Shown: positions 1 through 64,000 of the stretch, piece after piece
How positions within the stretch are numbered: the stretch's first letter is position 1
How the letters are laid out: each line of letters opens with the position of its first letter
From: Natronospirales bacterium
GTDB lineage: Bacteria; Pseudomonadota; Gammaproteobacteria; Natronospirales; REEB76
NCBI GenBank assembly: GCA_021792635.1
Contig: JAJYUH010000004.1
Span: 97,342 to 161,341 of the forward strand
Reading direction: 5' to 3'
DNA: 64,000 nt
Program-made: the position numbers and the translations under genes
The notes under the pieces: model-generated
Seen by the model: the letters and a program-made list of their open reading frames with translations, nothing else
What the model was told of the DNA's origin: nothing
Databases searched by the model: none

Positions 1-451
1 AGGCTTCGGCCATCAGCGCCACATAAATCAGCATGCCGAAGATCCACAAAAGTTCGCGCGGCTTCTTGTAGGAACCGTAGATCACGCCACGGAACATGTG
101 CAGGTACACCACCACGAAGAACAGGGAGGCGCCCACCGAGTGCAGGTAGCGGATCAGCCAGCCCCAGTTCACATCGCGCATGATGTACTGCACCGAGGCA
201 AACGCCTCCGTGGCCGAGGGCTGGTAGTTCATGGCGAGGAAGATGCCGGTGACAATCTGATTCACCAGGATCAGCAGCGCGATGGAGCCGAAGAAATACC
301 AGAAGTTGAAGTTCTTGGGGGCGTAGTACTGGGCCACCTGCTCGTTCCAGAGCTTGCTCATGGGGAAGCGCGCATCAATCCAGCCGCGCAACTGGTGCAG
401 CCACCCGCCCGTGACGTCAATAAAATCACGTTTTTGCGTCTCGTTGCTCAT
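1..451 (-). CDS. petB: Cytochrome b subunit of the bc1 complex (partial)
   Basis: This is the N-terminal ~150 residues of ubiquinol:cytochrome c reductase cytochrome b; the C-terminal part lies outside the window. Reading leftward from ATG at 451 gives MSNETQKRDFIDVTGGWLH and then the typical NFWYFFGSIALLI, ATEAFASVQYIMRDVNWGW and RYLHSVGASLFFVVVYLH segments. The last carries the first two haem-ligand-type His of transmembrane helix B. The protein is an inner-membrane haem protein that oxidises quinol with the Rieske protein. It starts 52 bp after the petA stop on the same strand, the usual petA-petB(-petC) operon order. Identification is secure; only the partial state limits it. Confidence 0.95.
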   Translation of the reverse strand, partial: MSNETQKRDFIDVTGGWLHQLRGWIDARFPMSKLWNEQVAQYYAPKNFNFWYFFGSIALLILVNQIVTGIFLAMNYQPSATEAFASVQYIMRDVNWGWLIRYLHSVGASLFFVVVYLHMFRGVIYGSYKKPRELLWIFGMLIYVALMAEA

Positions 452-503
452 CAAGCGGACCCCCCGTGACTTTCAAGAGGATTTTTATTCAGGTTGACGC
501 AGC

Positions 504-1124
504 TCACCATATCAGCGGCTGCCGGTAGCTGGAATGAGATCCCGCGGGGTCCTCCCCTATGCGAACCACCTTGTCGTTGACATAGCGGTAGCGTGGCACC
601 GGAAGATTGAGCGGTGCCGGAACATTCTTGAAAACGCGCCCCGCCAAATCGTAAAGCGATCCATGACACGGGCAATGGAACCCACCCGGCCAGGTAGGCC
701 CGATGCTGGGGTCACCCGGCTCGGGCCGATAGAGGGGAATGCAGCCCAGATGCGTACAAATCGGCACCACCACGAACAGTTCCGGTTTGATGGCGCGTGA
801 TTCGTTCTTGCAGTAGCCCGGCTGCTGAGGTTCGGCGGAGTCGGGATCGCGCAGGAGCCCGGCATTCTTCGGCAGTTCCGCTATCGCCGCCCGGGAGCGC
901 TGCACCACCCACACCGGTTTCAGGCGCCACTTCGCCTTCACCAGCCCGCCGGGCTCGATCTTGCTGATGTCAATATCCACCGGACCGCCGAGCGCCTTGG
1001 CACGGGCGCTGGGTTGCATGGAAGACAGAAACGGTACCGCCGTCATGCCCACGCCCACGGCACCCACAACAACGGTCGCCACGGTGAGGAAGTGACGCTT
1101 GCTATTGTCAATCTCTTCGCTCAT
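504..1124 (-). CDS. petA: Rieske iron-sulfur protein of the bc1 complex
   Basis: Ubiquinol-cytochrome c reductase Rieske 2Fe-2S subunit, 206 aa, typical length. The N-terminus has a twin-arginine-like stretch (KRHFLTVATVVVGAVGVG) forming the single membrane anchor. The cluster-binding boxes are CTHLGC and CPCHGS, separated by the longer insert seen in proteobacterial bc1-type Rieske proteins. It passes electrons from quinol to cytochrome c1 on the periplasmic face. ATG at 1124 is preceded by a strong AGGAGAGGGG ribosome site. petB follows after 52 bp, so the two are very likely co-transcribed. Its promoter region lies between 1125 and the insertion element that begins at 1266. Confidence 0.97.
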   Translation of the reverse strand: MSEEIDNSKRHFLTVATVVVGAVGVGMTAVPFLSSMQPSARAKALGGPVDIDISKIEPGGLVKAKWRLKPVWVVQRSRAAIAELPKNAGLLRDPDSAEPQQPGYCKNESRAIKPELFVVVPICTHLGCIPLYRPEPGDPSIGPTWPGGFHCPCHGSLYDLAGRVFKNVPAPLNLPVPRYRYVNDKVVRIGEDPAGSHSSYRQPLIW

Positions 1125-1220
1125 TCACCCCTCTCCTGACAATTCAGAGCCGGTGCCCACGGACCGAATGGGTGCGTGTGACGGGAGAAACCGGGCGGAA
1201 GACAACACCAGAAACGGCGC

Positions 1221-1226
1221 ATTATA
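1221..1226 (-). promoter_or_regulatory. Candidate -10 box for petAB
   Basis: On the minus strand a perfect TATAAT lies about 97 bp upstream of the petA start. No good -35 hexamer is visible at 16-18 bp, so this is only a candidate. The IS element ends 40 bp further upstream, so the core promoter appears spared. Confidence 0.4.
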
Positions 1227-1265
1227 CACAGCGCCGCTTGAGACCCGCCAGTACGGACGGGCGCG

Positions 1266-1283
1266 GGTATTGGGTCAGTTTGA
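1266..1283 (+). repeat. Left terminal inverted repeat of the IS1-like element
   Basis: GGTATTGGGTCAGTTTGA. It matches the complement of 3442-3459 at 17 of 18 positions. Confidence 0.85.
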
Positions 1284-1333
1284 TTTTTAAGGTCATTGTT
1301 GGGGGTCTACTAGAGGGGGTTTAAACTGGGACC

Positions 1334-1480
1334 ATGAGCCAAAAGCGCAACCTCAAGGACATAAATCAGCTCGCAAGCTCCATCGTCAGGGCTGCTACTG
1401 AGGGTTATAGCTTGTATCAGTCACAAAAGATTCATCCAAAACGGGCCTTCACCAAGGGTAAGAAGCGAAAGCAAAAATAG
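1334..1480 (+). CDS. Small basic protein inside the IS element (48 aa)
   Basis: An ATG-to-TAG frame of 48 codons beginning MSQKRNLKDINQLASSIV and ending in a Lys/Arg-rich tail (KGKKRKQK). No family is recognised. The strongly basic C-terminus suggests nucleic-acid binding, but that is inference. It sits between the left IS end and the convergent passenger ATPase gene, with 7 bp between the two stop codons. The ribosome site is weak (GAGGGGG about 14 bp upstream). It could be a chance ORF; the compact fit inside the element and the composition favour a real gene. Confidence 0.5.
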   Translation: MSQKRNLKDINQLASSIVRAATEGYSLYQSQKIHPKRAFTKGKKRKQK

Positions 1481-1487
1481 CCCTAAA

Positions 1488-2528
1488 TTACTTGTCTGCT
1501 GCCTCTCCAGATTTAGCTCTATCAAGCATCCTTTTTATTTCTGAATTGGTTTTTGTTGCGTGTATTTCTATTTCAGGGTGCTTGTTGGCAAATACCCTGA
1601 AAATTTCATCTGCAAATGCTTGCCCAATAGTTTGAACACCCTCGAAATCGAACATTACAACCTTAAATAATTCAACTCGCGCAAGCACTCTCTTCGCTTG
1701 CGAGCGGGAGATGAGAGCATCATTTCCATATTGCGCCAGCCTGACAGGCACCACCGTCTTAGTGAATCCATATTCATCTCCGGATGAATAATGGTCAAAC
1801 ACTTTCCGCACTGTTCGGGACGTATGGTTATTTAAGCTCATCTGCACCACGGTTTTTGCATCAAATGTGCTCTGCAAAATCCAGTCTTCTTTCTCTCCAT
1901 ATGTATGAGAAAAATAGACTCCCCCGGATAATATGCCGAAATAATCGAATATTCTGGAGCTAAAGAAAATGCCTTCCCCAGTATGGTTTTCTGGATCAGT
2001 AGTCAATTTACCCTTAGACAACTCAAGAACGGCATGCCTCTCATCTAACAATCCCATATTAGTTTGGATTTTTCTAAATATTCCAATACCGTTATCCACT
2101 ATAAACATTTGCGTAGTTGCCGCCGTTCTCTTGATCGCAACCAATATGTTTGTACCTTCAGAATGGTCAATTGCATTGTTAAACATCTCTGTAAAACCGT
2201 AATGCCATATACCTAAAACATTTTCCGGCATTTTGCCGATAACGCCGAGAATATCCTCTCGCCAAACAACGTCTTCCGCTAATTCTTTGGTAATTGGATA
2301 TATCTTGGACCAATCCTCAACGGGAGCGAGCGAATAAAGGCGGCTCCTAGTCTTACCAGCAACAGCTAGAGCCTTCTCAGCAAACAGCCTTTGGAAATGC
2401 TTATTTACAGCCTGGCGAGAAATACCGAATTTCTCAGCCGCCGCCTTGGCTATATCCGACGGATGCTTTTCGACCTGCTCCAGAATGAAGCGTCGTATAT
2501 CTTCGCCCCTCGCTCTAACCCTATTCAT
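1488..2528 (-). CDS. HTH-ATPase-STAS-like (DUF4325) passenger protein
   Basis: A 346-aa protein starting MNRVRARGEDIRRFILEQ. Residues ~1-65 look like a winged or tetra HTH (KFGISRQAVNKHFQRL). The middle has a GHKL-type ATPase fold: FTEMFNNAIDHSEGT resembles an N-box, and IVDNGIGIF plus HTGEGIFFSS resemble G boxes. The C-terminal ~80 residues (VVMFDFEGVQTIGQAFADE) match the STAS-like DUF4325 pattern. It resembles an anti-sigma-kinase-like regulator fused to a DNA-binding domain. ATG at 2528 was chosen over the upstream in-frame TTG. It is divergent from the transposase, with iterons between, so it may regulate transposition. Not part of ordinary IS1 elements. Confidence 0.75.
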   Translation of the reverse strand: MNRVRARGEDIRRFILEQVEKHPSDIAKAAAEKFGISRQAVNKHFQRLFAEKALAVAGKTRSRLYSLAPVEDWSKIYPITKELAEDVVWREDILGVIGKMPENVLGIWHYGFTEMFNNAIDHSEGTNILVAIKRTAATTQMFIVDNGIGIFRKIQTNMGLLDERHAVLELSKGKLTTDPENHTGEGIFFSSRIFDYFGILSGGVYFSHTYGEKEDWILQSTFDAKTVVQMSLNNHTSRTVRKVFDHYSSGDEYGFTKTVVPVRLAQYGNDALISRSQAKRVLARVELFKVVMFDFEGVQTIGQAFADEIFRVFANKHPEIEIHATKTNSEIKRMLDRAKSGEAADK

Positions 2529-2601
2529 TGTCAACCTTACAATTTAAATTTGTCAACCTTAAGTTATAATATTGTCAACCTTTCAGAGTAAATTGTCAAC
2601 C
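2528..2601. promoter_or_regulatory. Four TTGTCAACC iterons between divergent IS genes
   Basis: TTGTCAACC occurs at 2528, 2550, 2572 and 2593, all in the same orientation. The spacing is 22, 22 and 21 bp, about two helical turns. The first copy overlaps the ATPase gene start and the last ends immediately before the transposase ATG at 2602. The regular phasing on one DNA face is typical of an operator array. The passenger HTH protein is the obvious candidate ligand (inference). Confidence 0.7.
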
Positions 2602-3450
2602 ATGAACCAGTTACCCCTACAACATCGCGCCCAAGTCCTCGGATGCCTCGTGGAAGGCAATTCCATCCGGGCCACCGTGCGGATGACAGGTGTGGCCAAG
2701 AACACCGTGGTTAAGCTCTTGGCGGACGTGGGGGAAGCCTGCCTCGCCTACCAGGACGAAGCCTTGCGTAACCTTCCCTGCAAGCGGCTCCAGTGCGATG
2801 AGATATGGTCCTTTTGCTATGCCAAGGAAAAGAACGTGCCGGAGGCCAAAAAGGGGCAGTTCGGCTATGGCGACGTGTGGACATGGACAGCGTTGTGTGC
2901 GGATACCAAGCTGGTGCCGTGCTGGATGCTTGGAACACGCGATGCGGATGCCGCCAAGGTGTTTATCAAGGACTTGGCCGGTCGGCTCACACACCACGTC
3001 CAACTGACAACCGACGGCCACAAGCCTTATCTGGAAGCGGTAGAAAACGCCTTCGGCGGCGAGATTGACTATGCCATGCTGGTCAAACTGTACGGGGCAA
3101 AAGCTCCCCCAAGAACCCGGAGCGCAAATACAGCCCTTATAAAGTTTGTCCGTGCCAAGGCCCACAAGATCACCGGGCAGCCGGATGCGAAAAGCGTTTC
3201 TACGTCCTATGTGGAGCGCCAAAACCTGACCATGCGCATGTCCATGCGCCGGTTCACACGCCTGACCAACGGCTTTTCAAAAAAGGTCGAAAATCTGGCC
3301 TTTGCCGTGGCCCTGCATTTCATGTATTACAACTTCGGGCGCATCCATGCCACGCTCAGAGTCACGCCCGCTATGGAAGCCGGGCTGTCTGACCATGTTT
3401 GGAGCTTGGAAGAAATTGCAGCTTTGACGGATACTCATGGTTCAAACTGA
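2602..3450 (+). CDS. IS1-like DDE transposase
   Basis: A 282-aa transposase from ATG 2602 ([20 protein letters not shown]). The N-terminal HTH ([20 protein letters not shown]) is the IS1-type insertion-sequence-binding domain. The catalytic core contains [14 protein letters not shown] (first Asp), [16 protein letters not shown] (second Asp) and [17 protein letters not shown] (Glu in the YVERxN motif). That is the pattern of single-frame IS1-like transposases, which lack the programmed frameshift of classical IS1. The gene is intact and ends 9 bp inside the right element boundary. It should excise or copy the element using the 18-bp ends. Confidence 0.9.
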
Positions 3451-3459
3451 CCCACTACC
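3442..3459 (-). repeat. Right terminal inverted repeat of the IS1-like element
   Basis: Reads GGTAGTGGGTCAGTTTGA on the minus strand and overlaps the last codons of the transposase. It is followed by CGGGCGCG at 3460-3467, which also lies left of the element. Confidence 0.85.
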
Positions 3460-3504
3460 CGGGCGCGGCTGACGGGGTCCCGGACCCGTGCTACCGTAGT
3501 ACGC

Positions 3505-4626
3505 ATGAAACTTCTCAGTCGAACCCTGCTGTTCCTGTTGCAGGCGGTAGTGGTAGGTCTCGCCATCGCCTTCGTGGTGGTGTACTTCCGTCCCGGCCTG
3601 CTCACCGGCGCGCGCAGCGCGCCGGCTCGCGGCGCAGTGGATTCCTACGCTGCAGCCGTGGTCCTGTCCTCGCCGTCGGTGGTGAACATACACAGCGCGC
3701 GCCGCACGCAGGTGCCCGGTCCGCTCATGGACGACCCTTTCTGGCAGCGTTACTTCGGCAACCCGTATGGCCCGCAGCGGGACCGCTTGGAAACCAGCCT
3801 GGGTTCGGGTGTGATTATCAGCCGCGCCGGTTATATCCTCACCAATTATCACGTTATCCGCGACGCAGACGCCATCCAGGTGGACCTCGCGGACGGACGC
3901 ACGGCGTCAGCGCGTGTGGTGGGCGTGGACCCGGACACGGATCTGGCGCTGCTGCAAATCGCCCTGCCCCATCTCAAGCCCATTCACATGGGCCGCTCCG
4001 ATGATCTGCACGTGGGTGACGTGGTGCTCGCCATCGGCGACCCGTACGGCGTGGGCCAGACGGTGACCCAAGGCATCGTCAGTGCGCTCGGCCGCAGTCA
4101 ACTGGGTTTGAGCACCTTCGAAAACTTCATCCAGACGGACGCAGCCATCAATCCCGGCAACTCCGGCGGTGCGCTGGTGAACACGCTCGGCCAGTTGGTA
4201 GGCATCAACACCGCCCTGTTCTCCCCGAGCGGCGGTTCCAACGGCATCGGCTTTGCCATTCCGGTAAACCTCGCCCGCGGCGTCATGAAGCAGCTCATCG
4301 CCTACGGGCGGGTACGGCGCGGTTACCTGGGCGTGGAACCGCAGGACATCACGCCGCAATTGGCGCAGGCATTTGAATTGAAAAGCACCGCGGGTTTCAT
4401 CATCACCAGCGTGGCGCGCGGCGGTCCCGCAGACAAGGCCGGGCTGATGCCGGGCGATGTGATCCAAACCATTGACGGCGATCCGGTGGACAACAGCCGC
4501 GACGCGCTCAATCGCATCGCCGGTAAACCGCCCGGCACCCTGGTAGTACTGGGCGGTGTGCGCCGAGGCAAATCATTCCATGTCGAAGTGAGAGTGGCGG
4601 AGCGGCCGCTGCAGAGCAGCAGCTAA
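3505..4626 (+). CDS. DegS/AlgW-type periplasmic serine protease
   Basis: A trypsin-fold HtrA protease of 373 aa with one N-terminal membrane helix (residues ~8-28) and one PDZ domain (~275-365). The triad is visible: His116 in LTNYHVI, Asp146 in DPDTDLALL, Ser220 in NPGNSGGA. A single PDZ with a membrane anchor is the DegS/AlgW layout rather than DegP. Such proteins sense misfolded outer-membrane proteins and cut the anti-sigma factor RseA/MucA to release RpoE. The IS right end is 45 bp upstream, so the native promoter may be displaced. It converges on murA with 16 bp between stops. Confidence 0.9.
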   Translation: MKLLSRTLLFLLQAVVVGLAIAFVVVYFRPGLLTGARSAPARGAVDSYAAAVVLSSPSVVNIHSARRTQVPGPLMDDPFWQRYFGNPYGPQRDRLETSLGSGVIISRAGYILTNYHVIRDADAIQVDLADGRTASARVVGVDPDTDLALLQIALPHLKPIHMGRSDDLHVGDVVLAIGDPYGVGQTVTQGIVSALGRSQLGLSTFENFIQTDAAINPGNSGGALVNTLGQLVGINTALFSPSGGSNGIGFAIPVNLARGVMKQLIAYGRVRRGYLGVEPQDITPQLAQAFELKSTAGFIITSVARGGPADKAGLMPGDVIQTIDGDPVDNSRDALNRIAGKPPGTLVVLGGVRRGKSFHVEVRVAERPLQSSS

Positions 4627-4642
4627 GGCAAAGATCCGGTGT

Positions 4643-6177
<1,535 letters not shown>

Positions 6178-6341
6178 CAGCGCACTCCGGAAGGGTTGGA
6201 AGCGAACGCCTGGGCAATCTGCGTTCCAGCATGATACCCGATTGGCCGCGCCCGCCGGAATGGGTACGCAGGAAGCCGGTGCAAAGCGTGTATCATGACA
6301 TCTCAAACCGCTTCCCCCGCCATGGCAAGCGACCCGCACGG

Positions 6342-7322
6342 ATGAACAGGACCGATACCACCAACCTGCTCAAACTCGCCCGCGAGGTGCTGCAAACCGA
6401 GGCAGCCGCCGTCACCGCCCTCGCCCCGCGTCTGGATGAGCGCTTTGCCGCGGCCTGCCGCATCCTGCTCGCCTGCCGCGGCCGCGTGGTGGTGACCGGC
6501 ATGGGCAAATCGGGCCATGTGGCCAACAAAATCGCCGCGACTCTCGCCAGTACCGGCACACCGGCGTTCTACGTGCATCCCGGTGAAGCCAGCCACGGCG
6601 ATATGGGCATGATCACCGGCGAGGACGTGGTGCTGGCGCTGTCCAATTCCGGTGAGACCCGTGAACTCGTCACCATCCTGCCGCTCATCAAACGCCTCGG
6701 TGTGCAACTGGTCACCCTCACCGGTCAGCCGCAGTCCACGCTCGCCACGGCCGCCAACGTCAATCTGGATGTATCCGTCGCCCAGGAAGCCTGCCCGCTG
6801 AATCTCGCACCCACCGCCAGCACTACCGCAGCGCTGGCCATGGGCGATGCGCTCGCCGTGGCCTTGCTGTCCACGCGCGGCTTCACCGAAGAAGACTTCG
6901 CCCGCTCCCATCCGGGCGGCAGTCTCGGCCGGCGCCTGCTGCTGCGGGTCGAAGACCTGATGCACAACGGCGATGCCATCCCGGCGGTACCGCAAGGCAC
7001 GCTGCTGAGCCAGGCATTGGTGGAGATGACCCGCAAGGGTCTCGGCATGACCGCCGTCGTGGACCCGCAACGGCACGTGACCGGTATTTTCACCGATGGC
7101 GATCTGCGCCGTACCCTGGACAAGGAAATCAACGTGCACCGCACCCGGATTGACGACGTCATGACGCGCCGCTGCACCACCGTGTCGCCGGAAACGCTCG
7201 CCGGCGAGGCGCTGCATCTCATGGAAAGCCGCAAATTCAACGCCCTGCTGGTGGTGGACGACGGCCGCAAGCTCATCGGCGCACTCAATATGCACGATTT
7301 GCTGCGCGCCGGCGTGGTGTGA
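6342..7322 (+). CDS. kdsD: Arabinose-5-phosphate isomerase
   Basis: Converts ribulose-5-phosphate to arabinose-5-phosphate, the first step towards Kdo for LPS. The 326-aa protein has an N-terminal SIS domain (GRVVVTGMGKSGHVANKIAAT, then ALSNSGETRELV) and two C-terminal CBS domains (around DLMHNGDAIPAV and VMTRRCTTVSPETL). Length and domain order are those of KdsD. ATG 6342 is preferred; the frame extends upstream to 6231 without family similarity. The next gene, kdsC, begins 1 bp after the stop, so they form one unit. Confidence 0.95.
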   Translation: MNRTDTTNLLKLAREVLQTEAAAVTALAPRLDERFAAACRILLACRGRVVVTGMGKSGHVANKIAATLASTGTPAFYVHPGEASHGDMGMITGEDVVLALSNSGETRELVTILPLIKRLGVQLVTLTGQPQSTLATAANVNLDVSVAQEACPLNLAPTASTTAALAMGDALAVALLSTRGFTEEDFARSHPGGSLGRRLLLRVEDLMHNGDAIPAVPQGTLLSQALVEMTRKGLGMTAVVDPQRHVTGIFTDGDLRRTLDKEINVHRTRIDDVMTRRCTTVSPETLAGEALHLMESRKFNALLVVDDGRKLIGALNMHDLLRAGVV

Positions 7323-7323
7323 C

Positions 7324-7824
7324 ATGGCGGACATCCACGAGCTTGCGGCGGGTGTGCGCCTGGTGGTCTTCGACGTGGACGGCGTATTCACCGACGGCCG
7401 CCTGTATTACGGCACCAACGGTGAGGAACTCAAGGCCTTCCACGTGCGCGACGGCTACGGTGTCAAGCAACTGTTGCGGTACGGTATCCAGGTGGCGGTG
7501 ATTTCGGGACGCGCCTCGGCCATGGTGACCTGGCGCATGCACGAGCTCGGCATCAGACATATATTCCAGGGTTGCGACGACAAGCCGCCGGTGTATCAGC
7601 GCTTGCTGCAGCAGCTCGGGCTCGCACCGCAACAGGTGGCCTGCGTGGGCGATGACCTGCCGGATGTACCGCTGATGGAAACCGCGGGTCTCGCCATCGG
7701 TGTGCACGACGCCCACCCGCTGGTGCGCGCGAAAGCACATTGGTGCACCCAGGCGCGCGGCGGTGAGGGTGCGGTGCGCGAGGTTTGCGACCTGATTCTC
7801 GCGGCACGGAAACCGGCCGCGTGA
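7324..7824 (+). CDS. kdsC: 3-deoxy-D-manno-octulosonate 8-phosphate phosphatase
   Basis: A HAD-superfamily C0-type phosphatase (no cap domain), 166 aa, acting as a tetramer in the cytosol to make free Kdo. Motif I is VVFDVDGVFTDG, motif II VISGRAS, and motif III/IV KPPVYQRLL and CVGDDLPDVPLM. The length is slightly short of E. coli KdsC but typical of the family. It is followed by lptC with a GTGA start/stop overlap, placing Kdo synthesis and LPS transport in one operon. Confidence 0.95.
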   Translation: MADIHELAAGVRLVVFDVDGVFTDGRLYYGTNGEELKAFHVRDGYGVKQLLRYGIQVAVISGRASAMVTWRMHELGIRHIFQGCDDKPPVYQRLLQQLGLAPQQVACVGDDLPDVPLMETAGLAIGVHDAHPLVRAKAHWCTQARGGEGAVREVCDLILAARKPAA

Positions 7825-8387
7825 ACTTCAGGCTCTGGCTGCTGATATTCGCCCTGGCACTCGCGGCAGCAGGCACCTGGTGGCTGCTGCGGCATGTGGC
7901 GCCTTCTGCGGTGCAACCATCGGCACCGCCGAGCCATACCTCGGACTACTATTTCACCGACGCCACGGTGACCACCCTGAACGCCCAGGGAAAACCCGAA
8001 GCCATCATGACCGCACCACGCATGGTGCATCATCCGGACGACGACAGCGTGGAAGTATTCGCGCCGCGTATTGAATATTTCCAGGCGGGCAGTCGACCCT
8101 GGCATGTACAGGCGGACCACGGCCTGCTGCCCTCCGGCGGCAAGCTGATATACCTGAACGGCCACGTGGAAATGACCCATGCGAGCGCCGCGGGCGGGCC
8201 GCCGCTTATCATCCATACCGACAAGATCAGCGTTAATCTTAATACCAACATTGCCGCCACCGCCGACCCGGCGGAAATTCTGCAAGGCAGCAGTCGTACC
8301 ACAACGGTGGGCATGCAGGCCGACCTCAAGGACAACCACCTGGTGCTGGATTCAAACGTGCGAGGCTTTTATGTTCACAAGCCATAA
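7821..8387 (+). CDS. lptC: LPS export ABC transporter periplasmic protein LptC
   Basis: A single-pass inner-membrane protein with a periplasmic beta-jellyroll that relays LPS from LptB2FG to LptA. A hydrophobic anchor (LWLLIFALALAAAGTWWLL) at residues ~5-23 is followed by the SDYYFTDATVTTLNAQGKP segment typical of LptC. GTG 7821 overlaps the kdsC stop (GTGA), the natural translationally coupled start, and gives 188 aa. A TTG further upstream is in frame but would overlap kdsC by 40 bp. Confidence 0.93.
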   Translation: MNFRLWLLIFALALAAAGTWWLLRHVAPSAVQPSAPPSHTSDYYFTDATVTTLNAQGKPEAIMTAPRMVHHPDDDSVEVFAPRIEYFQAGSRPWHVQADHGLLPSGGKLIYLNGHVEMTHASAAGGPPLIIHTDKISVNLNTNIAATADPAEILQGSSRTTTVGMQADLKDNHLVLDSNVRGFYVHKP

Positions 8388-8901
8388 ACTGCGCCTGTTG
8401 CTGGTGCTGGGCGCACTCTGCGCCGCCGCTTCCGCCTGGGCGCTCAAGACCGACAAGAACCAGCCCATCAACATCCAGGCGGACCACGGCGACTTTCAAG
8501 GCAATTCCAGCAGCAGTAACGGCACCGGCGTCTACACCGGTCACGTCGTCATCACTCAGGGCAGCATCAAAATCACCGCCGACAAGGCGATTCTGGACAT
8601 GGTGAACGGTGAGGTGCAGCAAGCGGACATGACCGGGAACCCGGCCACCTTCCAGCAGCAGCCGGATCACGGCGCGTTGATGCACGGCATGGCCAGCAAA
8701 ATCATCTATGACGCAACCAGGAACGAAGTGAATCTGCTTGGCCACGCGCATCTGCAGCAGGGCTCACGCCTGTTCACCGCCGACGTCATCCGCTACAACA
8801 CCAGCAGCGAGCACGTGGTCGCCAGCGGCGGCAAGAACGGCGGGCGCGTGCACATCCTCATTCCGCCCAAGCAGAGCCGCGGCAAGAGCAGTCCGCCATG
8901 A
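8371..8901 (+). CDS. lptA: LPS transport periplasmic protein LptA
   Basis: A 176-aa OstA-fold protein that bridges LptC and the outer-membrane LptDE complex. A cleavable signal peptide ([18 protein letters not shown]) is followed by [13 protein letters not shown], the classic LptA start of the mature chain. Then come beta-strand repeats such as [23 protein letters not shown] 8371 overlaps the lptC 3' end by 17 bp. It overlaps lptB by ATGA. Confidence 0.94.
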
Positions 8902-9623
8902 ACACGCTGCGCGCGGAAAATCTCCGCAAGCGTTACCGCCGCCGCGAAGTGGTACACAACGTTTCCGTGGAACTCGCCTGCGGCGAGGTGGTGGGGCTTC
9001 TCGGTCCGAACGGCGCCGGCAAAACCACGTCCTTCTACATGATCGTGGGTCTGCTGCCCGCCGACGGCGGACGCATCTTCCTCAACGGTACGGAAGTAAC
9101 GGACCTGCCCGTGCACGCGCGCGCGCGTCTGGGCCTCGGCTACCTGCCGCAGGAAGCTTCCATATTCCGCAAGCTGACTGCCGCTGAAAATATCCTGGCC
9201 ATCCTGGAAACCCGCGCGGGACTCACGCGCACACAGCGGCAAAAGCGCCTGGAAGAATTGCTGGAAGAATTGCATATCAGCCACATCCGCGACTCCCTCG
9301 GCCTGTCCCTGTCCGGCGGCGAACGGCGGCGCGTGGAGATCGCGCGCGCGCTCGCAGCCGATCCTGCCTTCATGCTGCTGGATGAACCGTTCGCCGGTGT
9401 GGATCCCATCTCCGTCATCGACATCCAGCGCATCATCGAGCACCTGAAAAAACGCAACATCGGCGTGCTCGTCACCGATCACAACGTGCGCGAAGCCCTG
9501 GGGATCTGCTCGCGCGCCTATATCATCAGCAACGGCGAGGTGATCGCCGCCGGTCCGCCGGAGGCGATTCTGGCCGATCAGAAGGTGCGGGAAGTGTACC
9601 TGGGGGAGAATTTTCGGCTATAA
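8898..9623 (+). CDS. lptB: LPS export ABC transporter ATP-binding protein
   Basis: The cytoplasmic ATPase of the LptB2FG extractor, 241 aa. Walker [10 protein letters not shown], signature [16 protein letters not shown], Walker [14 protein letters not shown] and the switch His in [10 protein letters not shown] are all present. The sequence [18 protein letters not shown] at the start is typical of LptB. The ATGA overlap with lptA indicates coupling. It is followed 115 bp later by rpoN, the conserved gammaproteobacterial order. Confidence 0.96.
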
Positions 9624-9738
9624 CTTCTATACCACCCGTGCCGCTCCCATCTGGCCCCGTACAGGGAGCGACCGCGATCCCATTCGCCAGGGAGCGGGAA
9701 TACGGGCAACGCCTTGTTTGTTATGAGGATTCCGGGTT

Positions 9739-11160
9739 TTGAAAGCCTCCCTCAGCCTGCGCCAGACCCACCGTCTCAGCATGACACCGGAGCTGCGCCA
9801 GGCGCTGGGGCTGCTGCAGATGTCCGCCCTGGAGCTGCGCGATACGGTGCGCGAGGCGCTGGAGCACAACCTGCTGCTGGAAAAAATCGACGACAGCAAC
9901 GACGCGCCCCCTACCCCTGGGGAAGACGGGCCGCCGCCGGACGCGGATAGCCGCCCCGGGGACGGGGCAGCGGAGGAATGGCCGGTAGCGGAATGGGACA
10001 GCACCGAGGTCATACTGACCGGGGGCGATGGCGGCGAGGCGGATGCTCCCGAACCGGAAACCCAGCCGGGAGCCGGTCTCCGGGAGCATCTACTGTTGCA
10101 ACTGGATCTGGCGCACCTGAACGCCCGCGACACGGCCATCGGCACCCTGCTCATCGACAGCCTGAATGACGACGGCTACCTTGCGGAAAGCCTGGACGAA
10201 TTGCGGCTGGCTTGCGGCGACAACGACAGCGGTCCGGAGCCGGAGGAAATGGAAGCGGTGCTGCACCGTCTCCAGAGCTTCGACCCGACGGGCGTGGGTG
10301 CGCGCGACCTGCGCGAGTGCCTGGACCTGCAACTGCGCCCGCTGCCGGCCACACCTGCCCGGGAGCTGGCACTCACGCTGGTCAATGAGCATCTGCAGGA
10401 GCTGGCCGCCCATGCCCACGTGCAGCTCTGCCGCACACTGGAGGTGAGCGCCGCGGAACTGGAAACCGCCATTGCCCTGATCCAGTCGCTGAACCCGCGT
10501 CCCGGCACCGCGCTTGCCGCCGGCGCCGTGGATTTCGTCATACCGGACGTGCTGGCGTCGCGCCGCGACGGCCGCTGGGTGGTGGAGCTCAATCCCGAAA
10601 CCGCGCCGCGTCTGCACGTGAACACCCTGTACGCCGCCGCCCTCGGCCGGCGGCACCGCGAGCAACACGGCGACCTGGGGCGTCAGTTGCAGGAAGCACG
10701 CTGGCTGGTACGCAGCCTGAAAATGCGCAACGAAACCCTGTTGCGCGTGGCGCAGTGCCTCGTGCGTCATCAGGCTCATTTCCTCAGCGAGGGCGAGGAA
10801 GCCATGCGTCCGCTGATGCTCAAGAACGTGGCCGCGGAGCTGGGATTGCACGAGTCCACCATCTCGCGCGTGGTGGCGAATAAATATCTCGCCACGCCGC
10901 GCGGCACGCTCGCTTTCCGGCACTTTTTCTCCAACGAACTGTCAACAGATGATGGCGGTGCGCGCTCGGCCACCGCCATCCGCGCCCTGATACGCAAACT
11001 GGTTGCCCAGGAGGATCCACACCGCCCCCTGAGTGACGATCGCATTACCAGGGAGCTCGTAAGCCGCGGCATCCGCGTGGCCCGACGCACGGTCGCCAAA
11101 TACCGTGAGTCCATGACCATTCCCCCGGCTCACGAACGCAAACGCCTCGCAACGAGGTGA
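9739..11160 (+). CDS. rpoN: RNA polymerase sigma-54 factor
   Basis: Sigma-N, 473 aa. Region I begins KASLSLRQTHRLSMTPELRQ, followed by an acidic, Pro-rich region II (~50-115). The core-binding and HTH regions include LHESTISRVVANKY. The RpoN box ARRTVAKYRE lies near the C-terminus. It directs transcription from -24/-12 promoters with AAA+ activators. The start is TTG 9739 (MKASLSLRQ...), consistent with the conserved N-terminus; no ATG is available nearby. hpf follows 28 bp later. Confidence 0.96.
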   Translation: MKASLSLRQTHRLSMTPELRQALGLLQMSALELRDTVREALEHNLLLEKIDDSNDAPPTPGEDGPPPDADSRPGDGAAEEWPVAEWDSTEVILTGGDGGEADAPEPETQPGAGLREHLLLQLDLAHLNARDTAIGTLLIDSLNDDGYLAESLDELRLACGDNDSGPEPEEMEAVLHRLQSFDPTGVGARDLRECLDLQLRPLPATPARELALTLVNEHLQELAAHAHVQLCRTLEVSAAELETAIALIQSLNPRPGTALAAGAVDFVIPDVLASRRDGRWVVELNPETAPRLHVNTLYAAALGRRHREQHGDLGRQLQEARWLVRSLKMRNETLLRVAQCLVRHQAHFLSEGEEAMRPLMLKNVAAELGLHESTISRVVANKYLATPRGTLAFRHFFSNELSTDDGGARSATAIRALIRKLVAQEDPHRPLSDDRITRELVSRGIRVARRTVAKYRESMTIPPAHERKRLATR

Positions 11161-11188
11161 CAACATGACGATAAGCAGGAGTGACATC

Positions 11189-11512
11189 ATGCAAATTGAT
11201 ATTACCGGTCACCATGTGAACATTACCCCCGCACTCAAGAGTTATGTGGAGAACAAATTCGAGCGCCTGGAGCGGCATTTCGACCATGTCATCAACATTC
11301 ACGTGGTACTGACAGTGGAAAAACTGGAGCACAGGGCTGAAGCGACCCTGCACGTGGATCGCGGCAGGATTTTTGCCGACACCACGGATGCGGACATGTA
11401 CGCCGCCATTGACGCCCTCACCGACAAGCTCGACCGGCAAATCAAGAAACACAAGGACAAACTCACCCGCCATGGCGACCGTACCAGCGTGCGCACCATC
11501 GCCGCGCCTTAG
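11189..11512 (+). CDS. hpf: Ribosome hibernation promoting factor
   Basis: A short-form HPF/YfiA-family protein of 107 aa that binds the 30S decoding site and promotes 100S dimers in stationary phase. MQIDITGHHVNITPALKSYV is the typical N-terminus; the beta-alpha-beta fold continues through YAAIDALTDKLDRQIKKHKD. ATG 11189 has AGGAG 8 bp upstream, better than the in-frame ATG at 11165. It is followed by a strong terminator rather than by ptsN. Confidence 0.94.
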   Translation: MQIDITGHHVNITPALKSYVENKFERLERHFDHVINIHVVLTVEKLEHRAEATLHVDRGRIFADTTDADMYAAIDALTDKLDRQIKKHKDKLTRHGDRTSVRTIAAP

Positions 11513-11544
11513 ACCGGGATCAGCGGCAACCAAAGCGCGGAAAG

Positions 11545-11574
11545 CGGCGCGTCATGCGGACGCGCCGTTTTTTT
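11545..11574 (+). terminator. Rho-independent terminator after hpf
   Basis: A perfect 9-bp stem (CGGCGCGTC / GACGCGCCG) with a 5-nt loop, followed by seven T. It ends the lptB-rpoN-hpf transcript 33 bp after the hpf stop, so rapZ must have its own promoter. Confidence 0.9.
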
Positions 11575-11638
11575 GCATTCACGCCGCCAGCAGGTATGCT
11601 AGGGCCCTGAGCGATCTTTACTTTCAGGTGTGACGCGC

Positions 11639-12499
11639 ATGCGCCTGGTTCTCCTCAGCGGCCTGTCCGGCTCCGGCAAATCCGTGGCTCTCCACATGCT
11701 GGAGGACCTGGGCTATTACTGCGTGGACAATATCCCCGCCGGCCTGCTGCAGAACCTGGTGCGCGAAACCCTGTTGAGCAGCGATCCGGCCTACCACAAC
11801 ATGGCGGTAGGTATTGACGCACGCAACCGCATCGAGGACATCAGGTCCGTGCCGGAAACCGTGCGCCATCTGCGCACCCAGGGTATCGAATGCGACATCG
11901 TATTCCTGCATGCCGAGGACGGCGTGCTGTTGAAGCGCTACAACGAGACCCATCGCCCACACCCGCTGGCCAGCGAGGGACGCTCGCTGCGGGATGCCAT
12001 CCGCGCGGAACGCGATCTCCTGGGCGCCATCGCCGACGAAGCCGATATGGTGCTGGACACCACGCGTACTTCGGTGCATGAGTTGAGGGAACTGGTGCGC
12101 GCACGCATCCACCGCGGCGCGCGTCAGCAGTTGTCACTGCTGTTCCAATCCTTCGGATTCCGCCACGGGCTGCCGGGGGATTCGGATTTCGTCTTCGATG
12201 CCCGCGGCCTGCCGAATCCATACTGGGAAGCGGAGCTGCGCGCACTGACCGGCAGGGATGCGGCGGTGGTGCGTTTCCTGGAGGGCAGCGCGGCGGCACA
12301 GCGGTTCACCGGGGACCTGAGCGCGTTCCTGCAACACTGGATTCCGCAATTCGAATCTTCGAACCGCCGCTACCTCACGGTATCAGTGGGCTGTACCGGC
12401 GGTTATCACCGCTCGGTGTTCGTGGTGGAAAAACTGGCGGCGCATTTCCGCGCCGCGGGGCGGGAAGTGCTGGTGCGGCATAACGAATTGAAGGGTTGA
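11639..12499 (+). CDS. rapZ: RNase adapter protein RapZ
   Basis: A 286-aa P-loop protein; Walker A is LSGLSGSGKSVALHMLEDLG, and the C-terminus has the SVGCTGGYHRSVFVVEKL motif that binds glucosamine-6-phosphate in known RapZ. In enterobacteria it presents the sRNA GlmZ to RNase E and so tunes GlmS and amino-sugar supply. ATG 11639 matches the conserved MRLVLLSG start; a GTG 9 bp upstream is the alternative. In many relatives ptsN precedes and ptsO follows; neither is present here. Confidence 0.94.
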   Translation: MRLVLLSGLSGSGKSVALHMLEDLGYYCVDNIPAGLLQNLVRETLLSSDPAYHNMAVGIDARNRIEDIRSVPETVRHLRTQGIECDIVFLHAEDGVLLKRYNETHRPHPLASEGRSLRDAIRAERDLLGAIADEADMVLDTTRTSVHELRELVRARIHRGARQQLSLLFQSFGFRHGLPGDSDFVFDARGLPNPYWEAELRALTGRDAAVVRFLEGSAAAQRFTGDLSAFLQHWIPQFESSNRRYLTVSVGCTGGYHRSVFVVEKLAAHFRAAGREVLVRHNELKG

Positions 12500-12572
12500 T
12501 GCGCGTGGCCTGCACGCCGCTCCTTCCGCACCCGCCACAGGCGGCCGGCGCCCGCCTGACCGGCGTGGCCAT

Positions 12573-13949
12573 TCAGCCTGGCCCGTTACGCGCGGCAGGG
12601 GCATCCAACAGCGCCAAGATCGCCTGCGTACTGCGCTCCACCAGCGCCGCGTCTCCGCGGCTTTCCACGTTCAGCCGCAGCAGCGGCTCGGTGTTGGAGC
12701 GGCGCAGATTGAATCGCCAGTCCGTGAACTCCATGCTGATGCCGTCCACCGACGAGATACGTTGCGCCTCGCCCGCATACCGTTCCTGAACCCGCCGCAA
12801 GGCGGCGTCCGCATCCGTCACGCCGCGGTTGATCTCGCCGCTTACCGGGAATCGGTCCTGGCGCGCCCGCACCAGCTCCGACAGTGGTGTATCGTTGGAT
12901 GACAGGAGTTCCAGCAGCAGCAGCCAGGGAATCATGCCGCTGTCGCAGTAGGCGAATTCCCGGAAATAATGGTGCGCGCTCATCTCGCCCCCATAAACCG
13001 CGTCCTCCGCCCGCATGCGCTCCTTGATGAAGGCATGACCGCATTTGGACTCGATGGGGATGCCGCCCAGACTTTCCACCATCTCGATGGTGTTCCACAC
13101 AAGGCGCGGATCATGGATGATCTTCGACCCGGGATACTTGCGCAGGAACATCCCGGCGAACAACCCCACCAGGTAATAACCCTCGATAAACCGGCCGCGG
13201 GCGTCGAAAAAAAAGCAGCGGTCAAAATCCCCGTCCCAGGCGAGGCCGAGATCGGCCCCGGTTTTCCGTACCAGCCGGGCCGTTGCATCCCGGTGTTCCG
13301 GCAACAGCGGATTGGGCACGCCGTTCGGAAAATGGCCGTCGGGTTCCCGGTACAACCAGGTGACCTGCACGGGCAGGCGCGCAAACAGTTGTTCCAGCAC
13401 CGGAGCGGCGGCGCCGTTACCCGGATTCGCCACCAGTTTCAGCGGGCGCAGAGTGCCCGTCACAAGACCGAGCAACTGATCCACATACGCATCGCGGGTG
13501 CTCACCGGCCGCACCGCGGCCGCACCGGACGGAGCCGCGCGACGGTCGCCGAGCGCACGCCGGGCGATCTCCTTCAGCCCCGTGTCTTCACTCAGGGGGC
13601 GTGCGCCGGCGCGCACCAATTTGAAGCCGTTGTAGTCTGGCGGGTTGTGACTCGCCGTGACCATGACACCGCCGTCGCATCCCAGATGGTTGACGGCGTG
13701 ATAGATCTCCTCGGTGCCGCACATGCCCAAGTCCAGTACCTCGGCACCACCGGCTGCAAGGCCCGCTGACACCGCCTGGGCGAAAGACGGACCGGACAGC
13801 CGCACGTCCCGTCCCACCACCACGCTGCGTGCATCAAGATATTCGGCGAACGCCCGGCCGATACGCGCCGCCAGGTCCGCATCCAGCTCGCCGGGCACGC
13901 GCCCGCGGATATCGTAAGCCTTGAAGCATTGGATGCGGGCGTCGCTCAT
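12573..13949 (-). CDS. Phosphomannomutase/phosphoglucomutase
   Basis: An alpha-D-phosphohexomutase of 458 aa (CpsG/ManB/AlgC type) interconverting mannose-6-P and mannose-1-P. The phosphoserine loop is TASHNPPDYNG (Ser100), the Mg site DGDFDRCFFFD, and the sugar-binding loop YGGEMSAHHYF. The C-terminal phosphate loop is RRSNTEPLLRLN. The product feeds the GDP-mannose enzyme encoded at 23.5-24.9 kb. It converges on rapZ with 73 bp between, in which no terminator is obvious. Confidence 0.93.
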   Translation of the reverse strand: MSDARIQCFKAYDIRGRVPGELDADLAARIGRAFAEYLDARSVVVGRDVRLSGPSFAQAVSAGLAAGGAEVLDLGMCGTEEIYHAVNHLGCDGGVMVTASHNPPDYNGFKLVRAGARPLSEDTGLKEIARRALGDRRAAPSGAAAVRPVSTRDAYVDQLLGLVTGTLRPLKLVANPGNGAAAPVLEQLFARLPVQVTWLYREPDGHFPNGVPNPLLPEHRDATARLVRKTGADLGLAWDGDFDRCFFFDARGRFIEGYYLVGLFAGMFLRKYPGSKIIHDPRLVWNTIEMVESLGGIPIESKCGHAFIKERMRAEDAVYGGEMSAHHYFREFAYCDSGMIPWLLLLELLSSNDTPLSELVRARQDRFPVSGEINRGVTDADAALRRVQERYAGEAQRISSVDGISMEFTDWRFNLRRSNTEPLLRLNVESRGDAALVERSTQAILALLDAPAARNGPG

Positions 13950-15044
13950 GGGTTATCCGCGTTCGCGATGACTCATCGGGATACTCGCCGCGCCGCGCTT
14001 CGACAGTCGCCGGCGGCGGGACCGGCATGACAGGATGTGCGTCCGGTTTCCACAAAAACAGCCGCATGGAATTTCCAATCGGCGATTGCATGGTAACCGA
14101 TTCCGGCTGCCGGGATAAGTACCGCCGTTCCCACACGCGACAGGCTGGTGCCCACCGCCATTCTGCATTACCCTGAATCGCGCAAGCCGACTGTTGCCGG
14201 CGGAACTGTGGCTCACGACAGGTAAACGGCGATGCTGCTGACCAAAGCGCGCATTCACCGGGGAATACTGCTCGCTGCGTTGGCGCTGCTCGGCACATGT
14301 GCAAGCTCTCCGCCGGTGCCTGAGCTCTCGACTATCAAGCTTCCTGCGCCACCCCCGGTGCTGCGTAATGTGTTATTGAAATTCAGAATTGGCGTGTGTT
14401 TCTCTCTTGCTTCCCCCCTGTCCGTCAGACATGACGGAAGTGCGTTATGTCGCCGGCGGCCAAACGGCTGCCGCAACGAGTTCACCTTGTGCGGAAATCG
14501 GCTTCCAATACCTGGATAAAAAAGAGTAGCCGATGTCCGCATGATGAAATCCAGCGGCGACGCCGGCCTGGACCGCGTCGCACTGCGCATCGTGACGCAG
14601 GCAAAGTTCCCGCCTCCTCCCGCACCGCTCATAAAAAAGTACCGGAACTTCACCATCCCCGTATGCGGTGACGGTAAATCGAGCGCCGCTGCAAAGCAAA
14701 ACTGAGCGGCCCCCGGTTTTGGTGAAAGCGGCCGCACAGCCGCCGCAACACCGGATCGCGATGCGGCACGTTGCTGCCAGCGGGCAATTCCGGCTTTCAG
14801 ATGCCGGCATTTCTTTTCCCGGTCAACCCGATTGCACTGAGTCCCTGACACGCCTCCGCCGACCTCCGGCCCATCAGGGATCCGCGTACCATTGCGCGCG
14901 GATGTCCTCGCGGCACAGGCGCATGCGCACCGCGCATGGGGTGCGAGGAATGCCTGCTGCCCAAGCGCGGGCGGGCATGCTAAATTGCGGCCGGTACACG
15001 TAAAAGAAATCACGGATCAGGCGCGACACGGGAGGGAGCGGGGC
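13950..15044. other. Gene-poor gap with a degraded remnant
   Basis: About 1.1 kb without an intact gene. The only recognisable content is the TonB-like remnant (14232-14705, listed separately). A TAAATT element near 14980, ahead of the ABC ATPase start, could be part of a -10 region. Long antisense frames here have no family features and look like GC-driven shadows. Confidence 0.5.
14232..14705 (+). pseudogene. Broken TonB-like lipoprotein remnant
   Basis: ATG 14232 opens a frame with a signal-like stretch and lipobox-like LLGTC (MLLTKARIHRGILLAALALL...). The frame then loses coherence near 14380. A second piece in another frame, 14541-14705, reads SSGDAGLDRVALRIVTQAKF and PPPPAPL, the signature of a TonB C-terminal domain. 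The pieces lie in different frames with stop codons between them (for example the TAG near 14528), so at least two disruptions are needed. The TonB assignment rests on that short motif. It could be a chance juxtaposition. Confidence 0.4.
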
Positions 15045-15968
15045 GTGATTCAGATTGACGGCTTGAGCTTCCGCTATCCCCGGGGGGAGAACGACGCCAT
15101 CAGCAAGCTTTCGCTGCGCGTGCGACCGGGAAGCCTGTTCGGTCTGCTGGGACCGAATGGTTCGGGGAAGACCACCTTGATTTCGATTTTGACGGGACTG
15201 CTGCCCTCTCCGCCCGGGCGGGTGCAGATTGAGGGCAAGCCGCTGCCCGCCCGGCGCCCGGAAATCCAGTCATGCAGTGCGCTGGTGCCGCAGGACTATG
15301 CCTTTTATCCACGCCTGAGCGTCGCGGAAAACCTTGCGTTTTTCGCCGGTGCGCTCGCCATTCCGGCCGCAGATACCGGCGTTCGCATGCAAGAAGCCCT
15401 CTCGGTATCGGGTCTGGAACCTTTCCATGGCGCGCGCGCGGAAAGACTCTCCGGAGGTCTCAAACGCCGGCTGAATCTGGCCATCGGCTTGTTGAACCGT
15501 CCACGTCTGCTGTTTCTGGACGAACCCACGGTGGGCATTGATCCGCAGTCACGTCACTTTATTCTCGAAACCATCCGTCGCATCAACCGCCGGGGCGCCA
15601 CGGTGGTGTACACCTCGCACAATATGGAGGAAGTGGAATCGCTGTGCGATGAAATTGGCGTGCTGGACAATGGGCGGCTGCTGGTACAGGGAACCCTGGA
15701 GCAGTTGTTGGGGGGCAGTGAAAGCAAACAACTGGTGGTGGGACTCGCGTCCCCGCTCACCGCCGAACAGAGCAAAGCGCTGGCTGCCCGGCCCGGGCTG
15801 GAAATCGCGGGTTCCGAGTTGTGCGTTCCCTCATGCAGCGCAGCGGATTTTCACCGCCTCATGGCCCTGCTGGCAAATCACGGGATCGAGCCGAGCCGGG
15901 TGAAATACGGCTATGGAAACCTGGAGCAATTGTTTCTGCATCTGACCGGACACCGGCTGAGGGACTGA
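15045..15968 (+). CDS. ABC transporter ATP-binding protein (lipid-cluster exporter)
   Basis: A 307-aa DrrA/CcmA-like ATPase with Walker A LGPNGSGKTT, signature RLSGGLKRRLNLAIGL, Walker B LLFLDEPTVGIDP and switch His in YTSHNMEEVE. The extra C-terminal ~80 residues are typical of ATPases paired with ABC-2 permeases. GTG 15045 (VIQIDGLSF) has GGAG about 10 bp upstream. The frame is open to 14892, but that extension is unlike the family. It is 1 bp ahead of the permease gene and is the first gene of the plus-strand arm of the lipid cluster, so it probably exports the product. Confidence 0.92.
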   Translation: MIQIDGLSFRYPRGENDAISKLSLRVRPGSLFGLLGPNGSGKTTLISILTGLLPSPPGRVQIEGKPLPARRPEIQSCSALVPQDYAFYPRLSVAENLAFFAGALAIPAADTGVRMQEALSVSGLEPFHGARAERLSGGLKRRLNLAIGLLNRPRLLFLDEPTVGIDPQSRHFILETIRRINRRGATVVYTSHNMEEVESLCDEIGVLDNGRLLVQGTLEQLLGGSESKQLVVGLASPLTAEQSKALAARPGLEIAGSELCVPSCSAADFHRLMALLANHGIEPSRVKYGYGNLEQLFLHLTGHRLRD

Positions 15969-15969
15969 A

Positions 15970-17178
15970 ATGCGCACGCTGTACTCCCTCGTCAAAAAGG
16001 AATGGATCATGCTGCTGCGCGACTGGCATGCGCTGCTGCTGCTGTTCGTCATGCCCGCGGTATTCATTCTGGTCATGTCGCTCGCCTTGCAGAACAGCTT
16101 TGCCTCACAGCAGGCCGTGCATATCCGTTACTACCTGATCAATGAAGATCCGGGGCCGGTCAGCGCGGCGCTGACGCAACGGCTGCTCGCGGTGCCGGGA
16201 TTCAGCGCTTTGCCCGCACAGGCCCCGGTCGCGGCGCTGGCAACCCGGGTGCGCCGCGACCGGGCGCAGTTCCTGGTAGTGATCCCGCGCGGTTTCGGCC
16301 AGGCCCTGCTGCATGTCCATCCGCTGCCGGTGCGCATGCTGGCCGGACCGGGAGTCGAACCGGCGGTGTACAAGCTGTTTGAGGTTGCGTTGCGTAACGC
16401 CCTCGGCCGGATCTATGCGCAACGCGCGCTGGCGCGCCTGAGAAACCTGGCACCCGCTCCGGTTTCCGCCGCTGTTCCGGGCTTTGATTTCGATGCCGCA
16501 GACAAGCTGCTGCAAGCCGCATCGCTGTATCAGACGCACGGGCGGACGGAATTCCCCTCTTCGGTGCAGCAGAATGTGCCGGCGTGGCTGGTTTTCGCCA
16601 TGTTTTTCATCGCCATTCCGCTCTCCACCACCTGGATGCAGGAACGGCAGCAGGGCACCTATGCGCGGCTGCGCAGCATGGGGTTGAGCACACGCACGCT
16701 GCTGCTGGGCAAATTGCTGCCGTATCTCGGCATCAATCTCCTGCAGGTGATCCTGATGCTGCTCGTGGGACTCATCGTACTGCCCTGGCTCGGAGGCGAC
16801 CGGCTCACCCTGGGACACTCGCCGCCGGCCCTCGCCGTCATGGCACTGACGGTAAGTTTCGCATCCGTGACCTATGCCCTGCTGGTAGCGACTCTGGTTT
16901 CCACCGGCGAGCAGGCGACGATTTTCACCGGCGTGGCCAATCTGCTGATGGCGGCGCTGGGCGGAATCATGGTGCCGCGCTTCCTGATGCCGCCGCTCAT
17001 GCAGGCATTGAGTGCGTATTCCCCCATGGCCTGGGGGCTGGAGGGCTTTCTCGACGTGTTCCTGCGGCACGGCGGACTCAGGACGGTGGCGCCGGAAGCC
17101 TTGCGCCTGGTTGCGTTCGGTCTTGCCTGTCTGGCGCTGGCGGGTCTGCGGCCCGGCAGGCGGGAAGGAAAAGGATGA
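15970..17178 (+). CDS. ABC-2 type permease
   Basis: A 402-aa membrane protein. One N-terminal helix (~20-42) is followed by a large extracytoplasmic domain (~45-200) and then five or six C-terminal helices (from ~215), the YhhJ/ABC-2 layout. It ends in a basic tail, RPGRREGKG. It partners the preceding ATPase. Its stop overlaps the acyl carrier protein start, indicating translational coupling between exporter and biosynthetic genes. Confidence 0.9.
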   Translation: MRTLYSLVKKEWIMLLRDWHALLLLFVMPAVFILVMSLALQNSFASQQAVHIRYYLINEDPGPVSAALTQRLLAVPGFSALPAQAPVAALATRVRRDRAQFLVVIPRGFGQALLHVHPLPVRMLAGPGVEPAVYKLFEVALRNALGRIYAQRALARLRNLAPAPVSAAVPGFDFDAADKLLQAASLYQTHGRTEFPSSVQQNVPAWLVFAMFFIAIPLSTTWMQERQQGTYARLRSMGLSTRTLLLGKLLPYLGINLLQVILMLLVGLIVLPWLGGDRLTLGHSPPALAVMALTVSFASVTYALLVATLVSTGEQATIFTGVANLLMAALGGIMVPRFLMPPLMQALSAYSPMAWGLEGFLDVFLRHGGLRTVAPEALRLVAFGLACLALAGLRPGRREGKG

Positions 17179-17444
17179 TGAACCGGGAACAGCTCAAACT
17201 CGAACTCAAGCAGATGATTATCCGGGAATGTGAAAAGGACTTGCGCCCGGAGCAAATCCCGGATGACGCCGTACTCATCGGCAGCGAGGGCAGTCTGGCC
17301 CTGGATTCCCTGGACGCGCTGCAGATCGCGCTGGCGGTCAAACAGCAGTATGGCAAGCGCATTGACGGCAACAATCAGACGCGCGCCGCACTGACTTCCA
17401 TCAATACGCTCGCCGACTTTATCCTGCCGGACGGCGTACCCTGA
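17175..17444 (+). CDS. Acyl carrier protein
   Basis: An 89-aa ACP with the phosphopantetheine serine (Ser45) in LALDSLDALQIALAV, where the usual DSL motif is intact. It carries acyl intermediates for the two ketosynthase genes that follow. The sequence is unlike the housekeeping AcpP and closer to ACPs of aryl-polyene and other type II PKS-like clusters. ATG 17175 overlaps the permease stop. Confidence 0.92.
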   Translation: MMNREQLKLELKQMIIRECEKDLRPEQIPDDAVLIGSEGSLALDSLDALQIALAVKQQYGKRIDGNNQTRAALTSINTLADFILPDGVP

Positions 17445-17453
17445 AAATCATCC

Positions 17454-18605
17454 ATGGCAGGCGCGTACATTCGGGGTATGGGATTGAGCTGCGCGCTGGG
17501 CGAGGACGCGGCAAGCAGCGTGTCGGCCCTGCAGCGCCGGCAGATGCGCCCGGTGGCGTTGCGGCTGGAGGAATTCACCGAGCCGGTGCAGATGCCGTAT
17601 TACCGCATCCCGGATCGCGCGGAATTGTTTGATGCCGGACGGCTCGCACGTCTGCTGCCCCCGGCGGCCCGCGCCGCGGTGACCCAGGCCGGACTGACGC
17701 CCGGGGAAATCCGCCGGCTGCCGCTGTTCATCGGATCTTCCTGTTTTTCCATCGGCGTGTCTGAAGCGCGCTACGCCGCGGCGCTGGCGCAGCAACCGCA
17801 AACTGCGATACCCATGCCCCTGTGCGGCTATCAGGATATGGCCGTGGTCCTGCAACAGACGCTCGGTTGCCGGGGCGACACCTACACCTACAACACCGCC
17901 TGCACGGCATCGGCCAATGCGCTGCTGGGCGCGCTGCACATGATCGAACTGGGCTGGTACCGGCACGCCCTGGTGGTGGGCGCAGAGTTGGCCAATCGCA
18001 CCACGCTCGCGGGTTTCTCGGGCCTGCAGATCGTGGCAGACGCGCTGCGCCCTTTCGATGCGGCGCGCAAGGGCCTCGTGCTGGGCGAGGGCATCGGTGC
18101 GGTGGTGCTGTCGGCGGAAACGGATTCCACAAACCGCCTGCGGGTGCTCGGCGGCGCCAGCAATTGCGACACATGGAGCGTCACCACCGCCGACACCGGA
18201 GGCAAGTCCGTGGCGGCGGTATTGAGTCAGGCCCTGGAACAGACGCATCTGCAGCCGCGCCAGGTACGCGCCATCAAGGCGCATGGCACCGCCACGCCCG
18301 CGGGCGACACCGCCGAAGCCCTGGGGATGCGGCAGGTGTTTGCCGGTGTGCCGCCGCTGTCGGTGCTCAAACCCTGTCTCGGACACACGTTGGGCGCATG
18401 CGGGATCAACGAACTGATCCTGTTCGCCGGCGCGCTGCAACGCGGCTTCCTGCCCGCCACGCCCGGATTTGCAACACCCGATCCCGCACTCGGCGTGCAG
18501 CCGATCACCGCGCCGGAGCCGGCGCCGGACGGCCACTATCTGCTCAACCATTTCGGGTTCGGCGGCAACAACACCGTGCTGGTACTGGAAAAGACCGCGC
18601 CATGA
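17454..18605 (+). CDS. Beta-ketoacyl-ACP synthase (FabB/F-like)
   Basis: A 383-aa type II ketosynthase. The active residues are Cys150 in YNTACTASANA, His277 in IKAHGTATPAGD, Lys306 and His311 in LKPCLGHTLGACG; GFGGNN near the C-terminus is also conserved. It is shorter than housekeeping FabF (~410) and divergent, like ketosynthases of secondary-lipid clusters. It performs decarboxylative elongation on ACP-bound substrates. It overlaps the next gene by 4 bp (ATGA). Confidence 0.92.
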   Translation: MAGAYIRGMGLSCALGEDAASSVSALQRRQMRPVALRLEEFTEPVQMPYYRIPDRAELFDAGRLARLLPPAARAAVTQAGLTPGEIRRLPLFIGSSCFSIGVSEARYAAALAQQPQTAIPMPLCGYQDMAVVLQQTLGCRGDTYTYNTACTASANALLGALHMIELGWYRHALVVGAELANRTTLAGFSGLQIVADALRPFDAARKGLVLGEGIGAVVLSAETDSTNRLRVLGGASNCDTWSVTTADTGGKSVAAVLSQALEQTHLQPRQVRAIKAHGTATPAGDTAEALGMRQVFAGVPPLSVLKPCLGHTLGACGINELILFAGALQRGFLPATPGFATPDPALGVQPITAPEPAPDGHYLLNHFGFGGNNTVLVLEKTAP

Positions 18606-19462
18606 TCCGGGCGATATCCGCCTGCGATTACCTGCAACCGGTGCCTGACGGCGCCGCGCTGCCGCCGCTGGAAGCGGCCCTGAAGGATTTGTGCCGGGAG
18701 CGATTTCGGCGCATTGACCGCTTCATCCAGTTGGCACTGCTCGGCTCCGCGCGCTGCGTGGCCGGCCGCACCCTGCGGCCGGATTGCGGCATTTATCTCG
18801 GCTCCGGTCTCGGACCCATCGGCAATAATATCGTCACCCAGCAGCAATTGATACGCGATGCGGAAATCCCCAAGCCGGTCAACTTCGTCAACACGCTGGG
18901 CAGCAGCGCCGGATTCTACGTCGCCAGAAATCTGGGCCTGCAGGGGCAGAATTTTTTCATTTCCCGGCGCGGAGCCAGCCTGCAAGCGGTGCTGAGCGCG
19001 GCCATCGCGGATCTGACATGCGGTGTCGTCGGGCAGGCTTTGCTGGGCGTGGTGGAGGAAGTGGCGCTGCCGCTCGCGGAGCATCGTCTGCGTCAGCACT
19101 TGCCCGGAGATCTGACGCTGGCCGAAGGCAGCCATTGGCTGCTGTTGCAGCCGGGTACCGGTGACTCCCGATCCCTGGAGCTGAAGCATTTCACCAAGTT
19201 TGCGGCGCTGGAGGATTTTCTGAAATCGGTGTGGCGCACGGGCGACCGGCTGTGTTGCGCCCGCAGCATGGAAGCGCGCGTGGCCGGAGCGTTGCGGCGG
19301 GATTTCGATGCCGGAGCCCGGCCGGACCCGGCTGCTGCATTTCACGACAGCCTGGAAGCGGCGTGGCTTGCGGCATTTGCCGCCAGCCCTGAGCCGGGGA
19401 CGCTATTTCTCGCGGACGGGAGCCCGGAACGCGGCTGGTCCTTGTTTTATCTCGGCGCGTAG
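18602..19462 (+). CDS. Ketosynthase-like protein without active-site Cys
   Basis: A 286-aa thiolase-fold protein coupled to the preceding ketosynthase. FVNTLGSSAGFYVARNLGL aligns with the nucleophile segment of ketosynthases, but Ser replaces Cys. The C-terminal half with the catalytic His residues is absent or unrecognisable. This is the pattern of chain-length-factor or KS-beta subunits, which pair with an active KS to set product length. ATG 18602 overlaps the ketosynthase stop. The 3' end overlaps the convergent BtrH-like gene by 60 bp. The CLF-like role is inference. Confidence 0.75.
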   Translation: MIRAISACDYLQPVPDGAALPPLEAALKDLCRERFRRIDRFIQLALLGSARCVAGRTLRPDCGIYLGSGLGPIGNNIVTQQQLIRDAEIPKPVNFVNTLGSSAGFYVARNLGLQGQNFFISRRGASLQAVLSAAIADLTCGVVGQALLGVVEEVALPLAEHRLRQHLPGDLTLAEGSHWLLLQPGTGDSRSLELKHFTKFAALEDFLKSVWRTGDRLCCARSMEARVAGALRRDFDAGARPDPAAAFHDSLEAAWLAAFAASPEPGTLFLADGSPERGWSLFYLGA

Positions 19463-20461
19463 CTGTTTATAGATGCTGCGTTCCCGCTGCGCGCAATGCA
19501 GCAAGGCATCGGCCAGCAGGCCGTAATCCAGCGGCATCCGCCCCTTGCACATTTTCGCGGCGTGCAGCGCGAAGCGCCGCCATGCGTCGCCCACCGCGGT
19601 CAGTTCATCCGCAATGACCGCGAGGCCGGGCTTGCCCAGCACGCCGGCGGCTTCCTGGAGGAAGGACGCGTACAGGAAACGGAAACCGGCGCCGCCGGTG
19701 CCGATTTCTTCCTGCATGCGCACCATGTGACCCAGCAGCAGCCTGTTGTAATGCTCCTCGCGCGGGTCCAGACGGCGTATTTTGCGTGATACCAGGCGGA
19801 TGCCGCGCACACCCAATATCGGCACGGGCACGTGGAGCATCATGCCGGTGGTGTAGAGAATCGCCTTGCGGATGGCGCGCGGCAGATCCAGCCTGGGCGG
19901 AATGTATCGCGGATAGTAGAGCAGACCCCTGGGCGCCAGCACACCGCGCGTGAAGCGCGCCTTGCGCAGGGAATCCGCATCGCATTCCACCCGGATATCA
20001 ATCACCGGGTCGCTGATCAGGTAATGATTGCCGCGTTTTCCGTACACCACCAGATTGTGGGCGTTGAAATGAAAGCGCATATCCGGCGGAAAATAGGACA
20101 ACCAGAACGCCGACGTTTGCAGGCCGACCGCCCGGCCCCGGGACAGGTATTGATCGAGCGCCTGCATGCCGGCCGCCGGTTGCCGGAAGGTTTCAAAGTG
20201 CATCTCGATGCCGAGACGCCGGGTCAGGCCGCGGATGATGCTGCCGGGCGGCATGCGGTAAGCAAACAGCGGCAAGCCGCCGAATTTGATGAACGGCAGG
20301 TAGGCGAAGCCCAACCCGGCGGCGATGCCGAAGGCCATCGGCTCGGAAATCGGCATGTTTTGATGGCGCAGCAGGGACGAGATTACGCCGCTTTCACAAT
20401 GCGCACTTTGCCGGTGATCGAAGGGAATCTCGACCTCAAGCGGCAGGGAGGCGGCGTTCAC
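19403..20461 (-). CDS. BtrH_N/DUF4872 family acyltransferase-like protein
   Basis: A 352-aa protein of the butirosin BtrH type: N-terminal papain-like domain (~1-160) and C-terminal DUF4872-like domain. Cys22 in SAHCESGVISSLL, His135 in FNAHNLVVYG and Asp151 in LISDPVIDI form a plausible Cys-His-Asp triad. BtrH itself transfers an acyl group from an ACP to an amine, so this protein may off-load an ACP-bound chain onto an acceptor (inference). GTG 20461 overlaps the upstream stop (GTGA) and has GGAG 5 bp upstream. It is the last gene of the minus-strand arm. Confidence 0.8.
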   Translation of the reverse strand: MNAASLPLEVEIPFDHRQSAHCESGVISSLLRHQNMPISEPMAFGIAAGLGFAYLPFIKFGGLPLFAYRMPPGSIIRGLTRRLGIEMHFETFRQPAAGMQALDQYLSRGRAVGLQTSAFWLSYFPPDMRFHFNAHNLVVYGKRGNHYLISDPVIDIRVECDADSLRKARFTRGVLAPRGLLYYPRYIPPRLDLPRAIRKAILYTTGMMLHVPVPILGVRGIRLVSRKIRRLDPREEHYNRLLLGHMVRMQEEIGTGGAGFRFLYASFLQEAAGVLGKPGLAVIADELTAVGDAWRRFALHAAKMCKGRMPLDYGLLADALLHCAQRERSIYKQLRAEIKQGPAAFRAPVREK

Positions 20462-20862
20462 GGTTGCTCCGGAAGCGTGTCGAGCTGGGCGGGCGTCAAC
20501 CCCAGCGCCTCGGCATAACGCTGCCTGCGCCGGTCGGACAGCTTGGGGAACGCGCCGGGTCTGAGATGCCGGCGCACCCGCCATTTGCAGAAACCGGTGC
20601 TTTGCGCCAGCAGCACAAGATCCATGCGCCGGTGATACATGTGATATTCGAGCGCCGAACCACGGCCCTGCCGGGCGCGTTGCCAGGCGTCGGCGGCGCG
20701 GCGCTCGAACTCCGCTATGGCCTGATCCAGGACGATTTCCTCGGCTTCCCAGCCGCTGCAGGGCGTCGCCGCGTAGCGGCCGTGCTCATCCAGCGCGTAC
20801 AGCAGCTTGCTGTGGCCCAGGAACGCCCTGGCGCTCTGTTGCGGAACTTCGGTTTGCTTCAT
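20458..20862 (-). CDS. Unknown 134-aa protein of the lipid cluster
   Basis: No family recognised. MKQTEVPQQSARAFLGHSKL is followed by a helix-rich, charged sequence (EEIVLDQAIAEFERRAADAW, YHRRMDLVLLAQSTGF) and a terminal segment LSDRRRQRYAEALGLTPAQL. There is no signal peptide or membrane helix. It overlaps both neighbours by 4 bp (ATGA and GTGA), so it is made in step with DarB-like and BtrH-like proteins and probably acts with them. ATG 20862 is chosen because of the overlap; the frame is open to 20952. Confidence 0.75.
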   Translation of the reverse strand: MKQTEVPQQSARAFLGHSKLLYALDEHGRYAATPCSGWEAEEIVLDQAIAEFERRAADAWQRARQGRGSALEYHMYHRRMDLVLLAQSTGFCKWRVRRHLRPGAFPKLSDRRRQRYAEALGLTPAQLDTLPEQP

Positions 20863-22046
20863 GGGGGCGAAGACGGGGTCTTTCCGTCCGCACCGCAGAC
20901 GCGGAGGTACATCCAGGCGGTACTGAAACGGCCGCTCTCCGGAATGTAGCACAGCAGGCGGTGACCCGGTTGCAAACGGCCGGAATGGAACAGTTCCTCA
21001 AGCAGGACATAAATGGAAGCCGCGCCGATATTGCCCTTGGAATACAGGTTGGTGAACCAGCGTTCGAACGGCACATCGAAACCGGCCTTGCACATGTGCG
21101 CGTGGACTTTCTCGCGGAAATAATGCGAAGAATAATGCGGCAGGAAGAAATCAACGTCGCCGGGTTGCAGGCTCCGCAGTTGCGGTATTTCCCGCAGCGG
21201 CCGCTCGACGGTGTAGGCCATGATGTGCTCGTTGAGCTGCTTCACATCCTGCTTGAGCGTGAATATGGAACGCTCCGCCCATTCCGAGGGGTCGTACTCC
21301 GGCCAGCCTTTCAGGCTTCCGTCCTCCAGTTTTTCCGCGCCGCCATACATGCAGGCCGGTTGTTCGTTGGCATAGGAGCGCTCCACGATCCAGTCAATGC
21401 GCAGCGATAAACCCGCGGCGGCGGGTTGCGGTTCAATCAGCGCGGCACCCGCACCGTCGGACAGCATCCAGCGTATGAAGTCCTTCTGAAACGCCGTCAC
21501 CGCCTGTTTTTCCAGCGCCTCGATCTGCGCATCGCTCTCGGCCCGGAAATTCCTGGCATGCATCACCGCCGAAGGCATCTCCGAGCCGGCGCTCACCGCA
21601 TGCCGGAACTCGCCGCCGGCCACGCCGAGCATGGCATATTTGAGCGCCGTGGTACTGCTGATGCACACACCCGAAGTGGCCACAGTTTCGCAGGGCGGAA
21701 TGCCGAGTTCGCCATGCACCATGCTGGTGTGGCTGGGCACCAGTTGATCGGCAAAGGTGGTTCCGCAGGCGAGCAGATCAATCTGCTCCAGCCTGAAATC
21801 CGCGCGCGCCAGCCCGCGTATCGCGGCGGCAGTCAGTTGCGCGTTGCTGTGGGTGGCTTTGCCCGTGGCGGGATCAATGGCGTAGTAGCGTGTCTGGATG
21901 CCGTTGGAGCGCAGAATGATGCGCCGCGCGCGCGACGGACGGCCGTTGATCATGCCCAGCACCGATTCCATCGCCTCGTTGCTGACGGGAGCATTGGGCA
22001 GGAATGCGGAAAGATTGGTGATGTATGCCTTGCCTGTCACGCTCAC
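20859..22046 (-). CDS. DarB-like KAS III ketosynthase
   Basis: A 395-aa FabH-fold enzyme. Cys128 lies in VATSGVCISSTTAL, His304 in FFLPHYSSHYF and Asn339 in NLYSKGNIGAAS, the KAS III triad. The family resembles DarB of dialkylresorcinol synthesis, which joins two acyl chains head to head to form the ring precursor. It starts at GTG 22046, which overlaps the darA-like stop (GTGA). The substrate here is unknown. Assignment to the DarB group is from its arrangement with the DarA-like gene and overall sequence feel. Confidence 0.82.
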   Translation of the reverse strand: MSVTGKAYITNLSAFLPNAPVSNEAMESVLGMINGRPSRARRIILRSNGIQTRYYAIDPATGKATHSNAQLTAAAIRGLARADFRLEQIDLLACGTTFADQLVPSHTSMVHGELGIPPCETVATSGVCISSTTALKYAMLGVAGGEFRHAVSAGSEMPSAVMHARNFRAESDAQIEALEKQAVTAFQKDFIRWMLSDGAGAALIEPQPAAAGLSLRIDWIVERSYANEQPACMYGGAEKLEDGSLKGWPEYDPSEWAERSIFTLKQDVKQLNEHIMAYTVERPLREIPQLRSLQPGDVDFFLPHYSSHYFREKVHAHMCKAGFDVPFERWFTNLYSKGNIGAASIYVLLEELFHSGRLQPGHRLLCYIPESGRFSTAWMYLRVCGADGKTPSSPP

Positions 22047-22975
22047 ATTCCGATTGAGTCACCCGAAGGTGCGCTGAAATAAGCCGTCTGGGCGGCGATG
22101 CGTTTGCGCAGCAGGGGCGCCGTCAGCGTCTTGAGCAGGGCGCTCAAGGGCAGCACCGTGACCAGCAGCGCGACCAGAAACACAAAATAGACGGCAACCA
22201 CGGGGCGGCGCGTCCAGGCGCCCTGGCGGCCCAGGGCGCGCAGCAGCGCCCCCCAGACAAGGAAGCTGCGCCGGGCCGCGCGTTCGGTGGCAATCAGGCG
22301 CGTATTCACCTTCACCGCACCGAGGTGGCGCAGCAGGGTCGTGTCGAGCGGGTGCGCCTCGTTCAGCACGCGCTCGATGCGCTCCCCGAAACGCCGGCAG
22401 CCTGAAATCTGCTCCGGCTTGACGCCGGCGCGGGGAATCCACCCGCCCAGCAGCGGGCCTTTCCTGCCGGTCAGCATCCAGATGGGCGTGGCGAGAAAAC
22501 TGCCCACGCTGCCGGCTTCGTCCACCAGCGCGACATTGCCCACCAGCCGCGCGCCGCAAGCGGCGAGCAGGCGCTTCACCTGCTCCTGGGCCATGAGCCA
22601 CATATCGCGGCAGGCGATGACGGTCACCACCGGCGTGTCCTGCAACAGCGCGCGCGCCGCCGCACTTTTTAGGAACGCGGTGACGGGCAGCGAGGGGGAC
22701 AGGAACCACACCTGATAGCCCAGGATCACCAGGTCAAAACGCTCACCGGGTGGGAGGGACAGGGGTTCCAGCTCCGGCGCGTCCAGATAGACCGCTTCCG
22801 GAAAAGTGTCAAAAAAACGCAAGAACGGCCAGGGGAATGGATACGCCTGCCTGGGACGCAGGGTTTCCACGCGCAGTTCGATCTGGCCGGAGTCAGCCAG
22901 CGGCGCGCAGAAATGCCGCAGCACCTCGCTGAGCTGACCGCTTTGGGAATACTGTATGACCAGAACCTTTTTCAT
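22043..22975 (-). CDS. DarA-like dialkylresorcinol-condensing protein
   Basis: A 310-aa protein. The N-terminus MKKVLVIQYSQSGQLSEVL is flavodoxin-like, with a phosphate-binding loop pattern (YSQSGQ). A long C-terminal hydrophobic helix (VVAVYFVFLVALLVTVLPL, ~265-285) suggests membrane attachment. Proteins of this form are annotated as dialkylresorcinol condensing enzyme DarA and are thought to aromatise the ring made by DarB. It is the first gene of the four-gene minus-strand operon; all four overlap by 4 bp. The reductase or aromatase chemistry is inferred from fold. Confidence 0.8.
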   Translation of the reverse strand: MKKVLVIQYSQSGQLSEVLRHFCAPLADSGQIELRVETLRPRQAYPFPWPFLRFFDTFPEAVYLDAPELEPLSLPPGERFDLVILGYQVWFLSPSLPVTAFLKSAAARALLQDTPVVTVIACRDMWLMAQEQVKRLLAACGARLVGNVALVDEAGSVGSFLATPIWMLTGRKGPLLGGWIPRAGVKPEQISGCRRFGERIERVLNEAHPLDTTLLRHLGAVKVNTRLIATERAARRSFLVWGALLRALGRQGAWTRRPVVAVYFVFLVALLVTVLPLSALLKTLTAPLLRKRIAAQTAYFSAPSGDSIGM

Positions 22976-23461
22976 TTACGCAAATGCTGACTGCCGTAAC
23001 GGCTGTGTGGCGCGGCTTGTGACCGGCCTGGCCCTGAAGCACCTGTCTGGCGGCGGTTATGGTATCTGGAATATCAGCGGTTTCGTACGCCCCCCGGGCC
23101 CTGCACTCCGGCACCACCGGCCGCGAGGCCCGCTGACACCGCCCCCGGTTGGTCCATGCAGAGGTGGCCGCATATTGTGCGCAGGACGCCTGAGCTTTTC
23201 ATCTTTCGCGGCCACAATCGGGCCCGGGCAGCGACTGCTTCCGGAGCGTGCCGGCAGCGCTCCACCGCCAAACCTGTCAGCAACTTGCCAAGCCACCCGC
23301 GCTCTTGGTCCTCATGGAGGGTGCATCGTCCCGACCGGATGCAGGCCACCGGGAATCACGGCAAACGGCGGGAACAGTTTCCAGTAAAGGCCGGAATCCG
23401 GTCGCCGTCTCCCGGTTTCGGGAAACGGAATAAATCAGGGCTTCCCGGACATCCAGGTGAT
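22976..23461. other. Intergenic region upstream of the darA-like operon
   Basis: About 490 bp without a convincing gene. It must hold the promoter of the darA-like operon; I could not pick a confident -35/-10 pair. It also contains several GC-rich partial dyads (for example near 23088-23130). Confidence 0.5.
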
Positions 23462-24892
23462 TCAAACGCGTCCGTATTCGTCATCGAAGCGCACGATGTC
23501 GTCCTCGCCCAGATACTCACCGCTCTGCACTTCGATGATCTCCAGCGGCAGCGGACCCGGATTGAAGAGCCGGTGCCGGGTGTTGACGGGAATAAACGTG
23601 GATTGGTTCTCCCTGAGGGTCAGGTGGTCCTCGCCGCGGATCACCTCGGCCTCGCCCTGCACCACCACCCAATGCTCGGCGCGCTGATGATGCAGTTGCA
23701 GCGACAGGCTGGCCCCCGGGTTCAACCGGATGCGCTTCACCTGCATGCGCTCGCCCCTGGCAAGACACTCATACCAGCCCCAGGGACGGTGCACGCGTGC
23801 CGGCGTTGTCGCTTCGCTGCGCTTTTCCCGCTCCAGCATTGCCGCCAGTGCTTTGACTTCTTCCGCGCGTTCGCGCGGCGCCACCAGCACCGCATCCGGG
23901 GTTTCCACCACCACGGTGTTGCGCAAGCCGATGGCCGCCACCAGCCGTCCACTCGCATGCACGTACGACCCCGACACATCCGCAAGCCGCACGTCGCCCA
24001 CCGCCACATTGCCGTCAGCACTCCCCGCACCCGCCGCAAACAGGCTGGCAAAGGAGCCGAGGTCACTCCAGGGCGTATCCAATTCCACCATGCGTGCGGA
24101 GCGTGTGTGTTCCATCACCGCGTAGTCAATGGATTCGCTGCGGCAGGCGCGAAAGGCCGCGGGTTCCAGCCGCAGGAACGATCCATCGCTCCGCGCCCCG
24201 GCCAGCGCCGCCGTGGCCGCGTCCAGAATATCGGGCGCGTGCCGGCCGAGTTCCGCCAGATACACCTCCGCCCGCAGCAGGAACATGCCGCTGTTCCAGA
24301 AATATGCGCCGCTCTCGAGATAGCGGGCGGCGGTGGCCGCATCCGGTTTTTCGCGGAACTCCGCCACGCCGCACACGCCATCGCGGCCGGCCGCGCCGTC
24401 GGTACGGATATAGCCGTATCCCGTGTGCGGTTCCGTGGGACGCACGCCGAACACCACGATGGCGCCGGCACGCGCCGCGGCGACTCCCCGCCGGACCGCG
24501 GCGGTGAAATACGGCGTGTCCTTGAGGTGGTGATCCGCGGGCAATGCAAGCAAAAGTGCTGCGGGCTCCCGGCTCCGCGCATACAGCGCCGCCACCGCCA
24601 GCGCTGGCGCCGTATTCCGCCCGGCGGGCTCCAGCAGCAGCGTGGCGGCTTCGAGACCCAGTTCCGCCAGTTGGGTACGTACCAGGAAACGGTGGGCTTC
24701 GTTGCACACGATCAGCGGCGCGTGCCCGGGCGCCGGTGTCTGCGCCCGCAGCAGTGTTTCCTGCAACAGGGAGCGTTCGCCGAGCAGCCGCAGAAATTGC
24801 TTGGGATGATCCCGGCGTGACAGCGGCCAGAGCCGGGTACCCGAGCCCCCGCAGAGAATCACCGGCACAATTGCATCAACGGCTGACGGCAT
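23462..24892 (-). CDS. Mannose-1-phosphate guanylyltransferase / mannose-6-phosphate isomerase
   Basis: A bifunctional CpsB/AlgA/XanB-type enzyme, 476 aa. The N-terminal nucleotidyltransferase has the signature GGSGTRLWPLSRRDHPKQFL. The C-terminal type II phosphomannose isomerase cupin has GASLSLQLHHQRAEHWVVVQ and FIPVNTRHRLFNPG. It makes GDP-mannose for polysaccharide and nucleotide-sugar pathways, using the mutase product encoded at 12.6 kb. ATG 24892 has a GGAGGGGG ribosome site. It is 14 bp downstream of the glycosyl-1-phosphate transferase gene. Confidence 0.94.
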   Translation of the reverse strand: MPSAVDAIVPVILCGGSGTRLWPLSRRDHPKQFLRLLGERSLLQETLLRAQTPAPGHAPLIVCNEAHRFLVRTQLAELGLEAATLLLEPAGRNTAPALAVAALYARSREPAALLLALPADHHLKDTPYFTAAVRRGVAAARAGAIVVFGVRPTEPHTGYGYIRTDGAAGRDGVCGVAEFREKPDAATAARYLESGAYFWNSGMFLLRAEVYLAELGRHAPDILDAATAALAGARSDGSFLRLEPAAFRACRSESIDYAVMEHTRSARMVELDTPWSDLGSFASLFAAGAGSADGNVAVGDVRLADVSGSYVHASGRLVAAIGLRNTVVVETPDAVLVAPRERAEEVKALAAMLEREKRSEATTPARVHRPWGWYECLARGERMQVKRIRLNPGASLSLQLHHQRAEHWVVVQGEAEVIRGEDHLTLRENQSTFIPVNTRHRLFNPGPLPLEIIEVQSGEYLGEDDIVRFDDEYGRV

Positions 24893-24906
24893 TCCCCCTC
24901 CGGCTT

Positions 24907-26316
24907 TCAATACGCATTCTTGTTGACGAATCCCAGGAACAAAGTCAGAAAGATGATCTTGATGTCGAACCAGAGGGACCAATGCTCAATATAGTACAGA
25001 TCGTACTCCACGCGATGCCGCATCTTGTCCGGGGTATCGGTCATGCCGCGCAAACCGTTGACCTGGACCCAGCCGGTGATGCCGGGCTTGACGATGTGGC
25101 GCAGCATATACCGGTCTATGATCTTTCTGTACTCGGCGTTGTGCTCCACCGCATGCGGGCGCGGCCCGACGATGGACATACGCCCCTGCAGCACATTGAT
25201 GAACTGCGGCAACTCATCCAGGCTGGTGCGCCGTAGAAACGCACCCAGGGAAGTCAGGCGCTGATCCCGCGGGGAGGCCTGGGTTACCCGGCCAGGCTTC
25301 TCATGATGCAACTGCATGGTACGAAACTTGTAAACGACGATCTCGTGCCCGTCCCAGCCGTGCCTTCGCTGGCGATACCACGCCGGTCCCGGCGAGCTCA
25401 GTTTCACGCAAAGGGCGATCAAAACCATCAGCGGGCTGATGAGCACAAGAATTACCGCCGCCAGCAAGCGATCTTCGAAAGCTTTCAGCAAGCTGCCCGT
25501 GCCCTGCATGGGGCTGGTCATCAGATCAATCATGGGCAAGCCGAGAATCTCCGTCACCCCGTGGTTCAACAGGAACAGGTCCCGAAGATCCGGCGCATAG
25601 CGCACGTTCGCCGACACGTCCCGCAACTGCCCGAGCACCTCCCGCAGTTTCCGGCTCTGCTCCAGCGGCAGGGTGATCCACACCTCATCCACCGGATGTG
25701 CCTGGACATGCGCCGCCAGGCTCCCGAGCGGCTGAACCCGATGGCTCTCGATTTCTTCTGCACCGTTCCCGCCGTTGAATACCGCGACCACATCAAAACC
25801 CGAGGATGCGGACTCCCGGACTTGACGGATCAATGCGCGTGCCTGCGCGCCGCTTCCCACGATCACGACGAAGCGGCGGTTGAGCCCCCGGCGCCGCAGC
25901 CAATTCAAGGTGCCGTAGATCGCGAGCCGCAGCAGGATCAGCAGCAGGGCTTGCAGGCCGAACCATTCCGCCATCCAGATGCGCGAGAACCGCACCGATT
26001 GTTTTGCCAGTACCAGCAGCACCATCACCACCACGAACACCAGCACCCAGGAGAACAAGGCGCGCGCCACCGGCGCGAACAGATGCTGCGCCCGCCAGGA
26101 CCGGTACAGCCCCGTCAGGGGAAACACGATGAGGATCAGCAGCGCACCGATGAGCATGAGCGCGGCGTAGCCCGGGAGATGCAGAATCCGGTCAGAACCG
26201 AAGCGCAGCGTGTAGGCCAGCACACCCGCAACCAGGCAGGCAAACACATCCAGCAGTCTGGTCAGCAGCGACAATCCGGCTGCATATTTCCTGAGAGCAC
26301 CCCCGTGCCGACTCAT
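24907..26316 (-). CDS. Undecaprenyl-phosphate hexose-1-phosphate transferase (WcaJ/GumD type)
   Basis: A 469-aa polyprenyl glycosylphosphotransferase that starts exopolysaccharide units on undecaprenyl phosphate. Four N-terminal helices (~12-130) precede a CoA_binding_3-like region with VVIVGSGAQARALIRQVRE. The C-terminal catalytic domain has a helical hairpin, YKFRTM, LRRTSLDELPQFINVLQG, MSIVGPRPHAVEHN and GITGWVQVNGLRG, all typical. ATG 26316 (MSRHGGALRKY) gives family length; an in-frame ATG also lies at 26340. It begins the operon with the GDP-mannose gene. Confidence 0.93.
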   Translation of the reverse strand: MSRHGGALRKYAAGLSLLTRLLDVFACLVAGVLAYTLRFGSDRILHLPGYAALMLIGALLILIVFPLTGLYRSWRAQHLFAPVARALFSWVLVFVVVMVLLVLAKQSVRFSRIWMAEWFGLQALLLILLRLAIYGTLNWLRRRGLNRRFVVIVGSGAQARALIRQVRESASSGFDVVAVFNGGNGAEEIESHRVQPLGSLAAHVQAHPVDEVWITLPLEQSRKLREVLGQLRDVSANVRYAPDLRDLFLLNHGVTEILGLPMIDLMTSPMQGTGSLLKAFEDRLLAAVILVLISPLMVLIALCVKLSSPGPAWYRQRRHGWDGHEIVVYKFRTMQLHHEKPGRVTQASPRDQRLTSLGAFLRRTSLDELPQFINVLQGRMSIVGPRPHAVEHNAEYRKIIDRYMLRHIVKPGITGWVQVNGLRGMTDTPDKMRHRVEYDLYYIEHWSLWFDIKIIFLTLFLGFVNKNAY

Positions 26317-26419
26317 ATTCCTGTACTCCCTTAACCGCATCCTGCGGTGGGTGCTTAACTTAACATAAGTGATTCGTTGTGGACACACCTGCTTGCCGTT
26401 CCGACTCTGCAGCCGACGG

Positions 26420-27013
26420 TCAAGGCCCTGCGTTGCCGGGCTCCGGCTTGCGGGTACGGGCAGGCACTTCCAGCTCACGCCGGGTATAGATCGCCGTATG
26501 TCCGCTCAACCGCAGGGCTACCCAGCCTAATAGGGGATTGGAAGGAAAGGTCTGCCCATAGGCCGCAACCCGCGGCAACAGGAGGCTGAGCGCGATCCAT
26601 CTGCCCGCCGCCGGCACCGCTACCGGCCAGCGCGTCAGCCACAAGAATATCGCGGCCAGAAGCGCACCCCACAGGCCGCCCAGCACCGCTTCCGAAGGCG
26701 TATGCGCGTGCAGCACCAGGCGCGAGACCGCCACCGCCAAAGCCAGCAGCGCCCCGGCACGCAGGCCCGGCCGTGCACATCCGGCCGCAAGCGTGCCCAC
26801 CACCGGCCAGATCAGGAACGACAGGGCGCTGTGGCCGCTCAAACCGATGAAATCCAGTCCCGGCGGATGCAGACCCCAGCCCATGTAAAGGACTTTGCTT
26901 GCGGCCACGGCGCCGGCATCCGTCAGCACCACAACCAGCCATATCCAGCCGGAGCGCCGCGTCACTGGCCGCATCAGCAACCACGCCGCGATCAGCAGCG
27001 CGTGTGGAAACAA
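26420..27013 (-). CDS. PAP2-superfamily phosphatase (probably 5'-truncated)
   Basis: A membrane phosphatase of the PAP2/BacA-like lipid-phosphatase group, 197 aa with about five helices. Two of the three phosphatase signatures are present: GLSGHSALSF (second) and SRLVLHAHTPSEAVLG (third, with Glu in place of the usual Asp). The first KxxxxxxRP motif is not clear. The only start is TTG 27013, directly beside the hairpin array, and the chain begins in the middle of a hydrophobic segment (FPHALLIAAWLL). The 5' end may have been lost. A role in recycling undecaprenyl-PP for the neighbouring EPS genes is possible. Confidence 0.7.
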   Translation of the reverse strand: MFPHALLIAAWLLMRPVTRRSGWIWLVVVLTDAGAVAASKVLYMGWGLHPPGLDFIGLSGHSALSFLIWPVVGTLAAGCARPGLRAGALLALAVAVSRLVLHAHTPSEAVLGGLWGALLAAIFLWLTRWPVAVPAAGRWIALSLLLPRVAAYGQTFPSNPLLGWVALRLSGHTAIYTRRELEVPARTRKPEPGNAGP

Positions 27014-27022
27014 AATAGATTC

Positions 27023-27158
27023 CCCCGGCTAAAGCCGGGGTCCTTACCGTTACAGTTCCATACGGAACTGACCTGAATCCTGATGAAACACCAGGATTCA
27101 GGAACCGGCGGCGGTAGTAACCGCCGCCGGGCTCATTCATCCCCGGGTAAACCCGGGG
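27023..27158. repeat. Array of five consecutive perfect hairpins
   Basis: Five perfect palindromes in 136 bp: 27023-27040 (7-bp stem, loop TAAA), 27053-27070 (7 bp, ATAC), 27072-27103 region (11 bp, 9-nt loop), 27105-27130 (11 bp, AGTA), 27141-27158 (7-8 bp, TAAA). Stems are all different, but the first and last share the CCCCGG-TAAA-CCGGGG form. They sit exactly where the PAP2 gene loses its 5' end. They could be a structured RNA or the end of a mobile element. Confidence 0.85.
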
Positions 27159-27176
27159 TATTCTGTCTGCGACCGC

Positions 27177-27211
27177 ATAAAGTTGTATCTTCACGAATAG
27201 TGTTGTATTCC
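27177..27211 (-). repeat. Inverted copies of the GATACAACTTTAT motif (left cluster)
   Basis: ATAAAGTTGTATC at 27177-27189 and a weaker GTGTTGTATTCC at 27200-27211 are minus-strand copies of the motif clustered at 28031-28190. Together the two clusters bracket the toxin-antitoxin pair in inverted orientation. Confidence 0.55.
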
Positions 27212-27310
27212 AAACTGCTGGTTTTTGGGCGCCCTGCGAAGTTGTGAAAGCCGGATCAAACGGGGAGTCACTGGGTAAAAGACGGGAGGCAGAGGGATCT
27301 GGATGGTGCG

Positions 27311-27721
27311 TCAACGTGCCGGATTTGCCTTGACCAGAGACCAAAACCCTCTGGGGTCGGTAATCCGCAGCGTTGGCAAAGCGGGCAGTGTCAGCAGGTC
27401 TTTGTCCCCGGTGACCAACACGTCTGCCTTTGAGTCCAATGCTGAGGCCAGTATCCAAAGGTCGTCGGGGTCGCGTACTGAAATCTCGGGCGGGCTGGAT
27501 GGTCTGGGTGTCACTGGATAGCTACGCAGTAACTTCATAACTCCAGCAATAATGCGCTCCGGTAGGCCGAAGCGTCCACTCAGCACTTCTCGGAGTTCGC
27601 CGAGTACGGCTTCTCCGCACAGGAACTCATGCTCTGCCAACACCAGCCGGAAGAGGTCCCGACAAGCGCCTCGGGTAGCGAAAGCACTTACGAGCACGTT
27701 CGTGTCGAGGAAGACCCTCAC
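27311..27721 (-). CDS. PIN-domain toxin
   Basis: A 136-aa putative toxin component of the PIN family (TIGR00305-like). Acidic metal residues are visible in MRVFLDTNVLVSAF, in CGEAVLGELREVL and in SVRDPDDLWILASALDSKAD, followed by VTGDKDLLTL. Such proteins are endoribonucleases held inactive by the partner. It overlaps the antitoxin gene by 4 bp (ATGA), as expected for a type II module. The reading frame and all catalytic acids are intact, unlike the neighbouring genes. Confidence 0.9.
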   Translation of the reverse strand: MRVFLDTNVLVSAFATRGACRDLFRLVLAEHEFLCGEAVLGELREVLSGRFGLPERIIAGVMKLLRSYPVTPRPSSPPEISVRDPDDLWILASALDSKADVLVTGDKDLLTLPALPTLRITDPRGFWSLVKANPAR

Positions 27722-27933
27722 GAAATAACCTTAAAGACATCCTCATCTGTGAGATACCCAGCGGCCTCGGCAAATGGAGCCGTGCGCTGACGGAGGTGTT
27801 CAAAAGCCTGGACTGCGAGCTGACGGCGTAAGGCTTCGCGTACCACATCGCTACGGCTTCGGCCGCTCTCACGGCTTACGCGTGTCAACAGGCGTTCCAA
27901 ATCCTTGTCAAGCCGAATGGTGATCGTGTTCAT
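27718..27933 (-). CDS. Ribbon-helix-helix antitoxin
   Basis: A 71-aa CopG/RHH protein. MNTITIRLDKDLERLLTRVS is the beta strand and first helix, and GRSRSDVVREALRRQL the second helix. The C-terminal tail (EAAGYLTDEDVFKVIS) would bind the toxin. ATG 27933 is chosen because the upstream part of the frame does not fit the fold. It precedes and overlaps the PIN toxin gene. The pair is probably autoregulated through the RHH domain. Confidence 0.88.
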   Translation of the reverse strand: MNTITIRLDKDLERLLTRVSRESGRSRSDVVREALRRQLAVQAFEHLRQRTAPFAEAAGYLTDEDVFKVIS

Positions 27934-28030
27934 GTAAGACAGTGTAATACGACTGGCCGTGGGCCACAAGGTCTCCGCTATCGACTGGATCATCGGAGCG
28001 TCAGCCATGGTTGGGTGGCTTAGCCCGGGC

Positions 28031-28190
28031 GACGACTTTATTTTTCAGGACACGACTTTATTTTATGGTGGGGCGAAATTCCGCTGATTGGGATCGTTGC
28101 TCAGGATACAACTTTGCAGCTTTGAGCGAGAAGCCAGGCTACTTGGGATCAAAGACTTGCAGGCTTTTCAGGGTACAACTTTATTTTTTG
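28031..28190 (+). repeat. Cluster of xACxACTTTATTTT repeats (right cluster)
   Basis: Four related copies: GACGACTTTATTTT (28031), ACACGACTTTATTTT (28050), GATACAACTTTGCAG (28106), GGTACAACTTTATTTT (28172). Three are preceded or followed by TCAGG. With the inverted copies at 27177-27211 this resembles multi-site transposon ends, but no transposase is present. The block is AT-richer than its surroundings. Confidence 0.55.
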
Positions 28191-28264
28191 TCTACAGCGC
28201 GCACGGCAGCAGCACAGTACTGTCACCGAATGCCGTCAGGTGCAACCAGAACCGCTCCCTCATG

Positions 28265-28910
28265 TCAGCGGTGACCCGCGATGACGCGATCAAACACCGC
28301 CGTCATCGGCGTGTAGTCCCGATCCAGCGCCGCCTGCACGGCAACGAAATAGCGCCGTCTCTCCGCATCGCGAATGCCGCCAAAATCCAGAGCCGACAAT
28401 CCCGCTTGCAGGCCCATCAACATCGCCAGCAAGCGCGCAGCGGCCGTTGCCGTCGCGGAACGGATGTATCAGGATCAGTTCCGCATGCACCACGGCCAGC
28501 GCCCGCGCCTGATTTGCGGCGTCTGCAAACCGGCAGGGCGTAAATTCCCGCAGCGGTCCCTGCTCGAATCCGCGTACCAATCGCGGAATCCGGTTGGCCG
28601 CGGCAAACGGAAAGTCCCCCTTGGCAAGATTGACCCGTCGGTAATCACCGGCCCATGGATAAATCTCGCCCAGCCACAGGCGGTGCATATGGCGGATGTC
28701 CTCGGCCGTGAAGCGATGATCCCGGTCAGTCTCGTCAATCAACCGCTGCGTCGCAGCAAGTAAAGCCTCGGATTCGCGTTGCCCCATTGCCCGTACCGAG
28801 CGGATGCTCAGCTTATTGCGCAGCACGCGCCCACCCGAACCGGGCTCCGATTCGGCCTCCGACCCCCGCGCGCGATAGCGCCCGCCGGCGGCTGGCTTAT
28901 GCCAACTCAC
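28265..28910 (-). pseudogene. Fic/DOC family protein, frameshifted
   Basis: The frame from 28910 carries a normal Fic domain up to the catalytic motif HPFRDGNGR near 28440. Then the frame changes by +1. The continuation in the other frame reads AARLLAMLMGLQAGLSALDF and ends in RVIAGHR at a TGA (28265-28267). Together the two pieces rebuild a full Fic protein (AMP transferase fold) of about 213 aa. A one-base length change thus cuts the protein immediately after its active-site loop. It may be inactivated or a sequencing error. Confidence 0.8.
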
Positions 28911-29108
28911 AGAGTCAGGTCCTGCTGGCCAGACAATTCATCCCCATCTCCCGCTCTTGCAGCGAATAATCATCGTATCTCTACTCGCCCAACGCGAGCA
29001 TCTGTTTGAAACCTTGCAGATGGCGAGGTGCTCGTAGTGATCCGTACTGTCGCCGAATTCGGTTATCCGCTGCCAGATATCCATACTCATGCCCGGTGGC
29101 GCCTTAAG

Positions 29109-30081
29109 TCATGCCTGCTTTTGAGCCGCCACCCGTTCCGCAATCCAGGGGTAAGTTTTGCGCAACCCTTCCGCCAAGGATTGTGTGGGCGCCCATCCCA
29201 GTTTCTGTTGTATGAGGCGATTATCAGAATTTCGACCGCGCACACCCAGCGGTCCGGAAATATGCTTCAGCCTGATGTGTTTGCCCGCAATCTTCGCGAT
29301 CATCTCCGCTAATTGATTTATGGTGACCATTATCATCCGAGCCGATGTTGACCGGTCCGGTCCAGTCGTAACGCATCAGCCGCAGCGTGCCTTCCAGGCA
29401 CTCGTCCACATACAGGAATGAGCGCGTCTGCTCGCCGTCGCCCCAGATTTTGATTTCGCCTCCGTCTTTGGCCATCGCCACCTTGCGGCACAGTGCCGCC
29501 GGGGCCTTCTCGCGCCCGTCCTTCCATGAACCCAGCGGTCCGAAGATGTTGTGATAACGCGCGATGCGCACTTCCAGGCTCTTGTTGCGCGCGAAGGCCA
29601 GATACAACCGTTCGCTGAACAGCTTCTCCCATCCATACTCGCTGTCGGGCGCGGCCGGATAAGCGGAATCCTCGGCGCAATTCGGATTGTCGCGGTCCTT
29701 CTGGTTGTACTCGGGATACATGCAGGCGGACGACGAGTAAAATATCCGCTGCACGTTGCGCTTCCAGCAGGCTTCCGCCATATTCAGATTGATGAGCGCG
29801 GAGTTGTGCATGATGTCCGCATCGTTCTCACCGGTGAACACGAACCCGGCCCCGCCCATGTCGGCGGCTAGCTGATACACCTCGTCGAAGCGCCGGTCCA
29901 CCGCCTGGCGGCATACGAAGGAGTCGCGCAGATCGCCGATGATGAAATCATCCGCCGCTGTTTCCGCAAACCCGTTGTACTTGAGGTCCACTCCTCGGAC
30001 CCAGAAACCTTCGCGCTTGAGGCGATTGACCAGATGATTGCCGATGAAACCGCCGGCTCAACATACCAATGCCGTCTTCAC
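29109..30081 (-). pseudogene. NAD-dependent epimerase (GDP-mannose 3,5-epimerase-like), double-broken
   Basis: From GTG 30081 the frame reads VKTALVC, then TGA, then AGGFIGNHLVNRLKREGFWV: the stop replaces a Gly codon of the Rossmann GxGGFIG motif. The frame continues through YQLAADMGGAGFVF, the catalytic YGWEKLFSERL and SFLYVDECLEGTLRL. At about 29330 it shifts to a second frame that supplies MVTINQLAEMIAKIAGKHI and the C-terminus. The restored protein closely resembles plant-type GDP-mannose 3,5-epimerases. Two independent lesions argue for true decay. Its substrate would come from the GDP-mannose enzyme nearby. Confidence 0.85.
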
Positions 30082-30083
30082 AG

Positions 30084-31137
30084 TCACACCCCTTCTTCTT
30101 TTATGTTTACAAGTAAACCCTGAGGACTGGCTGTCACTTTAGCAAAAATGGCCTCGAACCAGTCGGTGATTGTCCCGATGTCGAACGTCCGCTCCGCATA
30201 GCTCCGCCCATTGGCCGCCAGATTCTTCCACAATTCCGGGTCGTCCACCAACCGGCCGGCCGCTGCCACAAACCCGGCAACATCGTCCGGCTCCACTGCC
30301 AGCCCAGCATCCGCCTGTTTCACCGTGCGCGCCGCCAGGTTAGCCGAGGGCACCGCCAGGAGCAATGAACGTTTCGCACACAAATAAGTGAGCACTTTGG
30401 AAGGCACCGCGAACACGCCGGCATCCGGTTCCAGGATCGCTACCAGCACATTCGCACTCGCATGGACTTCCGGCATGCGTTCGAATGGCTGAAACTCCAT
30501 TAACAACAGATTATCCAGGCCCAGGGCCAGGGCCAGCTTTTGTTGTTCGAGAAATTCAGCGCCCGCGCCTTCGGAAATTACCACCACGCGAACCTCGGGG
30601 TGCTCGCGCAAATTCCGCGCTAGCTCCAGCAGCAGCGAGGGATTGTGCTTCATGCCGAGCGTGCCGGAATACAATAGGCAAATCTTGTCATCCAGCCCCT
30701 GCTGCCTGCTCCAGTCATTCGACTTCGGCAGCACCGGCAGCGCATCAATGGGCGCCCAATTCTCGATGACGGTGGTGCGCCGCTGCCGCGCGGCTCCCGG
30801 AAGATACTCAAGAAAGTCCCTGGTTATGACGACAATATGCGAGCTGCGCTTAAGCAGCCGCCGTTCATACCAACCGAAGGCCCGTCCCAAAGCGGCGCCG
30901 AACACGGGGATGCGCCTGCGCAGCACGCGCGTCGCGCCCTCGCCATACAAATCCTGCAGCCAGAAAATGAAGGGGATCCGGCGCGCCCGGATCATCCGGC
31001 ATCTTGCCGAGCGCCCCATGGGGAGTGAGAAACGAGGCGCACCAGGTATGCAACACCGTATGTCCGCGGCGCACCAGTTCGCGGCTGAGCTGCACCGGGA
31101 ACGGGTGTCCGGAAAAATCATTCAGCAAAATTCGCAT
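30084..31137 (-). pseudogene. Group-1 glycosyltransferase with internal deletion
   Basis: ATG 31137 opens MRILLNDFSGHPFPVQLSRE, a WcaI-like GT4 N-terminus, which runs to PHGALGKMPDDPG near 30985. The second frame resumes with RRIPFIFWLQDLYGEGATRV and continues to the end (LLYSGTLGMKHNPSLLL is the donor-domain start). Relatives have about 60 more residues between these pieces, so I infer a deletion of roughly 200 bp plus a frame change. It lies 2 bp from the epimerase remnant, as in an old polysaccharide operon. Confidence 0.75.
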
Positions 31138-31248
31138 GCGTGCCTCTTGACCCACGGCTCTTTAAGAGGTCAACCGACATTGTTGCACCCCTCACAAAAA
31201 CCCACTTCAACTGCGGATTACGATAGTGTTGTTTTCAGGATATCCAGA

Positions 31249-31980
31249 TTAGCGTGGTGTTTGGGACTTTTGTCGGCGCGCGCGCCTGGTGCCGGGCTTT
31301 TCATCGCTGCCCGGCCCCCGTTCCTGGAGGCGGTCCACAAAGGAGTTAAAGATCGTCCTGAGTTGTTTTGCTTCCTGGGCGTTGCCCCGGGCGATCAGCG
31401 TGAAGGCACTGGGCGTTGCTCCCACCTCTTTCAGCCGCGCCAACCCACGGGAATCGAGATAAGGCACAAGCAGGTTCCGGTCTTCGTCTGAGGCGAGCAC
31501 CGTGAGTTTCACAAGGTCCCGCGTGTCCTTGTCCCCCTTGGAGGAACCGGCTCTGCCTGCTTCAGCATCAAGCTTGAGCACCAGCAGATGCCCGATGGCC
31601 GCCACCCGCATCGAACCGTAGGTCACGGCGTGGGCCAGCAGTTCGTCATACGGCACCCTGAGTTTGTTGTTGTGTTCCACATACAGATCCGCCTCAATGC
31701 GGCCCAGGGTGATCTGGTGCTTGTTCAGGCGCGCATTGGCCGTCACCTCGAACAGATCCCGCAGCGCGCCGAGATCTTGCAGGGAAAGACAGGCATCCAC
31801 ATCGTGGCTGAATTCAGCCAGCCGCGCACGGCTCACCGGCACGGCCGCGAGGGAGTGATTCTGGGTATGCAGATAGACCGCCAGGCCGCCGATCAATACC
31901 GCTCCCGGACATTCATTCTCAAGGGTCTGCGCTGCTTGCAGGACCTCCCGCCAGGCGTTATCCTGCCGCTCGCTGTCCAT
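31249..31980 (-). CDS. Nucleotidyltransferase-like protein (AbiEii/MNT type)
   Basis: A 243-aa protein. AVLIGGLAVYLHTQ and FSHDVDACLSL form the GG...DxD pattern of minimal nucleotidyltransferases, and IEADLYVEHN gives a third acidic strand. Similar proteins act as toxins of type IV systems or as antitoxins of HEPN pairs. The C-terminus is rich in Arg and Lys. ATG 31980 (MDSERQDNAW) is preferred over upstream frame extensions that overlap the divergent gene. The partner, if any, may be the divergent ORF at 32018. Confidence 0.6.
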   Translation of the reverse strand: MDSERQDNAWREVLQAAQTLENECPGAVLIGGLAVYLHTQNHSLAAVPVSRARLAEFSHDVDACLSLQDLGALRDLFEVTANARLNKHQITLGRIEADLYVEHNNKLRVPYDELLAHAVTYGSMRVAAIGHLLVLKLDAEAGRAGSSKGDKDTRDLVKLTVLASDEDRNLLVPYLDSRGLARLKEVGATPSAFTLIARGNAQEAKQLRTIFNSFVDRLQERGPGSDEKPGTRRARRQKSQTPR

Positions 31981-32017
31981 AAACGTCACCGTGACGATAA
32001 TGACTAAGCCTATTCCC

Positions 32018-32470
32018 ATGAACGTCTGGCCGTCAAGGCCGCGGCCGCTTAAGCCCGCCGACTGGCGTGCGATTTCGCGCACGCGGACGCGGGCAGTCAT
32101 CCCGTACCACGCCCTCTGTACTCTGGCGGGCATGCCCCCGCGGGTGAGCGGTCCCGACCTGGAGCGCCGCGTACACATTCTCGCCAGCGAGCCGCATGCC
32201 TATCCGGTCGGTATGCCGGATGAAATCGGGGTTGCCCTGCCCGGATACCGCGGCACCCCGCGCGATGCGTTGCGGATTCTTGAGATTCTGGCGTATGGAT
32301 TTATGGATTACGCCGCGCGCGAAGCGCTCAGGGGAAAAGGTCTGTTTCTGCCCCGCGCACGGCCCGGGCGCAAACCGGGCGGCAAGGCCCTCAGCGGGGC
32401 GGAAAGAATGCGCCGTTTCAGGAAACGGGCACGGGTCGGCCGGCCCGCACAAGGCAAGAAAACAACCTGA
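32018..32470 (+). CDS. Hypothetical protein divergent from the nucleotidyltransferase
   Basis: About 150 aa with no recognised domain. The stretch VHILASEPHAYPVGMPDEIG and ALPGYRGTPRDALRILEILA looks like a real folded protein; the C-terminus is very basic (GAERMRRFRKRARVGRP). The start is uncertain: ATG at 31991, 32018 or 32132 are all possible and none has a clear ribosome site. The short divergent spacing to the nucleotidyltransferase-like gene suggests shared regulation. Its 3' end overlaps the epimerase fragment on the other strand. Confidence 0.45.
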   Translation: MNVWPSRPRPLKPADWRAISRTRTRAVIPYHALCTLAGMPPRVSGPDLERRVHILASEPHAYPVGMPDEIGVALPGYRGTPRDALRILEILAYGFMDYAAREALRGKGLFLPRARPGRKPGGKALSGAERMRRFRKRARVGRPAQGKKTT

Positions 32471-32700
32471 ATAATCTTTCACTGGACATCGGGAAACGCA
32501 GTCCAATCGTGTGAGACAAATCGCCGGCCTTGGCAAGCATACGCCATACCGGTAAGGAAACGCGCCTGATCTGTTTCCCGCTCAGGGCCTGTGAAAAACC
32601 ATTCATCCAATCAGCACTATCAATCGCCCGATCGGTCAGGTAATAGACCTTCCCATATATCCGTGCGTCACTATCAGATAGCGTGATTTTCAGCAGCATG
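32418..32700 (-). pseudogene. C-terminal fragment of an NAD-dependent epimerase
   Basis: The frame reads GKVYYLTDRAIDSADWMNGF, then PVWRMLAKAGDLSHTIGLRF and PMSSERLFRL. This is the substrate-domain end of an extended SDR epimerase of polysaccharide loci. The N-terminal two thirds, including the Rossmann motif and YxxxK, are missing. It abuts the truncated phosphatase stub at ~32705, so a deletion has joined the two. Confidence 0.65.
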
Positions 32701-32709
32701 CTTACTGCA

Positions 32710-32880
32710 TTAATTACATACTGCAAGCGGGTCCGCGGGTTCGCCGGTCATGGCGGCGAGCCCCGCGGAATCCACGCGGGGCGCTCCGTCACCTGCACCC
32801 ACGGCGTGGCGCAACAGGCCGGCGGCCATGGGGCTGCGGCAGATGTTTCCGGCGCAGACGACGAGAATGGAATCAAACAT
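32710..32880 (-). pseudogene. N-terminal stub of a Wzb-type low-Mr protein tyrosine phosphatase
   Basis: ATG 32880 gives FDSILVVCAGNICRSPMAAG, the CxGNICRS phosphatase loop of low-molecular-weight PTPs, then RVDSAGLAAMTGEPADPLAV, after which the frame hits a stop. Normal Wzb is about 145 aa; only 56 remain. The start overlaps the patatin stop by 8 bp, so the stub is still translationally coupled. Wzb dephosphorylates the Wzc kinase in capsule export, consistent with a former polysaccharide locus here. Confidence 0.8.
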
Positions 32881-34063
32881 GATCCGGGTACCGGGTATCG
32901 CCGCCCGCGGCAGATTCCGCGCCGAGGAATGCCAGCAGTTTGTCGGCCTGCGCCAGCGCGTCCTTGCGTCCCAGCTCGAGCAGCTCGCGGCAATAGCCGC
33001 CCTCGAATAAAAGGTAGCTGAGCAACTGGCTGCCGCTCTGGTGCAGCCCGCCCACGCCGCGCAGCAGCACGCGCACGCTGCGGGGGAATTCCCGCTTGTG
33101 ACGCTGGGCGATTTCGCGGATGTCCTCGCTCGGTACGATCACCATGGCCGCAATGGTTTTGAGGGGCTGTTCCTCCAGCTCGCGCCGGGACAGATGGCTG
33201 ATGGTGTCGTTGATGCGTTGCAGGCGTTCCAGATCCGCATAGATGCTGTCGCTGAACACCACGTCGAGCAGGTAGCCCGCGATCTGCCCGAGGGAGGGAT
33301 ACGGCACCGCTTCGCCCGGCGCCGGCAGTTTGTTGGCCTGTTCATTGCGCACGCCGATCACCAGCGCGCGCTCCGCGCCGAGGTGGACGACGGGGCTGAG
33401 CGGCGCCGCCTGACGCAACGAGCCGTCACCGAAATATTCGCGGCCGAGGCGCGTCGCCGGAAAAATCATCGGCAAGGCCGTCGAAGCCATGATGTGGTCG
33501 AGACGGATCTGCGCCGGCTGGCCGAGACGGCGCGTGCGGTGCCAGGGCTTGAGTCCGGGCCTGCCCTGGTAGAAGCAAATGGCGCGCGCCGATGTATAGC
33601 CGGAGCAGGTGATGGCGAGCGCATCCAGCGCGCCCGCGTCTATGGCCTGCTGCAGGCGCTCGAACACGATGTGCTGTTCCAGCAGCCGGCGCAGCGGGCC
33701 GTTGTCCAGCAGCGAGAGGGGATTGTGGCGGTCCAGTCCGGCGGACAGCAGGGTCAGCAGCCAGTGCAGGCCGGTCTTGAGCACGCTGAGCGTGTCCGAC
33801 CGGAACACGCGGTCGCTGCGGATGTTGGCCCACACCGCGGCGAGGTGTTCGGCCCCCTCACGAAACTGCAGCGCGTTGCCGGCGATGAACGCCGCATTGA
33901 TGGCGCCGGCGGAGGTGCCGGAGATGATCGGGAACGGATTGCGGTGCCCGGCGGGCAGCAGTTCCGCGATGGCCTTGAGCACGCCCGCCTGGTAGGCGGC
34001 GCGCGCGCCGCCGCCCGGCAACACCAGGCCCACTTTTACCTGCGCCGCGGGCGAATCCATCAT
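32873..34063 (-). CDS. Patatin-like phospholipase
   Basis: A 396-aa RssA-like protein. The glycine-rich oxyanion loop GLVLPGGGARAAYQAGVLKA is followed by the nucleophile elbow PIISGTSAGAINAAF (GxSxG) and the catalytic Asp in YFGDGSLRQAAPLSPVVHLG (DGS motif). It should be a cytoplasmic Ser-Asp lipid acyl hydrolase; no signal peptide is seen. The length beyond the core (~300 aa) is a helical C-terminus of unknown role. Divergent from parA. Confidence 0.92.
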   Translation of the reverse strand: MMDSPAAQVKVGLVLPGGGARAAYQAGVLKAIAELLPAGHRNPFPIISGTSAGAINAAFIAGNALQFREGAEHLAAVWANIRSDRVFRSDTLSVLKTGLHWLLTLLSAGLDRHNPLSLLDNGPLRRLLEQHIVFERLQQAIDAGALDALAITCSGYTSARAICFYQGRPGLKPWHRTRRLGQPAQIRLDHIMASTALPMIFPATRLGREYFGDGSLRQAAPLSPVVHLGAERALVIGVRNEQANKLPAPGEAVPYPSLGQIAGYLLDVVFSDSIYADLERLQRINDTISHLSRRELEEQPLKTIAAMVIVPSEDIREIAQRHKREFPRSVRVLLRGVGGLHQSGSQLLSYLLFEGGYCRELLELGRKDALAQADKLLAFLGAESAAGGDTRYPDHV

Positions 34064-34223
34064 GCGCGGCCGGCCGGTTCCCGCCGACGCCGGCTGCGCC
34101 GCCGGACGGCCGCGTATGAAATACTGAAATCATGTATATTCAAGGTCGTAGCTCTGGGTATTGAAGGAATTGCTTGATTGGGCCAGCGGGCAGGCCGGAC
34201 AGGCCCGCCCGATTCACCACGCC

Positions 34224-35021
34224 ATGCTAAACCTGAACCTGTGGCGCCCCAAATCCGCGACGCATCCAGCCGCAAGGCCGGAGGGGGCGGCACAACCGCC
34301 CGCCGTCCTGCGCCCGCTGCTGCGCATCGTGGTGCTCAACACCAAGGGCGGCTGCGGCAAGACCACCCTCGCCACCAATCTCGCCGGCTATTATGCCTGT
34401 CACGGTTATCACACCGCGCTGCTGGACACGGATCCGCAGGGTTCCAGCCTGCACTGGCTGGCGCACCGCAATGCACAGCGCGCAACGGTGGCGGGTATCG
34501 CCGGCAACGAGCGCAGCAGCCGCGTGACCCGCAGTTTCCAGTTGCGTGTGCCGCCCGATACCGAACGGCTCATCGTGGATACGGCCGCGGCCCTGGATCC
34601 GCCGCGTCTGCAGGAGTTGACCCGCAACGCCGACGCCATCCTGATCCCGGTGCTGCCGTCGGAAATAGATATCCACGCCGTCTCCCGCTGTATCGCCGAT
34701 TTGCTGTTGGTGGGCCGCATGGAACGGTACACGGAACGCGTCGCGGTCATCGCCAACCGCGTGAAGAAAAACACGCTGATTTACGCAAAACTGCAGCGCT
34801 TCCTGCACAGCCTGGGCATCCCCTTCGTGACCAGTCTGCGCGACACCCAGAACTACGTGCGCGCGTCCGCCGCCGGCATGGGTATCCATGAACTGGACGC
34901 GCGCGCCGCGCGTGACGACGTGCGGGATTGGCAGGCGCTCATTGACTGGCTGGAACAGCGCCAGGCTGCGGAGCGTGCGCCCTCCTCCGCGGCGCCACCG
35001 CCGCTTCAACCCGCCGGCTGA
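34224..35021 (+). CDS. ParA/MinD-family ATPase
   Basis: A 265-aa deviant Walker ATPase: LNTKGGCGKTTLATNLAGYY (KGGxGKT), LLDTDPQGSSLHWLAHR and IVDTAAALDP. There is no ParB partner next door, so it is an orphan, like ParA proteins that position other cargo. The frame is open from TTG 34161; ATG 34224 is preferred because the added N-terminus is low complexity. The tail overlaps the convergent acylase gene by 16 bp. Confidence 0.88.
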   Translation: MLNLNLWRPKSATHPAARPEGAAQPPAVLRPLLRIVVLNTKGGCGKTTLATNLAGYYACHGYHTALLDTDPQGSSLHWLAHRNAQRATVAGIAGNERSSRVTRSFQLRVPPDTERLIVDTAAALDPPRLQELTRNADAILIPVLPSEIDIHAVSRCIADLLLVGRMERYTERVAVIANRVKKNTLIYAKLQRFLHSLGIPFVTSLRDTQNYVRASAAGMGIHELDARAARDDVRDWQALIDWLEQRQAAERAPSSAAPPPLQPAG

Positions 35022-37393
35022 AACCTGAGCGTGTATTCCGGCGGCCCGGGCAGGAACGGCGTGGCGGCGCCCTGCTCCCAGGCCGGCTCGCTGTTGCGGT
35101 AGAACGGCGACAACGGATAGCCGCTTTGACCCGTGGGCATCTCGAAAATTCCATTCTGTTCGTGACCGGGCTCCACGTCCATGCGCTCCGACGCGCCGAA
35201 ATGCACGCCCTGCACGCGCGGCATGTTGCTGTCGCCCGGCAATTCCACCGGCGCCATGTCGAGCCAGCGGCTCAGGAACGGCAGGGCGCGGCTCAAAGGC
35301 TGCCGGATGCGCACCGTGTTGTGCTGGCCCCAGGTGCGCGTGGCGAGCCCGGTTCCCGGCAGCCACAACCGGGCGATGACCCGATCCACGGCGGCGAGCA
35401 GCAGCGCGTTCCAGCTCTTGTATTCCGGATCCAGCAGGTTCGGCGGCTGCTGCGTCACCATTTTCCACAGCGGCCCCTCGCGCTGGGTGAGTACACGATA
35501 ATCGAATTTCGGGTCAATTTTTTTGCAGGGCGCGGTAAGCGCGCTGAACACCGTTTGATCCACCCGCCGGCGGAAATCCCGCACCAGTCGGTAGCCCACG
35601 GAATGGATGGAGGCCCTGCCGCCCCAGTTTTCCAGCTCACGGCGGAACTGGGCGCGGCGCGGATGCGCGGCCACATTCTGCGGCGTGAGTAGACGCAGCA
35701 GCAGCGCGCGCCAGCGGCCCAGGAATACCGCACGGTCATCCAGTTCGACCGCCAGCATGTCCGCGGGCGTGAATTTATCTTTGGCCATCAGATCATCGCG
35801 GATCTGCCGCGCGCGGGCGCCCAGGTCATAACCGCCGTCGCCGATTTCCCGCAGCATGGCGCCGTCCACCACGCGGTTGTTGGCGGTCCAGATGCGTCCG
35901 TCCGGTGGATTGACGATGCGCGGGTATCGGTCCGGCGGCAGCCAGCCGACCCAGCCTGTGTCCGGCTTGTCCCAGTAAGCGGGGAATTCGGGATCGTAGC
36001 CCGCGCGGAGCGGAATCCTGCCGGCGAGGGTCCAGCCGATGTTGCCGGCGCTGTCCGCCACCACAAAATTCTGCGCCGGTATGCCGGCGCGGTTCGCCAC
36101 CGCCATGGCCTGGCGCACGTTCTGCGCCGTCGCCAGATCGTCCAGCTCCGCATTGGTGGCGGCCGGGTCATCCGCAATCCAGTGCACCGCGCGCAACGCG
36201 TCGTTGTGACCGTTGCCCACCACCGGACCCCAGATGGTATCGCGCACCTCCAGCACCGCAGCCTTGTGACCCTTCACGCGGATGATTTCCCTGTGGTAGG
36301 TGAATGCGCGCCAGCCGGCGGCGGTGAGGTAATAGCCGGGATCATCGGGTTTGACATGCAGCATCACCAGGTCCACCCAGTCGCCGTAGCTGTTGGTGAA
36401 TCCCCAGGCGATGTGCCGGTTGTCGCCCACCACCATCACCGGCACGCCGGGCAGAGTGACGCCGGTAACCACAAGATGACGTTTGGGCCGCGCGGGATCG
36501 GGATAAACGAACTGTGCCCGGTACCAGATGTTCGGCACCGAAAGACCGAGATGCATGTCGTTGGCAAGGATGGCATGACCGTCGGCACTGTGGGCCGCAT
36601 CCACCGCGAAACCGTTGCTGCCGAGCACCGGCGGCGACAGCGGTGAGCCGCCGTCCGCGGCGGTGAAATCCGCCGCCGGCCAGTTGCGGATATCCACGAC
36701 ATTGCTGCCGGGGATGGGCGGAGTCTTGAATGGCTTACCGACGAGCGGCGCATCCCAGCGGCTGCCCGGCGCATTCAGAAAATCGAACAGCGCCGCCGGC
36801 AGCGTAGCGCGCATCAGCGCCAGGTCCGATTCGCGGCTGTCGCTGGCATTCTGCAGAGTGAAATACATGGCGAAGATGACCAGCACCGAATCCTCGGGAC
36901 GCCACGGCCGCGGGCGTTGCATGAGGATGCCGTATTCGAAGGGCCGGGTCTTGAGGGCGCGCAGGCCGGCATTCACACCCGCCGCGTAGGCATCCAGCAA
37001 TTCGCGCTGTTTGCGGGGAATCTCAGCCAGCACCTCGCGCGCCACGGCGCGCAGGCGGAACAGGCGATGGGCTTCATCCACCTTCAGTGCCGCCGGGCCC
37101 ACCAGGGCGGACAGGTCCCCCGCCGCCAGGCGGCGCATCAGGTCCATCTGGAAGAACCGGTCCTGGGCATGCAGAAAACCGAGGGCGCGCGCGACATCGA
37201 GGCGATCAGACGCCGTGATGGTGGGCACGCCGAGGTGGTCGCGGGTTACCGTGACCGGCGCCGTGAGCCCCACCAGTTTCACCGTACCGTCCAACCGGGG
37301 CGCGCTGCCGCGCAAAAACAGCGTGCCGCCGATCATCACGGCGAGCACCATTACGCCGATGGCGATCAAAACGCTGACTGCAGCTTGTTTCAC
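35006..37393 (-). CDS. Penicillin acylase family (Ntn-hydrolase) protein
   Basis: A 795-aa periplasmic or membrane-anchored Ntn-hydrolase with one N-terminal helix (~5-28). The nucleophile after autocleavage would be Ser259 in PVLGSNGFAVDAAHSADGH, followed by HAILANDMHLGLSVPNIWYR. The alpha chain (~30-245) and the long beta chain are both complete. Relatives hydrolyse N-acyl amides such as beta-lactams or acyl-homoserine lactones; the substrate here is unknown. It converges on parA. Confidence 0.93.
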   Translation of the reverse strand: MKQAAVSVLIAIGVMVLAVMIGGTLFLRGSAPRLDGTVKLVGLTAPVTVTRDHLGVPTITASDRLDVARALGFLHAQDRFFQMDLMRRLAAGDLSALVGPAALKVDEAHRLFRLRAVAREVLAEIPRKQRELLDAYAAGVNAGLRALKTRPFEYGILMQRPRPWRPEDSVLVIFAMYFTLQNASDSRESDLALMRATLPAALFDFLNAPGSRWDAPLVGKPFKTPPIPGSNVVDIRNWPAADFTAADGGSPLSPPVLGSNGFAVDAAHSADGHAILANDMHLGLSVPNIWYRAQFVYPDPARPKRHLVVTGVTLPGVPVMVVGDNRHIAWGFTNSYGDWVDLVMLHVKPDDPGYYLTAAGWRAFTYHREIIRVKGHKAAVLEVRDTIWGPVVGNGHNDALRAVHWIADDPAATNAELDDLATAQNVRQAMAVANRAGIPAQNFVVADSAGNIGWTLAGRIPLRAGYDPEFPAYWDKPDTGWVGWLPPDRYPRIVNPPDGRIWTANNRVVDGAMLREIGDGGYDLGARARQIRDDLMAKDKFTPADMLAVELDDRAVFLGRWRALLLRLLTPQNVAAHPRRAQFRRELENWGGRASIHSVGYRLVRDFRRRVDQTVFSALTAPCKKIDPKFDYRVLTQREGPLWKMVTQQPPNLLDPEYKSWNALLLAAVDRVIARLWLPGTGLATRTWGQHNTVRIRQPLSRALPFLSRWLDMAPVELPGDSNMPRVQGVHFGASERMDVEPGHEQNGIFEMPTGQSGYPLSPFYRNSEPAWEQGAATPFLPGPPEYTLRFQPAG

Positions 37394-37462
37394 GGCTGGC
37401 GATATTCTTGTTGTTAAAGATGAGTGGATAGTATCGCCGGCAGGTGTTGTTCGCCAAATGTT

Positions 37463-38644
37463 TCAGCTCTGGCGCAGACTTGCGGCAATCGGCAGACGCG
37501 CGGCGCGCAGCGCCGGCGGGATGCCGCCCAGGAACCCCATCACCAGCGCGTAGAGGATGCCCAGGCCGAGCAGATGCGGCGTCACGGCAAAGCGGAACGC
37601 CATGACGGTGAACTGATTGAAAGTGGTCGCCTCGAAGCCGTTGAACAGGAGATACGCGAGCATGCCGCCGCACACCCCGCCCACCAGTCCCAGTACCAGC
37701 CCTTCCAGCAGCACCGACGCAAGTACCGGCAGGTGGCCGAAACCGAGTGCGCGCAGCATGGCAATCTCCTGGGTGCGCGCCGCGACTGCGGTGTACATGG
37801 TGTTGATCGCGCCGAACACCGCGCCGCCGCCCATGAGCACCGCGATGATGCCGCCGACGATGCCGATAAAGAGGCTCATGCCCTCGGCCTGGCCGGCGAA
37901 ATAATCCGATTCGCGCTGCACGCTCACGTTCAACTGCGGATTGTGCGTGAGCGATTGCTTGAAAGCATCGAAGGCTCCGGGATTGACAAGCTTCACGTAC
38001 ACCGAACTGACCGAGTTGCCGCGCTGGTAGGCCCCTTGCAGCACCGGCAGACTGGTCCAGATCTCCGAATTGTGCAGTCCGCCGCCGTCATCGAAGATGC
38101 CGACGACCTTCCAGTGGTAGCGGCCGGAGTGCAGCACCTCTCCGAGTTGCAGCCCCTGAAAGCTGCGCGCCGCGTCCGCGCCCACGATGACCTCGTTCAG
38201 CCCCGGTGCAAACATGCGTCCCGCCACGATGCGTACCTTGTTGTGCACGGCGAGCGCGTCGGCGGTAACGCCGCGAAACGAGACGTTGGATTCAGTGCCG
38301 CTGCGGCGTTTCTTCAGGCTGATCTGCACCAAAAGCTCCGGCGACAGCACCGGCCCGCCCGCGTCCTGCGCCACGCCCGGCGCCTGGCCGATGATATAGC
38401 TGCTGTTGCCGCCGAGCACGCTGTTGACCTCGCTGCCGGAGCCGCCGCGCAGCACGATGGCCACATCCGGCGAGCCGGTGGTGACGAGCGTGGTGCGGAA
38501 GCCGGCGCGAATGGAGAGGATCGCCACCACCACCAGCACCACGCCTGCGAACCCCACCACCGCCACCAGCGAAGAATCCAGCCGGTAACGCAGGTTGCGG
38601 AAATTCATGACGCTGACCATCAGGAGTTGGCGCAGGCTGCGCAT
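37463..38644 (-). CDS. FtsX/MacB-type ABC permease
   Basis: A 393-aa permease: one N-terminal helix (~23-43), a MacB-like periplasmic domain, and three C-terminal helices within the FtsX domain (starting near GGIIAVLMGGGAVFGAINTM). ATG 38644 is one base after the upstream permease stop. The pair forms a heterodimer-like MacB exporter, but no ATPase gene lies next to them, either upstream to 40037 (divergent) or downstream. Confidence 0.88.
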   Translation of the reverse strand: MRSLRQLLMVSVMNFRNLRYRLDSSLVAVVGFAGVVLVVVAILSIRAGFRTTLVTTGSPDVAIVLRGGSGSEVNSVLGGNSSYIIGQAPGVAQDAGGPVLSPELLVQISLKKRRSGTESNVSFRGVTADALAVHNKVRIVAGRMFAPGLNEVIVGADAARSFQGLQLGEVLHSGRYHWKVVGIFDDGGGLHNSEIWTSLPVLQGAYQRGNSVSSVYVKLVNPGAFDAFKQSLTHNPQLNVSVQRESDYFAGQAEGMSLFIGIVGGIIAVLMGGGAVFGAINTMYTAVAARTQEIAMLRALGFGHLPVLASVLLEGLVLGLVGGVCGGMLAYLLFNGFEATTFNQFTVMAFRFAVTPHLLGLGILYALVMGFLGGIPPALRAARLPIAASLRQS

Positions 38645-38645
38645 C

Positions 38646-39800
38646 TCAGACGCTCCGTAAAGCCGCGGCCACTTGCAGGCGCACGGCGCGGCCGATCGGC
38701 AGGAGCGCCGCCAGCAAACCCAGCAACAGCATGAGCAACACGCCAACCAGCACGCCTGCGGCTGGAATATAAAGACCGGGGAGGAATTCCAGCAGTGCGC
38801 CGGGAATGATGGCGATCACCGCATAAGCGAGTGATAAGCCAATGGCCCCGCCGACCAGCGTCAGCAACAGCGATTCCGCCAGCACCAGAGCCGCGAGCCG
38901 CAGGTTGCCGAAACCCAGCGCCTTCATCAGCGCCAGTTCCGCGACGCGCTCGCGCACCGATTGCGCCATGGTGTTGGCAGTCACCAATAGCATGGTGAAC
39001 AGCACCGCGCTCACCACCGCGGTGACGATGGCGCCGATGTCGCCGAACTGCGCGGCGAAGTTCGACACAACGGCTTTTTCCGTCGCGGTGCGCGTTTCGT
39101 TGGGCGAATTGGCGAACAGCGCGTCCACCGCCTGAGCCACCGCTCCAGCCCGTGCCGGATCGGCGATCTTGAGCACGAACCAGCTCACGGTGTCGTTGGC
39201 GAAGGCGCGGCTGTCGTCCAGATACCGGTAGTGCATGAACAGCTGGGTATCGCCGCCCTTCTGTGTACTGGTGTAGATGCCGTCCAGCGTCACGTTCCAG
39301 GCGTTGCTGCCATCCTTGTCGCGCCAGATATTGGAGCGCAGCGGGAGCTGCTGGCCGAGTTTCCAGCCGTATTGTTTTGCCAATGCCGCGCCCACGATTA
39401 CGCCGCGCTTGTCCCCGATCCACGCCCGTCTTTCGGCAGTGGACACCCGGTATTCGGGATACACCGTGAGGAAATTGGCGGCGCGCACCGCCAGCGCGTA
39501 GATGGGATTGCGGGGATCCCGGTAGTAACCACCCACCCAGCACTCGGGATTGACCTGCTCGACGCCTTTCACACCCGCGATACGCCCGGCATAGCTGATG
39601 GGCAGGGCCACGGTCAGCGATACCGCACTCATGGTCATGAGGCGGTTGGTGCCGGCGTAATTCGCGCCTAGCGTAAATGCCTCGCGAATGGCCATGAGCA
39701 TGCCGAACAGCAAAAACGCGAACACCACCGATAGCAGCGTAAAAATAAGGCGCGTCTTGCGGCGCGTCAGATTGGCCCAGAGCAGCGGCAGGAATTTCAC
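38646..39800 (-). CDS. FtsX/MacB-type ABC permease
   Basis: A 384-aa protein of the same family and topology as the neighbour: an N-terminal helix (LIFTLLSVVFAFLLFGMLM), a periplasmic domain, and FtsX helices from IGAIVTAVVSAVLFTMLLVT. RVAELALMKALGFGNLRL is the typical coupling segment for the ATPase. It is the first gene of the two-permease unit, 236 bp from the divergent ABC exporter operon. Export of lipids, peptides or lipoproteins is typical of the family. Confidence 0.88.
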   Translation of the reverse strand: MKFLPLLWANLTRRKTRLIFTLLSVVFAFLLFGMLMAIREAFTLGANYAGTNRLMTMSAVSLTVALPISYAGRIAGVKGVEQVNPECWVGGYYRDPRNPIYALAVRAANFLTVYPEYRVSTAERRAWIGDKRGVIVGAALAKQYGWKLGQQLPLRSNIWRDKDGSNAWNVTLDGIYTSTQKGGDTQLFMHYRYLDDSRAFANDTVSWFVLKIADPARAGAVAQAVDALFANSPNETRTATEKAVVSNFAAQFGDIGAIVTAVVSAVLFTMLLVTANTMAQSVRERVAELALMKALGFGNLRLAALVLAESLLLTLVGGAIGLSLAYAVIAIIPGALLEFLPGLYIPAAGVLVGVLLMLLLGLLAALLPIGRAVRLQVAAALRSV

Positions 39801-39917
39801 GCCAGCGGACCTTGATTCGGAGTACTGTGGTTCATATCGGACACCTTCGGTAAGAAGGTGGGAAATTATTGCCTTGGCCGCACAGAATTACCAGTCGGCC
39901 ACATCACCTCTAACGAA

Positions 39918-39957
39918 TGACGAATGTCACCATCGGCTTCCCGCATGACATTCGTCA
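39918..39957. promoter_or_regulatory. Paired TGAC-N4-GTCA dyads, candidate response-regulator operator
   Basis: TGACGAATGTCA (39918-39929) and its exact inverse TGACATTCGTCA (39946-39957), 28 bp apart start to start, each also a TGAC/GTCA dyad. They lie 80-120 bp upstream of the ABC exporter operon that ends in a NarL-type regulator. A separate hairpin, CACCTTC-GGTAA-GAAGGTG, is at 39842-39860. Binding by that regulator is inference. Confidence 0.6.
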
Positions 39958-40036
39958 CCGTCAAGTCCTGACGCACGGAACTGGCGGGCGCACGCCCGGT
40001 ATCCCACAGTGACCGCCATCCCGACGGAGGGCGGTC

Positions 40037-40957
40037 ATGCCAGACAAGCACGTTACCCGGACAACCATCGCGGCGCTCAAAGGCGTCAGCAAATGCTACG
40101 GCCAGGTCACCGCCGTGGACTGTATGAACCTTGAAATCCGCCGCGGCGAAGTACTGGCGCTGCTCGGGCCCAACGGCGCCGGCAAGACCACCAGCGTCAA
40201 CCTGCTGCTGGGCCTGGCCTGGCCAACGAGCGGCGCGGTGGAACTCTTCGGCTTGCCGCCGCGCAAGGTCGCTGCGCGCCGGCGTATCGGCGCCATGCTG
40301 CAAGATGCCCAGTTCGGCGGCCACGCGCGCGTCGGCGAAATCATCGCGCTGTATTCCGGCTACTACCTCAAGCCGCTGGCGCTCGCCGAAACGCTGCGCC
40401 TTGCCGGACTGGAAGACCTGGAGGGCCGGCCGGCAGTGAAACTCTCCGGCGGCCAAAAACAACGGTTGATGTTCGCACTCGCCGTCTGCGGCGATCCCGA
40501 ATTGCTGTTCCTGGACGAACCCACCGTTGGCCTGGATGTCGAATCACGCCGCGCATTCTGGAACAGCATCCGCGCGCTCAAACAGGCCGGCCGCAGCATC
40601 GTGCTCACCACCCATTATCTGGAAGAAGCCGACGCGCTCGCCGACCGCATCGTGGTCATCGGCCGCGGCCGTGTGATCGCCGCGGGTACGCCCGCGGAAA
40701 TCAAGCAGAGCGTCGCGCGGCGCCACATCCGCTGCATCACCAGACTCAAGGCCGCACAGGTTTGCATGCTGCCCGGTGTAAGCGGTGTGCTGCAGGACGG
40801 CGCGCGGCTGGACATCGTGGCCGCGCGTCCGGAGAGCGTGCTGTTCGAGATGCTCAAGCTCGATCCCGCGCTGCACGATCTCGAAGTCACCGGCGCCCGG
40901 CTGGAGGAAGCTTTCCTGGCATTGACCAACAACCACCGCGAGGAGCAGGCAGCATGA
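40037..40957 (+). CDS. ABC transporter ATP-binding protein
   Basis: A 306-aa DrrA-like ATPase: Walker [19 protein letters not shown]-loop AMLQDAQFGG, signature VKLSGGQKQRLMFALAV, Walker B LLFLDEPTVGLDVE, switch His in LTTHYLEEAD. The extra C-terminus binds the ABC-2 permease. It is the first gene of a seven-gene run (40037-46651) that includes its own two-component system, the layout of stress-responsive exporters such as those of DesKR/LiaRS-type systems. It overlaps the permease by ATGA. Confidence 0.93.
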   Translation: MPDKHVTRTTIAALKGVSKCYGQVTAVDCMNLEIRRGEVLALLGPNGAGKTTSVNLLLGLAWPTSGAVELFGLPPRKVAARRRIGAMLQDAQFGGHARVGEIIALYSGYYLKPLALAETLRLAGLEDLEGRPAVKLSGGQKQRLMFALAVCGDPELLFLDEPTVGLDVESRRAFWNSIRALKQAGRSIVLTTHYLEEADALADRIVVIGRGRVIAAGTPAEIKQSVARRHIRCITRLKAAQVCMLPGVSGVLQDGARLDIVAARPESVLFEMLKLDPALHDLEVTGARLEEAFLALTNNHREEQAA

Positions 40958-41730
40958 ATACCGTCGCCGTCAAACACTGGATCTGGCGCGACACGCTGGG
41001 GGTGTATCTGCGCGAGGCCGGTTTCCAGTTCTGGGGCCTAGTGCGCATGCCGGGTTTCGCCCTGCCGACGCTCTTGTTCCCCACCATGTTCTACGTGTTC
41101 TTCGGCCTGGTGTTCGCCAAAGGCGGCGACCGGCAGGTCGCGACCTACATGTTGGCCACCTACGGCACTTTCGGCATCATGGCTCCGGCACTGTTCGGTT
41201 TCGGCGTGGGCGTGGCCATGGAGCGCGAACACGGCATTCTGGCGCTGAAGCGCGTGGCGCCCATGCCGCCCATGGCCTATCTGTTCGCCAAGGCGGCCAT
41301 GGCCATGTTGTTCGCGCTCATCATCGTGCTGCTGCTGTTCGTGCTGGGCGCGGCCTTCGGCGGCGTGGCGCTGCCGCGCAGTGAATGGTGGCTGCTTGCG
41401 GTCACCCTGGTCGCCGGCACGTTGCCGTTCTGCGCCCTGGGCCTGGCGGTCGGCGTGCGCGTCGGCGGTCAGGCGTCCGCCGCCCTCATCAACCTTATCT
41501 ATCTGCCCATGTCGTTCCTGTCGGGCCTGTGGGTGCCGCTACAATTTTTCCCCCATTGGCTGCAAGAACTGGCCAAGGTGTTCCCCGCCTACCACCTGGG
41601 GCAGATCGCGCTTGGCATCGTCCACCAGGACGGCGGTGATTTTCTCGCGCATCTGATTTATCTGCTGATCTTCACCGCCGTCTGTCTGGGCTTTGCGCAG
41701 CATGGCTGGCGGCGCATCCAGGATCGCTGA
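40954..41730 (+). CDS. ABC-2 type permease
   Basis: A 258-aa membrane protein with six helices and no large outer domain, the usual partner of DrrA-like ATPases. It starts MNTVAVKHWIWRDTLG and ends with a basic HGWRRIQDR. ATG 40954 overlaps the ATPase stop. The BAAT-type hydrolase gene follows 12 bp later, with an AAGGAG ribosome site. Confidence 0.92.
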   Translation: MNTVAVKHWIWRDTLGVYLREAGFQFWGLVRMPGFALPTLLFPTMFYVFFGLVFAKGGDRQVATYMLATYGTFGIMAPALFGFGVGVAMEREHGILALKRVAPMPPMAYLFAKAAMAMLFALIIVLLLFVLGAAFGGVALPRSEWWLLAVTLVAGTLPFCALGLAVGVRVGGQASAALINLIYLPMSFLSGLWVPLQFFPHWLQELAKVFPAYHLGQIALGIVHQDGGDFLAHLIYLLIFTAVCLGFAQHGWRRIQDR

Positions 41731-41742
41731 AGGAGAACCAAT

Positions 41743-43278
41743 ATGAACACTCATCAAAAAGGCTTGGCTCGCAGTGGCGTGATCATCCTGTTGCTGATCG
41801 CGACCGCAGTGGTGGTGCTGTTTCTGCTGCCGACGCCGAAACCCGGCAGGCCGGCAGAAGCGGCGGCCGCTCAGGCTGCGACATCCGCCGTTTGCCTGAA
41901 GACCCCGGCGGATTTCAGTTCACCGGCGGTGCTGGCGAGCAGCGCGCCAGCCAGCCTGTGGAAAGGCTGGACGTATGACCGCTCAATCACACTTAGCGCC
42001 ATACCGACATCGGCGCTGGTGGATCAGCCGCTCACGATCCGCGTCAGCGGCTTGAAACCAGGCGAACCTGTGACATTGCGCGCCAGCATGCCGGACTACC
42101 AACACCGCACCTGGAGCGCGCAGGCCACGTTCATTGCCGACCAAGATGGTGTGGTGGATGTGACGCGGCAGGCGCCGCGTTACGGCAGTTATTCCGGTAT
42201 ACACGCCATGGGCCTCGTCTGGTCCATGCTGCCGCAGAACGTCAAGAATCCGCGGGAAATCCTGTACGACCCGTCGCCAGAGAGCGCCAGCTACCCGCTC
42301 AAACTGGAAGCGCTGGCCGGCAAACAGTTACTGGCTGAAACCACACTCACCCGCTATCTGCAAGCGCCGGGCGTGACCAAGACCGAGGTCAATACCGACG
42401 GCCTGGTGGGCGAGTTGTACACGCCGGCCACACCCGGTTTGCATCCCGCCATCGTCGTGCTGGGTGGCTCAGAAGGCGGCTGGCTGTCGTCGTCGCCGGA
42501 AGCGGCGCTGCTCGCTTCGCACGGCTACACCGCGCTGGCGCTTGCCTATTTCCAGGGATTCCAGTCCTTCGATCCGCGACTGGCGGGTCTGCCGCAGATG
42601 CTGATGAACATTCCGCTGGAGTATTTCACCAGGGCGGCGGATTGGCTCAGACAGCAGCCGGGCGTGGACCCGAAACATGTCGGCATCATCGGCTGGTCGA
42701 AAGGCGCGGAAGCGGCGCTGATTACGGCGGCAACATTCCCCAAGGACTTTCAGGCCGTCATCACTTTCATGCCAAGTTCAGTGGTGTGGTCCGGCATACC
42801 CAACGGCCCCGGCCCGATTTCATCCTCTTGGACGTTGCACGGCCAGTCCCTGCCCTGGGTCAATCCGGTTATCAATCCGGCCATGTTCAGTAGCGGCAAG
42901 CCACTGGTTTTTCTCGGCCCCTATCGGGACGGATTAAAAGATGCGGCGGGGGCAAAGAAAGCCGCCATTCCGGTGGAAAAAATTGCCGCACCGGTATTGC
43001 TGGTGTCGGCCAGCGACGACCAGATCTGGCCCTCGACGCTCATGGCGCGGCAGATCATGCAGCGACTCGCCGCACACCATCACGCCTACCATGATGAATC
43101 GCTGTGCTATGCCGGCGCCGGTCACGACATCGCGGCGCCCTACCGGCCGACTAATGCCAGCGTGGTGGCCACGCCGGGCGGCAGCTTCGCCTTCGGCGGA
43201 GGTCCGACCGCTTATGCGTTCGCCGACCGCGATGCCTGGAACAAGGTGCTGGCATTCTTGCAAACCTCACTCCATTAA
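41743..43278 (+). CDS. BAAT/acyl-CoA thioester hydrolase family protein
   Basis: A 511-aa alpha/beta hydrolase related to bile acid-CoA:amino acid N-acyltransferases and acyl-CoA thioesterases. An N-terminal membrane helix (~11-30) is followed by the beta-sandwich Bile_Hydr_Trans domain (LKPGEPVTLRASMPDYQ) and the BAAT_C hydrolase. The nucleophile is Ser319 in GIIGWSKGAEAAL, with Asp in SASDDQIWPS and His in YAGAGHDIAAP. Family enzymes usually use Cys or Ser here. The membrane anchor suggests action outside the cytosol, on lipids or peptides rather than CoA esters (inference). Confidence 0.88.
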   Translation: MNTHQKGLARSGVIILLLIATAVVVLFLLPTPKPGRPAEAAAAQAATSAVCLKTPADFSSPAVLASSAPASLWKGWTYDRSITLSAIPTSALVDQPLTIRVSGLKPGEPVTLRASMPDYQHRTWSAQATFIADQDGVVDVTRQAPRYGSYSGIHAMGLVWSMLPQNVKNPREILYDPSPESASYPLKLEALAGKQLLAETTLTRYLQAPGVTKTEVNTDGLVGELYTPATPGLHPAIVVLGGSEGGWLSSSPEAALLASHGYTALALAYFQGFQSFDPRLAGLPQMLMNIPLEYFTRAADWLRQQPGVDPKHVGIIGWSKGAEAALITAATFPKDFQAVITFMPSSVVWSGIPNGPGPISSSWTLHGQSLPWVNPVINPAMFSSGKPLVFLGPYRDGLKDAAGAKKAAIPVEKIAAPVLLVSASDDQIWPSTLMARQIMQRLAAHHHAYHDESLCYAGAGHDIAAPYRPTNASVVATPGGSFAFGGGPTAYAFADRDAWNKVLAFLQTSLH

Positions 43279-43298
43279 TTCCCATGGAGTCCGTCGCC

Positions 43299-44132
43299 AT
43301 GAAACTGTATCGTATCGTGTCAACCAACACTTTTGTTTTAGTCATCGGACTGGCCGCCCTTGGTGGATGCGCTTCGGTTCACGGCAACATTCCGCGCGCC
43401 GGCAGCGTTGTTTCAACAAGCGACCACGAGCCTCCCGTGAATCTCACGGAGATCAGCGAACAAATCGAGCGCGCGGATTACCGACATGACCCTGAAACGC
43501 TGATTAGATTGCAAACGTCGCTTGAACAGGATCTTGAACACACCCCTCGACCGGGCAAATACCTTTACTACTACCTGGGGTATGTAAATTACGCTCTCGC
43601 TGACGTGCTCTACGAGCACACAGATAAGGCAGAACGTTACGTTGACGCCTCCGAGGACATGCTCAAGCACGCGCTCAAGATTAACCCGGACTTCGCCGAG
43701 GCCGAAGCTCTTTTGGGTTCCAGTTACGGCGTGGAAATCAGCTTGTCTCCCCTGAAGGGAATGTACCTCGGTTTCATCGCAAGCAGCGCCTCCACAAGGG
43801 CCTTGCGGCTTGATCCCGACAACCCGCGCGCGGTGCTACTCAAAGCCGAGAGTGATTACCAGACACCGGCTTTGTTCGGCGGAGATAAGAAACTCGCTAC
43901 AGCGGAATTCAAAAAATCACTGATGCTATTCGACGTTTACAAGGCCGCTGATGCCGACGCTCCGGATTGGGGTAAAGCCGAAGCCTATTTTTGGCTAGCC
44001 TACGCACAAGCACACACAGGAGATGTGCAACAAGCGCGCAGCAACTACCAAGCTGCATTGGCCATCGAGCCGGATTACATGGATGCCAAAAAAGCATTGG
44101 CCAAACTTGAGCCCAAAGATGCGGCCAAGTAG
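43299..44132 (+). CDS. TPR-repeat lipoprotein
   Basis: A 277-aa lipoprotein: signal peptide FVLVIGLAALGGC with lipobox LGGC, then tetratricopeptide-like helices (LKHALKINPDFAEAEALLG, SNYQAALAIEPDYMDAKKAL). No catalytic site. TPR lipoproteins act as scaffolds in the periplasm. ATG 43299 has GGAG 9 bp upstream and is preferred over the in-frame ATG at 43284. It follows the BAAT-type gene by about 20 bp. Confidence 0.82.
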   Translation: MKLYRIVSTNTFVLVIGLAALGGCASVHGNIPRAGSVVSTSDHEPPVNLTEISEQIERADYRHDPETLIRLQTSLEQDLEHTPRPGKYLYYYLGYVNYALADVLYEHTDKAERYVDASEDMLKHALKINPDFAEAEALLGSSYGVEISLSPLKGMYLGFIASSASTRALRLDPDNPRAVLLKAESDYQTPALFGGDKKLATAEFKKSLMLFDVYKAADADAPDWGKAEAYFWLAYAQAHTGDVQQARSNYQAALAIEPDYMDAKKALAKLEPKDAAK

Positions 44133-44194
44133 ATTCAGACATCATCGCGAGGACCGGGAGACGACTTTTCACACACACCAGAGGAGAGTATGCC

Positions 44195-44863
44195 ATGTCA
44201 CATTTCATCACCCAGTTCTCATCAATCAGCGTCGCGGCGGGTGTGGCCATTCTATTTGCCTTGTCCGCGTCGGCCGCGCCAACTGCTGCTCAATCGCATG
44301 CGTCCACCATAAGCGTAGCGCCTGCCGGCACTGTGCTGATTGGCGGCTTTGAAGGCAAAGCCACGCCGAACAAACAGTACGGCACGCTGGTACTCAGTCA
44401 CGGCCATGAGTTCGGCTGGGGTTGGTCAACCACCACCGATCAGATGGCCGGCGGCCATTCGGTGGCAAGCATTGCGCTGATTCACCCCGGCGCCGACGGC
44501 ACCCACGGCGCGCTGCGGGTGAGCGGCGAAATCAAAGCTGGCTTCCCCTACGGACCCTGGGCCGGCGTCATCTGGTTCCCCGGTCGCGAGCCGATGCAGC
44601 CCGCGGACCTCTCTGCCGAACACGAGCTGGACTTCTGGGCGCGCGGCACACCGGGCAGCTACAACCTCATGCTGGATGCCGGGGCACCCGGAGGAATTCC
44701 GCTGTATGCGCATTTCGTGACCACTCCGCAGTGGAAGGAATACCATATTGCGCTGGCGACCGACTTTCCCAACGCCAACTGGAAGCACGTGTACTATCTG
44801 GCCTTCAGCGCCGGCAATCTCGGCAAGTTCCGGTTTGATCTGGACCAAGTGAGCCTGCACTAA
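44195..44863 (+). CDS. Secreted CIA30-like beta-sandwich protein
   Basis: A 222-aa protein with a Sec signal peptide (VAAGVAILFALSASAAPTA). The mature chain looks like an all-beta CIA30/galactose-binding fold: LRVSGEIKAGFPYGPWAGVI, FWARGTPGSYNLML and WKHVYYLAFSAGNLGKFRFD. No enzyme motif. Proteins of this form are found beside DesKR-type systems and beside hydrolases. It lies 4 bp ahead of the histidine kinase gene, so it is clearly co-expressed. Confidence 0.65.
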   Translation: MSHFITQFSSISVAAGVAILFALSASAAPTAAQSHASTISVAPAGTVLIGGFEGKATPNKQYGTLVLSHGHEFGWGWSTTTDQMAGGHSVASIALIHPGADGTHGALRVSGEIKAGFPYGPWAGVIWFPGREPMQPADLSAEHELDFWARGTPGSYNLMLDAGAPGGIPLYAHFVTTPQWKEYHIALATDFPNANWKHVYYLAFSAGNLGKFRFDLDQVSLH

Positions 44864-44867
44864 ACGT

Positions 44868-46046
44868 ATGAATGCAGCGGTCAACAAAATCTGGCAGCCG
44901 GTGGTGAGACCCATCCTCTGGGTCCATCGCCGGCTGCTGCCCAGTGATTCGCAGTTTGGATGGACGCCTTATCTGTGGCTGCCGTATCTCACTTTTTTCT
45001 TTCTGAATTACACCGACAAACCCTTCGGCCCGCTGCGCTGGACGATCTATACGATAGCGGGACTGGTATTCATCGTGCTGTATTTCCGCGCCTACTACGA
45101 CGCCCATCACGGTGACACGCGCGAACTGGGCTGGATTATCGCTGCCATCACGCTGCTGGGTTGCGGATTCATGTGGCCGGACGGCAATGGTCTGGTATTT
45201 TTTATTTATGCCGCCGCCCTTTGCGGCTCCCTCGGTTCATTCAAAAATGGACTGCGGGCGCTGCTGCTGGTGATTACCGCCGCCCTGGCAAGCGCGGCGC
45301 TGGTACATCTGAACTTCTGGACAGTGTTTTATATTGTGTTTTTCGTTGTGGTTCTCGGTCTCGCCAACCTGTATTTCGGCGAGATGTACCGCAAGAACCG
45401 CGCGCTTAAACTATCGCAGGAAGAAATCCGCAAGCTCGCTGCCAGTGCTGAACGCGAGCGCATCGCCCGCGATCTGCACGATCTGCTGGGGCACACGCTG
45501 ACGCTCATCACCGTCAAGGCGGAACTGGCGGCCAAGCTGGCGGAACGCGACATGCCGGGTGCGGCCCGGGAAATCCGCGAAGTGGAGCACATTTCCCGCG
45601 AGGCCCTGCAGCAGGTGCGGGAAGCCGTGGGCGGCTACCGCAACGGCGGCCTGGCGGGCGAAATCATCAACGCGCGCATTGCACTCGGCGCCGCCAACAT
45701 CGCGCTCAGTGAATGCACCGTAGCCACCGAGCTGCCCGCCCGTCATGATGCGCTGTTGGCGCTGGTACTGCGCGAAGCCGTCACCAACGTGGTGCGCCAC
45801 TCCGGTGCGCGCGAGTGCGTCATCCGCGTGGAAGCGGCCGACGGCCGGGCACGGCTGTACGTGGAGGACGACGGTCGCGGGGGACGCGCACAGGAAGGTA
45901 ACGGTATCCGCGGCATGCGTGAACGGCTGCGCGCACTCGATGGCGAGCTGGAAATTCAGTCCAATCTCACGGGCACCTGTCTGTGCGCGACCGTGCCGCT
46001 GACCCGGCAATCCCCGGAACCGGCGGCCGGCCTGGTGCCAGCGTGA
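44868..46046 (+). CDS. DesK/LiaS-type sensor histidine kinase
   Basis: A 392-aa kinase with about five or six N-terminal helices (~35-165) and no large sensor domain. Then comes the HisKA_3 dimerisation helix with ERERIARDLHDLLGHTLTLI (phospho-His) and a HATPase with LREAVTNVVRHSGARE, VEDDGRGG and GNGIRGMRERLRAL. Such kinases detect membrane state or cell-envelope stress. The stop overlaps the response regulator start (GTGA). Confidence 0.93.
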   Translation: MNAAVNKIWQPVVRPILWVHRRLLPSDSQFGWTPYLWLPYLTFFFLNYTDKPFGPLRWTIYTIAGLVFIVLYFRAYYDAHHGDTRELGWIIAAITLLGCGFMWPDGNGLVFFIYAAALCGSLGSFKNGLRALLLVITAALASAALVHLNFWTVFYIVFFVVVLGLANLYFGEMYRKNRALKLSQEEIRKLAASAERERIARDLHDLLGHTLTLITVKAELAAKLAERDMPGAAREIREVEHISREALQQVREAVGGYRNGGLAGEIINARIALGAANIALSECTVATELPARHDALLALVLREAVTNVVRHSGARECVIRVEAADGRARLYVEDDGRGGRAQEGNGIRGMRERLRALDGELEIQSNLTGTCLCATVPLTRQSPEPAAGLVPA

Positions 46047-46651
46047 CCAGGATCAAAGTACTCGTCGTCGAAGACCAGGCCATGATACTGGGCGCGCTGG
46101 CTGCGATGCTGGAGATGGAGGACGACCTCGAAGTGGTGGCGCGCGCCACCAACGGCGGGGACGCGCTGCGGCTCACGCAAGAGGAACAACCCGACGTGGT
46201 GGTGAGCGACATCGAAATGCCGGGCATGACGGGCCTTGAATTCGCCGCCGCTCTCAAGCAAAACAAACACCCGGCGCAGGTCATCATCGTTACCACGTTT
46301 GCGCGGCCCGGCTATCTGCGGCGTGCGCTCAACGCCGGCGTGAAAGGCTACCTGCTGAAAGACGCGCCGGCGGAGCAACTGGCGGAGGCCATCCGCAAAG
46401 TCCACCGGGGCGGCAAGGTGATCGCACCGGAACTCGCCGCCGAAGCCTGGGATACGGAAGATCCCCTCAGCGACCGCGAGCGCCAAGTGCTGCGACTTGC
46501 GGGCGAGGGCTTCACCAGCGCCGACATTGCCGGGCAACTGTTCCTTTCCGAAGGCACGGTGCGCAATTATCTTTCCGAGGCCATCGGCAAGCTGGGCGCC
46601 GGCAATCGCATCGAGGCGGCACGTATCGCCCGGCAGAAGGGTTGGCTGTAA
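46043..46651 (+). CDS. NarL/FixJ-type response regulator
   Basis: A 202-aa regulator. The receiver has KVLVVEDQAMI, phospho-acceptor Asp56 in VVSDIEMPGMTG and Lys in YLLKDAPAEQL. The LuxR-type HTH has PLSDRERQVLRLAGEGFTSA and LSEGTVRNYLSEAIGKLG. GTG 46043 overlaps the kinase stop. It probably controls the operon it ends, by binding the dyads at 39918-39957 (inference). Confidence 0.94.
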   Translation: MTRIKVLVVEDQAMILGALAAMLEMEDDLEVVARATNGGDALRLTQEEQPDVVVSDIEMPGMTGLEFAAALKQNKHPAQVIIVTTFARPGYLRRALNAGVKGYLLKDAPAEQLAEAIRKVHRGGKVIAPELAAEAWDTEDPLSDRERQVLRLAGEGFTSADIAGQLFLSEGTVRNYLSEAIGKLGAGNRIEAARIARQKGWL

Positions 46652-46745
46652 GCGGGACGTGAGGTGTGAGGTGTTCAGAAGTGTCGGGCGGTTTCCCCCG
46701 TGTCAAGATTCTTTTTTCTGTCCGCTGCTTGCTCCCAACCCCCTC

Positions 46746-49019
46746 TCAAGGTAACCGCCGGTGCTGCCTGCGCACCATGACGACGCACAGCGCCATGAGC
46801 GTAACCAGATCAAACACGCCGGAACCACCGCCGCCGCCGAAACGCGGTGCCGTTACGGTGATCGCGCTGGTAGCCGAACCGGACCCCACCTTGTTGGTGC
46901 ACGTCAGGGTCACGGTATAAGTGCCCGCCGAGTTGTAGGTTACGGCGGGAGTCGGAGAATGGGAATCCGGGATGGCGCCGGTGCCGAAATTCCACTGATA
47001 GGTGAAAACGCCGGTGCCGTCGTAACCCAGACAGTTGCCGGTGAAATCGACGCCTTGACCGCTGGCCACACTTGTGCCGCTGGCCGGGCTTTCAATGACG
47101 GCGCCGGTAACGGGATAAGTGCCGGATGTGAGCAGCGTGTTCAGGTTCGGCATTCCAAAGCCGTAGATGCCGTTCGGGTTGGAACCGCCGGCCGGTTGCG
47201 AGGCGCTGTTCTGCAACAGCGTGTAGGGATCATCGCCGGTGGGGTAGGCGGACAGCAACAGGGCGATCAAACCGGCGATGTGGGGCGCGGCCGCGGAGGT
47301 ACCGCAAAAAGGCGAACTGAACCCGCCGACGCCGGTCACGTTCACGCAATCCGGCGCCACGAAATCCGGTTTTTGTATCGTCTCGGGCTGCTGCGTACCG
47401 CTGCCGCTGCCGGGAATGCCGAATTGCACCGGACCCTGGGAGCTGTATGGCTCGATGGTGTTCGTGGAGCCACAGGCGGAAACCGCGCACAGGGCGCCCA
47501 CGGTGGTTTCAGCAGGCGTGGCGGTGCCAGGTTCCGGAACGCCCACGGCCGACTGGCCGTAAATGCTTCCGGCGGAAGTGTTGGGGGATACCTGAATCTG
47601 GTTGGCATTGGTGGAAAACACCAGGATCTTGAGATGGGTACCCGGATTATTCTGCGGATTGCCGGTACCGAAGAAAACTTCCAGATAGGCGCTCGACGAA
47701 CTGCTGCTCAGCGTTGCGCCGCTTCCCTGCACCGGTTGCGGGCCGGGCGTATCCAGCGGTTGAGTGTTGCTCTGGTTGCAGCCGCTGGTGTGGCCCGGTG
47801 CGGGTCCGATATTGATGCCCTGGTTGCAGGCAATGGGCTGGTTGGTACTGCCGTCGAACAGCACCATATCGTAATCATTGGGATCGTTGGTGGTGCTGTT
47901 GTCATTCCAGGGATCGTCCCATTCCAGCACGTAGGCGATGGCATCCCCCGCCTGGGCGTCGGTGATGGCCAGTTGCGTGTCGGGAACCAGCGCGGTACCG
48001 AAATTCATGGCTTCGGTATATTTCACACCGTTGATGGTCACGGGAGTGGGCAAGGTGTACGGATTCCAGGTACCCGCCCAAAATGCGGTGCCGTCATTGC
48101 CGGCGGCGGTGACCAGATGGATAGCCGGGTGGTTGGCGGCAAATTGCTGCACCGCGGTGGCAAAGCCGCCGTTGGTAAACATGGCTATGCCGGGAAATCC
48201 CAGATCATCCACGATCACGTTGGCATGGATGTCGCCGGCAAAATCATTGAGCGCAGTGAGAAAGTCCGCGCTGGTGGCGGGGCCGGCAAAACCCAGTTGC
48301 TTCACGCCGGGTGCAATGTCATAGACGATCTCCATCATGGCCGTGCCTTCGGCGCCGGAGCTCTTCCAAGTGGCGTTATTGGGATCGTTCCAGACATTGG
48401 ACGGCAGGTCTCCGGTTTTCTGGTCCGTGGATACCGCACTGTCGCCGTCGGAGAGCACCCCCACCACCATGCCCTGGCCGGTATAACCGGTGGCGGTACG
48501 GAACTGTGCGGCACCCAGTATCTGATCGCCTTGGGTATCCACTGAACCGGTACGCGGCAGCGCCGCAACGGGCGGCATGCGCCGCACGAAGGCATAGCGC
48601 GGCACGCTCACCCGGGTCACCTGCGCGAGTGCGGCGGCGTTCTCCAGCCGGCCGGCCGGAATCCAGGCCTGCACCACCCGCAAAGCCGGGCTGTTGAGGA
48701 TACCGCTGGCGCCCAGTGCTGCCAGTTCGGCGTTGCCGGGCGGACCGCCCTGCCGGTCATAGTGCAAGTACACCTGTACCTGTCCGGCGGCGTTCCAGCG
48801 CGCGTCCAGCGGTGAATTCTGCAGCAGGAGCTCCCGCGTGATGGCCGCGGCCATCATGGGTTGCGTGCGGTGCTGCCCGGCGGCCGCAGCAATGACGGCA
48901 AGCCGCCGGTCCAGCTTCTGCCCGGCGGTGACATGGAGAGCGGCGCCGACGGTCAACGGCAGTGCAGCCAGCAGCAGCACCGCCAGCCGGCCGGGACGGC
49001 TTCGATTTTTGAGGTTCAT
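46746..49019 (-). CDS. S8-family protease with PKD domain and GlyGly-CTERM-like tail
   Basis: A 757-aa secreted protein: signal peptide (LAVLLLAALPLTVGA), an N-terminal region of ~150 aa, a subtilase-like domain with Asp in GQGMVVGVLSDGDSA and Ser in CGTSAAAPHIAGLIALLL, and a PKD-like domain (TYQWNFGTGAIPDSHSPTPA). At the C-terminus, GGGGGSG, a hydrophobic helix and VRRQHRR form a GlyGly-CTERM-like sorting signal. The expected catalytic His segment reads AEGTAMMEIVYDIAPG, with Glu where His is usual. A rhombosortase would be needed; none is in the window. ATG 49019 is chosen for the signal peptide. Confidence 0.85.
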   Translation of the reverse strand: MNLKNRSRPGRLAVLLLAALPLTVGAALHVTAGQKLDRRLAVIAAAAGQHRTQPMMAAAITRELLLQNSPLDARWNAAGQVQVYLHYDRQGGPPGNAELAALGASGILNSPALRVVQAWIPAGRLENAAALAQVTRVSVPRYAFVRRMPPVAALPRTGSVDTQGDQILGAAQFRTATGYTGQGMVVGVLSDGDSAVSTDQKTGDLPSNVWNDPNNATWKSSGAEGTAMMEIVYDIAPGVKQLGFAGPATSADFLTALNDFAGDIHANVIVDDLGFPGIAMFTNGGFATAVQQFAANHPAIHLVTAAGNDGTAFWAGTWNPYTLPTPVTINGVKYTEAMNFGTALVPDTQLAITDAQAGDAIAYVLEWDDPWNDNSTTNDPNDYDMVLFDGSTNQPIACNQGINIGPAPGHTSGCNQSNTQPLDTPGPQPVQGSGATLSSSSSSAYLEVFFGTGNPQNNPGTHLKILVFSTNANQIQVSPNTSAGSIYGQSAVGVPEPGTATPAETTVGALCAVSACGSTNTIEPYSSQGPVQFGIPGSGSGTQQPETIQKPDFVAPDCVNVTGVGGFSSPFCGTSAAAPHIAGLIALLLSAYPTGDDPYTLLQNSASQPAGGSNPNGIYGFGMPNLNTLLTSGTYPVTGAVIESPASGTSVASGQGVDFTGNCLGYDGTGVFTYQWNFGTGAIPDSHSPTPAVTYNSAGTYTVTLTCTNKVGSGSATSAITVTAPRFGGGGGSGVFDLVTLMALCVVMVRRQHRRLP

Positions 49020-49035
49020 GGCAGAGTCATTCACG

Positions 49036-49494
49036 TTAACGGGGCAAGGCATAGCGTGGCGGAGTAATGCGAATCACGAACGGCAGATCTGCAAGCGCAA
49101 GCAGATTGTGCGGATTTACCCAACCTTGTACCAGATGCAATTCCGGACTGGGGACCGCCTGCACCAGTCCGTGCGCAGCGAGCCCGGCCAGCACCGCGGG
49201 CGTCAACTGATCCACATAGACATACACCTGCAGGCGCCCTGCGGAGTCGGCGCGCACGGCGCCGCGGGCGAAGCTGGCCGGATTCACGCCGGACTCGAGT
49301 CGCGCGCCCGCTGCGGTCAGCGACGGCGAAACTTTCGCCGCTGCTGCGGGTGCATCTTCCGGGCGCGGCGCCCCGGCACAGCCGCTGATGAAAAACATGC
49401 AGAACAGAGCCGCGCATGCGGTGAGCAGCCCGGTTCCCGCCGGCAGCCGGCAGCCCCCGGAGGTCATGCCATTCCACACACCGGATGCGCGCAT
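49036..49494 (-). CDS. Lipoprotein related to the S8 protease N-terminal region
   Basis: A 152-aa lipoprotein with lipobox ISGCAG. Its C-terminal half (LQVYVYVDQLTPAVLAGLAA, LHLVQGWVNPHNLLALADLP, ITPPRYALPR) resembles residues ~90-160 of the neighbouring protease (VQVYLHYD..., LRVVQAWIPAGRLENAAALA, VSVPRYAFVR). So it is a free-standing copy of the protease's propeptide-like domain. It sits 16 bp upstream on the same strand. A role as tethered inhibitor or folding helper is inference. ATG 49494 has GGGAG 9 bp upstream. Confidence 0.75.
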   Translation of the reverse strand: MRASGVWNGMTSGGCRLPAGTGLLTACAALFCMFFISGCAGAPRPEDAPAAAAKVSPSLTAAGARLESGVNPASFARGAVRADSAGRLQVYVYVDQLTPAVLAGLAAHGLVQAVPSPELHLVQGWVNPHNLLALADLPFVIRITPPRYALPR

Positions 49495-49670
49495 TTTCGG
49501 ATACTCCCGCCTCAAAACCTGTCCGTCACGGAGCTGCGGATATGCAATTCACGATCAACGCCAAAAGAGTTTACACCCGGACGGGGATTTCCTCCCATGA
49601 CGGGCAAAGGCGGGTAATCAGGGCGAAATGCGGCCGGCATTGACGCTGCTTATCACGCCGGACGGACGTG

Positions 49671-50499
49671 TCAGAAGGTCAGGCGGGTGACTTTTGCCCC
49701 GTCAATATACACGGTGCACTGATATTCTCCGGTGGAAACAAGCGAGTTGCAGTCGCCAAGAATGGCGTGCTGTTCGTAGCTGCCTGTCAGATGAATTGCA
49801 TGTCGAAAGGGAGTTGCCGTCCCCATGGCCACACGGGTTCCATTCACATACAGGGTTCGATAGCGTCGCGTCGCTCGTGATGGCCGGTACGGTCCCGGCG
49901 TCCCGGCCACTCGCTCCAGCGACGGCCCATTCCTTTGCTGCGGCACGCCCGGCGTTCGGAAACCGTTACTTCGCACGGTTTCCTCCACCCTGGCTTTACG
50001 CCCCGGCGCGGCCTTCGCACCACGCGGACGCTGTGCTACGGCCGCTGGGGCTACCGCAGGCTCTTCGCCTCGGCGCTTCGCGCCTTCCCTGGCTCATCGA
50101 TTGCGTCGGATAAAAGGCGATAGCGTCGCGTCGCTCGTGATGGCCGGTACGGTCCCGGCGTCCCGGCCACTCGCTCCAGCGACGGCCCATTCCTTTGCTG
50201 CGGCACGCCCGGCGTTCGGAAACCGTTACTTCGCACGGTTTCCTCCACCCTGGCTTTACGCCCCGGCGCGGCCTTCGCACCACGCGGACGCTGTGCTACG
50301 GCCGCTGGGGCTACCGCAGGCTCTTCGCCTCGGCGCTTCGCGCCTTCCCTGGCTCATCGCCGGAATCATCTTTTGCACTGACGGACCACTTTGCCTCCCC
50401 GGCGGAGGGCGGAGCAACCCGGACGGCGGGTGTTCGCGTGATGGTGGTGCAGCCGCAAAGCAGGCCGAGCAATCCCGGAATTATCAGATAGTTTTTCAT
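49671..50499 (-). pseudogene. Small lipoprotein gene interrupted by a repeat insertion
   Basis: ATG 50499 (GGAG 6 bp upstream) encodes MKNYLIIPGLLGLLCGCTTI, a clear lipoprotein signal, then ~25 residues to AKDDSG. There the sequence enters the 502-bp repeat block. Beyond it, at 49857, a coherent frame resumes: RTLYVNGTRVAMGTATPFRH, YEQHAILGDCNSLVSTGEYQ, CTVYIDGAKVTRLTF, stop at 49671. I infer one ~110-aa lipoprotein split by the insertion. Function unknown. The halves could alternatively be unrelated. Confidence 0.6.
49858..50359. repeat. Two identical 242-bp direct repeats with 18-bp spacer
   Basis: 49858-50099 and 50118-50359 are identical base for base, offset exactly 260 bp, separated by ATTGCGTCGGATAAAAGG. 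The unit begins CGATAGCGTCGCGTCGCTCG and ends CCTTCCCTGGCTCATCG. It encodes no recognisable protein on either strand, although open frames occur in both copies. It interrupts a lipoprotein gene, so it behaves like a non-coding mobile repeat that has been duplicated in tandem. Confidence 0.9.
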
Positions 50500-50549
50500 G
50501 GCATGCTCCGTCTGGCGGAATATCCGTCCCAACCCCTCGCCCCTCACTC

Positions 50550-51977
50550 TCAGTCACCGACACGCAGTATCTTGAGGCTGTTGGTGCCGCCGGTAATACC
50601 GCTGAACTCGCCCTTGGTGCAGATGACGAAATCGCCGTCCTTGACGATGGCGCGTTTCTTGAGCTCGTCCGCGGCGCTGCGCCATACGTCGTCCGGGTTG
50701 GTATGCATCACATCGAAAGCCACCGGATATACGCCGCGGTACAGCGTCACCCGCCTGCGTGTGGCTTCGTGACGCGTCATCGCAAAGACGGGAATGCCGG
50801 AGCGGATGCGCGACATCCACAGGGTGGTGGAGCCGGATTCGGTCAGGGCGATGATGGCCTTCACATCCATGTGGTTGGCGGTGTACATCACCGCCATGGC
50901 GATGGCCTCGTCCACGCGTTCGAAGCGCTGATCCAGGCGGTGCCCCGAACGCAGCATGATGCGCTGTTTTTCGGCACCTGCGCACACCCGCGACATGGCC
51001 TCGATGGTCTTCACCGGATATTTGCCGGCGGCGGTTTCCGCCGACAGCATTACCGCGTCGGTGCCGTCCATGACCGCATTGGCCACATCCAGCACTTCGG
51101 CGCGCGTCGGCACCGGGCTGTGGATCATGGACTCCATCATCTGCGTGGCGGTGATTACCACGCGGCTCAGGTCACGCGCCCGGTGGATGATGAGTTTCTG
51201 TATGCCGGGCAGCTCCGCATCGCCGATTTCCACCGCTAAGTCACCGCGCGCGATCATCACCGCGTCGCTGGTGCGGATAATCGGGTCCAGGTTCTGGATG
51301 GCCTCGGCGCGCTCGATCTTGGCGACGATGCCCGCCTTGCCGCCCGCCGCCTGCAGGAGTTCGCGGGCGCGTTCAATGTCGCCGGCATCGCGCGGGAACG
51401 ATACCGCGAGGTAATCCACCCCCAACTGCGCCGCAAACCTGATATCACGCCGGTCCTTGTCGGTGAGCGCTTCCGCGGACAGACCGCCGCCCTGGCGGTT
51501 GATGCCCTTGTGGTTGGAAAGGTCGCCGCCGTTTTCCACGCTACAGGTGATACGCGCACCCTGCACGTCCAGGACACGCAACACGATCTCGCCGTCACCC
51601 AGCACCAGCGCGTCACCGGCCCTGACATCCTGCGGCAGCGCTTTGTAGGTAATCCCGACCGTTTCGGCCGTACCTGCATCATCGGCAAGCTCCGCATCCA
51701 GCACAAAGCGCTGGCCGTCCTGGAGCGTGACCCTGCCACCGCGGAATTTCTCGATGCGGATCTTGGGCCCCTGCAAGTCACCGAGAATGCCCACGTCCTT
51801 GCCGACTTTGGCCGCGGCTTCGCGCACCATCTGCACACGGCGCTGCTGATCGGCGGCTTCGCCATGGGAGAAATTGAGGCGCACCACGTCCACGCCCGCG
51901 CGCACGATGGCCTGCATGGTCTCGGGCGAATCGGTGGCCGGACCGAGGGTGGCGACAATCTTGGTGCGTCGTGGCAT
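50550..51977 (-). CDS. pyk: Pyruvate kinase
   Basis: A 475-aa type II-like pyruvate kinase making pyruvate and ATP from PEP. RRTKIVATLGPATDSPETM, VVRLNFSHGEA, the Mg site IMIARGDLAVEIG (here VMIARGDLAVEIG) and ITATQMMESMIHSPVPTRAE are all present. Length and C-terminal domain are normal. It is the last gene of a tkt-gap-pgk-pyk run; a palindromic repeat lies between it and pgk. Confidence 0.96.
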   Translation of the reverse strand: MPRRTKIVATLGPATDSPETMQAIVRAGVDVVRLNFSHGEAADQQRRVQMVREAAAKVGKDVGILGDLQGPKIRIEKFRGGRVTLQDGQRFVLDAELADDAGTAETVGITYKALPQDVRAGDALVLGDGEIVLRVLDVQGARITCSVENGGDLSNHKGINRQGGGLSAEALTDKDRRDIRFAAQLGVDYLAVSFPRDAGDIERARELLQAAGGKAGIVAKIERAEAIQNLDPIIRTSDAVMIARGDLAVEIGDAELPGIQKLIIHRARDLSRVVITATQMMESMIHSPVPTRAEVLDVANAVMDGTDAVMLSAETAAGKYPVKTIEAMSRVCAGAEKQRIMLRSGHRLDQRFERVDEAIAMAVMYTANHMDVKAIIALTESGSTTLWMSRIRSGIPVFAMTRHEATRRRVTLYRGVYPVAFDVMHTNPDDVWRSAADELKKRAIVKDGDFVICTKGEFSGITGGTNSLKILRVGD

Positions 51978-52031
51978 GGATTACACTCTCGCGGATACCT
52001 TGCACCCAATTTCAAAGGATCGCCTGGAAAT

Positions 52032-52110
52032 CGTGCTGCGTTCCGTGTGCTGAGTGCTGCGTAAAATACAGTTTACTCGCTCCGCACGCAGCACGCAGCA
52101 CGCAGCACGC
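52032..52110. repeat. Palindromic GCTGCGTGCTGAG repeat, copy A (pgk-pyk)
   Basis: Left arm CGTGCTGCGTTCCGTGTGCT continuing GAGTGCTGCG, right arm built of CGCAGCACGCAGCACGCAGC. The arms are imperfect inverted copies of a 7-bp GCTGCGT/GCTGAGT unit, around an AT-richer loop (TAAAATACAGTTTA). Can form a long hairpin in DNA or in the operon mRNA. Confidence 0.85.
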
Positions 52111-52117
52111 AAGAAGC

Positions 52118-53311
52118 TTAGGCTTGTCTCCTGCAACCGCTGCGCTCTTCCAGCACTGCCACCGCCGGCAATGTCTTGCCTTCGAGAAATTCCAGGAACG
52201 CACCGCCGCCGGTGGACACGTAGGAAATGCGGTCCGCGACGCCGTACTTGTCCAGCGCCGCCAGCGTGTCCCCGCCGCCGGCGATGGAAAACGCCGGACT
52301 CTCGGCGATGGCGTGGGCCAGCACGCGCGTACCCTCGCCAAACTGGTCGAATTCAAACACGCCCACCGGGCCATTCCATACGATGGTAGCGGCATTCTTC
52401 AGCAATCCCGCATACATTTCCGTGGTATCGGGTCCCATATCGAGCACCATCTCGTCGGCGCCCACCTGATCCACGCTGCGTACATCCGCTTCCGCATTGG
52501 CGGACAGTTCATGCGCCACCACCACGTCAATAGGCAGCGGAATTTCGCCGCCGCGCCTGCGCGCGGCCTCGGCCAGGCGTTTTGCCTCCGCCACCAGGCC
52601 AGGTTCATACAGCGACCTGCCCACCTTGTGGCCTGCCGCAGCAATGAAGGTATTGGCAATGCCGCCGCCGACTATCAACTGATCAACCACTTTGCTCAAT
52701 GCGTCCAGCAGCGTGAGCTTGGAGGACACCTTGGAACCCGCAACGATGGCCACCAGCGGCCGCGCCGGATGTTCCAGGGCACGGCCCAGCGCTTCCAGCT
52801 CACCCGCCAGCAGCGGTCCGGCCGCTGCGACCGGCGCATATCTGGCAACGCCGTGGGTGGAGGCCTCGGCGCGGTGCGCGGTGGCAAAGGCGTCCATCAC
52901 ATAGATATCGCACAGCGCCGCCATCTTTCGGGACAGCGCCTCGTCGTCTTGCTTCTCGCCCTTGAGGAAGCGCACGTTCTCGCACAGTGCCACCCCTCCG
53001 GGTGGCACGTCCATGCCGGCAATCCAGTCCTTCACCAGCGGCACTTTCACGCCCAGCAACCCGGTGAGACGCTCCGCCACCGGTGCCAACGACAAGGCGG
53101 CATCGTATTCGCCTTCCTGGGGGCGGCCGAGATGCGACAGGAGCATGACACGTGCGCCCGCCTGCATGGCGTGCCGAATGGTGGGCAACGAGGCACGGAT
53201 GCGCGCATCACTGGTAATGCGGCCGGCGTCGTCCAGCGGCACATTCAGATCCTCGCGGATCAGTACCCGCTTGCCCTTCAAATCGAGGTCGGTCATCTTG
53301 ATGATCGGCAT
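52118..53311 (-). CDS. pgk: Phosphoglycerate kinase
   Basis: A 397-aa cytosolic [20 protein letters not shown] is the N-terminal substrate site, [15 protein letters not shown] the conserved His/Arg segment, and [13 protein letters not shown] the nucleotide-binding loop. All domains are complete. Start: ATG 53311 ([14 protein letters not shown]) or the GTG two codons earlier. Because the operon couples it with tkt and gap, it probably serves both glycolysis and pentose or Calvin-type carbon flow; no RuBisCO gene is in the window. Confidence 0.96.
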
Positions 53312-53335
53312 TTCCACTTCGTTCCAATGCCTAAT

Positions 53336-53407
53336 CGTGCTGCGTTCTGCGTGCTGAGTGCTGCGTTAAAAGCAGGAATCTCTCACGCAGCACTCAGCAC
53401 GCAGCAC
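53336..53407. repeat. Palindromic GCTGCGTGCTGAG repeat, copy B (gap-pgk)
   Basis: CGTGCTGCGTTCTGCGTGCT...GAGTGCTGCGT, loop TAAAAGCAGGAATCTCTC, then ACGCAGCACTCAGCACGCAG...CAC. This is the most perfect copy: nearly 30 bp per arm. Confidence 0.9.
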
Positions 53408-53414
53408 CTTGTAT

Positions 53415-54425
53415 TTATTTCGCATTCCAAAACACCACGACGGCGTCCAGCATGCGGTTGCTGAAGCCCCATTCGTTGTCGTACCAGCCGCAGACCTTCA
53501 CCAGCCGGCCCATGACCTTGGTCATCCAGGCGTCGTAGGTGCAGGAGGCGGGGTTGTGGTTGAAATCCACCGACACCAGCGGCTGATCGCTGTAGGCGAG
53601 AATGCCCTGCAGCTCCCCCTGGCTCGCCTCCTTCATGATCCTGTGGATTTCCTCCTTGCCGGTATCGCGCGCCGCGATGATGGTGAGGTCCACGATGGAC
53701 ACGTTGAGGGTGGGCACGCGGATGGAAAAGCCATCCAGCCTGCCGGCCAGTTCCGGGATCACCAGACCGATGGCCGCGGCCGCGCCGGTCTTGGTGGGAA
53801 TCATGGAGTGTGTCGCCGAACGGGCACGCCGCAGGTCCTTGTGGTACACATCCGTCAGCACCTGGTCATTGGTGTAACTGTGCACCGTGTTCATGATGCC
53901 GCCGAGGATACCGATTTTCTCATGCAGCACCTTGGCGAGCGGCGCCAGGCAGTTGGTGGTGCAGGAGGCGTTGGAAATCACGGTATGCGCGGATTTGAGA
54001 ATCCCGTGATTCACGCCATAGACGATGGTGGCATCCACGTCCTCGCCGCCCGGCGCAGAGATGATGACCTTCTTCGCACCGCCCGCGAGGTGTGCGGAAG
54101 CTTTGGCCTTGGTGGTGAACAGGCCGGTGGACTCCACCACCAGCTCGGCGCCGGCACTCGCCCAGGGAATTTTTTCCGGATCGCGTTCCGCGAACACCCG
54201 GATCCTGTCGCCGTTGACGACCATGCAGTCGCCCTCCACCGCCACGGTGCCGGGGAATTTGCCGTGGGCGGTATCGTAGCGGGTAAGGTGTGCATTGGTG
54301 GCGGCATCGCCCAGATCGTTGATGGCCACGATGTTGATTTCGTGCGTGCGCTGCGACTCATACAGCGCACGCAGGATGTTGCGGCCGATGCGGCCGTAGC
54401 CGTTGATGCCAACCTTAATCGCCAT
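53415..54425 (-). CDS. gap: Glyceraldehyde-3-phosphate dehydrogenase (type I)
   Basis: A 336-aa NAD(P)-dependent phosphorylating GAPDH. Rossmann start [19 protein letters not shown], catalytic Cys in [18 protein letters not shown], and catalytic His in [24 protein letters not shown] sequence (SYTNDQ). [14 protein letters not shown] closes the chain. Standard length. It lies between tkt and pgk, each separated by repeat elements. Confidence 0.97.
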
Positions 54426-54470
54426 GTTATCTGTGCTCCTGTCTCCAATGCCTGATATTTGCTTGGCATG

Positions 54471-54550
54471 TGCAGGTTGGGGTGAGTTTTACGAACCCCG
54501 ACGCTCTTCGATCCACGTTGGGCTTCGGCTCAGCCTTCGCCCAACCTGCA
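54471..54550. repeat. Palindromic TGCAGGTTGGG element (tkt-gap)
   Basis: Outer arms TGCAGGTTGGG and CCCAACCTGCA are perfect inverted repeats 80 bp apart end to end. Inside, GTTGGGC...GCCCAAC forms a second nested hairpin around TTCGGCTCAGCCTTC, and GGGGT...ACCCC a third. It looks like the AGGTTGGG-type intergenic repeat common in several gammaproteobacteria. Confidence 0.8.
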
Positions 54551-54562
54551 CTTGCTCAACCG

Positions 54563-54632
54563 GTGCTGCGTGCTGGGTGCTGAGTAAAGACACGGGTTCT
54601 CACGCCGCACGCAGCACTAAACACTCAGCACT
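54563..54632. repeat. Palindromic GCTGCGTGCTGAG repeat, copy C (overlaps tkt 3' end)
   Basis: GTGCTGCGTGCTGGGTGCTG...AG, loop TAAAGACACGGGTTCTCACG, then CGCACGCAGCACTAAACACT...CAGCACTC. The right arm covers the last five tkt codons and its stop, so the element supplies the C-terminus RVLSV of transketolase. Confidence 0.85.
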
Positions 54633-56644
54633 CTGTCTTTGCGGGCCACGGCCTCCACCGTCTTCACCACGTTGTCCACGGTGAAACCGAAGTATTCAAA
54701 AACCTCCCGGGCGGGAGCCGATTCGCCGTAGCGGTCTATGCCGATGATGCGGCCCTGCGGACCCACGTAGCGGTGCCAGAATGCGCTCACGCCCGCTTCC
54801 ACCGCCACGCGCGCTTTCACGGCCGGCGGCAATACCCGGTCACGGTAACTCACATCCTGGACGTCAAACACGCTGGTACAGGGCATGGATACCACGCGCA
54901 CCGCGATACCCTCTCCGGCAAGCTGTTGCGCCGCCGCCGCCGCCAGCGCCACTTCGGAACCGGTGGCGATGAGAATGGCATCCGGCTCCCCCGGGCATTC
55001 CACCAGGATGTACCCCCCGCGGCGGATGGACTCCACCTGCACCGGCAGGCGGGCGAAATGCGGCAGATTCTGCCGCGACAGCACCAGGCTCGTGGGCCCG
55101 TGGCGGCGCTCGACGGCCGCCGCCCAGGCCACGGCGGTTTCCACGTCATCACAGGGTCTCCATAACTCCATTCCCGGCATGATGCGCAGGCACGCCAAGT
55201 GCTCGACGGACTGGTGGGTGGGGCCGTCCTCGCCGAGGCCGATGGAGTCATGGGTATATATATAGATGCTGCCCGCCCCCATGAGGGCGGCCATGCGCAG
55301 TGCATTGCGGGCGTAATCGGAGAAGGTGAGAAAGGTTCCGCCGTAGGGAATGAATCCGCCGTGCAGCGCCAGGCCGTTCAGGATGGCCGACATGCCGAAC
55401 TCGCGCACGCCGAAGAAAAGGTAATTGCCGCCGAAATCCTGCCGGGTGATGGGCCGCGAACCCTGCCAGTTGGTGTTGTTGGATTCCGTCAGGTCCGCGG
55501 AGCCGCCGATCAGCTCCGGCAAAACCGGAGCGTAACTGTTGAGGGCATTGCGTGAGGCCTTGCGCGTCGCCATCTCGGACCCGTTCGCCGCCACCTGTTC
55601 AATGAACTGTGTGGCATGGGCCGGCCAATTCTCCGGCAGCTCCCCCTGCATGCGGCGCACGAATTCCGCCGCCAGCTCCGGGTAGGCGCTGCGATACGCG
55701 GCAAACAGCAGGTTCCAGTTGTCCTCGAAAGCCCGGCCGCGCGGACGCGCATCCCAGCCGGCGTAATATTCAGCGGGAATCTCGAATGGTGCCCAATTCC
55801 AGTCCAGTTGCCGGCGCGCTGCGGCCACCTCCTCCTCGCCCAGCGCGGAACCGTGCGCCTGGCCGGTATTCTGTTTCCCGGGTGCGCCAAAGCCGATGAT
55901 GGTTTTGCAGCAAATGAGCGACGGCTTGTCCGTCACCGCGCGCGCCGCCTCGATGGCGCGCTTCACCGCGGCCGCATCGTGGCCGTCCACATCCGCCACC
56001 ACGTGCCAGCCGTAGGCTGCGAAGCGCGCGGGCGTGTCGTCAGTGAACCACAGGGCAATGTGGTTCTCGGTTGAATCAATGGAAATGCGGTTATCGTCAT
56101 AGAAACCCATGAGCTTGCCAAGCCCCAGCGTTCCCGCCAGCGAACAAGCCTCGTGGGAGATGCCTTCCATGAGGCAGCCGTCACCCATGAATACACAGGT
56201 GTAATGATCCACGATCTTGAAACCGGGCCGGTTGAAACGCGCCGCCAGTGCTTTCTCGGCGATGGCCATGCCCACGGAATTCGCCAGCCCCTGCCCCAAC
56301 GGACCGGTGGTGGTCTCGACGCCCGGCGTGACGCCGTATTCCGGATGGCCGGGCGTCTTTGAATGCAGTTGCCGGAAGCGTTTCAGCTCCTCCATGGGCA
56401 GGTCGTAACCGGAAAGATGCAGCAGCGCGTACTGCAGCATGCAGCCGTGGCCGTTGGACAGCACGAAGCGGTCCCGGTCCGGCCAGTGGGGATTGGCCGG
56501 ATTGTGCTTCAGATAATCGTTCCACAGCACCTCGGCGATGTCCGCCATGCCCATGGGCATGCCGGGATGACCGGACTTGGCCCGCTGCACCGCGTCCATG
56601 GCGAGCGCCCGGACGGCGTTGGCGAGTTCGCGACGGGAGGGCAT
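54617..56644 (-). CDS. tkt: Transketolase
   Basis: A 675-aa ThDP enzyme of the pentose phosphate and Calvin cycles. [38 protein letters not shown], the ThDP motif [20 protein letters not shown], and [20 protein letters not shown] are all conserved. The sequence is complete. The final residues fall within repeat copy C. It heads the tkt-gap-pgk-pyk unit; the ~210 bp upstream to the divergent thioesterase should hold the promoter. Confidence 0.97.
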
Positions 56645-56857
56645 GGAAACTCCGCAGGGAACGATTGCGTATTTTCACCGATGGGCGGGACAGGGGCAAC
56701 CCATCGCGCGGCATGGCGGCAACTCAACTCCACGGAAATCAGGCATTTAGCACAAGCGATGCAGGATTTATTTTTACCGGCCGCGCTGGCCGCGCATTGC
56801 CGCACACGCGGGTTAATATAGGTGCGACCCTTGCACGCGCAACCGGCGATGAGGTAC

Positions 56858-57313
56858 ATGAACACACCCTCCTCCAAGACCTTCGATATCCTCTGGGCGG
56901 ATCTGGACCCCAACGGCCATATGCGCCACACCGCCTACATGGACTACGCCGCCCAGGCACGCGTGGATTTTCTGCATGATTGCGGCTTCACCCTGGAACG
57001 TTTTCAGCATCTGCGCATCGGTCCGGTGCTGTTGCGGGAAGAGACCCGGTACCTGCATGAAGTGCGCGCCAACGAACGCATCAGCGTTACGACCGAGATT
57101 ACCGGCCTGTCCTCCAACGGCAAACATTGGCGCATCCGCCACAGGATCTTCCGTGCCGGCGGCGAACTCGTCTGCGTGGTCAGCGTGCAAGGCGCCTGGC
57201 TGGACCTGGCGGCACGCAAAGTGGTCCCGGCGCCGGCGGAATTGCGGGAGGCCATGCGCAACGCAAGCCGTGCGGACGATTACGCCGAATTCACCGCACA
57301 GAAAATCGCATGA
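56858..57313 (+). CDS. Hotdog-fold acyl-CoA thioesterase
   Basis: A 151-aa 4HBT/FadM-like thioesterase. FDILWADLDPNGHMRHTAYM carries the catalytic Asp region, then YAAQARVDFLHDCGF on the central helix. The C-terminus FRAGGELVCVVSVQGAWLDL is typical of the fold. It should hydrolyse acyl-CoA or act on phenylacyl esters; the substrate is not evident. ATG 56858 has GAGG 5 bp upstream. It is divergent from tkt and 67 bp ahead of an ABC exporter. Confidence 0.88.
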   Translation: MNTPSSKTFDILWADLDPNGHMRHTAYMDYAAQARVDFLHDCGFTLERFQHLRIGPVLLREETRYLHEVRANERISVTTEITGLSSNGKHWRIRHRIFRAGGELVCVVSVQGAWLDLAARKVVPAPAELREAMRNASRADDYAEFTAQKIA

Positions 57314-57380
57314 CGTTTGTCACTGGGAAGCAGCTTCCCCTGCGCGCAGGATTGCATCCTGCCCGAGCGGAAGCATTTCC

Positions 57381-58352
57381 ATGAACATGCAGTACGCCGC
57401 CATCGAGACCCGGGACCTGAGCAAGCGTTACGAAAAGGTCGAAGCGCTGCGCGGTATTGATCTCACGGTGAATGCAGGCGAGATGTTCGCTCTGCTCGGC
57501 CCGAACGGCGCCGGCAAGACCACGCTGTTCTCCATCCTCGCCACGCTGCGCAAACCCAGCGGCGGCGAAGCGCGCGTCATGGGTTTCGATGTGATGCGCG
57601 AACGCGCCGCGGTGCGTCAGCGCATGGGCATCGTGTTTCAGGAGCCGGCGCTGGAACAGAAGCTCTCGGTGCGCGACAACCTGCTGCTCATGGGCCTGTT
57701 CTACGGCCTGTCCATGAAGGCCGCGCGCGTGCGCACCGGCGAGATCATGGAAACCCTGGGACTCACGGATATCGCCGCGCGCCAGGCACAAAAACTCTCC
57801 GGCGGCCAGAAGCGCCGTCTGGAGCTGGCGCGCTCCATGGTACCGAATCCCGACATCCTGTTTCTGGATGAAGCCACTCTGGGTCTCGACGTGGACGCAC
57901 GCCGCAGTTTCTGGGCGCAGGTGCGCCAGTTTGTGCGTTCCGGCCGCACGGTGTTCTTCACCACGCATTATATGGAGGAAGCGGAAGTGGCCGACCGCAT
58001 CGCGCTCATCAATGAAGGCCGGATTATCGCGCTGGGCACGCCCCGGGAACTCAAGGATCGCATCGGCGGCGGCGTGATTCTGCTTGCCACCGAGGATGAC
58101 GTGCGTGCGTGCGCCTGGCTGATGCAGCACGGGCACAAACCGGAAGCCAGTGAACGCGGCATCGTGCTGGTAAGCACGGAACCGGCCGCGGTGCTGCCCG
58201 CATTGCTCACCACGCTGCCGGTGAAGACGCTGCGTGCCGAGGTGCATGAACCCAGTCTGGAAGACGTGTTTCTGACGCTGACCGGCAAAGGGCTCGACAA
58301 CGGTGAGGCCGTACCGCCCAAACCGGCCTTGATCATGGGTGGCGCACGATGA
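57381..58352 (+). CDS. ABC transporter ATP-binding protein (NodI/DrrA-like)
   Basis: A 323-aa ATPase: Walker [20 protein letters not shown]-loop GIVFQEPALEQKLS, signature KLSGGQKRRLELARSMV, Walker B ILFLDEATLGLDVD (Ala instead of the usual Pro) and switch His in FTTHYMEEAEV. The C-terminal ~90 residues are the NodI/DrrA extension. ATG 57381 is preceded by a weak ribosome site. It overlaps its permease by ATGA. Confidence 0.93.
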   Translation: MNMQYAAIETRDLSKRYEKVEALRGIDLTVNAGEMFALLGPNGAGKTTLFSILATLRKPSGGEARVMGFDVMRERAAVRQRMGIVFQEPALEQKLSVRDNLLLMGLFYGLSMKAARVRTGEIMETLGLTDIAARQAQKLSGGQKRRLELARSMVPNPDILFLDEATLGLDVDARRSFWAQVRQFVRSGRTVFFTTHYMEEAEVADRIALINEGRIIALGTPRELKDRIGGGVILLATEDDVRACAWLMQHGHKPEASERGIVLVSTEPAAVLPALLTTLPVKTLRAEVHEPSLEDVFLTLTGKGLDNGEAVPPKPALIMGGAR

Positions 58353-59092
58353 AGGGCCTGTTCGCCGTCATCATGCTGGATCTCAAGCGGCTGCAGACCG
58401 ATCGCGTGCGGCTCATCTCCAGCCTGATTCAGCCGCTGCTGTATTTATTTGTGCTGGGTTCCGGCCTGGGTGCGAGCTCGGTACTGGGCAAGGGCAGGTA
58501 TATACAGTACATTTTCCCGGGCGTGCTGGGACTGTCGCTGCTGTTCTCGGCGGTGTTCGCCGCCATGCTCATCGTGTTCGACCGGCAGATCGGCTTCCTG
58601 AAAGCGGTGCTGGTGGCACCGGTGCCGCGCACCGCCATTGCCATCGGCAAAGTGCTCTCCGGCGCCATCCAGGCGCTGGTTCCCGCCGTGGTGCTGCTGA
58701 TCTTTCTGCCGCTGCTTGGAATGCACATGGGCTGGCTGCGCTTTCTCGGTTTGCTGGGCGCCATGGTCATCGCCGCCATCACGTTCTCGGCACTGGGCGT
58801 GGCCACCGCCGCGCGCTTCAAGTCCACTACCGTGTTTCCCATCATCTCCAATGCCGTGCTGCTGCCGATGTTTTTCCTCTCAGGTGCGCTCTACCCGCTC
58901 GCCGACGCGCCTCACTGGCTCAAGATACTGGCGCATTTTGATCCGGTGGCCTACGCCGTGGACTTGATGCGCGGCGCGGTGCTCGACACCACTTTTTTTC
59001 CGGTGTGGCTGTCGCTCGCGGTGCTGACGGGATTCATCACTACGCTCACCTGGCTTGCCACGCGCGTGTTCGCCTCCGGTGAAGACGCCTGA
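58349..59092 (+). CDS. ABC-2 type permease (NodJ/YadH-like)
   Basis: A 247-aa six-helix permease with RLISSLIQPLLYLFVLGSGL near the N-terminus and the ABC-2 signature region ISNAVLLPMFFLSGALYPL. It partners the preceding ATPase. The substrate is unknown; NodJ/DrrB relatives export lipids, oligosaccharides or drugs. A cupin gene follows 12 bp later with GGGAG before its ATG, so the three form one unit. Confidence 0.92.
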   Translation: MKGLFAVIMLDLKRLQTDRVRLISSLIQPLLYLFVLGSGLGASSVLGKGRYIQYIFPGVLGLSLLFSAVFAAMLIVFDRQIGFLKAVLVAPVPRTAIAIGKVLSGAIQALVPAVVLLIFLPLLGMHMGWLRFLGLLGAMVIAAITFSALGVATAARFKSTTVFPIISNAVLLPMFFLSGALYPLADAPHWLKILAHFDPVAYAVDLMRGAVLDTTFFPVWLSLAVLTGFITTLTWLATRVFASGEDA

Positions 59093-59104
59093 AGGGAGAC
59101 TCAC

Positions 59105-59473
59105 ATGAGCATGGATAAAGTGAACATCCTGGAGAAGTTCCGCAGCTTCGACGATTTCTGGAATCCCAGAATCGCGGGCGAGCTGAACGACGCCCAGATA
59201 AAACTGGTGAAAATCCGCGGTGAATTCATCTGGCACCATCACGACCGCGAGGACGAGCTGTTCCTGGTGGTCAAGGGCCGGCTGCTGATGCAACTGCGGA
59301 ACGGCAACGTGACGGTGGATGAAGGCGAATTCATCATCATTCCCAAGGGCGTCGAGCACTGCCCCAAATCCCTGAGCGAGGAAACCCACATCCTGCTCAT
59401 GGAACCCAAGACCACGCTTAATACCGGCAACCTCAGAAATGAACACACACTGACCGCACTCGAAAGAATTTGA
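59105..59473 (+). CDS. Small cupin-domain protein
   Basis: A 122-aa cupin. FIWHHHDREDELFLVVKG gives the metal-binding His-His-Glu of motif 1, and FIIIPKGVEHCPKSL the His of motif 2. Single-domain cupins of this form are often sugar-binding or mannose-6-phosphate-isomerase-like, but the substrate is unknown. ATG 59105; it has a good ribosome site (GGGAG). Co-transcribed with the ABC exporter. Confidence 0.9.
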   Translation: MSMDKVNILEKFRSFDDFWNPRIAGELNDAQIKLVKIRGEFIWHHHDREDELFLVVKGRLLMQLRNGNVTVDEGEFIIIPKGVEHCPKSLSEETHILLMEPKTTLNTGNLRNEHTLTALERI

Positions 59474-59517
59474 GTGTAAACCACAATGCAGCGAGCTGCC
59501 GCGTGCTCGCCGCCGAT

Positions 59518-59546
59518 TTAACATGGGTGCTCATTTCGTGTACAAT
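59518..59546 (+). promoter_or_regulatory. Sigma-70 promoter
   Basis: TTAACA (-35, 59518-59523), a 17-bp spacer, and TACAAT (-10, 59541-59546). The predicted start is near 59553, some 32 bp ahead of ATG 59585. It is one of the cleanest sigma-70-like pairs in the window. Confidence 0.75.
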
Positions 59547-59584
59547 ATCTGCCGTTTTGGTCGAATGTGTCCAGAGATTTCTCC

Positions 59585-59965
59585 ATGGCTATCCAATCCT
59601 CGAAGTTCCAGGGTGCCTCCGGCACGACTTACGCATACTACGTATTTCCGCTGGATTTCAGCCCAAAAGATGATCAGTTCGGCAATTACATGCTGGCGCG
59701 GCAGTCCCGGGAAGGCCGCTGGATCCCGGTGTTTATCGGTCAGGGCAACCTGAAAGAACGCGTGCGAGACAAAGTTCACATGCGCCGCGCGCAGCAGAAA
59801 GGCGCCACACACATCCTCGCGCGCGTGAACCAGAATGAACAGCTGCGGCGCGTGGAAGAGCGCGATATGCTCGTAGCTCATCCCGAGGCGTGCACGCCGA
59901 CCGGATGCAACGAAAAAATATTCGCCAAAGCGGCGCCTTTGCGCATAATCCAGAAGCGTGACTGA
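59585..59965 (+). CDS. Hypothetical protein, possibly GIY-YIG-like
   Basis: A 126-aa protein. NYMLARQSREGRWIPVFIGQ followed by GNLKERVRDKVHMRRAQQKG and RRVEERDMLVAH, PTGCN has the spacing of a GIY-YIG nuclease (tyrosine strands, Arg helix, Glu, terminal PxCN), but the GIY and YIG tripeptides themselves are not clear. ATG 59585 is preferred; a GTG 18 bp upstream is possible. A strong promoter lies directly upstream, so it is transcribed alone. I regard the nuclease idea as tentative. Confidence 0.6.
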   Translation: MAIQSSKFQGASGTTYAYYVFPLDFSPKDDQFGNYMLARQSREGRWIPVFIGQGNLKERVRDKVHMRRAQQKGATHILARVNQNEQLRRVEERDMLVAHPEACTPTGCNEKIFAKAAPLRIIQKRD

Positions 59966-60115
59966 ATAGTCCGCGCTCCTTCTTCGTAATGCCGGCGCAG
60001 AGTTCGCTCCCGCCCATACCGGAAGCGGGGCGCATGCGGATCCCGCCTTACTTCCAGTCAATTCCGCCACCCGGAATTCATCCGGTCCCCGTCTTTGCGG
60101 GAGGGACACAAGACC

Positions 60116-60721
60116 TCACTCGCGCAAGTGCTTCGGGCCGCTCACGCAGGGACTGCCGCGCTCGTAGAAACGCAACCGCCGGTGTGCGTCTTTGGTAATG
60201 CCGATACGCACGCTCCTGCCGATGCGCCCGGCAGGCCGCACCGCGGTCCCCAACCACAACGGTCCTTTGGCGCAGAGATCCAGGCCATCCAATTGCATGT
60301 TCGCGCGCAGCGCCGCGGCGAGCCGGCCCGGCCCGCGCGTCATCCCATGCACGCGCGTGGTGCCGCGCCGTTTCCGCATCCACGCGATTCCATCCAGCGG
60401 TTCCAGGGCGCGCAACAGCACACCCGCACCCACCCCCTCCCGCTCACTGCTCACATTGAGCATGAAGTGGTTGCCGTAGATGAAATACACATAGGCGTGG
60501 CCGTGTTCCAGGAACAGCGAACGATTGCGCCTGGTGGGCCCGCGGAAGGCGTGGCAGGCGGCATCACCCGGCAGATAGGCTTCAGTTTCCACGATGCGCC
60601 CGGTGATCCGGCCCCGCGGCAGTTCCCGCACCAGTGTCTTGCCGATGAGATAGCGCGCGAGCGCCGCCGTGGCCACCGGCAGGTCGGTGCGGCGCAGGCG
60701 TTTGAGGGATCGAGGGATCAT
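60116..60721 (-). CDS. 3-methyladenine DNA glycosylase (AAG/MPG family)
   Basis: A 201-aa base-excision repair enzyme. RITGRIVETEAYLPGDAACH contains the catalytic Glu, HAFRGPTRRNRSLF the DNA-binding loop, and HAYVYFIYGNHFMLNV the base-stacking Tyr strand; MTRGPGRLAAAL is also conserved. It removes alkylated and deaminated purines. Length is normal. It is a single gene with no obvious operon partner. Confidence 0.94.
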   Translation of the reverse strand: MIPRSLKRLRRTDLPVATAALARYLIGKTLVRELPRGRITGRIVETEAYLPGDAACHAFRGPTRRNRSLFLEHGHAYVYFIYGNHFMLNVSSEREGVGAGVLLRALEPLDGIAWMRKRRGTTRVHGMTRGPGRLAAALRANMQLDGLDLCAKGPLWLGTAVRPAGRIGRSVRIGITKDAHRRLRFYERGSPCVSGPKHLRE

Positions 60722-60860
60722 GCGCTCAGGCAGAGACGGGTTGCCGGCTGCCGGAACACCCGGATGAGGCGTTACCGCCGCGGGTCGCAGTTATTCGCGC
60801 ACCGATTGCGCCCGGCACAATCCGGGGATGAAATGCGCGTGCAAAAATTCAATGGGATGC

Positions 60861-60887
60861 AAAAGCTCTGCCGCGAACGGCAGAGCT
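60861..60887 (-). terminator. Rho-independent terminator after the RRM gene
   Basis: On the minus strand a perfect 10-bp stem AGCTCTGCCG-TTCG-CGGCAGAGCT with a stable TTCG loop is followed by TTTGC. It lies about 30 bp after the RNA-binding-protein stop. Confidence 0.85.
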
Positions 60888-60917
60888 CCCGCAATCCGAC
60901 TCAGACCAAAACCAGGT

Positions 60918-61208
60918 TTACCACCTGGAACGGTTGCCGCCGCCGTCGTTACGGGGACGCGGCTTGTCAGTGGCCATGTTCACCTTGAGGGGCCGGCCGC
61001 CGACATCCTTGCCGTTCAGTTCCTGGGCTTTCTCCGCCGCCGCCTGGGTGGCAAACGTGATGAACCCGAAGCCCTTGGGGCGGCCTGTATCCCGATCCAT
61101 GATCAGGGCCACTTCGGAAATTTCACCGTACGGGGAAAACATCCCGCGCAGTTGGGTTTCATCCATCGTATAGGGGAAATTACCGACGTAAAGTTTCTTC
61201 TGTTCCAT
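60918..61208 (-). CDS. RRM-domain RNA-binding protein
   Basis: A 96-aa single-RRM protein of the bacterial Rbp type. RNP2 is KLYVGNFPYTM and RNP1 is RPKGFGFITFA; the C-terminus is a short basic glycine-rich tail (RPRNDGGGNRSRW). Family members are often cold-induced and bind RNA without known sequence specificity. ATG 61208 (MEQKKLYVGN) matches the family and has AGAGAG upstream. A UUCG-loop terminator follows. Confidence 0.93.
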   Translation of the reverse strand: MEQKKLYVGNFPYTMDETQLRGMFSPYGEISEVALIMDRDTGRPKGFGFITFATQAAAEKAQELNGKDVGGRPLKVNMATDKPRPRNDGGGNRSRW

Positions 61209-62034
61209 TGCAATCTCTCTAAAGTAATTGATAATTCGAACGTTCGTTCTCAACCGCAGCCGGCGACATTGAAATCATCAGAAGCCATCTCGAAAACAAC
61301 GTGGGAGCCGGCGGAACGCGACGGGTAGTGGCGGAGAAGCAGGGTGCGCACGGGGAGGTACATGAGTATTTCGAGCCGATGCGTAACAAGGTTTTGCCAG
61401 GCGCAGCGGTTTTTGAGATGGCTTCTGAATATCACAGTCTGTGTAAGAACGTGTCTTTGTACCACGCCCCGGATGATAAAGATAGTAAAAACAGGGCTAT
61501 AGGAAAAATATTGGCATTTTTGACCGAAAATCCCTACCAACAGACAAAACCACGCGCATCCGCCAACCCGGTTCCCCCACCCGCTCTTCGCATTTTTGGC
61601 ACTCGTCTGCCTTGCGCCGCTCTCATGACGATACTGTCCGTTCCTCATCCGGCCGCGGAACCCGGCAAATTATATAACCTGGCCGGAACCCCGCAGATCC
61701 TGTTCTTCCTGTTATGTCAAAGATGACGATATCAACCGCAGCCGGTACGCTTGCAATCGGCAAACACCAGGCAAATTGGAGTGTAGGATATTCATCAATT
61801 GCTTCCTTTGCCGCCAGAAGCCGGCCGTGCCGCATGGCAATCTGAATCGCGGAATGCCCTCAGGCGGCATCGGGCGGATCAGTAAGCGCTGGAGGCGGTA
61901 AAGGCGGCGGCGGATTCGGGTTGCTGGGCCTCAGGCTGCCTTGGGATGGCGCCACCATCGCCATACCGGGATACTTGTATGAGTGCTTTATCTCCGTGCA
62001 CAAAGCGTCAACCCCATTAACGGCAGGTAACAAC
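61209..62034. other. Long gap without a convincing gene
   Basis: About 825 bp. The left part should carry the promoter of the RRM gene and a 149-bp inverted-repeat element (61279-61427, listed separately). The rest (61430-62034) shows open frames on both strands but none with family features; base composition drops near 61430-61560. Confidence 0.5.
61279..61427. repeat. 149-bp element with 17-18 bp inverted ends
   Basis: CAGAAGCCATCTCGAAAA at 61279-61296 and TTTTTGAGATGGCTTCTG at 61410-61427 are inverted copies with one mismatch. The interior is not obviously coding. The size and ends suggest a MITE-like or REP-like unit; no flanking duplication was confirmed. Confidence 0.65.
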
Positions 62035-62601
62035 ATGGCCAGTCACCCATTCTCGCCGTGGCACTATTTGACGGTCGGATTGCTGTTCGCGATTGTCGTC
62101 CCCTGGTTCATTTGGCATGCAACCGGCCGGACTCAAACGCCGGGCCTGCAGCAATTTAATACCGATCCCTCGTGCAGTGCGGCCAATCTCCTGGCGGGAG
62201 ACGCAGCCCGGCAAGGTGCGTGCACTGTTGCCTTGGTGCCCGTTGATGACAAAAGGTCGGTTACGGAATACAGACCGACAACAATGCCACATCAAAAGTA
62301 TTTGATATCGGTCAGCACGGGGCTTGCGGACAATCCGACGTTTCAGATTGTCGGCCCCAATGTACTGCCGGATGTCACCATAGGCAAACCGCTCTACGTG
62401 CTTATATACCGCCGGCAGATCGTCATGTCGCTGATCCATGGGCAGGCTGTCGTCACGGTTAACAATCCGGACAATACCGCGAGCACCAACACTTTTCGCA
62501 AAGTTTTGACCGTGCTGTCCCTGCTAGTCGCGGCCGGCGCATTCTTTATCGCCGTGAAGATGCTGTTTTTCCCGCGGCCGGATCATTCACAGGCAACTTG
62601 A
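62035..62601 (+). CDS. Hypothetical bitopic membrane protein
   Basis: A 188-aa protein with two membrane helices: YLTVGLLFAIVVPWFIWHA near the N-terminus and VLTVLSLLVAAGAFFIAVKM near the C-terminus. Between them is a ~110-aa extracytoplasmic domain with Cys pairs (CSAANLL, GACTVAL). No family recognised. ATG 62035 (MASHPFSPW) is preferred; the frame is open to 61921. It stands alone. Confidence 0.65.
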   Translation: MASHPFSPWHYLTVGLLFAIVVPWFIWHATGRTQTPGLQQFNTDPSCSAANLLAGDAARQGACTVALVPVDDKRSVTEYRPTTMPHQKYLISVSTGLADNPTFQIVGPNVLPDVTIGKPLYVLIYRRQIVMSLIHGQAVVTVNNPDNTASTNTFRKVLTVLSLLVAAGAFFIAVKMLFFPRPDHSQAT

Positions 62602-62645
62602 AAGCCACACGCAAAACCGGGTTGAGCCCCGTTCGTCACGCGGAT

Positions 62646-63296
62646 TCAGGATTTGGACTGCCGGCGTGCAGCGCCCACCGGCAATGTTAATGTACGCTGC
62701 ATTTCCGGAGTGTCGAAAAGTCCGGGGTTGTGCAAATAATCCAGCATCATGTCCAGCGAATCCTGGCCCCAGAAAATCTGGTTATTGATCACGAACGTCG
62801 GCACTCCAAAGATTTCCCTGTTGATGGCGTCCTTGGTATTGGCGCGCAAATTTGACTTGATTGTTTCATCAGCCAGTATGGCCTCAATGTTCGGTATCCC
62901 CAGGCGACTGCCCAATTCGGCAATCTCTTGCGGCTCCTGCAAATCGCGCCCTTCCTTCCAGATCATGTCAAAGGCCGTGGTCACATTCTCCTGCGTCGGC
63001 TGTGCGCCAATAAGCAGCCGCATGGCATGCAGGGAATTGAAAGGGTGGGAAGGCGGCATCTTGAACGGAATCCCCAGATGCTCGGCCAGCCAGGTGACGT
63101 GGCGATAGGTGTAAATGCGTTTCGCTGGAATCTCCGCCGGACCCTTATGTTTCCAGTGCTGCAGCAGTGCCGCGAACAGGATAGGGACGTATTCGATCCT
63201 GAGATTGCCCGGAAGCCGCTGGAACTGCTTCAGGTGCAGGTAGGCAAAGGGTGAAATGAGATCGAAATACCAGCGCGCTGTAGTTGGGCGGTTCAT
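62646..63296 (-). CDS. 2-hydroxychromene-2-carboxylate isomerase (DsbA fold)
   Basis: A 216-aa kappa-class GST/HCCA isomerase-like protein. WYFDLISPFAYLHLKQFQRL is the typical N-terminus in which Ser replaces the DsbA Cys pair. The cis-Pro loop is IFGVPTFVINNQIFWGQDSL. Glutathione-dependent isomerisation in naphthalene-type degradation is known for the family. There are no catabolic neighbours, so the substrate is open. Confidence 0.9.
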   Translation of the reverse strand: MNRPTTARWYFDLISPFAYLHLKQFQRLPGNLRIEYVPILFAALLQHWKHKGPAEIPAKRIYTYRHVTWLAEHLGIPFKMPPSHPFNSLHAMRLLIGAQPTQENVTTAFDMIWKEGRDLQEPQEIAELGSRLGIPNIEAILADETIKSNLRANTKDAINREIFGVPTFVINNQIFWGQDSLDMMLDYLHNPGLFDTPEMQRTLTLPVGAARRQSKS

Positions 63297-63363
63297 ATGG
63301 CTTTCTGCGGAGAATCCTGTCTGCCCATCATACGAAATGTCGGAATACGCTGGGTGATTGTGC

Positions 63364-63443
63364 GCCTAACCAAGGTAACCGGCGGCCCGCCGCGCAGGTA
63401 AAGCCGCGCACGCGGGACGTCCGTGTTGACCGCCGGGTTGGGT
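63364..63443 (-). repeat. attC-like palindrome (integron-type recombination site)
   Basis: On the minus strand the site starts ACCCAAC (63437-63443) and ends GTTAGGC (63364-63370), fitting RYYYAAC and GTTRRRY. Inner boxes CCGGCGG/CCGCCGG are inverted, with a further GC-rich imperfect hairpin between, 80 bp in total. It lies directly after the ParE-like frame, as attC sites follow cassette genes. No integron integrase is in the window. Confidence 0.5.
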
Positions 63444-63455
63444 GCCATGGGCACC

Positions 63456-63682
63456 CTAATCAGGCGGAACAGGGCCACGACTTGTGTACCAGAATACAAG
63501 GACCTCGGTTGCATCGGACATGACGCGGTCGTAGAGCTGGCGGTGGACGCGGCTGAGGTGAACACGCCGGACGCCCGGGAGGCTCGCGTTGCGCGCAAGT
63601 GCGCCGATACGCGGTTGGCTCCGAATAAGCGCAAAAGCCCGCTCTATTTGGGTCAATGTTTCTATCGTCTGCGCCGGTGAAT
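63456..63682 (-). pseudogene. ParE/RelE-family toxin, 5'-truncated
   Basis: The frame reads AQTIETLTQIERAFALIRSQ, PRIGALARNASLPGVRRVHL and EVLVFWYTSRGPVPPD. This is the helix hairpin and C-terminal strand set of a ParE-like toxin. The N-terminal ~25 residues are missing, and the sequence joins a transposase fragment on the other strand near 63680. The catalytic or gyrase-contacting C-terminus remains. No start codon with a ribosome site is left. Confidence 0.7.
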
Positions 63683-63813
63683 ACGTCGGCCTTGAGGGAA
63701 TCGATGACGGAATCTGGAATGTCTATTTCGGTCCTCTCAAGATCGGACGGTTACATGAGCGCCACAGGCGTATCGAGGATGAATATGGCAGACTAAATCG
63801 CCACAAGGGGTAA
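63673..63813 (+). pseudogene. C-terminal fragment of an IS transposase
   Basis: The last 46 codons of a DDE transposase: AGEYVGLEGIDDGIWNVYFG, PLKIGRLHERHRRIEDEYGR, then stop. This C-terminal beta-barrel pattern is typical of integrase-core transposases of IS481-like elements. The following TAACCCATGTCCCCAGACTA and GTTACCGATGTC look like the IS end. The rest of the element is missing; its left edge is the ParE-like remnant. Confidence 0.65.
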
Positions 63814-63844
63814 CCCATGTCCCCAGACTATTTTGTTACCGATG

Positions 63845-64000
63845 TCACCGACCGCTCAGCGCCTCCGCCAACGCTCGAAGGAGCTTCTTGCTTCGCGCTT
63901 TCATAGCCGGAGTGCCGATGACCGAAAGCTCCTGAATATGCTCCGTAACCTCCGGCAATAGATGGCGACTACGAAGCGCAACATCGGTCAAGGCTTGCAT
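63845..64000 (-). CDS. C-terminal part of an unknown small protein (partial)
   Basis: The minus-strand frame runs from the window edge to TGA at 63845-63847. It reads MQALTDVALRSRHLLPEVTE, HIQELSVIGTPAMKARSKKL and ends LAEALSGR. The codon at the edge is ATG, so the gene may start here or continue beyond the window. It lies upstream of the ParE-like toxin remnant on the same strand. An antitoxin role is possible but not shown. Confidence 0.45.
   Translation of the reverse strand: MQALTDVALRSRHLLPEVTEHIQELSVIGTPAMKARSKKLLRALAEALSGR

Follow-up and report, generated by a model that had tools for sequence, protein, structure and literature searches.

The nine genes lying between positions 15045 and 22975 of the window (the whole 64,000-nt stretch of DNA analysed, to which all coordinates refer) are best read as an Azoarcus-type dialkylresorcinol (DAR) cassette, likely representing one half of a pathway of the arcuflavin or flexirubin type, in which the papain-like protein DarH is predicted to couple an aryl-polyene acid to the resorcinol; we put the probability of this reading at roughly 0.7. 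The assignment to a known kind of cluster follows from the match of the nine genes to a described dialkylresorcinol gene set. Pigments of the flexirubin and arcuflavin types are found in many bacteria, and such literature as was found has not settled which enzyme couples the two halves. DarH is picked out by its co-occurrence, conserved residues and fold, so that the joining step becomes directly testable. All nine reading frames are intact and open over the coordinates given in the initial annotation, and they form the two convergent arms that it described:

15045..15968, plus strand: ABC transporter ATPase (DarF in Azoarcus naming); Pfam ABC_tran, 1.1e-28
15970..17178, plus strand: ABC-2 permease (DarI); Pfam ABC2_membrane_3, 4.7e-33
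17175..17444, plus strand: acyl carrier protein (DarC); NF006617, 3.8e-12, 46 of 70 bits (below cut-off)
17454..18605, plus strand: ketosynthase (DarJ); Pfam Ketoacyl-synt N- and C-domains, alignment to 1j3n
18602..19462, plus strand: ketosynthase-like partner DarK, chain-length-factor-like, without active-site Cys
19403..20461, minus strand: DarH, papain-like BtrH-related acyltransferase (DarE in Azoarcus); GTG start, NCBIfam DarH
20458..20862, minus strand: 134-aa DarG-family protein (DarD in Azoarcus); NCBIfam DarG_fam
20859..22046, minus strand: DarB ketosynthase; NCBIfam StlD/DarB
22043..22975, minus strand: DarA-like protein (DAR-aromatase in Azoarcus); gene order, PMC3949708 Table 1

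Five of the joints are 4-bp overlaps, that between darJ and darK included, and one of the five only if the acyl carrier protein (ACP) begins at its first ATG; the ATPase and permease genes are separated by 1 bp, and the ACP and ketosynthase (KS) genes by 9 bp. The arms themselves share 60 bp at their 3' ends (19403-19462), a feature missing from the initial annotation.

The minus-arm ketosynthase, earlier taken to be of DarB type, proved to be so. It scores 572 bits with the StlD/DarB subfamily model of NCBIfam (5.1e-172; cut-off 450) and 484.5 bits with the narrower 'resorcinol_DarB' model, under its cut-off of 550. Its best solved relative is StlD (5gk0; E 6.1e-136 across 380 residues), and it retains Cys128-His304-Asn339, the Cys, His and Asn being identical in the StlD alignment. 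Housekeeping FabH, which had been named as the identity to be checked for this KAS III, was rejected, since the fabH model gave 64 bits as against 572. The adjacent 134-aa protein had been set down as of unknown family; it belongs to the named NCBIfam family DarG_fam (8.9e-44, 149 bits against a cut-off of 70), scoring 114 bits with the 'flexirubin_DarG' model, under 170. No Pfam or NCBIfam model matched the DarA-like protein at E-values up to 0.1; its name is taken from gene order, from the same neighbour in other loci, where a 40-85% identical gene lies upstream of darB, and from Table 1 of PMC3949708.

DarH matches the Pfam families BtrH_N (2.3e-47) and DUF4872 (1.9e-51) and the NCBIfam family DarH (4.2e-138, 460 bits against a cut-off of 300). 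Pfam BtrH_N, NCBIfam DarH and the fold all agree in placing it inside the BtrH family, where it had first been put and where its membership was to be checked; a literature search on DUF4872 found no paper. The DarH homologues listed are the best 120 of at least 7889 (8000 candidates scored). Cys22, His135 and Asp151 are invariant in 30 of the 30 homologues aligned, and from their spacing they may constitute a putative triad. A fold search with the structural model (pLDDT 83.7) returned AziU2-U3 (Z 24.5), CtaG (23.5) and CcbD (20.4), with the next family at 13.4; the nearest folds belong to acyltransferases of biosynthesis, and proteases rank far below them. With the papain-fold acyltransferases BtrH, CcbD, CtaG and AziU, DarH shares the fold and a Cys-His-Asp set of similar spacing, and a carrier protein gene lies within the same cassette; CtaG, CcbD and AziU act on amines and are not known to use phenols, whereas for DarH a phenol ester is predicted. 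Fold, triad and co-occurrence point to DarH as a probable candidate for joining the two halves.

In the plus arm, drrA- and NodI-like NCBIfam models score under their cut-offs with the ATPase. Pfam PP-binding gives DarC 19.6 bits (0.0011) against a cut-off of 20.8; an LDSLD motif, read by eye, provides the Ser for phosphopantetheine, and the ACP at the corresponding place in other loci is 36-90% identical to DarC (80-locus comparison). DarJ retains Cys150-His277-His311 in its alignment to 1j3n. DarK, whose gene adjoins that of the ketosynthase, has a KS fold and no active-site Cys. Its nearest fold is the ishigamide chain length factor (CLF), 1 to 2 Z units above the remaining ketosynthase folds, and its homologue profile returned from the PDB sequences weak FabF-type matches and one unrelated protein; its relation to chain length factors comes from the fold search, not from the profile search. 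Like its counterparts in the aryl polyene and ishigamide KS-CLF pairs (ApeO-ApeC 6qsp, 6kxd), DarK is short, KS-like and Cys-less, at an identity of just 12-18%; unlike those pairs, DarJ-DarK has no adjoining reductase or dehydratase.

The recurrence of the cassette was followed in 80 named DarH loci, the best 80 of at least 577 confirmed loci (595 stretches). Within these best 80, darA, darB and darG adjoin darH in 77 and the ATPase-permease-ACP-KS series is complete in 67, the hosts including Gamma-, Beta- and Alphaproteobacteria, desulfobacteria and relatives of Sulfurimonas. Because the set recurs in most of these best 80 of at least 577 loci, the grouping of the genes is not due to chance, and the co-occurrence that the initial annotation had put forward for checking turned out to be strong; the 80 loci were selected by DarH, so they are uninformative on clusters that lack it. 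The BtrH-like and DarB-like proteins that plasmid searches returned were all distant, at less than 60%.

In the pathway proposed, DarB would form a cyclohexanedione by condensing a β-ketoacyl with an enoyl thioester, and DarA would aromatise this product to the resorcinol; both steps are established for relatives, and are transferred here by homology for DarB and by position for DarA. One acyl partner may be provided, or its entry gated, by DarJ-DarK together with DarC. Synthesis of the polyene would fall to a second locus elsewhere in the genome, the edge of which lies on a different contig; DarH would then accept the polyene acyl chain from a carrier protein, bind it through Cys22 and transfer it to a phenol hydroxy group of the resorcinol, after which DarF-DarI may carry the product across the membrane. 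The DAR, a lipophilic ring compound, is here likely linked to a coloured polyene, the hybrid being a pigment of the membrane, and the earlier suggestion of a resorcinol acylated by a BtrH-type enzyme ahead of export is plausible.

The ester might be formed otherwise. A lipid-A-type acyltransferase domain occurs in the polyene clusters of congeners (Pfam, ten proteins of genome G422), which also contain one gene resembling a glycerolipid acyltransferase; the ligase-like FlxW has been proposed as the joining enzyme for flexirubin (PMC3992019); and papain-like enzymes comprise both hydrolases and transferases (PMC10318531). These observations favour an arrangement, possible though rather unlikely, in which a FlxW-like ligase, a polyene-cluster acyltransferase or DarJ-DarK makes the polyene-DAR ester while DarH acts on acyl groups bound to the carrier, editing or hydrolysing them. 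However, in genomes G037, G417 and G425 such acyltransferases stand in polyene clusters without any DAR genes, which argues for another acceptor there; ketosynthases aside, DarH is the sole acyltransferase-like protein of the conserved cassette, and its nearest folds are those of biosynthetic enzymes. In one congener the cassette lies directly behind the polyene cluster, and in another the same site is empty; with the whole cassette present or absent at one site, the resorcinol half behaves as a module.

The distribution of polyene genes also bears on the joining of DAR to polyene. Among 370 genomes of the class, with at most four candidates scored per genome, a polyene ketosynthase was found in 17 of the 18 that are DarH-positive and in 64 of the other 352; it is present, too, in seven of eight DarH-positive relatives. 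The sole DarH-positive genome of the class without a match is the window's own, part of which is unreadable. A further sample comprised 46 of the 80 named loci together with the 17 other genomes of the class that pass the DarH cut-off; of the 46 additional DarH-positive genomes, nine had no polyene KS that reached the cut-off. The window's own genome does contain the edge of the polyene locus, in syntenic order, on a contig other than that of the cassette, which is not adjacent to polyene genes, and the sequence behind this edge reads N. Searches of this assembly, with that stretch reading N, gave no match for an ApeI-like dehydratase, no polyene KS over the cut-off (just FabF-like and FabB-like proteins and DarJ) and only weak paralogues of the GT2-acyltransferase and the MMPL exporter; at both ends of its 30 contigs no polyene-cluster gene was found, only paralogues of common families. 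If those searches did extend into the N stretch, the polyene core would be genuinely absent from this genome. Since the stretch behind the edge reads N, absence of the polyene genes cannot be claimed, and the description of the cassette as an 'orphan' resorcinol cluster was dropped, absence here being weak evidence.

Certain smaller matches were seen in the same genome. A small gene near the polyene locus of G417 has a match at the end of one contig (79% over 88 aa), a second neighbour gene from G417 matches within a contig (82% over 86 aa), and a search with right-flank DNA gave nine short matches, read as paralogues. From the look of their sequences, we take flanking genes and polyene genes not listed above to include FabV, MipA, mutY, yggX, egtB/egtD, a phosphopantetheinyl transferase and rapZ.

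It is improbable that the cassette makes and exports a DAR that stays free of any polyene, with DarH using an ordinary fatty acid or some other partner. The empty search of the partly N-filled assembly, the separation of the cassette from polyene genes and the nine DarH-positive genomes just mentioned are what would be cited for it, as are the free DAR made by P. chlororaphis (PMC6403133) and the DAR obtained on heterologous expression of C. pinensis darA and darB alone (PMC3992019); yet the near-constant presence of a polyene KS in DarH-positive class genomes and relatives, together with the syntenic locus edge, argues for joining. The initial annotation's version, an undescribed natural product arising by acylation of an amine as in butirosin, is very improbable, for although BtrH_N is matched, a gene set of identical annotated functions has been published for Azoarcus and linked to arcuflavin (PMC3949708), the BtrH-like protein itself belongs to the named family DarH, and no family match in the cassette indicates an amine-forming enzyme.

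For the preferred reading in its stronger form, we see about an even chance that the coupling step missing from accounts of flexirubin and arcuflavin synthesis is catalysed by DarH, as a BtrH-type acyltransferase that has a papain fold, depends on a carrier protein, forms an aryl ester rather than an amide, and travels with an 8-kb resorcinol cassette that enters and leaves the aryl polyene pathways of close relatives. Counting against the best explanation are the unfound polyene core of the window's own genome, the nine of 46 DarH genomes without polyene KS, the amine acceptors of the fold relatives, the FlxW proposal and a DarA without a family model.

Among known systems, the darABCSR cluster of P. 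chlororaphis, whose product 2-hexyl-5-propylresorcinol is a free resorcinol (PMC6403133), has darA, darB and darC in common with the window by name; the passages of PMC6403133 consulted mention neither a BtrH-like gene nor a pair of ketosynthases nor an ABC transporter in the cluster. Chitinophaga pinensis and Flavobacterium johnsoniae have a flexirubin pathway in which, as in that proposed here, a DarA-DarB resorcinol is ester-joined to an aryl polyene, which there begins from tyrosine (TAL) (PMC3992019). The dar cluster of Azoarcus sp. BH72, published in 2014, makes arcuflavin, an aryl polyene-dialkylresorcinol hybrid whose ester link was predicted from mass spectra (PMC3949708); its darA and darB, like those of C. 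pinensis, have been expressed heterologously to look for dialkylresorcinols. Compared by annotation (PMC3949708 Table 1), it has the same nine functions as the window, its DarA, DarB, DarD, DarE, DarF, DarI, DarC, DarJ and DarK all having a counterpart, for DarA one named from gene order; DarD corresponds by position to the 134-aa DarG_fam protein, and DarE (azo0290) is BtrH-like. The names darH and darG are used otherwise in Azoarcus, for a PilT/PHD pair within the cluster, and its layout is collinear, as against the two convergent arms of the window. In Azoarcus likewise, the polyene loci lie outside the dar cluster.

The nine genes that the initial annotation had placed in two convergent arms are all present:
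15045–22975, both strands: nine intact genes, with darF (ABC ATPase), darI (ABC-2 permease), darC (acyl carrier protein, ACP), darJ (ketosynthase, KS) and darK (KS-like partner) on the plus strand, and darA, darB, darG and darH on the minus strand.

The genes are closely packed: neighbours overlap by 4 bp at five joints and are separated by 1 bp and by 9 bp at one joint each, and the two arms, meeting tail to tail, share 60 bp. Pfam and NCBIfam models assigned the ATPase, the permease, the KS and its KS-like partner; the ACP gave a weak match under both cut-offs, and the DarA-like first gene of the minus arm matched no model in either collection. The BtrH-type protein held its family membership, with BtrH_N and DUF4872 domains and 460 bits as DarH (NCBIfam cut-off 300). 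The 134-aa protein previously listed as unknown falls in a named NCBIfam family, DarG_fam (149 bits, cut-off 70), and the proposed DarB-like KAS III is recognised by NCBIfam as StlD/DarB (572 bits, cut-off 450), aligning with StlD (5gk0) over 380 residues with E 6.1e-136 and with Cys, His and Asn kept. Both proteins fall short of narrower models, at 484.5 of 550 for resorcinol_DarB and 114 of 170 for flexirubin_DarG. In alignments DarJ retains Cys-His-His; DarK has no Cys at the nucleophile position, and all 24 sequences compared keep an Arg pair there.

By the look of their sequences the flanking genes are ordinary, with rapZ and a phosphomannomutase-like gene to the left and mannose-1-phosphate guanylyltransferase-like and sugar-transferase-like genes to the right. 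Inspection of the ORF list revealed no polyene gene in the window, and when the genome containing it was searched with two polyene markers the sole window match was DarJ, below cut-off. Two other features were seen:
2572–3450, plus strand: open frame resembling, by look only, part of an IS1-type transposase.
27311–28008, minus strand: small pair resembling a toxin with a PIN domain (136 aa) and an antitoxin of the ribbon-helix-helix type (96 aa).
The congener G037 has a comparable pair (60% over 64 aa, 74% over 74 aa) some 18 kb away from its polyene locus, and a PilT gene and a PHD gene lie within the dar cluster of Azoarcus sp. BH72, according to Table 1 of its description (PMC3949708).

The gene-neighbourhood comparison suggested earlier was run with DarH as anchor on the best 80 of 577 confirmed loci, found in genome records with DarH alignment A1 and compared by tblastn with the nine window proteins as queries. 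Among these 80, darA, darB and darG adjoin darH in 77, and darF, darI, darC and darJ are all present in 67; for the 61 with enough flank on both sides the figures are 61 and 53, with at least three of the latter four genes in 55. The layout is convergent in 32, the KS-like partner being detected in every one, and collinear in 38, where it was detected in six, a count from which a diverged partner could escape through the sensitivity of tblastn. The second arm is absent or partial in ten, of which L008, L011 and L021 are cut by a contig end, and L007, L030, L050 and L059 have second-arm genes beyond darA, on the other side. To judge from record titles, some reading only "Proteobacteria", the convergent layout among the 80 occurs in Gamma- and Alphaproteobacteria, and the collinear layout in Betaproteobacteria, desulfobacteria and Sulfurimonas relatives.

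Relatives of single cassette proteins were also seen on plasmids. On Bacteroidales plasmids, lone StlD/DarB-like ketosynthases from Prevotella nigrescens (L238, H21; 43% to window DarB) and Bacteroides ovatus (L239, H23; 40%) lie immediately behind a gene for a regulator (TetR or helix-turn-helix), with no other dialkylresorcinol (DAR) gene annotated nearby in either record; H22, where the match itself is annotated TetR, and H24 are two more such matches. In a Pseudoalteromonas sp. THAF3 plasmid (L240) the gene of a DarB-like ketosynthase (39%) forms a row with hypothetical genes and one for an iron-containing redox enzyme, possibly another small ketosynthase pathway. A distant BtrH-like protein (25.5% identity among the matches listed) occurs on many Acinetobacter plasmids (H11–H20), this genus supplying 45 of the 55 plasmid records with a match.

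DarH mostly co-occurs with a polyene KS. Among 370 genomes of the window's class, 18 have DarH over cut-off (three further weak matches being counted as negative) and 81 have the polyene ketosynthase NF006618, with up to four candidates scored per genome. Both occur in 17, and the polyene KS in 64 of the 352 DarH-negative genomes (Fisher p 2e-11, only a guide since the genomes are related). In 56 relatives, a set overlapping the class set, it occurs in 7 of 8 DarH-positive and 9 of 48 DarH-negative genomes. A wider set of 63 DarH-positive genomes, comprising those 17 class genomes and 46 new ones, has the polyene KS over cut-off in 54 (37 of the new ones) and an ApeI-like dehydratase over cut-off in 45. 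The nine without such a KS are four desulfobacterial records, two Sulfurimonas relatives, L039 (titled only Proteobacteria), and L016 and L059, which have split or partial KS matches. In the genomes of L036, L039, L041, L053 and L080 the best polyene-type KS match, below cut-off, lies within frames of 718–762 codons, perhaps fusions.

In the congener G422, darA-B-G-H and the converging K-J-C-I-F (65–92% identical to the window) directly follow a polyene cluster which by Pfam encodes an ACP, an AMP-binding enzyme, an ApeI-like dehydratase, a thioesterase, an MMPL exporter, two KSs and a glycosyltransferase with a lipid-A-type acyltransferase domain, and by look a second ACP-like gene and a reductase-like gene. 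A PIG-L gene comes after the cassette. In G037 the same KS closes the same polyene cluster, and the next gene is a 53% relative of that PIG-L gene, so the cassette site there is empty. Genomes G417 and G425 also carry the polyene cluster, and neither gave a DarH match anywhere in its sequence.

In the window's own genome, neither a polyene dehydratase nor a polyene KS over cut-off came up in the searches, the polyene locus being N beyond its readable edge; three KS matches below cut-off are, by the look of their neighbours, FabF-like, FabB-like and DarJ itself, two further polyene proteins gave weak paralogues only, and the contig ends hold no polyene-cluster gene. The left edge of the congeners' locus is present in conserved order, 94.4% identical to G037 over 7,642 bp, and reaches into a halogenase-like gene, of whose 466 codons those for the C-terminal 281 residues can be read (94.7% identical to G037). 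The polyene core is either unread or missing; because the edge is present with N beyond, the polyene half is likely to be there, unread, on a contig other than that of the cassette.

We propose DarH as a candidate for the enzyme joining DAR and polyene, a specific and testable assignment that we did not find stated in the accessible text of the open-licence literature searched; the NCBIfam model name already labels it a BtrH-related acyltransferase. Three points speak against a coupling role. Its relatives are known to make amides. For flexirubin, FlxW has been proposed as the joining enzyme (PMC3992019). In the window's own genome, the polyene core is unread or missing. The gene set of the free-DAR producer P. 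chlororaphis, given in the available text as only darA-B-C and regulators (PMC6403133), fits DarH being tied to esterification, thinly, as one example.

The cassette had been put forward as the source of an undescribed natural product; by annotated functions, the gene set is already in print. For Azoarcus sp. BH72, Table 1 of the arcuflavin paper gives darK (hypothetical), darJ (KS), darC (ACP), darI (permease), darF (ATPase), darE (BtrH-like), darD (conserved hypothetical), darB and darA (PMC3949708). The accessible text assigns no role to the BtrH-like protein, notes that further bacteria carry DAR and polyene clusters, and describes the product as DAR 7 joined to a xanthomonadin-like polyene through an ester predicted from fragmentation (PMC3949708). 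Compared by annotation, and the PilT/PHD pair aside, the functions in that table match those of the nine window genes, and the cassette is a well-conserved member of this published cluster type.
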